Source of the DNA: a virus
DNA length: 24,203 nucleotides
Strand: one strand, 5' to 3'
Virus record (IMG/VR): IMGVR_UViG_3300044613_004858
Location: 1-24,203 of that record
In this document: one piece after another, positions 1 to 24,203 of the stretch
How positions within the stretch are numbered: the stretch's first letter is position 1
Layout: each line of letters starts with the position of its first letter
Program-made: the position numbers and the translations under genes
Notes under the pieces: generated by a model
Told to the model about the DNA's origin: nothing
Database searches by the model: none
What the model saw: only the letters and a program-made list of their open reading frames with translations

Positions 1-181
1 CTAATAAGAACAAAGATTCACGAAGACGATGAACTTCTTTATTCAATCTTTCGATTGTCATTTGTTGTAAAGAATCAATAGATTGAAGTTCTTCGTTGTG
101 TTTTTTGAGATGTTGTATTTGATTAAACATTTCAAGAGGACTTTGTTTAATCAAAATAGAAATGTCTTGAGTATCATTCAT
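1..181 (-). CDS. Hypothetical coiled-coil protein, cut by the window edge
   Basis: This minus-strand frame is open from an ATG at 181 to the window edge, giving 60 residues beginning MNDTQDISILIKQ. It is rich in Q, E, K and L with heptad-like spacing (around LEMFNQIQHLKKHNEELQSI), suggesting a helical, coiled-coil protein. An in-frame ATG at 190 is an alternative start. I prefer 181 because it overlaps the stop of the preceding small gene by 8 bases, as expected for coupled translation; the 190 start has an AGGA just upstream, so the choice is not settled. The C-terminus lies outside the window. Family and function are not recognised. Confidence 0.55.
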   Translation of the reverse strand, partial: MNDTQDISILIKQSPLEMFNQIQHLKKHNEELQSIDSLQQMTIERLNKEVHRLRESLFLL

Positions 182-284
182 AATAATCATCTTTCCTATC
201 AAGTACACTAAAGTATACCATAAACATAATAAACATAAAAGTCAAATTTAAAAATGCAAAATATTCAATTGTTTCGTTTAACAT
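174..284 (-). CDS. Small membrane peptide, 36 aa
   Basis: A complete ORF beginning ATG TTA AAC GAA fills the gap between its neighbours and encodes 36 residues. A hydrophobic, Phe/Met-rich core (roughly residues 8-27, including FAFLNLTFMFIMFMVYF) is followed by a charged tail (DRKDDYYE). This is the pattern of a single-pass membrane peptide with one short charged end. The start lies 2 bases after the upstream stop, with AAAGG about 7 bases ahead. Its stop overlaps the start of the next gene by 8 bases. The packing and hydrophobic profile support a real gene. No function can be assigned. Confidence 0.5.
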   Translation of the reverse strand: MLNETIEYFAFLNLTFMFIMFMVYFSVLDRKDDYYE

Positions 285-286
285 TT

Positions 287-1027
287 TTAAACCTTTACCA
301 CTCCAAGCATGCGATTTCTTACATCCCGCCAACCAATCATATTAGGAACTTCAAAGTCACCATTTCTTACCAATAGCAAGCCGTTTTCTTTAACAGCGCC
401 CATGATTTTGTTAATATCAAATTTATATTTGTTCATATCCCAGAATATTATTTTATATTTTTTTTCAGGTTCAAGTTCTGTTGTAAGCTTCATGCTATGT
501 TGAAACATATGTTTATTTTCTAGAACATAATCATCAAGAACTAATGTTTCTGTTTCATCTTCTGTGAAGAAAAATGACCATATATAACCAAATGGCATAT
601 TGCCATATTGGTCACTAAGTCTATAGTAGTGTGGCGATTTGTTTGTGTAATAAAAATGCCACTCATCTTTAAAAAATTCTTTTAAATTAATTTTCTCATA
701 ATTTCTTAGAACCAAATCAGCATCAGTATCAAATTTCAATGGAGACTCTGAAAAAGCACCTTTGACCAACATGCTTTCACAATATTTTTTAATATAATTG
801 TTTACATAATCAATATTTTTGATTAATTCTTCATCACAAAACACATTAAAAAAACATCTTTTTTGAATAATAGACTTTAAAAAACATGTATTAGCAAGAG
901 ATCTGTCTCCGAATAAAAATATTTTAACATTTTTATCTTCCAGACTGTTATCAAATTTAGAATACCATTTACCGAATGGTAAGCCGGGTGCATTTTGAAA
1001 AACGAATCTTAAAGCTGGTTGACTCAT
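287..1027 (-). CDS. Hypothetical protein, 246 aa
   Basis: The protein starts MSQPALRFVFQ and is rich in aromatic and charged residues, with no obvious signal peptide or membrane segment. I recognise no catalytic motif. The start codon overlaps the stop of the spoVR gene in an ATGA arrangement, so translation is probably coupled to it. That makes this the first gene after the PrkA-YeaH-SpoVR trio on the same likely transcript. The position suggests an accessory role to the trio, but the sequence itself does not show one. Confidence 0.75.
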   Translation of the reverse strand: MSQPALRFVFQNAPGLPFGKWYSKFDNSLEDKNVKIFLFGDRSLANTCFLKSIIQKRCFFNVFCDEELIKNIDYVNNYIKKYCESMLVKGAFSESPLKFDTDADLVLRNYEKINLKEFFKDEWHFYYTNKSPHYYRLSDQYGNMPFGYIWSFFFTEDETETLVLDDYVLENKHMFQHSMKLTTELEPEKKYKIIFWDMNKYKFDINKIMGAVKENGLLLVRNGDFEVPNMIGWRDVRNRMLGVVKV

Positions 1028-2619
1028 AGCCGCATCAATTGCTCCCTACTAATCGTCTTGGGATCAGCAAGCGAATAGTCACCATTCATATCTTGACAAT
1101 AATAAAACACTTCATCATTATTGTGATTGATTGTTTGCAATGCTACAGGTTGTCTCATTAAAAGGCAAATAGATTTAATTACTTCATAAGCATATGGTTT
1201 ATACAATTCTAAACCATCAGAATAATGTTGTATAAAGAAAATATTCCCTTTAAAATTAGGTTCAACTAATTTAATGTTTGGCAATCCTCTATTGATATGT
1301 TTCTTAAGAAGATTCTTTTTGATCTTCTTGTAATCATGACTTTCAATCTTAACTTCACCAGTTGGATATCTTTTGTATTCAAAGAACTCATTCTTTTCAC
1401 AAAAATCTTTAGTAAAGAATTCATTAATTAACTGAAAATCATCATAGTTTTTGCAAACTTCAAACACCTTTTCTTTACCTAATCCTAATTTTTGATCCCA
1501 ATTTTCTTTAAGTAATGGATCTGTGCAAGATTCATATTCGCTTCCGAATCTGCCTTTGTTCCATCTTTCTTCAATATCCATCAAAAGAGTAAAGCCAAGT
1601 TTATATGGATTGGTGCTATATTTGCCTCCAAGCACACCTGCTTTATGAATTGAATATTCAACAATCCCAGCGTCTTCTGCTTCTTGTCCAAGGCTGCAAT
1701 AGCCTTGTTTAGCAATAATATTGTAGTCTGTCCATGAGGCTAGACCTTCGTTGCATACTTTAGTTTTACCTTGTGGGCTAAAATAAATTGCTTCGTTGTA
1801 AAGAATTTCTGCAATATCTCGTTGCCAAGGTTTGAATGGTGCGTTTTCTTTAATATACCCAAATACATCAGATTCTGGGTTAGCCATCATATTCAGATCA
1901 TTTAATATTTCTCGTTCTTCAATTTTTGTATTTTGAGCATCAATAAATTCTTTTGTATTGATCCAGTCTTCCATGTAATCATTTTTTGTTTTAATTCTTC
2001 TTGGGAAAGAGTATTCTCTTTTATCTGTGATTACAACTTCTTTAGCTTTTCTTTCTTTCCAAATATTCATTGGATCGACAAGTGTTTCAAGACGCATTAA
2101 ATTATCAATAAATTCTGTAACAGTTTCTCTTCCATATCGAGACATGTATTTTCTTACATTAGATCCATTGTTGGCAAGTTCATTATGAGCATTCGTATTA
2201 GTTCTAGAAAAATGAATGTTATTCTTGAAGAAATGAACATGCCCAAGAGCATGAGCAATAACCGTAATATTATCAAGAATTGTGTTTGAATTTAGACAAT
2301 ATAGATATGATGGATTACAGTTGATAACCATTTCATATATTCTATGGTTGCCGTGCAGATAACCACGTTGCATTTCTTCGTATTCAGCGCCAAACTTCCA
2401 ATGTGGATATCTTACTGCAAATCCACCATAGCTTGCAACTTCACTCATTTCATCATGAGAAAGCATTTGTACAATGGTTGGATAAAAATCAAGACCAAAA
2501 TCTTTACAAGCTTTAAAAATGGTAGGGATATGTTTCTGTAGTTCTTCTGGAATTGGCACACCGGGGGTGGTTGCTGATCCAAACAGAACAGGTGAACCAA
2601 ATAAGAATTTATCACTCAT
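1024..2619 (-). CDS. spoVR: SpoVR family protein
   Basis: This is a SpoVR/YcgB family protein of 531 residues, near the usual length. The family signature is clear at residues 64-80 (YGGFAVRYPHWKFGAEY), followed by IYEMVINCNPSYLY and the His-rich AHALGHVHFFKNN around 122-134. SpoVR was named for a Bacillus spore-cortex role; YcgB is the enterobacterial stress-response homologue. Its biochemical activity is not established. In bacteria it is commonly encoded with PrkA and a DUF444 vWA protein, and the same three occur here in the same order and strand. It starts just after the DUF444 stop. The conserved histidines are present, so nothing suggests decay. Confidence 0.93.
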   Translation of the reverse strand: MSDKFLFGSPVLFGSATTPGVPIPEELQKHIPTIFKACKDFGLDFYPTIVQMLSHDEMSEVASYGGFAVRYPHWKFGAEYEEMQRGYLHGNHRIYEMVINCNPSYLYCLNSNTILDNITVIAHALGHVHFFKNNIHFSRTNTNAHNELANNGSNVRKYMSRYGRETVTEFIDNLMRLETLVDPMNIWKERKAKEVVITDKREYSFPRRIKTKNDYMEDWINTKEFIDAQNTKIEEREILNDLNMMANPESDVFGYIKENAPFKPWQRDIAEILYNEAIYFSPQGKTKVCNEGLASWTDYNIIAKQGYCSLGQEAEDAGIVEYSIHKAGVLGGKYSTNPYKLGFTLLMDIEERWNKGRFGSEYESCTDPLLKENWDQKLGLGKEKVFEVCKNYDDFQLINEFFTKDFCEKNEFFEYKRYPTGEVKIESHDYKKIKKNLLKKHINRGLPNIKLVEPNFKGNIFFIQHYSDGLELYKPYAYEVIKSICLLMRQPVALQTINHNNDEVFYYCQDMNGDYSLADPKTISREQLMRL

Positions 2620-2621
2620 TT

Positions 2622-3812
2622 TTAAAATGTCCTATCCGCACTTGTGAACGGATTTCCAAGAATTTCTCTAATAGCACCTAGTATTGCTTCGTTCCGTTTT
2701 TCTTCATCCTTAAGAACACCATGCGGAATTTCTGTGACAATCACATTATCTCCTAATGTTCCTTCTATAATTTCTTTTTCCACTGCTTCTGCAACAGTTC
2801 CTTTATAAGTGTACGAACCAATTTGTGTTATAGAAGCCAAGTTGACTATATTTTGAGGAAATTCCTTTTTCAGCAGAGACACAAACTTTTCATTATCATT
2901 ATCATAATTTTCACCATCTGTGAAATAAAAGAAATAGATGTTCCAATTGTTAGGAGGAAATCTATTCTCAAATTGTTTTGCAACTAGATCTAAAGCTGTA
3001 GAACATGTGGTGCCGCCACCGTTTCTTATCCTATAGAAGTCCTTTGCATCTACTTCGTGAGCAGCAACGTCATGCCAAACATAAAGTCTTTCGACTCTTT
3101 GATAAAAACTTCTGATATAAGTGTCGATCCAATAAGCCATATCAGACACAACAGAAACTTTATTATCATCCATTGATCCGCTAGCATCTCTAGCAAAGAT
3201 AACAACTGCGTTGCTTGAAGGAAAGACAATTTCGTTATATTGTCTGTACCTTTTGTCACTATTAATAGGATTAATCATCCTGACTTTATCTTTAAAGCCG
3301 GGAATTTCGTACATTTCGTTGATTTCGCCAGTGCCACAAAGACGTTTCAAAGCCTGAAGCATTGTTCTACGAGTGTGACGAAGAGATTCTGGACCAACAA
3401 GAGAAATGTTATTATATTTGATTTTTACATCTTCAAGATTGGCATTTTCTTTTGGTTTGATATCAGGAAGACTGAGTTCTTCTTTCATGAAATGAAGAAT
3501 ATCTTCCATATCTAACTGGACAATGATGCCTTCACTTTCATCTTGTCCAGCACCATTACCATTTCCTTTTGATCCACCATCTTTACCGATGGTGTCGCCA
3601 TCTTTGCCATCTCCACGCCCAACACCATTAGGATTCCTACCATGAAGAAAATGAGGAATGTCAATTGATGGTATTTTGATTGAAACTTTACCGTTTTTAC
3701 CACGGTGGCGAAATACTTCGCCACTCTTGATAAACTTCTTCAAGTTTTTTCTGATTCTACCGCTGACAATATCTCTAAAGTCTTTATGGTCGGAATCAAT
3801 CCTTCTTGGCAT
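2622..3812 (-). CDS. yeaH: YeaH/YhbH (DUF444) von Willebrand A-like protein
   Basis: This is a DUF444 protein of 396 residues. The N-terminus (MPRRIDSDHKDFRDIVSGRI) and the Gly/Asp-rich low-complexity stretch at about 58-95 fit the family. A vWA fold follows with an apparently complete metal site: DASGS at 209-213, the GGGTTCST threonine loop, and YFTDGEN later. Such domains bind a divalent metal and mediate protein contacts. In enterobacteria YeaH acts with the kinase YeaG/PrkA in sustained stress and nutrient limitation. The gene sits between prkA (15 bases upstream) and spoVR (2 bases downstream). GGGGA precedes the ATG. It probably partners the PrkA kinase, by analogy. Confidence 0.92.
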   Translation of the reverse strand: MPRRIDSDHKDFRDIVSGRIRKNLKKFIKSGEVFRHRGKNGKVSIKIPSIDIPHFLHGRNPNGVGRGDGKDGDTIGKDGGSKGNGNGAGQDESEGIIVQLDMEDILHFMKEELSLPDIKPKENANLEDVKIKYNNISLVGPESLRHTRRTMLQALKRLCGTGEINEMYEIPGFKDKVRMINPINSDKRYRQYNEIVFPSSNAVVIFARDASGSMDDNKVSVVSDMAYWIDTYIRSFYQRVERLYVWHDVAAHEVDAKDFYRIRNGGGTTCSTALDLVAKQFENRFPPNNWNIYFFYFTDGENYDNDNEKFVSLLKKEFPQNIVNLASITQIGSYTYKGTVAEAVEKEIIEGTLGDNVIVTEIPHGVLKDEEKRNEAILGAIREILGNPFTSADRTF

Positions 3813-3827
3813 TGATGTCCCCTTAAA

Positions 3828-5903
3828 TTAGAATAGGTCTTCTGCTAAATCGCCTCTTGCAAAAATACTGCTTACATAATCAAGCACATCTGTTGCGCTC
3901 TGCTCATTATAACCATATTTTTCAACAAGTCTTTGCTTGACCGCATCAATCTTCTTTTGAACATCTGGGTCAACTGTTGTTGCTCCAGATGAAAATGCAC
4001 TCAATTTAATGTGATCTTTTGTATCCTCAAACAACTTTGATTCCAAAGCTTTCTTGAGAAGAGGGTTGCTATCCCATCTGAAAGTCTTACCTTTTACTGC
4101 AAGATCGCCAATAAAAGCTGCAATCATACGCCGGAAATCATCACAAGTAGATTCTGGAACATCAATCTTGCTCTCAATAGATCGCATTAGCTTTTCATCT
4201 GGACTTTCTTCTCGTCCAGTAATCTTATTAGTAATTCTTGCTTTATTGATGTAAGCCATCAAATTGTCGATATAATTTGCACAAAGCCTGACAATTGCCT
4301 CTTCATCTCCCACAAGAGCCTTTTGAACTTCGTTCTTAAGAATGTCATCAAGCTTCTTAGTTGCAAGAGTAATGCAGTTTTGATACTTGCGTACCAAATC
4401 TTTGTTAGAAATAAGAGAATGATTCTCAAGTCCACTCTTCAAAGCATTCAGCACCATGAATGGATTAATATAATCATGTCTGCTTGATAAGGTAGAAGAA
4501 ATCTTGTCCTGTACATATCTTGCAGACATGCCAGTCATACCTTCATTTGGGTTCTTATCCTTAATCTCTCTAACTCTATCAATTGTCCATCCGGGCAACA
4601 TCTTTCCATCATAGAGGTCTGCTTTTTCTGTCAAAGTGATCTTATTGTCCTTGTCATCTTCAAGCCTTGTAAGGACTGAAAACAGTGCAGCAATCTGTAA
4701 TGTGTGAGGAGCGATATGCTGCTTGATCTTATTTGAATTATAATCTTGTTCTAATACTTTGAGTTCCTTGCTCCATTCTAGGAGATAAGGAATTTCGATT
4801 CTTACAGTTCTGTCCTTCAAAGCTTCCATGTACTGATTGTTCTTTAACTTTTCGTATTCAGGAATATTGGTATGTCCGATGATAGCTTCATCAATGCTAA
4901 TCTGAGAAAACTTTTTAGGCTTAATTGACTTTTCTTGTGATGCTCCAAGAAGATCGTACAAGAAAGCTGTTTCAAGCTTTAGCATTTCAATAAATTCGAT
5001 AACTCCACGATTTGCAACGCAGAATTCACCATCGAAATTAAATGTTCTTGGATCAGAATCACTTCCGAATGTTGGAAGTAGAGCAAAATTGATATCACCA
5101 GTAAGTTCTGTGCTATCTTGATTCTTTTCATCTTTAGGCTGGAAAGAAGCAATACCAACTCTATCTGCTTCAGAATATTGTTTTCTGACAACAACAATGT
5201 GGTTATTTACAACTTTAACCCAATCTCCATTGTACATCTTGAGCAATTTGTCAAAGAAAAACTTACATTTTGGATTAATTTCACCTTCTACATTGAGGCT
5301 GTAGAGAGTTGTTCTTTGTGATGGATCAGCATTATCCCTATGAATCTTATTCAATTCCTCAAGTACTTGCTTTCTTACTGCAAGAGGAAGAAGCTTGATT
5401 GGATCTTCGTTCATTGGGCATTCACAAGTGTCGCTTGTGTAGAAGCCATTTTGTCCTGTTGGCAGATTGACCCACTTGTAGGAATACCAAGCGCCATTTT
5501 CAGTCTTGGAATAATCTTCCATATTACGCTTGATTAATCGACAAATAGTAGACTTGGCAGAGCCTACAGGTCCGCATAGAAGAAGGATGCGTTTTTCTGG
5601 ACCGTAATGTCCTGCGGCACCCTTGAAATGAGCAACCAAAGACTCAAGCTGATCTTCGATACCAAAAACTTTAATTTCTTCATGATTTTCAAAAAATTTA
5701 TAGGTTACGATCTTCTTGCGATACTTATCAATTTCTTCTGTCCCGAAAGAAGTGATCATGTCGTAAATTCTTTGATGAGAATTACGAGCTAATTTTGGAT
5801 TACTGTAACATCTGTTAAGATATTCTTCAAAACCAAGCTCTTCATGGAGCTTCTTATAATCATCAAGATTGTTGTTATTAGCAAACTGTGTCAAACTAAC
5901 CAT
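3828..5903 (-). CDS. prkA: PrkA/YeaG serine protein kinase with AAA domain
   Basis: This 691-residue protein is slightly longer than typical bacterial PrkA. The N-terminal AAA module has a PrkA-type Walker A, GPVGSAKST, at 111-119. It also has the family segment ANRGVIEFIEMLK and the later stretch GHTNIPEYEKLKNNQYMEALKDRTV, which closely follow bacterial PrkA. The C-terminal part (about 420-691) corresponds to the PrkA C-terminal region. PrkA is described as a Ser/Thr protein kinase of stationary phase, stress and sporulation. SD-like GGAGAGG lies about 8 bases before the ATG. The gene begins 1 base after the FmdB stop and leads the trio. Motif conservation argues for an active protein; its substrate in infected cells is unknown. 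Confidence 0.94.
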   Translation of the reverse strand: MVSLTQFANNNNLDDYKKLHEELGFEEYLNRCYSNPKLARNSHQRIYDMITSFGTEEIDKYRKKIVTYKFFENHEEIKVFGIEDQLESLVAHFKGAAGHYGPEKRILLLCGPVGSAKSTICRLIKRNMEDYSKTENGAWYSYKWVNLPTGQNGFYTSDTCECPMNEDPIKLLPLAVRKQVLEELNKIHRDNADPSQRTTLYSLNVEGEINPKCKFFFDKLLKMYNGDWVKVVNNHIVVVRKQYSEADRVGIASFQPKDEKNQDSTELTGDINFALLPTFGSDSDPRTFNFDGEFCVANRGVIEFIEMLKLETAFLYDLLGASQEKSIKPKKFSQISIDEAIIGHTNIPEYEKLKNNQYMEALKDRTVRIEIPYLLEWSKELKVLEQDYNSNKIKQHIAPHTLQIAALFSVLTRLEDDKDNKITLTEKADLYDGKMLPGWTIDRVREIKDKNPNEGMTGMSARYVQDKISSTLSSRHDYINPFMVLNALKSGLENHSLISNKDLVRKYQNCITLATKKLDDILKNEVQKALVGDEEAIVRLCANYIDNLMAYINKARITNKITGREESPDEKLMRSIESKIDVPESTCDDFRRMIAAFIGDLAVKGKTFRWDSNPLLKKALESKLFEDTKDHIKLSAFSSGATTVDPDVQKKIDAVKQRLVEKYGYNEQSATDVLDYVSSIFARGDLAEDLF

Positions 5904-5904
5904 G

Positions 5905-6231
5905 TTATTTTACCTCTCCAAAGTGATTGCCACTAGAAATATCATCAATCGGATTATACGGAGTTGTTCCCATATGGGAAGAACTTTCTGCTTTTCTTCT
6001 TAGATCTTGAGCTTGTTCCAAGTTATATCCAGCCCTGTAATTAAAATTATCAAATTTACTAGTGTCTTTAGGTTGGGCGAACTTAATATTAGCATCATTT
6101 ATTAATTTTTTCTTTTTCTTCGAATTACAATCAGGACATGAAACGCTAGCGTATCGACCTTTTGGATCGAAAGACGCTAGTGCTTCGTAGTTTTTATCAC
6201 AGTTTTTACAAGCAAAATTATATGTAGGCAA
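5905..6231 (-). CDS. FmdB-type zinc-ribbon protein
   Basis: This 108-residue protein starts at TTG, read as MPTYNFACKNC. That matches the very conserved beginning of FmdB/CxxC_CxxC regulatory-type zinc ribbons (MPTYEYxC), so the TTG is well supported. AAGGG lies about 8 bases upstream. Two knuckles, C8-x2-C11 and C32-x2-C35, should bind one zinc, followed by a Lys run. The rest (about 45-108) is polar and probably disordered. The family is small and usually annotated as putative regulators without proven function. The gene directly precedes prkA, which suggests co-expression. The coding sequence contains an inverted repeat (CTAGCGT/ACGCTAG, near 6147-6179) of unclear meaning. Confidence 0.85.
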   Translation of the reverse strand: MPTYNFACKNCDKNYEALASFDPKGRYASVSCPDCNSKKKKKLINDANIKFAQPKDTSKFDNFNYRAGYNLEQAQDLRRKAESSSHMGTTPYNPIDDISSGNHFGEVK

Positions 6232-6246
6232 GACATTGACCCTTGA

Positions 6247-6255
6247 ACTATATCA
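6247..6255 (-). promoter_or_regulatory. Possible extended -10 promoter before fmdB-prkA
   Basis: On the minus strand TGATATAGT fits an extended -10 box (TGnTATAAT, one mismatch) in the 50-base gap ahead of the FmdB gene. No convincing -35 is visible. A start a few bases downstream would fall near the AAGGG ribosome site, which weakens the call. It would give the FmdB-PrkA-YeaH-SpoVR group its own promoter. Confidence 0.25.
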
Positions 6256-6281
6256 ATAAATTAGTGCAAGGTTTGAAAAAC

Positions 6282-6560
6282 TTAATCTTGAATCAATTTT
6301 TTTAATTCATTATAAGCAATTTTAATTTTTTCCATTTTATTTTTTAATGATATAAACGACCAAAACCAAGAACTTTTACAAATTTTCAATGATTCCTCAA
6401 GCAATTTTGTTTGAATTTCTTGCTCAAGAAGAATATTTTGTTCCATCTGTATGGCTAACATTTGAGAATCGATGAAACTTTCGTTTCCGTCTTCATCTTC
6501 ATCTTCAAAGTCGTCATCGAACTCATCATCGCCATATGTTTCAAAATCAAATCTTTTCAT
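6282..6560 (-). CDS. Acidic hypothetical protein, 92 aa
   Basis: The N-terminal 27 residues are extremely acidic (a nearly continuous D/E tract from residue 9 to 25). The rest is helical, rich in Q, E, K and L (residues about 33-60 and 72-90), compatible with a coiled coil. A small aromatic patch, SSWFWSF, lies between. The start overlaps the stop of the upstream gene (ATGA), indicating coupled translation. Acidic tail plus coiled coil is common in small phage regulators and DNA mimics, but no family is recognised and no role is claimed. Confidence 0.7.
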   Translation of the reverse strand: MKRFDFETYGDDEFDDDFEDEDEDGNESFIDSQMLAIQMEQNILLEQEIQTKLLEESLKICKSSWFWSFISLKNKMEKIKIAYNELKKLIQD

Positions 6561-7135
6561 GGCGGTGCCTCCTTATCCAAAAGAGTTCTTATGTTCTTAG
6601 CATCATTCCAAAATGATTCAAGTTTAATTTGATTTAAACTCTTATCACCTAAAAAGATGCTATTACTATTTACTATCCTATCTCTGACTTCTTCAAAATT
6701 ATTTTGAATATTCCAATGAACTAAATCATAACACTTATTTTCTTCCATTTTCCCATAAGAAACCGAATCAGTATCATGAACAGGACTGGTTATCAATACA
6801 TATTTGTCTCTAATGTTTCGTGTAAATTTAAATTTGTTCATACAAAAAACATTTGATACAACAATAGCACAAGATCTATCCCATATATTAATTCTTGTAA
6901 GAATGGTTGGATTGAAACATGAATGAACATAAAATACAGGAATTCCAATTTTTCTTGCCCAAGGAACCATATCGACTTGAGAATTTCCTGAAACAAAAAT
7001 TACTGGATTTACTTTTGGCATGTTCTTGTAAAAAGAAAACCAACATAGAAATGACAAAACATCATATGGTTTGTATGGAGGGACAACAATACCTAGATTG
7101 AACTTTGGATATTTAATTTCTGGAAATAGAACCAT
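6557..7135 (-). CDS. Hypothetical protein, 192 aa
   Basis: The frame is open two codons further to a TTG at 7138, but the ATG at 7135 overlaps the stop of the upstream 52-aa gene (TGATG), so it is the better start. The protein begins MVLFPEIKYPKFNLGIVVPPY and has short hydrophobic, beta-like segments (NPVIFVSGN, GIPVFYVHSC, CAIVVSNVF, KYVLITSPV). That alternating pattern would suit a Rossmann-like fold, as in some glycosyltransferases. No catalytic signature can be named, so this is only a guess. It is linked by overlap to genes on both sides. Confidence 0.68.
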   Translation of the reverse strand: MVLFPEIKYPKFNLGIVVPPYKPYDVLSFLCWFSFYKNMPKVNPVIFVSGNSQVDMVPWARKIGIPVFYVHSCFNPTILTRINIWDRSCAIVVSNVFCMNKFKFTRNIRDKYVLITSPVHDTDSVSYGKMEENKCYDLVHWNIQNNFEEVRDRIVNSNSIFLGDKSLNQIKLESFWNDAKNIRTLLDKEAPP

Positions 7136-7293
7136 CAAAACTTAAAGAGTTTCTTTCTCATATTTTTTGGAGATTTAGGGAAATGTGGTCCAACTGTTTT
7201 TGGAATATTCATCCTCAATACAGTAAAGCTGTTATGGCGACTGCCACCATGACCATTTCTTTCATCAAGTTGTAAGAAGTCTTTGAAAGTCAT
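7135..7293 (-). CDS. Small basic protein with capsid-targeting-like N-terminus, 52 aa
   Basis: This ORF of 52 codons lies exactly between two genes, overlapping the upstream stop (ATGA) and the downstream start (TGATG). It begins MTFKDFLQLDE, closely resembling the T4 capsid-targeting peptide (MKTYQEFIAEA) and ending in an L-x-E site of the kind cut by T4 prohead protease gp21. The remaining 41 residues are Gly/His then Lys/Arg-rich (tail KNMRKKLFKF), plausible for a DNA-contacting internal head peptide. The mature role is inferred. Precise packing with neighbours and sharing of the N-terminal tag with other proteins here are the main support. Confidence 0.72.
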   Translation of the reverse strand: MTFKDFLQLDERNGHGGSRHNSFTVLRMNIPKTVGPHFPKSPKNMRKKLFKF

Positions 7294-7607
7294 GGATTTC
7301 CACCCAAAGCAGCATTAACTAAAGCAGCGGCGTTGGCAGCAGGATTAGCAGCAGTCACCTGTGCCATTGCTGTTAAAAATTTAGGATCTTCTCTTAATTT
7401 TTTTATTGCGCCTTTTTGATCTCCCGTAGAAAATAGACGAAGAGCAACTGGATTGGCTTTTGCTGCTGTTTCAAGAGCAGTTCTAGTAGCTGGATTTATA
7501 GGCTTGGTAGGTGCTGGTGTCTTAGTAGTAGCACTAGTTGTTCCTACAGCTGGAATAGTAGCTGCGGCTTCTTCAATTTGATTCATATATTTTTTAAATG
7601 ATAACAT
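7290..7607 (-). CDS. Ala/Thr/Pro-rich protein with capsid-targeting-like N-terminus, 105 aa
   Basis: The N-terminus MLSFKKYMNQIEEA fits the tag pattern (F-x-x-Y, then I-E-E followed by Ala), matching the T4 gp21 cleavage preference [LI]-x-E before A/G. After it comes a low-complexity Thr/Ala/Pro stretch (about 15-45), then an Ala-rich helical region with repeated AANPAANAAA-like composition. The protein is probably processed and packaged in the head, by analogy with T4 internal proteins. It heads the long minus-strand block that includes prkA. The minus strand upstream of the ATG reads CTAAATAAATAGAG, somewhat like a T4 late promoter. Confidence 0.72.
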   Translation of the reverse strand: MLSFKKYMNQIEEAAATIPAVGTTSATTKTPAPTKPINPATRTALETAAKANPVALRLFSTGDQKGAIKKLREDPKFLTAMAQVTAANPAANAAALVNAALGGNP

Positions 7608-7635
7608 ATCTCTATTTATTTAGGAGGGTTTAAAA

Positions 7636-7764
7636 ATGAAAACATTTATCACATTGGTAGTGGCTTTTGTTTTAGGTTTTTTTGTTGGTGTAACTTCAAC
7701 AATCATTGGACAGTTTCACTACTGCCCATTTGTTAAAGCAAAACTCATCCATAAGCATGAATGA
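7636..7764 (+). CDS. Small single-pass membrane peptide, 42 aa
   Basis: A strong ribosome site, AGGAGG, lies about 9 bases before the ATG of a 42-residue ORF. It begins MKTFITLVVAFVLGFFVGVT, a clean transmembrane helix or signal anchor with a GxxxG-like face, then has a short basic, His-containing tail (KAKLIHKHE). Its last 20 bases overlap the 3' end of the convergent hldE-like gene, so the two mRNAs are antisense there. The excellent ribosome site and hydrophobic profile support a real gene. Function is unknown; small phage membrane peptides often affect lysis or host membrane proteins, but nothing here proves that. Confidence 0.65.
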   Translation: MKTFITLVVAFVLGFFVGVTSTIIGQFHYCPFVKAKLIHKHE

Positions 7765-9115
7765 TTTTATCAATAATATTAGTTGTTGATAGACCTTCGA
7801 CCAAAGGAATGAATTCAATTCTATCAACAACATTGGCTCCAGCAATGTTTTTACCTCGCCAATCTTCACCCTTAACCAAAACATTTGGTTTAATTGATTC
7901 AATTGCATTTTGAGGGAAATCTTCTTCTAAAACAAAAATAAAATCTACATATTTTATTGCTTTTAACATTTCAATTCTTTGAGACAAAGGTATGATTGGT
8001 CTTTTTTCACCCTTCAATTTAGCTATACTCTCATCTGAATTAATACCAACACAGAGTTTGTCGCCAAAAGATTTTGCTTGTTTTAAAGATGATATATGTC
8101 CGTAATGTGTAAGATCCATACAGCCATTAGTCCACACTAGGCTAAAATCCCTGTTTCTTAACACAGCAGGATTATCAATCACTTTATCTTCAACAAAAAA
8201 ATCTGATGGGTTTAAAGGTTTGTTATAACGGTTAGCAACATAATTAATCCCAGCTTCAAACGAAATGTTTAATGATTCTAAAAAATCGATGCCTACACCT
8301 AGTGACATTGCCAAGAATGCCATGTATGCATCTCCAGCACCAATTACGCTTTCTGGTTTTATTACTTTTTTACTAGGTGTTACATGATATATTTTGTCAT
8401 TATCATCAATTGCATCTACACATTCCCCTGCATTTGTAATAACAACATTATTACATCCTAACAATGCATGAAGCCATTTCAACTGATCTTCAACTTTTTC
8501 TTTGCTGACAAATCTTTTTGCTTCAACAGCATTAGGCTTAAATAAATAACATCCTTCCCAAATGTTAAGATTCTTTTTGGGATCAACGAGCGATTTAATT
8601 TGCTTTAAATATTTTTTATGCCAATTTGTTGAAAATAATCCTTTATCATAATCTGAAAAAATATTAATATCTGCTTCTGGAATCTTGAGTTCTTCAAGAT
8701 AAGAGTCAATATTGCTTAGTCCAAAATTAGACTTTTCAATATCCCATCTGGTTAAAGGGTGAAAATCTTTGTAAAATCTTCTTTTTATTGGGTTGTTAAT
8801 TTTTTCATCAACAATTGAATATTGAGTATTTATTCCATTTGAAGAACAAATTTGTTCTGATTTAGGGTTCAACAAAGAGATAATATTAACTTTTACATTA
8901 AAATTGCGGAATTGATAAGCAACATTAGCTGCACCTCCGCATAATGTCTGATATGGTTCAGATGTATTAGAACTGTGAACTGGAATTGGAAATTCTGGAC
9001 TTATTCTGTCAACTTCAACATGATAATATTCATCAATAATAACATCTCCAATAACATTAATTGTTATTGGTTTAACAAAAAGCTTATCTATTAATTTTGA
9101 AAAAATATTGTTCAT
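7745..9115 (-). CDS. hldE: Bifunctional HldE-like heptose kinase / cytidylyltransferase-fold protein
   Basis: This 456-residue protein has the two-domain HldE (RfaE) layout. Residues about 18-310 are a PfkB/ribokinase domain, with GDVIIDEYY, RISPEFPIPV (38-47), GGAANVA (60-66) and the catalytic VIGAGDAY (258-264). Residues about 323-456 are a nucleotidyltransferase domain with TNGCMDLTHYGH (329-340, HxGH site), NSDES, LVKGEDW and STTNIIDKI. In bacteria HldE phosphorylates heptose-7-phosphate at C1 and adenylylates it, yielding ADP-heptose for lipopolysaccharide core. Both active sites look intact. No epimerase or heptosyltransferase is recognised in this window. No SD is visible; TATATT lies 6 bases before the ATG, so the mRNA may be leaderless. 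The exact sugar substrate could differ. Confidence 0.88.
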   Translation of the reverse strand: MNNIFSKLIDKLFVKPITINVIGDVIIDEYYHVEVDRISPEFPIPVHSSNTSEPYQTLCGGAANVAYQFRNFNVKVNIISLLNPKSEQICSSNGINTQYSIVDEKINNPIKRRFYKDFHPLTRWDIEKSNFGLSNIDSYLEELKIPEADINIFSDYDKGLFSTNWHKKYLKQIKSLVDPKKNLNIWEGCYLFKPNAVEAKRFVSKEKVEDQLKWLHALLGCNNVVITNAGECVDAIDDNDKIYHVTPSKKVIKPESVIGAGDAYMAFLAMSLGVGIDFLESLNISFEAGINYVANRYNKPLNPSDFFVEDKVIDNPAVLRNRDFSLVWTNGCMDLTHYGHISSLKQAKSFGDKLCVGINSDESIAKLKGEKRPIIPLSQRIEMLKAIKYVDFIFVLEEDFPQNAIESIKPNVLVKGEDWRGKNIAGANVVDRIEFIPLVEGLSTTNIIDKIIHAYG

Positions 9116-9127
9116 GAAGTAAATATA
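9116..9127 (-). promoter_or_regulatory. -10-like box immediately upstream of the hldE-like gene
   Basis: TATATT is followed by six bases (TACTTC) and then the ATG. Transcription starting about 7 bases after the box would begin at or next to the start codon. The same geometry recurs at several other starts in this window. No good -35 was found. Confidence 0.35.
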
Positions 9128-9251
9128 GTTAAAGAAAATAAAGGAAAATATTCACAATATACATCAACTAAGAAAAAAGCTAATCGACGATCAGTTCGTA
9201 AATTTTTTGGTTGAAAAAAGAGTTAGTCCAACTGATTTGATCTCATTAGCG

Positions 9252-10433
<1,182 letters not shown>

Positions 10434-10460
10434 CAGCATACACAGCTTCATGGAGATGAA

Positions 10461-11210
10461 ATGAAATTTCTACTAAGTGTTTTGCTTTCTGCTCTTTTTA
10501 CAGTTTCATGTTTTTCTGCTGATTCACTTATAGCAGTTGAACCACCAGCAATCCCGCAGTCACCCATATATTCAATTACAAATAAAGTTGAAGGACTTGA
10601 ACTGCCTGAACCAATCACGGTTGATAGCAGTGAAGGATTTCTTGTTGTCCAAGCAAAATCCAAGGGACAAGTTAAATGGTTTGTAGTTGGTAACAGCAAA
10701 GTTAAATATGTTGCTAATGATGCTGCAAATAGTTTAATTGTTTCTGTTCCTCAATCTGGAAGCATTAATGTTTTTGCTATTGCTCTTATAGAAGGCAAGC
10801 TAACGGATTTTGCAAGAACCGACATTACAGTTAAAGGCGTTAAGCCTGATCCAGTAAAACCAGATCCAAATGATCCTATTGATCCAGATGTAGTAATAGA
10901 AAAGGTTCCAGAAGGTTTGCATGTTACTTTTTTAACAGATTATAATGAATCAACACCAGATATTGCAGCTGTTTTAAATGGTAAAGATATCAGAGATATT
11001 ATTCTAAAAACAAAAAGCTTTTATAAGGTTTATGATGTTAACAGTTTGGTTGTCAAACAGAAGAAGATGGATGGGCTTCTTAAGAAATTAAACAGTAATA
11101 ATTTGTTTGTTGTACAAAAAACTGATGGAACTGTCCTTTACTACAGTGCTATTCCAAAAACAGAAGCAGAAGTTATTAAAGTTCTAAACAAAATTACAAA
11201 GGGAGAATAA
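10461..11210 (+). CDS. Exported protein with signal peptide, 249 aa
   Basis: The N-terminus MKFLLSVLLSALFTVSCFSADS is a classic signal peptide. Cleavage after FSA is plausible; a lipoprotein cut before Cys17 is less likely because TVSC is a poor lipobox. Residues about 45-130 look beta-rich and Ig-like (VKWFVVGNSKVKYVA, SINVFAIALIEGK). A Pro/Asp hinge follows (KPDPVKPDPNDPIDPD), then an alpha/beta domain (about 150-249). GGAG lies 6 bases before the ATG. It is followed after 1 base by the cysteine peptidase gene. Export of a phage protein suggests action in the periplasm, envelope or outside. The exact family is not recognised; the Ig-plus-hinge style resembles some planctomycete exported proteins, which is only an impression. 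Confidence 0.75.
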   Translation: MKFLLSVLLSALFTVSCFSADSLIAVEPPAIPQSPIYSITNKVEGLELPEPITVDSSEGFLVVQAKSKGQVKWFVVGNSKVKYVANDAANSLIVSVPQSGSINVFAIALIEGKLTDFARTDITVKGVKPDPVKPDPNDPIDPDVVIEKVPEGLHVTFLTDYNESTPDIAAVLNGKDIRDIILKTKSFYKVYDVNSLVVKQKKMDGLLKKLNSNNLFVVQKTDGTVLYYSAIPKTEAEVIKVLNKITKGE

Positions 11211-11211
11211 C

Positions 11212-12018
11212 ATGAGTTTTCCATCAATATATTTCGACGGTTATTATCGTATTCTTTCACACACACCAAGTCCAGAAAATGATACTCCAAAGTTTGGAGA
11301 TGCGTTCAAGAGCTTTAACGCTGCTGTTCTTAAAGAAATTGATATGTCTTGGCAAGGGCATAGAATCCTAAACCAAAAGTCAACTAACAGCTGTGTTGGT
11401 CATGCATCTGCTGCTGGAATGGAAATTTTGCAAAAGCAACGTCAAAACATTCAAAAAAGTTTCAATCCATTCTTCCACTATGCTTTAATTAATGGTGGAC
11501 AAGATGGTGGAGCTTATATTTCAGATAGCCTTAATATGCTTAGAAAGTATGGAATCTGCGAAACAAGTGCATTCCCACATGACCGTGTTTATTACAAGAG
11601 CAGTCTAACCAAGGCTTCTTATGACAATGCTGCTAGATTTAAGCTGGGATATGCTTATCAATGTGACACATTTGAAGAAGTTTGCCAAGCAATCAATCTT
11701 GGTTTTGTTGTAAACATCGGTATCCTTGTTGGATCTAACTTTATTAAAGTTGATTCAGAAGGTATTTCTCCACTTCCAAATGGTGGTGGTGGAGGACATT
11801 CAATGCTTGCATGCGGAATAAAACAACATAGCAAGTATGGCTGGTTGGTAAAACTTCAGAATAGTTGGGGTTCCAGTTTTGGATTAGGTGGCTATTGCTA
11901 TGTTAGAAAAGAACATTTTACAAGCCGAAGCAAGCTTGATTGTTTTGCTTTCCAAGGTATTGTGGAAGATCATCTAGATAAAGATCCGGCAGACGATGTC
12001 CCTGTTGTTAAAGTATAA
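11212..12018 (+). CDS. Papain-like (C1) cysteine peptidase
   Basis: This 268-residue protein has the C1 peptidase signatures in order: oxyanion Gln55 and nucleophile Cys61 in NQKSTNSCVGHASA, His196 in GGGGHSMLACG, and Asn217 in LQNSWGSSFGLGGY. It therefore has all residues of a papain-type active site. Unlike most papains it has no signal peptide and little room for an inhibitory prodomain; the first 45 residues are short. It could act in the cytoplasm, in the virion, or after lysis. Papain-like enzymes are uncommon in phages. The gene is 1 base after an exported protein gene and is followed by a membrane-associated protein, so target and partner may be local. Confidence 0.88.
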   Translation: MSFPSIYFDGYYRILSHTPSPENDTPKFGDAFKSFNAAVLKEIDMSWQGHRILNQKSTNSCVGHASAAGMEILQKQRQNIQKSFNPFFHYALINGGQDGGAYISDSLNMLRKYGICETSAFPHDRVYYKSSLTKASYDNAARFKLGYAYQCDTFEEVCQAINLGFVVNIGILVGSNFIKVDSEGISPLPNGGGGGHSMLACGIKQHSKYGWLVKLQNSWGSSFGLGGYCYVRKEHFTSRSKLDCFAFQGIVEDHLDKDPADDVPVVKV

Positions 12019-12028
12019 GGAGCTTGAT

Positions 12029-12505
12029 ATGAGTGAGCCAGAAACAAGATATTCATTGACTGACATTGAAGTAATGAAGGAAGATGCTCTCAACATGGGC
12101 GCTTCCACAGAATTTGTTGCTGATTGTTTAAATAAGTATGGTCCTGAAGTACTTAGCACAGTAACAGAAGGACTTAGGAATGGCTTTTCCTTTGCCTTTA
12201 TTATTGAATCATTCAGACTGTTTGGTCCATTTGTTTTAGATTTCTTTATCTCAATGGTTTCTAGAAAAAAGATGGTAGCCAATATGGTAGAAGCCGAAAG
12301 CATCAAATCATTTGGTGCAACTGTTATGGGCAAACGTGAAATTGAAGATATGATCAGTGACAAAAACATTGATATGATGAGCGCAACAATGATTCAAGTT
12401 ATGCTCGAAAAAGTAATTCCATATGTGTTTGAAAAGTATGGACAAAAGATTTTGCAAGCAGTACTTGCAGCTATTGAAAAAGCAATTGATGAGGATAAGT
12501 CTTGA
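12029..12505 (+). CDS. Putative membrane-associated protein, 158 aa
   Basis: AAGGAG ends about 5 bases before the ATG at 12029, making MSEPETRYSLTD the better start than an in-frame ATG at 11996 that would overlap the peptidase gene. A hydrophobic stretch at about 52-72 (FAFIIESFRLFGPFVLDFFISMV) could be a membrane helix, though it carries charges. A second, amphipathic region lies near the C-terminus (IPYVFEKYGQKILQAVLAAIEKAI). It might be a holin-like or membrane-anchoring protein, but no family is recognised. The stop overlaps the next gene's TTG start. Confidence 0.68.
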   Translation: MSEPETRYSLTDIEVMKEDALNMGASTEFVADCLNKYGPEVLSTVTEGLRNGFSFAFIIESFRLFGPFVLDFFISMVSRKKMVANMVEAESIKSFGATVMGKREIEDMISDKNIDMMSATMIQVMLEKVIPYVFEKYGQKILQAVLAAIEKAIDEDKS

Positions 12506-12852
12506 AAAAATTAATTCTTTTTTTACTGTTTGCATTTAGCTTAAATTGTTTAGCTCAAGATTTGCCTGTTGTTAAATTTCCCAGCAAAAAGGAAATAGAC
12601 AAAGCTGCGATCAAAGAGTTAATCAAAGAACTTGATGCAAACAGTAAAGAAGAGTTACTACAGGCAAACCAACAAAAAAAAGAACCAAAAGAAAGTCCAA
12701 AAGAAGAACCAAAGTCTCTTCCGCAAGTTGTTCCCAGTTCATCTGCCCCCAAATTATATAACACACCAACAGCTAACAAGCCTATCTATTACTCAAAACC
12801 AACTTATTATAAAAAATCACCAGTTAAATCAAAAGCATACTGTCCTACTTGA
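12502..12852 (+). CDS. Exported Lys/Pro-rich small protein, 116 aa
   Basis: Translation probably starts at TTG (12502): GAGG lies about 7 bases upstream and the codon overlaps the previous stop (TTGA). The product, read as MKKLILFLLFAFSLNCLAQDLP, has a clear signal peptide with likely cleavage after CLA. The mature part is a helix rich in K and E, then a Pro/Lys/Glu stretch, then a Tyr/Pro/Lys tail (KPTYYKKSP) ending YCPT. It looks like an unstructured envelope or periplasmic protein. It is the second exported product of this five-gene group. The stop codon lies within the shared terminator hairpin. Function is unknown. Confidence 0.68.
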   Translation: MKKLILFLLFAFSLNCLAQDLPVVKFPSKKEIDKAAIKELIKELDANSKEELLQANQQKKEPKESPKEEPKSLPQVVPSSSAPKLYNTPTANKPIYYSKPTYYKKSPVKSKAYCPT

Positions 12853-12883
12853 CCAAAGTAGGACAGAAGCCTTCGGTCGAAGG
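12841..12883. terminator. Tandem hairpins between convergent genes
   Basis: The first hairpin has a perfect 10-bp stem (TGTCCTACTT/AAGTAGGACA, loop GACCA) that begins inside the last codons of the exported protein gene. The second has a 6-bp stem, CCTTCG/CGAAGG. They sit between convergent genes and have no long U-tract, so they may terminate weakly in both directions or protect 3' ends. Confidence 0.6.
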
Positions 12884-12886
12884 TAA

Positions 12887-13318
12887 TTATTCTGAAATTT
12901 TAGAATCAATCACGCTTGTCTTTGTAAGAATCATTCTACCCTTAACTCTTTCTGCGTAAGATTTGCAAAAAGCTTTAACTTTTACAGTAACAACATTATC
13001 GTTTTCTTTAGCTGAAAACTTAGCTTCATTCAATCGAACAGTCCTACTATCGTTCAATTCTAAGAAAATAATGTTAATTCCATCTATAACTTGATTGTCA
13101 ATGATAGTTACACTTGGAGTTTTTGACACAGTCCAAGTATAATTGTCCAGATACAAATTTTTATTAGCAAGTTGTGCTTCTAGTTCTGATTGTTCAATCT
13201 TTGCACCGCTTTGCAATGTGTTAACACGATTGTTATTACAATTTAAAGTTGTAACACCAATCAGAGTTATCAATTGAAAAAACAAAAGCATATAACGCCA
13301 AGAATTATCACCATTCAT
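12887..13318 (-). CDS. Membrane-anchored or exported hypothetical protein, 143 aa
   Basis: The start is supported by GGAGG 8 bases before the ATG (MNGDNSWRYMLLFF). Residues about 8-26 are hydrophobic (YMLLFFQLITLIGVTTLNC) and could be a signal anchor or a signal peptide. The rest alternates polar beta-like segments (VTIIDNQVIDGINIIFLEL, NVVTVKVKAFC) and is probably outside the cytoplasm. It converges on the exported-protein cluster and shares its terminator region. No family is recognised. Confidence 0.65.
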   Translation of the reverse strand: MNGDNSWRYMLLFFQLITLIGVTTLNCNNNRVNTLQSGAKIEQSELEAQLANKNLYLDNYTWTVSKTPSVTIIDNQVIDGINIIFLELNDSRTVRLNEAKFSAKENDNVVTVKVKAFCKSYAERVKGRMILTKTSVIDSKISE

Positions 13319-13362
13319 AATTTTTCCTCCAAATTAAACTAGTCAAATAAAACAAAAGGGTA

Positions 13363-13390
13363 TTGACTTCATTTAATAAAATGGCAGAAT
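13363..13390 (+). promoter_or_regulatory. Sigma70-like promoter for the 109-aa gene
   Basis: TTGACT (5 of 6 consensus) at 13363-13368 and CAGAAT (4 of 6) at 13385-13390 are separated by 16 bases. The start would fall shortly before AAGGAGG, leaving a short leader with an intact ribosome site. Confidence 0.45.
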
Positions 13391-13412
13391 GAGACCATCA
13401 AGGAGGCTAACT

Positions 13413-13742
13413 ATGCCAGTCAGAAAGTATGAAGAAGTATCGGAATTCATTATTTGTCAATGTGGGTCTTTAGAACACATGGCACATTTTGGATTAACTT
13501 GGTGGACAGATAACAAGAAGTTAGAAGGTTGTGAGTTCTATGTGCAAATACATTTAGCTCCTACTACTTTTTTTGAAAGATTAAAAAATGCTTTTACATA
13601 TTTGTTTGGAATCAATAATAAATCAGGAAGCTTTGATGAAGTCCTTATTACAAGAGAAAGAGCAGACAAACTTGTTGAAATGCTTAACAAGTTTATCGAA
13701 TTAGATAATAAGATGCAAAACACATCAAAAGTTATTTACTAG
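13413..13742 (+). CDS. Hypothetical protein, 109 aa
   Basis: AAGGAGG lies 6 bases before the ATG at 13413, which is clearly better than an in-frame ATG at 13389. The protein (MPVRKYEEVSEFIICQCGS) has a short Cys pair, CQC, then alternating aromatic beta-like segments (HFGLTWWTD, CEFYVQIHL) and a helical C-terminus (RADKLVEMLNKFIEL). It looks like a small soluble protein; no family is recognised. Its last 11 bases overlap the 3' end of the convergent thyX gene. A sigma70-like promoter lies just upstream, suggesting early expression. Confidence 0.75.
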   Translation: MPVRKYEEVSEFIICQCGSLEHMAHFGLTWWTDNKKLEGCEFYVQIHLAPTTFFERLKNAFTYLFGINNKSGSFDEVLITRERADKLVEMLNKFIELDNKMQNTSKVIY

Positions 13743-14595
13743 GAAAAAGTTTTTCAGCTTTAACTTTCCATTCCTGAGATTCTCTCTTGTTTTCAGAGCG
13801 GATCTCAGGAATAGTTCCTTTAATATCAGAATTTGAAATAGCTTCGACTTCTAATTTTGTTAAAGACATTGCTCCACGCATTGGATGATAATCATTCCAT
13901 GCTTCAATAGTCCATGGGACCAAAGGCGTAATAAGCTCAAGAATAGCATCAGCATACACCCTAATTTCCTTCTGAGCGTGTGCATCTGCTCGAAGGGACA
14001 GAAGATGCAACAAATTATGCAAGTTCTGTTTCCAGTACCATTCTGTATAAAGATTAAGAGGCAAAATCATTCTGGCTTGTTCTCTTGAAACACCAGCATC
14101 TAACATTTGCAAATAAAAAGCATATGCATCTTTGCAACTTGAATCAATCTTATCAACAAATTCTTGAGATGACTCTTTTTCAAAAATCTCTTCGCCACCC
14201 TGCTTATTAGTTGTTGACTGTTTTCTCAAATCCTCAACATTAGGAATGTAAAATTCATCCTTCATTACAGAATATCTGCCACTGATTTCATTGAGCGATA
14301 CAGTTCTGTGCCTTATCATTTGTCTAGCAATAAAGATAGGCATTTTCATATGCAGCTTAAAATCGATTCCCTCGAATGGAGAAGTATGATTGTGTCTGAG
14401 AAGATAACGAATCAATCCTTTGTCTTCGTTGACAGATTTAGTTCCTTGTCCATAACTGACCCTTGCCATTTGAGCAATTGCATAATCGCATGTTTGTCCA
14501 TCTGGAATAATTCTTGGCATTACATCAACTATTTCTACAAATCCTTTGTCTAAACAATCAATTTTAGTTTTTGGAAGAAGGGAAAAAGCATCCAT
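13732..14595 (-). CDS. thyX: Flavin-dependent thymidylate synthase ThyX
   Basis: This 287-residue protein carries the ThyX signature RHRTVSLNEISGRYS at 95-109 (RHRxxSxNExSxR). ThyX makes dTMP from dUMP using methylene-tetrahydrofolate, FAD and NADPH. Other family features include SPFEGIDFKLHMKMPIFIARQ before the motif and the helical WYWKQNLHNLLHLLSLRADAHAQKEIR region. It is longer than many bacterial forms (around 220-250), mainly from the C-terminal tail. SD AGAGGA lies 7 bases before the ATG, with a good sigma70 promoter and an upstream terminator. It supplies thymidylate for phage DNA synthesis. A perfect 11-bp inverted repeat lies near its 3' end. Confidence 0.96.
   Translation of the reverse strand: MDAFSLLPKTKIDCLDKGFVEIVDVMPRIIPDGQTCDYAIAQMARVSYGQGTKSVNEDKGLIRYLLRHNHTSPFEGIDFKLHMKMPIFIARQMIRHRTVSLNEISGRYSVMKDEFYIPNVEDLRKQSTTNKQGGEEIFEKESSQEFVDKIDSSCKDAYAFYLQMLDAGVSREQARMILPLNLYTEWYWKQNLHNLLHLLSLRADAHAQKEIRVYADAILELITPLVPWTIEAWNDYHPMRGAMSLTKLEVEAISNSDIKGTIPEIRSENKRESQEWKVKAEKLFPSK
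13770..13812. repeat. Perfect 11-bp inverted repeat inside the thyX 3' end
   Basis: ATTCCTGAGAT at 13770-13780 pairs with ATCTCAGGAAT at 13802-13812 around a 21-base loop. It lies just beyond the stop of the convergent plus-strand gene. There is no U-tract on either strand, so it is not a standard terminator. Confidence 0.6.
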
Positions 14596-14618
14596 CTGAA
14601 AATCCTCTAGGTTGCTTT

Positions 14619-14646
14619 ATTATATTTAATTGTTAAAAAGAATCAA
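14619..14646 (-). promoter_or_regulatory. Sigma70-type promoter of thyX
   Basis: On the minus strand TTGATT (14646-14641) and a perfect TATAAT (14624-14619) are separated by 16 bases. The predicted start leaves a leader of about 15-20 bases containing AGAGGA. A rho-independent terminator sits directly upstream. Confidence 0.75.
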
Positions 14647-14677
14647 TAAAAAAAGGAGGTTTTTTAAGGAAACCTCC
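14647..14677 (-). terminator. Rho-independent terminator upstream of thyX
   Basis: On the minus strand GGAGGTTT pairs with AAACCTCC (8 bp, 7-base loop, 14677-14655), followed by seven T residues (14654-14648). It should end transcripts from the tagged genes at 14786-15366 before the thyX promoter. Confidence 0.88.
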
Positions 14678-14785
14678 GAAAACCCAGATATATCTAATTA
14701 TTATTTGTATTTTTTTTGACTTACTTATTAAAAATTTATCTTTTGACAATATAGAAGATCGAAACCTTCCGTCATTATGTATACA

Positions 14786-14998
14786 TCAAGAATGTTTTTT
14801 TCTATGTTTTTTTCTTTTTTCTGGAATATAATCTGTAGAAGTTAAATGTTGTATAGGACCACCGAAACCATAATCTTTAACATTAAAGAACTGAGGGAAG
14901 TTTCTTGTAACCATTCCAGCATTAATTGGTAAAGAGAAGTGTGCCACATCTGCTGTGCTTGTGGAAACTTCATTCAACCAATTTTTGAATCCTTTCAT
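14786..14998 (-). CDS. Small protein with capsid-targeting-like N-terminus and basic tail, 70 aa
   Basis: It begins MKGFKNWLNEVSTS, aligning position for position with T4 MKTYQEFIAEA (M-K-x-[FY]-x-x-[WF]-[LI]-x-E) and carrying an L-N-E site. The remainder is polar with aromatic and Gly residues and ends in a strongly basic tail (EKRKKHRKKHS), suitable for contact with packaged DNA. The start overlaps the upstream stop (ATGA). With its upstream neighbour, which also has the tag, it forms a two-gene unit closed by a rho-independent terminator. Role as an internal head protein is inferred from the tag. Confidence 0.72.
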   Translation of the reverse strand: MKGFKNWLNEVSTSTADVAHFSLPINAGMVTRNFPQFFNVKDYGFGGPIQHLTSTDYIPEKRKKHRKKHS

Positions 14999-15366
14999 TT
15001 GTCCTTCTTTTCATTTTTTGGTACTATCTTTTCACTTCCAGCTAACCCTTGTGTCTTAAGATAATCCATAAATGATTTATTAATAATTGTTTTAACTGGT
15101 TGACGCATCTTGACATTATTCCTATATCTTATGTCGCCAAAAGCATCTCTGTTTTTAAGTTGATACGTTCTTTCTCCAACCTTCTTAGTATCAAAAGCTC
15201 CGACACCTATTTGGTCATCACCATAAAGTGCCTGAGAAAATACAGATGGTGTCTTTTCAAGTGCTTTTTCAAAAGCATCTTGATCTATGTTGAAAATAGT
15301 CCCGAAAGTATCAATGAAGTCTGAATTCTTTCGTTCTTCTTTTAAAAATTCAATAAATGTTTTCAC
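14995..15366 (-). CDS. Protein with capsid-targeting-like N-terminus (GTG start), 123 aa
   Basis: The frame is open to an ATG at 15432, but that start would overlap the divergent nuclease gene and add a hydrophobic leader. A GTG at 15366 instead gives VKTFIEFLKEERKNSD, almost superimposable on T4 MKTYQEFIAEA, with an L-K-E site. The tag makes GTG the preferred start. The rest is mixed, with helices at about 28-48 and 90-107 (INKSFMDYLKTQ) and a Lys-rich end. No SD is visible and AT-rich -10-like sequence abuts the start. It is the first gene of the unit with the 70-aa protein. Probable internal virion protein, by inference. Confidence 0.68.
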   Translation of the reverse strand: MKTFIEFLKEERKNSDFIDTFGTIFNIDQDAFEKALEKTPSVFSQALYGDDQIGVGAFDTKKVGERTYQLKNRDAFGDIRYRNNVKMRQPVKTIINKSFMDYLKTQGLAGSEKIVPKNEKKDK

Positions 15367-15384
15367 GAAAGTATATATTATGAC
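15367..15384. promoter_or_regulatory. 18-base divergent spacer with -10-like boxes
   Basis: The whole gap between two divergent starts is GAAAGTATATATTATGAC. On the plus strand TATATT ends 5 bases before the ATG; on the minus strand TATACT or TATATA ends 3-5 bases before the GTG. Neither gene has an SD. Both may be transcribed without a leader. Confidence 0.4.
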
Positions 15385-16002
15385 ATGAACAAAAAAGATA
15401 AAACCAGAAAATTCTGTTGCTTTGTTTGTCAAGATACATTCAATGATATTGATCTGTTAAAAGATCATATAGTCAATAATCATACTGAAAGTGATGATTA
15501 TGTCTTATGCCCACTGTGTCAACACCCTGTCAGAGACATGCAAATTCACTATAGATCAAAGCATATAGGCATGAATATGCCAGAAAACATTCAAACAAGA
15601 GCAATAATCATAAGAGACATAAAAAGTCCAAATAAAAAAAATAATTTTTCAAAATTTAAACAAGGTAATTTTCATTCAGAAAAGAATCAATGCGATATAT
15701 TTTTCAGAAGTGGTCTTGAGTTGAAATTTTTAAAAATACTTGAGAAAAATCCAAATGTAAGAAAGTATAAAGCCGAAAGTCTTCAAATAGAATACTTTTT
15801 TGAAGGATCATCACACAATTATATTCCAGATATCCTTGTTGAGTATACAGATGGCAAGATTGAATTATGGGAAATAAAACCCAAGTCTCAAACAAAATGG
15901 GCTAAGAATGTTGCCAAATGGAAAGCAGCAAATGTTTATTGCCAAAAAAGAAGTTGGGAATTTATTGTAATGACTGAAAATGCTTTAAAAAAACTTAAAT
16001 AA
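15385..16002 (+). CDS. Two C2H2 zinc fingers fused to a TnsA-like PD-(D/E)XK nuclease
   Basis: This 205-residue protein has two zinc fingers: C12-x2-C15 with H28-x4-H33 (x12 spacing), and C42-x2-C45 with H55-x4-H60 (x9 spacing). A nuclease domain follows (about 100-205). RSGLE places Glu112, YIPD places Asp149, and ELWEIKPK gives Glu163-x-Lys165. This E, D, ExK order, plus the segment AKNVAKWKAANVYC, fits TnsA N-terminal-type endonucleases found widely in large phages. It probably nicks or cuts DNA with the fingers guiding binding, but its target is unknown. It starts without a visible SD in a tiny divergent gap. It ends exactly next to the convergent dNMP kinase gene. Confidence 0.8.
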   Translation: MNKKDKTRKFCCFVCQDTFNDIDLLKDHIVNNHTESDDYVLCPLCQHPVRDMQIHYRSKHIGMNMPENIQTRAIIIRDIKSPNKKNNFSKFKQGNFHSEKNQCDIFFRSGLELKFLKILEKNPNVRKYKAESLQIEYFFEGSSHNYIPDILVEYTDGKIELWEIKPKSQTKWAKNVAKWKAANVYCQKRSWEFIVMTENALKKLK

Positions 16003-16635
16003 TTAATTTTTATAATCTTTTAATTCAAATTTTTCAACAATGAAAGGAATCAATTGTTGTACTATCTTGTCTTCTAAAGACAAAAGATTACTATCATTCT
16101 TTATGTAATAATCAAACATTGGATAGTTACTATCAGCGATAATTCCATTTGCGTCTTTATTACCAAAATAATCTGATGCTTCTCCCATAATCTTTTCACT
16201 ATCGTTTTGATCAGTGTTACGATGACTGGGACGATCAATAAGAACGACAATACCATCTTTTTCTTTAATTGCTTTAGCTTCGTTAAGATAACGACCATCT
16301 GTGATAATTACATTTTGCATTTTATTCAAAACTTTGTCGATCCAAACAGAATTTTTAACTTTTCTGAATCCATCACCAATCATTTGTAAAGCCTGTCTGA
16401 CATTCATTGAAAAACCGGGAGGAGGTTCAGGATTTCTTTTCCATTCTTCAATAAAATCAAAATCAACGTCAAAGTAATCACAATATATTTTTTTGACATT
16501 ATAGGCAAAAGCAATTTTTGTAACAAGTGGTTTTTCATGATCAATATATTGCCACAGCCGTGGAGCAAGCATTCCTGCAACTGTATCTTTACCAGATGCT
16601 GCCTGACCAAATAAGCCAACAATGATATTTTTCAT
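16003..16635 (-). CDS. Deoxynucleoside monophosphate kinase (T4 gp1-like)
   Basis: This 210-residue P-loop kinase begins MKNIIVGLFGQAASGKDTVAG, with the nucleotide-binding loop at 10-18. NVRQALQMIGDGFRK and VWIDKVLNKM fit the dNMP kinase family typified by T4 gene 1, and NVIITDGRYLNEAKAIKEKDGIVVLIDRP supplies the later strand and Arg-rich region. The enzyme would phosphorylate dNMPs, such as dTMP from the nearby ThyX, to diphosphates for phage DNA synthesis. No SD precedes the ATG. TATAAC lies 6 bases upstream within a palindrome shared with the divergent 85-aa gene, so the mRNA may be leaderless. Confidence 0.88.
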   Translation of the reverse strand: MKNIIVGLFGQAASGKDTVAGMLAPRLWQYIDHEKPLVTKIAFAYNVKKIYCDYFDVDFDFIEEWKRNPEPPPGFSMNVRQALQMIGDGFRKVKNSVWIDKVLNKMQNVIITDGRYLNEAKAIKEKDGIVVLIDRPSHRNTDQNDSEKIMGEASDYFGNKDANGIIADSNYPMFDYYIKNDSNLLSLEDKIVQQLIPFIVEKFELKDYKN

Positions 16636-16650
16636 AACTATGTTATAGTC
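16636..16650. promoter_or_regulatory. Palindromic 15-base bidirectional promoter spacer
   Basis: The gap between two divergent ATGs reads AACTATGTTATAGTC, and including both start codons it forms an imperfect palindrome (CAT-n-ACTAT-GTT-ATAGT-n-ATG). On the plus strand TATGTT and on the minus strand TATAAC each end exactly 6 bases before their ATG. The -35 regions are weak and would lie inside the opposite gene. Confidence 0.5.
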
Positions 16651-16908
16651 ATGAACAAGAAAAAATGCAACAATTGTTTTTGCTTTGATCGAGAAAAAAA
16701 AGTTTGCAAAGTTAACATCATTTATAATGGTAAAAACTTAAACATGCCTGTAGCTGCAAGCGATGATTGTCACTATATCGAACTAGGCGTATCTGTTGAA
16801 CAAGTTCGCTTCTGGGAAGAAGAAGCGAAGGGTAAAAAGGTTGTTAAAATGGAATACCCAGAAAACTTCTTTGGAAAGAATCTTAACTCAGCTTTAGATC
16901 CCGTATAG
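16651..16908 (+). CDS. Small Cys-rich (probably metal-binding) protein, 85 aa
   Basis: The protein starts MNKKKCNNCFCFDREKKVCK. Cysteines C6, C9, C11 and C19, with C40 and His41 later, suggest a zinc or iron-sulfur site. The C-terminal half is soluble and charged (VEQVRFWEEEAKGKK). Small CxxC proteins like this are frequent in large phages and usually lack known functions. It shares the palindromic start region with the dNMP kinase gene and has no SD. Its last 26 bases overlap the 3' end of the convergent nuclease-like gene. Confidence 0.75.
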   Translation: MNKKKCNNCFCFDREKKVCKVNIIYNGKNLNMPVAASDDCHYIELGVSVEQVRFWEEEAKGKKVVKMEYPENFFGKNLNSALDPV

Positions 16909-17497
16909 AAATCATTTCCTTGTAAGGAACCTCATAATTTAAGTGAGATCCTTTTCTTGCTGGGAATTTTTCTCTTTTGATAATTTCTTCTTTTTCTGAA
17001 GCACCAATTAATATTACACTTGCTTGTTTTTTAGACTTTTCATCCAACAACAAATAAGCAAACACATACAAATCACAATTAAGATTCATTGGAATCTTAC
17101 CTTCATTCGTTGCCCTGATAAGTCCAGCATCGTACCAAGGTCGCTTCATTGATGTCTTTATGTCTATTGTTTTATTGCTTGCATCAATAAAGTCATATTT
17201 ATCACCGCCTTCCCTGTAAGTAAAATCTACAGGAAGACCAAAAACTTTAGAGAAGGCTAATTCTCCAATCTTTCCTGTTCTTTCAACCTTATATGGGTCT
17301 TCTTTTGTATTAGCTAAACCTCTTCCATATGTGCCAGTCTTCTTGTTAGCCCACATGTTGCTTGAAAACGATTCACAAATTTCGTATTCTTCATCAGCAA
17401 TATCAATTTTATAAACAACTTTTTCAACATCACCAAAAGTTAATTTCATCAATTTTGGTTTTGATTTTTTGCCTGTATAGTAACTTTCAGCAAGCAT
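16883..17497 (-). CDS. Putative PD-(D/E)XK-type nuclease, 204 aa
   Basis: Residues 75-116 contain GKIGELAF (Glu79), GGDKYDFI (Asp102) and IDIKTS (Asp112-x-Lys114), in the order and spacing of PD-(D/E)XK nucleases. Further strands follow (CDLYVFAYLLL, ASVILIGAS). The N-terminal 70 residues are family-specific. Such proteins in phages cut or process DNA, but specificity cannot be read. CGGAG lies about 7 bases before the ATG. It follows the helicase gene by 40 bases on the same strand and may be co-transcribed, suggesting a helicase-nuclease pairing. The assignment rests on motif order only. Confidence 0.65.
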   Translation of the reverse strand: MLAESYYTGKKSKPKLMKLTFGDVEKVVYKIDIADEEYEICESFSSNMWANKKTGTYGRGLANTKEDPYKVERTGKIGELAFSKVFGLPVDFTYREGGDKYDFIDASNKTIDIKTSMKRPWYDAGLIRATNEGKIPMNLNCDLYVFAYLLLDEKSKKQASVILIGASEKEEIIKREKFPARKGSHLNYEVPYKEMISIRDLKLS

Positions 17498-17537
17498 GAA
17501 ATACTCCGGTAAGAAAACTTTCTTTAACAGAGCTAAT

Positions 17538-19325
17538 CTAAACTTCTTTTTTGCTAAATCTATTTTTTAGATCCGAAAAAAATGAATCACCACAATTCCA
17601 ACCACAAATTTTTGAAACAAGACTTAAGCAAGCACAGATTCTGCCAAAATCTTTTACTATGACGGGAATCAATGGTGATAACATGCCTGTGCTTCTTTTA
17701 TTCATCATGCAGTAATAAAGATATCCTATTTTTACTGATCCAGTTTCAATATAGTTTCTTCCTAAAAGCTCTTGCAATCTTTGCATATACAAAGAGCAAA
17801 AATTCTTTTCATCTTCTGACATGAAGTTTTTATTGTTACTTGGTGTAAACGCAAGATAATATGTAAGAATTGAATCTTTTCTAACGCTTCCGGCAAAATA
17901 TCTAGAAAAACTTTTTATCCAACAATTCAAATCATAAGGGTCAATAAAAAATAACACACTTGGTAAACCTAATTTTTTCAAATTGTAATTACCATCATCA
18001 TCAATGACAACAAATTTCATATGCTCTAACCTATCAAGTGTGTTCTTCAAGTAATTTGAATTTACTTTGTTGAGAAATCCTCCAAATGTCTTAGAAAGCA
18101 TGTTCCATATTTTATCAAATGTAAGTTTCTTTTCTTGATGTATCATTGCAAGAATATGAATAGCAAGTTTATTATATTCTAAATCATCATTAAGATTAAA
18201 TAACTTTGACAAAGCATCATCTACTTTTTTGTACTCATTGGCTAAAGTTATTTTGTTATCTGGAAAGAAAACATAAGCATCACCTTGATCATCGATGCCT
18301 TTCCTCCCTGCTCTTCCAATCATCTGGCGTATCTCAGACTTATCAACTAACTCTTTGCCTCTTACTACCCCTGCTATAATTACTCTTCTAGCTGGCAAAT
18401 TAACGCCAGCAGCGAGTGTACTTGTTGCAACGAGTATTCGTAAGGCTCCTTCCTTAAACTCCTTCTCAAGCGTTTTACGCCTACTAGGAGACAAGTCTGC
18501 TGAATGGAACTTTGTATCAAATCCTTTAGACTTTATATAAGACACTAATTTTTTGCCAATATTCTTTGAATGAACGAATACTAATATCTTATCTGCCTGA
18601 TGTTTGTCGCATAAAATTGAAATGCAATCAAACATATCATGAGGGACACCACTAGAACTTAAAGATGTGTCAAACTTCTTATAATGTATTTTCAAAGGAA
18701 CAGCTTGATAGTTTGAATTCAGAATATAGGTTTGTTTCTTGTTTAAATCATGCAACCATTCACCGATTTGGTTAGCATTTGGCAATGTACCACTGAGAAA
18801 TATTATTTTTGAATGATTTTTTCTAGCAAATTCTGTTAGAGCAAATTCTAAAGTAGGACCACGATCATCTGAACCGATCATATGTGCTTCATCTACTATA
18901 ATTGTATCTATATCATCGAATACATTTGGATTTGTTCTTACATTGTGACAAAAGCTTTCAATTGTTGCTACGACTAAGTCTCCATCTTTCTCTTTCTTTT
19001 CATCACCTGCCATTATTGTTATTTTTTTCTTAGAAAATGGATGATCTTCAGATGACCATGCTGAAAACTTTTCAGAAGCAAGTGATTTCAAAGGACACAT
19101 GTAAATGCATTTTTTGTCATTTTTAATCAAAGATTCAAAAATAAAAAATTCAGCAACTATTGTTTTACCACTGTTTGTTGAAGATGCAATTATAAAATTG
19201 GCATCTTTGTCAACATGATCCAAAACAGAACTTTGAACAACATTGAAGTTTTCAAAAGGATATTTATAAAGCTTAAAAGAATCTGATGATTTCTCGACAA
19301 CTTCGCCGATTTCTATTGTGTTCAT
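17538..19325 (-). CDS. Ski2-like superfamily 2 DNA/RNA helicase
   Basis: This 595-residue SF2 helicase has motif I ASSTNSGKT (47-55), a CPLKSLASEK motif Ia, motif II DEAH (145-148), motif III SGT (178-180), HSADLSPSRRKTLEKEF and ATSTLAAGVNLPARRVI (about 300-316), and motif VI QMIGRAGRKG (334-343). The layout matches Ski2/Hel308/MTR4-type helicases. The C-terminal 200 residues are winged-helix or ratchet-like but shorter than in cellular Hel308. It would unwind or remodel nucleic acid in replication or recombination. A perfect-consensus sigma70 promoter is placed so that transcription would start at or beside the ATG, and no SD is present. Confidence 0.9.
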   Translation of the reverse strand: MNTIEIGEVVEKSSDSFKLYKYPFENFNVVQSSVLDHVDKDANFIIASSTNSGKTIVAEFFIFESLIKNDKKCIYMCPLKSLASEKFSAWSSEDHPFSKKKITIMAGDEKKEKDGDLVVATIESFCHNVRTNPNVFDDIDTIIVDEAHMIGSDDRGPTLEFALTEFARKNHSKIIFLSGTLPNANQIGEWLHDLNKKQTYILNSNYQAVPLKIHYKKFDTSLSSSGVPHDMFDCISILCDKHQADKILVFVHSKNIGKKLVSYIKSKGFDTKFHSADLSPSRRKTLEKEFKEGALRILVATSTLAAGVNLPARRVIIAGVVRGKELVDKSEIRQMIGRAGRKGIDDQGDAYVFFPDNKITLANEYKKVDDALSKLFNLNDDLEYNKLAIHILAMIHQEKKLTFDKIWNMLSKTFGGFLNKVNSNYLKNTLDRLEHMKFVVIDDDGNYNLKKLGLPSVLFFIDPYDLNCWIKSFSRYFAGSVRKDSILTYYLAFTPSNNKNFMSEDEKNFCSLYMQRLQELLGRNYIETGSVKIGYLYYCMMNKRSTGMLSPLIPVIVKDFGRICACLSLVSKICGWNCGDSFFSDLKNRFSKKEV

Positions 19326-19331
19326 GATTTT

Positions 19332-19360
19332 ATTATATACTTGAAATCAACAGTTGTCAA
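19332..19360 (-). promoter_or_regulatory. Consensus sigma70 promoter of the helicase gene
   Basis: On the minus strand TTGACA (19360-19355), a 17-base spacer and TATAAT (19337-19332) match the sigma70 consensus perfectly. Six bases later comes the ATG, so the RNA should start at about the first codon. This predicts a strong, early, leaderless transcript. Confidence 0.85.
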
Positions 19361-19389
19361 AAAGACAGACCTCCGATTAAGGAGGTCTG
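19361..19389 (-). terminator. Rho-independent terminator before the helicase promoter
   Basis: A perfect 9-bp stem (CAGACCTCC/GGAGGTCTG, 6-base loop, 19389-19366) is followed on the minus strand by TCTTTTT, which runs into the -35 box of the helicase promoter. It should end the transcript of the 86-aa gene. Confidence 0.85.
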
Positions 19390-19415
19390 ATATCCTCACC
19401 CTAGAAATCACCCCC

Positions 19416-19676
19416 TTAGAGCGGGTTAAGGACAGGGTCGCCGATTTTGCGTCTTCTTGCTTCAACTGCAAAGGCATCAGTTAACGCTTCAATATTAGAA
19501 TGGAAGTCAGAAGACATTGAAACATTTGAAAACCATTCGTTGATTTCAGCAAACTTATTTGAAATAAGATCAAAAGCTTGTGCCAAATCATCCTGATATC
19601 TGTGTAAAAACCTTGTGTAAAGGTACACAAAATCGTAGTCGTTCATGGTAGAAAAGAAAACATTGAGCTTTTTCAA
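19416..19676 (-). CDS. Hypothetical protein, 86 aa (TTG start)
   Basis: AGAGGA lies about 8 bases before a TTG at 19676, giving a product read as MKKLNVFFSTMNDYDFVYLYT. The first in-frame ATG, 10 codons later, has no SD. The protein is aromatic-rich and largely helical (residues 20-70), soluble, and ends RRRKIGDPVLNPL. No family is recognised. The gene stands alone between a hairpin upstream and a strong terminator downstream, so it is probably a separate small transcript or the end of the 19724-22269 block. Confidence 0.6.
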   Translation of the reverse strand: MKKLNVFFSTMNDYDFVYLYTRFLHRYQDDLAQAFDLISNKFAEINEWFSNVSMSSDFHSNIEALTDAFAVEARRRKIGDPVLNPL

Positions 19677-19716
19677 GTAACTATTCCTCTAAAACAACGG
19701 AAACCCAATTTAAATG

Positions 19717-19748
19717 AGTTAAGTCAAACAATATTAATTGACTTAACT
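19717..19748 (-). terminator. Possible terminator hairpin at the end of the 104-aa gene
   Basis: AGTTAAGTCAA (19717-19727) and TTGACTTAACT (19738-19748) form a perfect 11-bp stem with a 10-base loop, overlapping the last codons of the gene. The minus strand then reads CATTTAAATT, a poor U-tract, so termination efficiency is uncertain. Confidence 0.5.
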
Positions 19749-20038
19749 TTATTGCCATCTGGATCTTCAAACTTATCTTCTAAAACAATTAATTTATCAT
19801 CATCCTTGCATCTTAATCCAACATTATATTTGTCTATAACTGTAGCCCTTAATTCATTTTTTACTATCACATAGCAATAATTTTCAGATCTTACTTGTTT
19901 TCCAACTTCATCTTCGTCTACGATACCAATCTCTATCATAAAATCATCTGGAAGATTTATTTGAATTGTTCCAAATTTTTCCAAATGTTTGATTATTGCT
20001 GATTGAACCCTGCTGGTCGATGGCTTGGTATTTGTCAT
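19724..20038 (-). CDS. Hypothetical protein, 104 aa
   Basis: The protein begins MTNTKPSTSRVQSAIIKHLEKFG and has an N-terminal helix followed by beta-like segments (YCYVIVKNELRATVID, KLIVLED). It is soluble and acidic. The N-terminal part could be a small helix-turn-helix-like unit, but this is not clear. No good SD lies before the ATG. A T4-late-like TATAAATA box is 39 bases upstream. Its 3' end overlaps a strong inverted repeat. No family is recognised. Confidence 0.68.
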   Translation of the reverse strand: MTNTKPSTSRVQSAIIKHLEKFGTIQINLPDDFMIEIGIVDEDEVGKQVRSENYCYVIVKNELRATVIDKYNVGLRCKDDDKLIVLEDKFEDPDGNKVKSINIV

Positions 20039-20077
20039 TTTTATTCAGCATGTTAATGCCGCTCCAGAGGACCATTA

Positions 20078-20085
20078 TATTTATA
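20078..20085 (-). promoter_or_regulatory. T4-late-like promoter box TATAAATA
   Basis: The minus strand carries an exact TATAAATA octamer, the T4 late promoter core, 39 bases before the 104-aa gene and after the end of the 161-aa gene. No -35 is visible, as expected for late promoters. In AT-rich DNA an octamer can arise by chance. Confidence 0.4.
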
Positions 20086-20102
20086 CAAACAAGATAATAA
20101 TA

Positions 20103-20588
20103 TTAGAAAAAAGAAGGCACTTCTTTACTAAGATAATAATCTGTCCCCATAAAATTCTTTTCTATACATATCTTTTTGTCTGGTTTTGTGCTGTTTCCGT
20201 CCACATCATACATTTTATTCCAACAATAAATTAATTTGTCTGGTGTTATTATTTGTGTCAGCACAAAATTTTCATTTCCAAAAAATGCCATTACAATCTT
20301 GAAAGCAACATTAAATGGTATGAAATAAAGGTTTTCACTCCAAATTTGAAGCGTTTCAATTACATATCTTTCATCTTCAACAAACTCTGTTTCAACACAA
20401 TTAAAATAAACATAAATATCGTAACCATCACAGTTAAATCCCCAAGTTTTATAATCCTTAAAAATTACATCTAAATCAGAGTTCTTATTATAATCAAATT
20501 GTTCCTGTAATACATAACCCATCAATCTAGCATATTTAATTGCTTCTTTAAGACCATCCACACGATTAACAATAAATTGTTCGTTCAT
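20103..20588 (-). CDS. Hypothetical protein, 161 aa
   Basis: The protein begins MNEQFIVNRVDGLKEAIKYARLMGYV and is rich in aromatic residues. It has beta-like segments (YDIYVYFNCVETEFVEDERYVIETLQIW) and a C-terminal part rich in Lys and Asp. No signal peptide or membrane helix is seen. The start overlaps the previous stop (ATGA), so it is coupled to the winged-helix-like gene and, through it, probably to recA. No family is recognised; gene order suggests a recombination or replication accessory role, but that is only context. Confidence 0.72.
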   Translation of the reverse strand: MNEQFIVNRVDGLKEAIKYARLMGYVLQEQFDYNKNSDLDVIFKDYKTWGFNCDGYDIYVYFNCVETEFVEDERYVIETLQIWSENLYFIPFNVAFKIVMAFFGNENFVLTQIITPDKLIYCWNKMYDVDGNSTKPDKKICIEKNFMGTDYYLSKEVPSFF

Positions 20589-21052
20589 CGACCTTCCAAC
20601 CTATAAACTCCTCGTTTAACCTTAGAACAGATATAACCATCTGATTCCAATTCTTGACGAGCTAGTTTGAAATTATTGTTCAAACCCGGAATAGAATAAT
20701 TTAAACTTGAAAACATTTTACATATTTCAGAAAAAGAAATTTCTTTATTGTCAATAATACGTTCTTTAATCTTTTCTCTAATATAACGAGAAGATTTGTC
20801 TTTTGTTGCGTTCTTTTCAAGAACAGCAACATCAGTCCCAAATCCTTCAGTTGCATTCTTGACATAATTAGAATCACAAAATATATTTGCGATTTCTTCA
20901 AGACCAACTGCGTTTTCAGCTTCATTAGCCTTGAGTGCTTCAACTTTAATGTTAAAACACTCAATGAATTCTGATAAAGACAACAAATTGTTATAGCCTG
21001 TGACTATATTTTTGCCATCTGGACACTTAAGCATGACATAATCTGGAGTCAT
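20585..21052 (-). CDS. Hypothetical protein with winged-helix-like C-terminus, 155 aa
   Basis: The frame is open to a TTG at 21070, but GGAG lies 5 bases before an ATG at 21052 (MTPDYVMLKCPDG), which is the better start. The C-terminal 55 residues resemble a winged helix: ISFSEICKMFSS, then a helix with NNFKLARQELESDG, then a wing, YICSKVKRGVYRL. This suggests nucleic-acid binding. The central region (about 60-90) is polar. It lies 14 bases after recA on the same strand and overlaps the next gene, so it is likely co-transcribed with recA and may help it, by inference. Confidence 0.72.
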   Translation of the reverse strand: MTPDYVMLKCPDGKNIVTGYNNLLSLSEFIECFNIKVEALKANEAENAVGLEEIANIFCDSNYVKNATEGFGTDVAVLEKNATKDKSSRYIREKIKERIIDNKEISFSEICKMFSSLNYSIPGLNNNFKLARQELESDGYICSKVKRGVYRLEGR

Positions 21053-21066
21053 AGTATCTCCTAAAA

Positions 21067-22269
21067 TCAAGCTAAAAGGTCGTCTACTTCTATATCAACA
21101 TCATCATCTGCTTCGACAACCTCTCCAGACACTTTATAGTTTATCACATCAGAATAAATTTGCAAATATTCCTTCATCTCTTCAGGTGTAGCATCTAATA
21201 TTTGTGCATATTCCTCTGCAATTTCAGTAGGAATATCATTTCTTTCCATAGATGACTTAAACTTAACCTCTTTGCCACCAGTAAATTCTGGATTTACTAA
21301 GAAATTACCAGCTCCATTAGCAATAATTCTTCCAGAATCCAGTAATGCGCCCAGAACACCACCCAATGGATTCATCCCTCTATCAAAATAAAGAGGAATA
21401 TTATCAACTTCAACAAACGGACGATAAGATCTATTTTTCTTATTCTGAACCTTAATATTGATCCCAAGAATCTTTTTCTTGGCTGATCCAGCAACGCTCT
21501 GCTCAATCTTCTTTTGAGTTTGACTACGCATTCTTAAACTGGCATAGAAGGGCAATCCTTGCCCACCACCTGCTGTGGTTTCTGGGTTTCCATACATAAC
21601 CCCAATCTTATCTCTAATTTGATTCAGAACGACGACAGTAACATCATTCTGTTCCATCTCTGTATTAAGTTTTCTTAGTTCCTTAGAACAAATCTTAGCC
21701 CTTTCTCCGGGCTGTTCATTTCCACCAACAATACGCTTGAAATCAGCTTTGCTATATCCTTCAGGTAGTTTTGTTTCTCTTAGTTCTCTTGAACTTGGAG
21801 AAACGCTGATTGAATCATAAACAATGCAAATTGGAACTTCGATTTTCTTTGTTTTTCGGATATAATCAATAACACGATAGATTGTTGAAAAACAATCTTC
21901 TAGTGTTTCTGGAGTGTATCTTAAAATCTTAGAGATATCACATTTTGTGGCTTTTTGAATGAATTCACCATTGATTGCATTTTCTGTATCAAGGATGATT
22001 CCAATTCCACCCATTCGCTGAATGCCAGCAAGGATGTTTGCGCCAATAAGACTTTTGCTAGATGCCGATGGACCATAAATTTCAGATAGTCTGCCACCGG
22101 GAATACCACCACCGTAAAACTTGCCAGAACAAGAATAATTAATTGCAAAATTGCCTGTGTCTACAAAATATCTTGCTTGATCAAGATCTGCTACTACTTT
22201 TGCGCCAGTGGCGCTTGCAATATCGGTGTATAAATCAGAGGAGTTAGAATCTTTCTTTTGACGAGCCAT
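21067..22269 (-). CDS. recA: RecA/UvsX-like recombinase
   Basis: This 400-residue strand-exchange protein has a Walker A at 66-73 (GPSASSKS), IILDTENA (91-98), VVVLNQIRDKIGVMYGNPETTAGGG (212-236, the L2 region) and FYASLRMRSQ. The L2 region is very RecA-like. The Walker A lacks the usual Gly before Lys, as does T4 UvsX (GPSKSFKS), so it sits between bacterial RecA and UvsX. The C-terminus is very acidic (EADDDVDIEVDD), as in many RecAs. It forms filaments on single-stranded DNA for recombination-dependent replication and repair. CGGAG lies about 8 bases before the ATG. An upstream hairpin and mini-ORF may regulate it. Confidence 0.94.
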   Translation of the reverse strand: MARQKKDSNSSDLYTDIASATGAKVVADLDQARYFVDTGNFAINYSCSGKFYGGGIPGGRLSEIYGPSASSKSLIGANILAGIQRMGGIGIILDTENAINGEFIQKATKCDISKILRYTPETLEDCFSTIYRVIDYIRKTKKIEVPICIVYDSISVSPSSRELRETKLPEGYSKADFKRIVGGNEQPGERAKICSKELRKLNTEMEQNDVTVVVLNQIRDKIGVMYGNPETTAGGGQGLPFYASLRMRSQTQKKIEQSVAGSAKKKILGINIKVQNKKNRSYRPFVEVDNIPLYFDRGMNPLGGVLGALLDSGRIIANGAGNFLVNPEFTGGKEVKFKSSMERNDIPTEIAEEYAQILDATPEEMKEYLQIYSDVINYKVSGEVVEADDDVDIEVDDLLA

Positions 22270-22283
22270 ACCACACTCCGTGT

Positions 22284-22321
22284 AATAAAAATGAGACTCA
22301 ACCTAATAGAGTGAGTCTCAT
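22284..22321 (-). promoter_or_regulatory. Hairpin with T-tract in the recA leader (attenuator-like)
   Basis: A perfect 10-bp stem (ATGAGACTCA/TGAGTCTCAT, 22321-22312 and 22300-22291, 11-base loop) is followed on the minus strand by TTTTTATT. It looks like a terminator, but it lies only about 20 bases before the recA start with no promoter in between. It therefore probably sits inside the recA leader. Confidence 0.65.
22298..22321 (-). CDS. Possible leader mini-ORF, 7 codons, before recA
   Basis: ATG AGA CTC ACT CTA TTA GGT TGA encodes MRLTLLG. TTAGGA lies 8 bases upstream, good ribosome-site spacing. The ORF begins in the first arm of the hairpin and its stop forms the start of the second arm, so translation would open the hairpin. 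It could instead be the relic of a lost gene start. Confidence 0.3.
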   Translation of the reverse strand: MRLTLLG

Positions 22322-22330
22322 CAAAATTTT

Positions 22331-22356
22331 CCTAATTTCATAAAATTATCTAGTGT
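22331..22356 (-). repeat. 26-base repeat, copy 1 (before recA)
   Basis: On the plus strand it reads CCTAATTTCATAAAATTATC then TAGTGT. It matches the copy at 23772-23798 at 23 of 26 positions with one gap. On the minus strand it ends in TTAGGA, a ribosome site for a following ATG in both copies. Confidence 0.65.
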
Positions 22357-22373
22357 TTAATAAATACGTTTAA
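22345..22373 (-). promoter_or_regulatory. Possible sigma70-like promoter of recA
   Basis: TTAAAC (22373-22368) and GATAAT (22350-22345) are 17 bases apart on the minus strand. The -10 is good and the -35 weak. RNA from here would carry the mini-ORF and hairpin in a leader of about 70 bases. Confidence 0.35.
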
Positions 22374-22394
22374 CTGTTTTAGAAATGAGAAAAA

Positions 22395-22826
22395 ATGTCA
22401 ATACCTTTACGATTTACCGAATGGTTGGAAGAAAGAGATAACGAATTACATGAATCTCTTAAAAGATGGATTGCAGGAATAGGTGCTGGTGCAACTTTAG
22501 CTGCCGGTGCTGCTGGATTACTACCTTCATCTAAACTAAAACAACCAGCAAGTCAACAAATAGGAAATTCTTCTGTTTCCGTAGAGCACGAAAAAAATGA
22601 AAAAGGTCAGACCTATTTTTGGTCTTTCAGCTTCAGGAATTATAGCGGTTCATCTCAAGAAGCAAAAAAAGAAGCTATGAATCAAGTTAGAGAAGAACTT
22701 TTACGACAATTTGGTCGTGCATCAGGTATCGTAGCCGAAGTGCAAAGCGATGATGGAAAAGGAAATATCGTCGTTGATGTAACGCAAGTTAATACATCAA
22801 GCGTTCGTGCTGCAAATAACGATTAA
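22395..22826 (+). CDS. Tagged protein with Gly/Ala-rich segment, 143 aa
   Basis: The N-terminus MSIPLRFTEWLEERDNELHES contains the tag pattern (R-F-T-E-W-L-E-E) and two possible [LI]-x-E sites (LEE, LHE). A Gly/Ala-rich hydrophobic stretch follows (IAGIGAGATLAAGAAGLLP, about 27-45), then a beta segment (TYFWSFSFRNYSG), SSQEAKKEAMNQVREELLRQ helix, and a final beta segment (GNIVVDVTQV). This last module resembles the one in the convergent 188-aa neighbour, which has the same tag-plus-glycine layout. Probably a virion-internal protein. GAGAAAAA before the ATG is a weak SD; TAATAAATA lies about 35 bases upstream. Confidence 0.7.
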   Translation: MSIPLRFTEWLEERDNELHESLKRWIAGIGAGATLAAGAAGLLPSSKLKQPASQQIGNSSVSVEHEKNEKGQTYFWSFSFRNYSGSSQEAKKEAMNQVREELLRQFGRASGIVAEVQSDDGKGNIVVDVTQVNTSSVRAANND

Positions 22827-22844
22827 AATACTTATCATTCAGAT

Positions 22845-23411
22845 TTAAGGTTCAATCGTTGCGTCATTAGATGTGATTTTAATTTTTACTCGATGAACAG
22901 CATTAGAAAACTCTCGAATTATTTTAGCGTATAATGCGTTTTCATTCTTATCTACAAATATCTTCTTTAATCCTCTAATAGCTGACCCTTGCATATTCAT
23001 TTTGCCAGTTTCACGCATGATCAATCTAATTAACATTTGTTTTGCTTCTTCTTTTGAAGGAGCTTCAATTGTTGCTTCAATCTCAACAACAGCTTCCATC
23101 TTGCCTTGATGATGTTCCTCGATAATTTCAATCAAAAGATCTTGCACATGAGGATCTCTTTTAACTGCTCTAATAATTTGTTCCTTGTACATTGTCCAAG
23201 ATTTAATAAATCGTTCGTCATCACCAAGTTGCTTGTGAGACGTAATTGGGTTCGTCAACGTAGAACCCGAAAAATGATGAACAGAAGGTTCTTCCGCTTT
23301 AGATTGACCAGCAAACATTGAAGCTGCACCTAACGCTAACCCACCAAGCAAACCAAGTCTGCCTTCATCCAATTGAGATTCTCTTAACTGAACATATTCA
23401 TTAAATGTCAT
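22845..23411 (-). CDS. Tagged protein with Gly-rich segment, 188 aa
   Basis: It begins MTFNEYVQLRESQLDEGRLG, with the tag and two cleavage-like sites (LRE/S and LDE/G, the latter the better match to T4 gp21 preference). Next is LGLLGGLALGAASMFAG (about 18-34), a Gly-rich hydrophobic segment. The main domain (about 60-188) is helical with a beta segment, MEAVVEIEATIEAPSKEEAKQ, comparable with the neighbour at 22395. The start overlaps the preceding gene by 11 bases. Predicted to be cut by the prohead protease and packaged, by analogy to T4. Confidence 0.73.
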   Translation of the reverse strand: MTFNEYVQLRESQLDEGRLGLLGGLALGAASMFAGQSKAEEPSVHHFSGSTLTNPITSHKQLGDDERFIKSWTMYKEQIIRAVKRDPHVQDLLIEIIEEHHQGKMEAVVEIEATIEAPSKEEAKQMLIRLIMRETGKMNMQGSAIRGLKKIFVDKNENALYAKIIREFSNAVHRVKIKITSNDATIEP

Positions 23412-23763
23412 CTGAATCCTTTTGTTTATTTAGATAACGATCATACTTAGAACCCGGAACAGGTTTTAAATTGAATTTTTCAAAAAGTGATTCTATATCA
23501 AATTCGCCATGAAGAGGTACAAAAAAATCTTTTATAGTATAAATGCTTCCACTTTTTGTATGAATGTCATAGTTATATCCATTGGTTTCTGAAGGTTGAT
23601 TTACACTTACAATCATGCTTGTTCTACCAATTCGTTTTTCTGGTATTTCTAAAGTAAAAGGATTACCATGAGCCTTATCACGATGATGAAAAACCGTTGC
23701 TGTGTCAGCAAAAATATGATCTCCAGCACCTTCTCTTAACTGAACATATTCATGAAACTTCAT
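23401..23763 (-). CDS. Tagged protein, 120 aa
   Basis: It starts MKFHEYVQLREGAGDH. EYVQLRE is identical to the tag of the next gene, and LRE/G is an ideal cleavage-type site. The body is polar and beta-like (SMIVSVNQ, YDIHTKSGSIYTI), ending with a Lys/Asp-rich tail. AGGAG lies 7 bases before the ATG. Upstream is copy 2 of the 26-27 base repeat, with a CTAAATAG late-promoter-like core. It overlaps the downstream tagged gene by 11 bases. Function beyond probable packaging is not recognised. Confidence 0.73.
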   Translation of the reverse strand: MKFHEYVQLREGAGDHIFADTATVFHHRDKAHGNPFTLEIPEKRIGRTSMIVSVNQPSETNGYNYDIHTKSGSIYTIKDFFVPLHGEFDIESLFEKFNLKPVPGSKYDRYLNKQKDSDDI

Positions 23764-23771
23764 ATGATTCT

Positions 23772-23798
23772 CCTAATTTTTATAAAACTATTTAGTGT
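23772..23798 (-). repeat. 27-base repeat, copy 2 (before the 120-aa tagged gene)
   Basis: The plus strand reads CCTAATTTTTATAAAACTAT then TTAGTGT, matching the copy before recA. On the minus strand it carries CTAAATAG and ends in TTAGGAG, the ribosome site of the tagged gene. It is probably a promoter-plus-ribosome-site module. Confidence 0.65.
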
Positions 23799-23810
23799 AT
23801 AAACAAGAAA

Positions 23811-24203
23811 TTATCCTTGTTGACCGAGTGGATTGTATGTTTGTCCGTACTCATACTTTGCGATTCTATAAAATTTGCCTTCGTCCTCTTTAACAAGATA
23901 ATCTTGAGGTTTCAAAGTCATTTTTTTGTTCCAAGGCGAAATGAACTCAACATGTTCATTACCTGTGTACAAAGCAACCATTCTAGGACTTTGTTCTGGA
24001 CGCACAGGTCCACCAATGTTTCCTACATAAGATTTTGAAAATTTTTCAGGCTTAACAACATATTGTTCACGACTAGGTCCACTCACAATAATGTCATTAA
24101 CTTCAACTGTATTAGTAGTTTCTTCGCCATCCTCGGTAACAGTAACAATCGGTTTTGACTCTTGTGATACTGTGTAGGAAAAAGGAGGCATATTTTCATC
24201 TGT
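23811..24203 (-). CDS. Hypothetical protein, probably continuing past the window edge
   Basis: The frame is open from the stop at 23811 to the window edge. The first ATG inside the window (24191, MPPFSYTVSQES) has no SD, and the frame continues upstream (T-D-E-N before it), so the true start may lie outside. At least 126 residues are visible. They are beta-rich and soluble (IVTVTEDGEETTNTVEVND, MVALYTGNEHVEFI) and end in GQTYNPLGQQG. No family is recognised; the style would suit a small structural protein. It is followed after 47 bases by the tagged genes. Confidence 0.6.
   Translation of the reverse strand, partial: TDENMPPFSYTVSQESKPIVTVTEDGEETTNTVEVNDIIVSGPSREQYVVKPEKFSKSYVGNIGGPVRPEQSPRMVALYTGNEHVEFISPWNKKMTLKPQDYLVKEDEGKFYRIAKYEYGQTYNPLGQQG

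Follow-up and report, generated by a model that had tools for sequence, protein, structure and literature searches.

Why would a phage carry PrkA, DUF444 and SpoVR, a gene trio that is widespread in bacteria, where its mechanism is obscure and the 'kinase' label of PrkA is disputed? The question is raised by a 24,203-base IMG/VR virus record, analyzed here at full length and called the window. A first-pass annotation had described a complete trio with a zinc-ribbon partner at 1024-6231, and Pfam searches located all four genes there, with SpoVR, DUF444 and PrkA adjacent on the minus strand and the zinc ribbon preceding them:

287..1027, minus strand: 246-aa protein, lineage-restricted and not part of the core; overlaps the SpoVR gene by 4 bases
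1024..2619, minus strand: SpoVR-family protein, 531 aa (PF04293, E 5e-97)
2622..3812, minus strand: DUF444/YeaH-family protein, 396 aa (PF04285, E 1e-61)
3828..5903, minus strand: PrkA/YeaG-family AAA+ ATPase, 691 aa (PF08298, E 5e-78; PF06798, E 5e-74)
5905..6231, minus strand: FmdB-type zinc ribbon, 108 aa, TTG start (PF09723, E 1e-9)
6282..6560, minus strand: 92-aa acidic protein, conserved near the trio
6557..7138, minus strand: 193-aa protein, fast evolving, present in a subset of jumbo loci
7745..9115, minus strand: HldE-like protein with PfkB and cytidylyltransferase-like domains (PF00294, PF01467)

The zinc-ribbon, PrkA, DUF444 and SpoVR genes are separated by 1, 15 and 2 bases, and the motif residues of the Walker A, MIDAS and SpoVR signatures, which the annotation had called intact, are present in all three proteins. 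The record is a fragment, given its size, and no bacterial flank was seen within it; the trio is flanked by UvsX, a phage-type helicase and ThyX. These phage-like surroundings speak against the bacterial chromosome that the annotation had considered as an alternative. Together with capsid and terminase genes in related contigs, they also rule out bacterial contamination: in 32 of the 80 PrkA-anchored loci whose contigs were scanned, Gp23 capsid genes passed the cut-off in eight (some as short partial matches) and terminase in two.

The trio is not an isolated capture. Linkage and trees show that a large group of jumbo phages keeps it as one inherited unit. All three genes occur, in order, in 65 of 65 testable PrkA-anchored IMG/VR loci (of 80) and in 74 of 77 SpoVR-anchored loci, counts from phmmer in which near-identical contigs of different samples are each included; the co-occurrence that the annotation had proposed checking is therefore found. 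Linkage is not strict outside the jumbo clade: ~243 kb separate SpoVR from PrkA and DUF444 in the huge phage LR756502. When contigs were chosen by a capsid marker (23 of the 80 loci, mostly fragments) and searched with PF06798 and PF04293, the genes appeared in two, both already-known trio contigs. This does not bear out the trio as a universal core gene of the clade. Most of the negatives are uninformative, because one 320-kb contig has its capsid gene ~150 kb away from the trio and no negative contig is longer than 225 kb.

In trees of PrkA, DUF444 and SpoVR alike, the jumbo-phage sequences group on a single long-stemmed branch (SH-aLRT 100) that excludes the sampled bacteria, so the phage copies do form their own clade, a point that the annotation had proposed checking. 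These are quick trees with SH-aLRT as the sole support measure, built from rows dereplicated at 90% (phage) or 72% (bacteria). They exclude jumbo SpoVR ORFs over 600 aa, rows beyond length limits, and loci L082-L090, mostly repeats of contigs already included, although one of them, L084, is a distinct contig. Three Thermus-phage PrkA rows dropped by the length limit were restored for the PrkA tree, which is unrooted with an outgroup of our choosing. Thermus-phage and LR745206 rows are long-branched and drew program warnings, and the DUF444 tree did not resolve the order of the Thermus-phage, bacterial and jumbo groups. Distinct versions of the trio occur in the Thermus phages and in the 635-kb phage LR745206. 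The yeaG and yeaH genes of Enterobacter phage LAU1 sit at one end of its record; we treated them as possible host flank and did not count them as a phage acquisition.

Judged from substitution rates, purifying selection is strong where measurable: dN/dS is 0.03-0.12 in the nine of 18 trio pairs for which dS could be estimated, with dS above 1 in eight of those nine and saturated in the other nine pairs. Trees and selection rule out a recent single capture, and the single, decaying host acquisition that the annotation had entertained was not found. They also bear on whether the phage merely carries a host stress operon that has no selected role. In favor of such cargo, bacterial relatives share the gene order: 57 of 80 loci hold all three genes within the fetched flanks, and 54 of those 57 match the window in gene order and strand. 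However, the separate long-stemmed branch, low dN/dS, near-complete linkage and presence in several phage lineages make passive carriage highly improbable.

Three other genes usually accompany the trio, encoding the zinc ribbon, the acidic protein and the PfkB/cytidylyltransferase. The zinc ribbon lies near it in 57 of 77 SpoVR-anchored phage loci and in none of 80 bacterial loci (phmmer E<=1e-3); its start codon is TTG in the window, L004 and L006 and ATG in L010, L022 and L040, these five loci being the ones examined besides the window. The 92-aa acidic protein, found in 59 of 80 jumbo loci at E<=1e-5, was not seen as a trio neighbor among the 80 bacterial loci; it matches no Pfam family at E 0.01, and the window copy matches no PHROG at E 1. 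Less widespread is the 193-aa protein (20/80 jumbo loci at E<=1e-5; 25/77 SpoVR-anchored loci at E<=1e-3), for which Pfam and PHROG scans gave nothing persuasive, the Pfam scan having covered 26 members. On the other side of the trio, the first-pass annotation had pointed to a translationally coupled gene. The 4-base overlap with SpoVR is real, but this 246-aa gene is confined to near relatives of the window (6/80 PrkA-anchored loci at E<=1e-5; 7/77 SpoVR-anchored loci at E<=1e-3).

The HldE-like gene is a frequent neighbor, present in 69 of 80 jumbo loci. It raises the possibility that the trio matures a metalloenzyme for glycan or virion-envelope chemistry. Consistent with this, a phiYS40 gene four genes upstream of DUF444 is annotated as UDP-3-O-(3-hydroxymyristoyl) glucosamine N-acyltransferase. 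Yet the argument is one of neighbor association throughout, and the products of SpoVR (ORF28) and PrkA (ORF30) in the Ralstonia jumbo phage RsoM2USA are absent among the 10 virion bands listed in the excerpted report (PMC8504454). We consider a glycan role improbable.

What, then, might the three proteins do? Window PrkA passes the Pfam cut-offs (25 bits) over its full length, with 263 bits for AAA_PrkA and 250 bits for the PrkA C-terminal domain. In sequence it matches PDB entry 9xip (E 4e-206), for which our literature search found no structure paper. The Walker A motif GPVGSAKST is intact (K117), and its lysine, at the YeaG K116 position, is K in all 32 aligned PrkA rows.

The annotation had also suggested that the phage uses the kinase to alter host proteins, that is, PrkA would be a serine kinase in a phospho-signaling pathway. 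The title of PF06798, 'PrkA serine protein kinase C-terminal domain', agrees with this, and available passages of an E. coli study describe loss of complementation by the YeaG K426A mutant and state that earlier work saw kinase activity in vitro (PMC4664914). However, the K426 position is D466 in window PrkA. Across the 32 rows it is D in 29 and S in one, the YeaG copy and LR745206 being the two rows that keep K; the alignment lacks this lysine throughout the branch of window PrkA, bacteria included. The next residue is a lysine in 24 of 32 rows; shifting by one position could therefore restore K426. In addition, purified Bacillus anthracis PrkA had undetectable kinase activity, according to the part of that report consulted (PMC13001217). 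The suggested use of a kinase is thus not supported: from the alignment, the kinase reading of phage PrkA appears weak, and we think phospho-signaling quite unlikely.

A separate position also varies. YeaG R232, a residue required in E. coli, is retained in 8 of 8 bacterial PrkA rows, whereas 16 of 19 jumbo rows have A, S or G there instead (A274 in the window); this loss tells against the reading preferred below.

DUF444, as modeled, is a VWA fold with an intact MIDAS. Its model matches VWA domains (Z 15.6; Foldseek E 2.5e-7), and residues D209, S211, S213, T268 and D299 of the MIDAS are invariant across 69 aligned DUF444 proteins. Among the Foldseek matches is chain G of a NorQD complex (E 1.8e-5), with the subunit not stated. 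A PDB sequence search gave nothing useful, either for DUF444 or for SpoVR.

Window SpoVR scores 326 bits against PF04293 (cut-off 27) over residues 25-442 of 531. E96, H123, H127 and E291 are invariant in all 70 SpoVR sequences, and three of these residues form an H123-x3-H127 plus E291 triad in which 163 residues separate H127 from E291. The window reads H123-A-L-G-H127. After the first histidine, 38 of the 70 sequences have A and the other 32 have V, so that the catalytic glutamate of an HExxH motif is absent from every one. The SpoVR model has a mean pLDDT of 84. Its best VIA match reaches Z 10.9 and most fall at Z 5-9, a range where chance matches occur; the 50 rows listed are, judged by their titles, mainly zincins of several families, about half of them ACE/ACE2. 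Foldseek gave no match at E<=0.001 (best 0.14). The model makes a zincin-like fold probable for SpoVR, with H-x3-H...E as its predicted triad. Inteins interrupt SpoVR genes at two sites, one at E291-G-x-A|S and the other after residue 101, close to E96-x-V-x-N; no paper on SpoVR and inteins was found in our literature search.

Such a fold and triad beside an AAA+ motor could point to a split ATP-dependent protease, in which PrkA unfolds, DUF444 selects and SpoVR cuts host or defense proteins. Limited protease activity of B. subtilis PrkA, cited in PMC13001217, fits this arrangement. On the other hand, the general-base glutamate of HExxH is replaced in all 70 SpoVR sequences, no substrate is known, and the protease activity of pure B. 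anthracis PrkA was negligible in an assay for which the excerpt of PMC13001217 does not mention SpoVR or DUF444. We regard a split protease as doubtful.

The reading we prefer, although we hold it tentatively and put it somewhat short of probable, is that phages have domesticated the bacterial PrkA-DUF444-SpoVR module as an AAA+ motor, a VWA adaptor and a zincin-like client that together damp host metabolism. PrkA, from its computed domains, would be the motor. DUF444 would be the MIDAS VWA adaptor that couples this motor to its client, in a layout resembling that of MoxR-type AAA+/VWA pairs such as NorQ-NorD. SpoVR, a probable zincin-like metalloprotein, would be both client and effector, and the zinc ribbon and acidic protein may serve as phage-specific adaptors or regulators. 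The assembled machine would damp metabolism during infection, as YeaG-YeaH does in starved E. coli, and so provide a stable host for a slow-replicating large phage. The stress-like host state proposed in the first pass remains a reasonable inference, because E. coli YeaG and YeaH are described as quiescing metabolism in the sections seen of PMC10954441.

A bolder form of this idea, which we rate as rather unlikely, holds that the machine is ancient, belongs to the phages and runs on ATP, its parts being an AAA+ motor, a MIDAS adaptor, a zincin-like metalloprotein and a zinc ribbon associated with phages, and that a large group of jumbo phages has it as a standing tool of infection. Large phages would have recruited it independently at least three times because it brings host quiescence without killing, and its effector would be SpoVR, not PrkA.

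That phages have long kept the trio, and that inteins sit next to a candidate metal site that is conserved, points to SpoVR as the effector and singles out particular residues for study. Large phages may thus use a borrowed host slow-down machine in infection, and the cultured Thermus phages offer a system for a direct test of the trio. Viral spoVR has been interpreted as sporulation in marine viromes, in the portion available of PMC8940887; if phages quiet the host rather than sporulate it, such readings would need revision.

The annotation knew of no established phage role for the whole trio. That stands within the literature searched, although single genes have been annotated in Thermus phages, RsoM2USA and marine viromes. 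Among the papers listed, we found none that treats the whole module in phages, and the six terms looked for are missing from the main text of the huge-phage paper PMC7162821. In RsoM2USA, SpoVR and PrkA are given as single genes with best matches in Vibrio and Alcanivorax, according to the excerpt of PMC8504454.

The Thermus phages phiYS40, TMA, phiLo, MN1 and Lalka, like the window, hold all three families close together. They differ in gene order (DUF444-SpoVR-PrkA) and in PrkA, which is 27.5-31% identical to the window protein and takes a separate position in the PrkA tree; their placement in the DUF444 and SpoVR trees is unsure because of long branches. The huge phage LR756511 (595 kb) has the module of the window with its zinc ribbon, at 55, 48 and 63% identity for SpoVR, DUF444 and PrkA. 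PrkA of LR745206 instead branches with the YeaG copy of the LAU1 record, to which it is 64% identical, and so appears to have a separate origin.

MoxR-type pairs such as NorQ-NorD combine an AAA+ ATPase with a MIDAS VWA partner. The layout of the phage trio is alike, but its AAA+ protein is assigned to PF08298, and the comparison is one of analogy, not membership. With zincin metallopeptidases (M1 LTA4 hydrolase, M32, M4, M61), SpoVR probably shares the fold, together with the invariant H-x3-H and a downstream glutamate in N-E-G-x-A; it departs from them in the alanine or valine after the first histidine and in the 163-residue H127-E291 spacing. A close known counterpart is the bacterial module itself (YeaG-YeaH-YcgB in E. 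coli; operons in Myxococcota, Chloroflexota and others), which has the same three families, and window PrkA is 50-55% identical to PrkA of the 80 nearest bacteria kept. Unlike that module, the phage copies occupy a branch of their own and keep zinc-ribbon and acidic-protein neighbors that the 80 bacterial loci lack.

All genes of the trio region lie on the minus strand of the 24,203-base virus record, and the first-pass annotation described the locus correctly. In order of transcription they are:

6557-7138, minus strand: gene of unknown function, 193 aa
6282-6560, minus strand: acidic gene, 92 aa
5905-6231, minus strand: zinc ribbon, TTG start
3828-5903, minus strand: PrkA
2622-3812, minus strand: DUF444
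1024-2619, minus strand: SpoVR
287-1027, minus strand: gene of unknown function, 246 aa, overlapping SpoVR by 4 bases

The flanking genes include those for an HldE-like protein (PfkB plus cytidylyltransferase, 7745-9115), ThyX, a phage-type helicase and UvsX. A papain-like C1 peptidase (PF00112) at 11212-12018, to our knowledge unusual for phages, is present in 9 of 80 jumbo-phage loci from IMG/VR. Separately, the ORFs at 22845-23411 and 23401-23763 begin with a common peptide, M-x-F-x-E-Y-V-Q-L-R-E, to which the starts of 22395-22826 and 7290-7607 bear a looser likeness; we take this peptide to be reminiscent of T4-type prohead targeting/cleavage sequences.

The trio resides in phages as a linked set. 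Searches of viral contigs found 131 stretches encoding relatives of the window PrkA and, with a SpoVR alignment as query, 503 encoding SpoVR relatives; we analysed the best 80 of each. DUF444 and SpoVR follow PrkA on the same strand in all 65 PrkA-anchored loci with at least 5.5 kb downstream, the other 15 being too short for this check, and PrkA and DUF444 lie upstream of SpoVR on the same strand in 74 of the 77 newly fetched SpoVR-anchored loci, bearing out the co-occurrence that the first-pass annotation had proposed to look for. Among the three exceptions, two are contig fragments of 5-6 kb; the third, viral contig L328, carries DUF444 and SpoVR with 9 kb upstream free of a PrkA match, possibly a natural partial module. 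The contigs are up to 511 kb long, a T4-type Gp23 capsid match occurs in 8 of 32 longer contigs searched, and the 595-kb phage LR756511 carries the same module as the window. Linkage is not strict everywhere, because the huge phage LR756502 (LR756502.1, 642 kb) has a split module, with the SpoVR match at 520 kb about 243 kb away from PrkA and DUF444 at 274-277 kb.

Counting a match anywhere within the fetched stretch, SpoVR-anchored loci contain the zinc ribbon (57/77), the acidic protein (53/77) and the 193-aa protein (25/77); searches of 80 bacterial loci with the three window proteins gave no match to any of them. Most PrkA-anchored jumbo loci (69 of 80) also have an HldE-like gene. The 246-aa gene, earlier singled out as translationally coupled, occurs in 6 of 80 PrkA-anchored loci and is therefore real but outside the core. 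In Thermus phage phiYS40, a gene annotated as UDP-3-O-acyl-glucosamine N-acyltransferase lies four genes upstream of DUF444.

Whether phage copies form their own clade, a question also raised at first pass, was addressed with trees: all sampled jumbo copies (46 of 69 rows for PrkA, 37 of 79 for SpoVR, 49 of 90 for DUF444) fall on one side of a single branch with SH-aLRT 100 in all three trees, which are quick ones whose bacterial rows come from the best 80 of 545 matches to the window, so that deeper bacterial structure could be hidden. Thermus phages occupy a separate position in the PrkA tree, and the 635-kb phage LR745206 groups with the YeaG copy of the LAU1 record in the PrkA and DUF444 trees (LAU1 is absent from the SpoVR tree). 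From these topologies, three or more distinct versions of the trio appear to exist in large phages, less surely for SpoVR and DUF444 given the long branches. The Enterobacter phage LAU1 record (MN688132.1, locus L176) begins with yeaG and yeaH, probably host flank retained in a prophage-derived record. The trio is under selection: where dS was estimable (9 of 18 pairs), dN/dS lies at 0.03-0.12, rough values since dS exceeds 1 in 8 of the 9. Among the nearest bacteria (best 80 of 545), Myxococcota, Chloroflexota, Planctomycetota and Bdellovibrionota predominate, most of which are not known to form endospores. The role in sporulation that PMC8940887 suggests for spoVR of viruses in marine viromes is therefore not needed.

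In an alignment of 70 SpoVR sequences from phages and bacteria, 17 positions never vary, including E96, H123, H127, E291 and G292. In the SpoVR structure model (mean pLDDT 84), H123 and H127 of the invariant triad share a single helix (114-133) and E291 lies near the start of another (287-304), both preceded by a strand (96-99), which we take to be the usual zincin active-site layout. Foldseek returned no match to this model below E 0.001; the best, at 0.14, was anthrax lethal factor, itself a zincin. When 497 Foldseek candidates were looked at again with VIA, zincins predominated among the rows listed: Z was 10.9 for 3o0y (putative lipoprotein), 9.9 for 3cmn (putative hydrolase), 9.4 for LTA4 hydrolase, 8.6 for M32, 7.8 for YbeY, 7.4 for vibriolysin, 7.3 for M61 and 7.0 for ACE, with ACE or ACE2 entries making up 24 of the 50. 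Because Z in this range can arise by chance, we regard a zincin-like fold as probable. The C-terminal domain (residues 450-531, window 1027-1272) gave four VIA rows, covering CDC45, PAP phosphatase and RecJ2 (Z 4.9-6.1), and perhaps binds a small molecule or nucleotide.

Such a fold would suit the main rival explanation, that the trio is a split protease. The HExxH glutamate is replaced in all 70 SpoVR sequences (Ala in 38, Val in 32), so SpoVR may or may not act as a peptidase.

Inteins mark this putative active site of SpoVR. Large inserts occur in 17 of 91 distinct jumbo SpoVR ORFs, fragments included: six at site a only (after C101), six at site b only (between A294 and S295 of NEGxA|S) and five at both. 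All four scanned exceed the cut-off for LAGLIDADG and three for an intein splicing domain. Six distinct bacterial ORFs have an insert in the site-b region; of the five scanned, four pass for the splicing domain and three for LAGLIDADG, and all five end exactly at NEGWA|S on both sides. The three LAGLIDADG-bearing bacterial inteins share 39-44% identity with phage site-b inteins among the matches listed, the two short ones being less closely related. By ORF length, PrkA and DUF444 have no such inserts. Carried at the same SpoVR position by phages (jumbo loci L022, L025, L044, L053, L060, L081 and others) and by bacteria (loci L095, L097, L106, L111 and L143), the NEGxA|S intein may move by homing between the two. 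Inteins tend to occupy conserved sites of functional importance, and their presence fits SpoVR as the active component of the trio.

PrkA retains its Walker A motif, and residues 10-683 match PDB 9xip, 9xiq and 9xir (E 4e-206), titled 'Serine protein kinase', for which our literature search found no paper. E. coli YeaG no longer complements when it carries K116A, R232A or K426A or lacks its C-terminal domain (PMC4664914). Among 32 aligned PrkA proteins, the K116 position is K in all; at the R232 position, 16 of 19 jumbo rows have A, S or G and 8 of 8 related bacterial rows have R. The K426 position is D in 29 of 32 and S in one, the YeaG copy and LR745206 alone having K, although a lysine follows one residue later in 24 of 32 rows and a one-residue alignment shift could matter. 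Purified B. anthracis PrkA is reported to have undetectable kinase and negligible protease activity (PMC13001217). The substitutions at K426 and this biochemistry speak against the kinase proposed at first pass, and we favour PrkA as a motor despite the earlier in vitro YeaG kinase activity stated in PMC4664914.

DUF444 has a VWA fold: its model (mean pLDDT 77) matches VWA domains with VIA Z 15.6 over 161 residues at 2.9 Å and Foldseek E 2.5e-7, and none of its MIDAS residues varies among 69 sequences. We propose that a PrkA oligomer would drive DUF444, whose MIDAS would grip SpoVR as both client and effector. Since PMC10954441 describes YeaG and YeaH as a 'metabolic brake' when E. coli is starved of nitrogen, the outcome might be restraint of host metabolism.

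SpoVR and a serine kinase were annotated earlier in the records of the Thermus phages phiYS40, TMA, phiLo and MN1, the paper on Ralstonia jumbo phage RsoM2USA lists SpoVR and PrkA separately, and PHROGs has families for all three proteins, mostly without function. Among the papers listed in our searches, which cover few subscription journals, none deals with the three genes as a single module of phages; this is not proof of absence. The Foldseek list for DUF444 also includes 9qhe_G, a chain of a NorQD complex (E 1.8e-5); this likeness is an analogy at the level of fold only, because any VWA domain would match.
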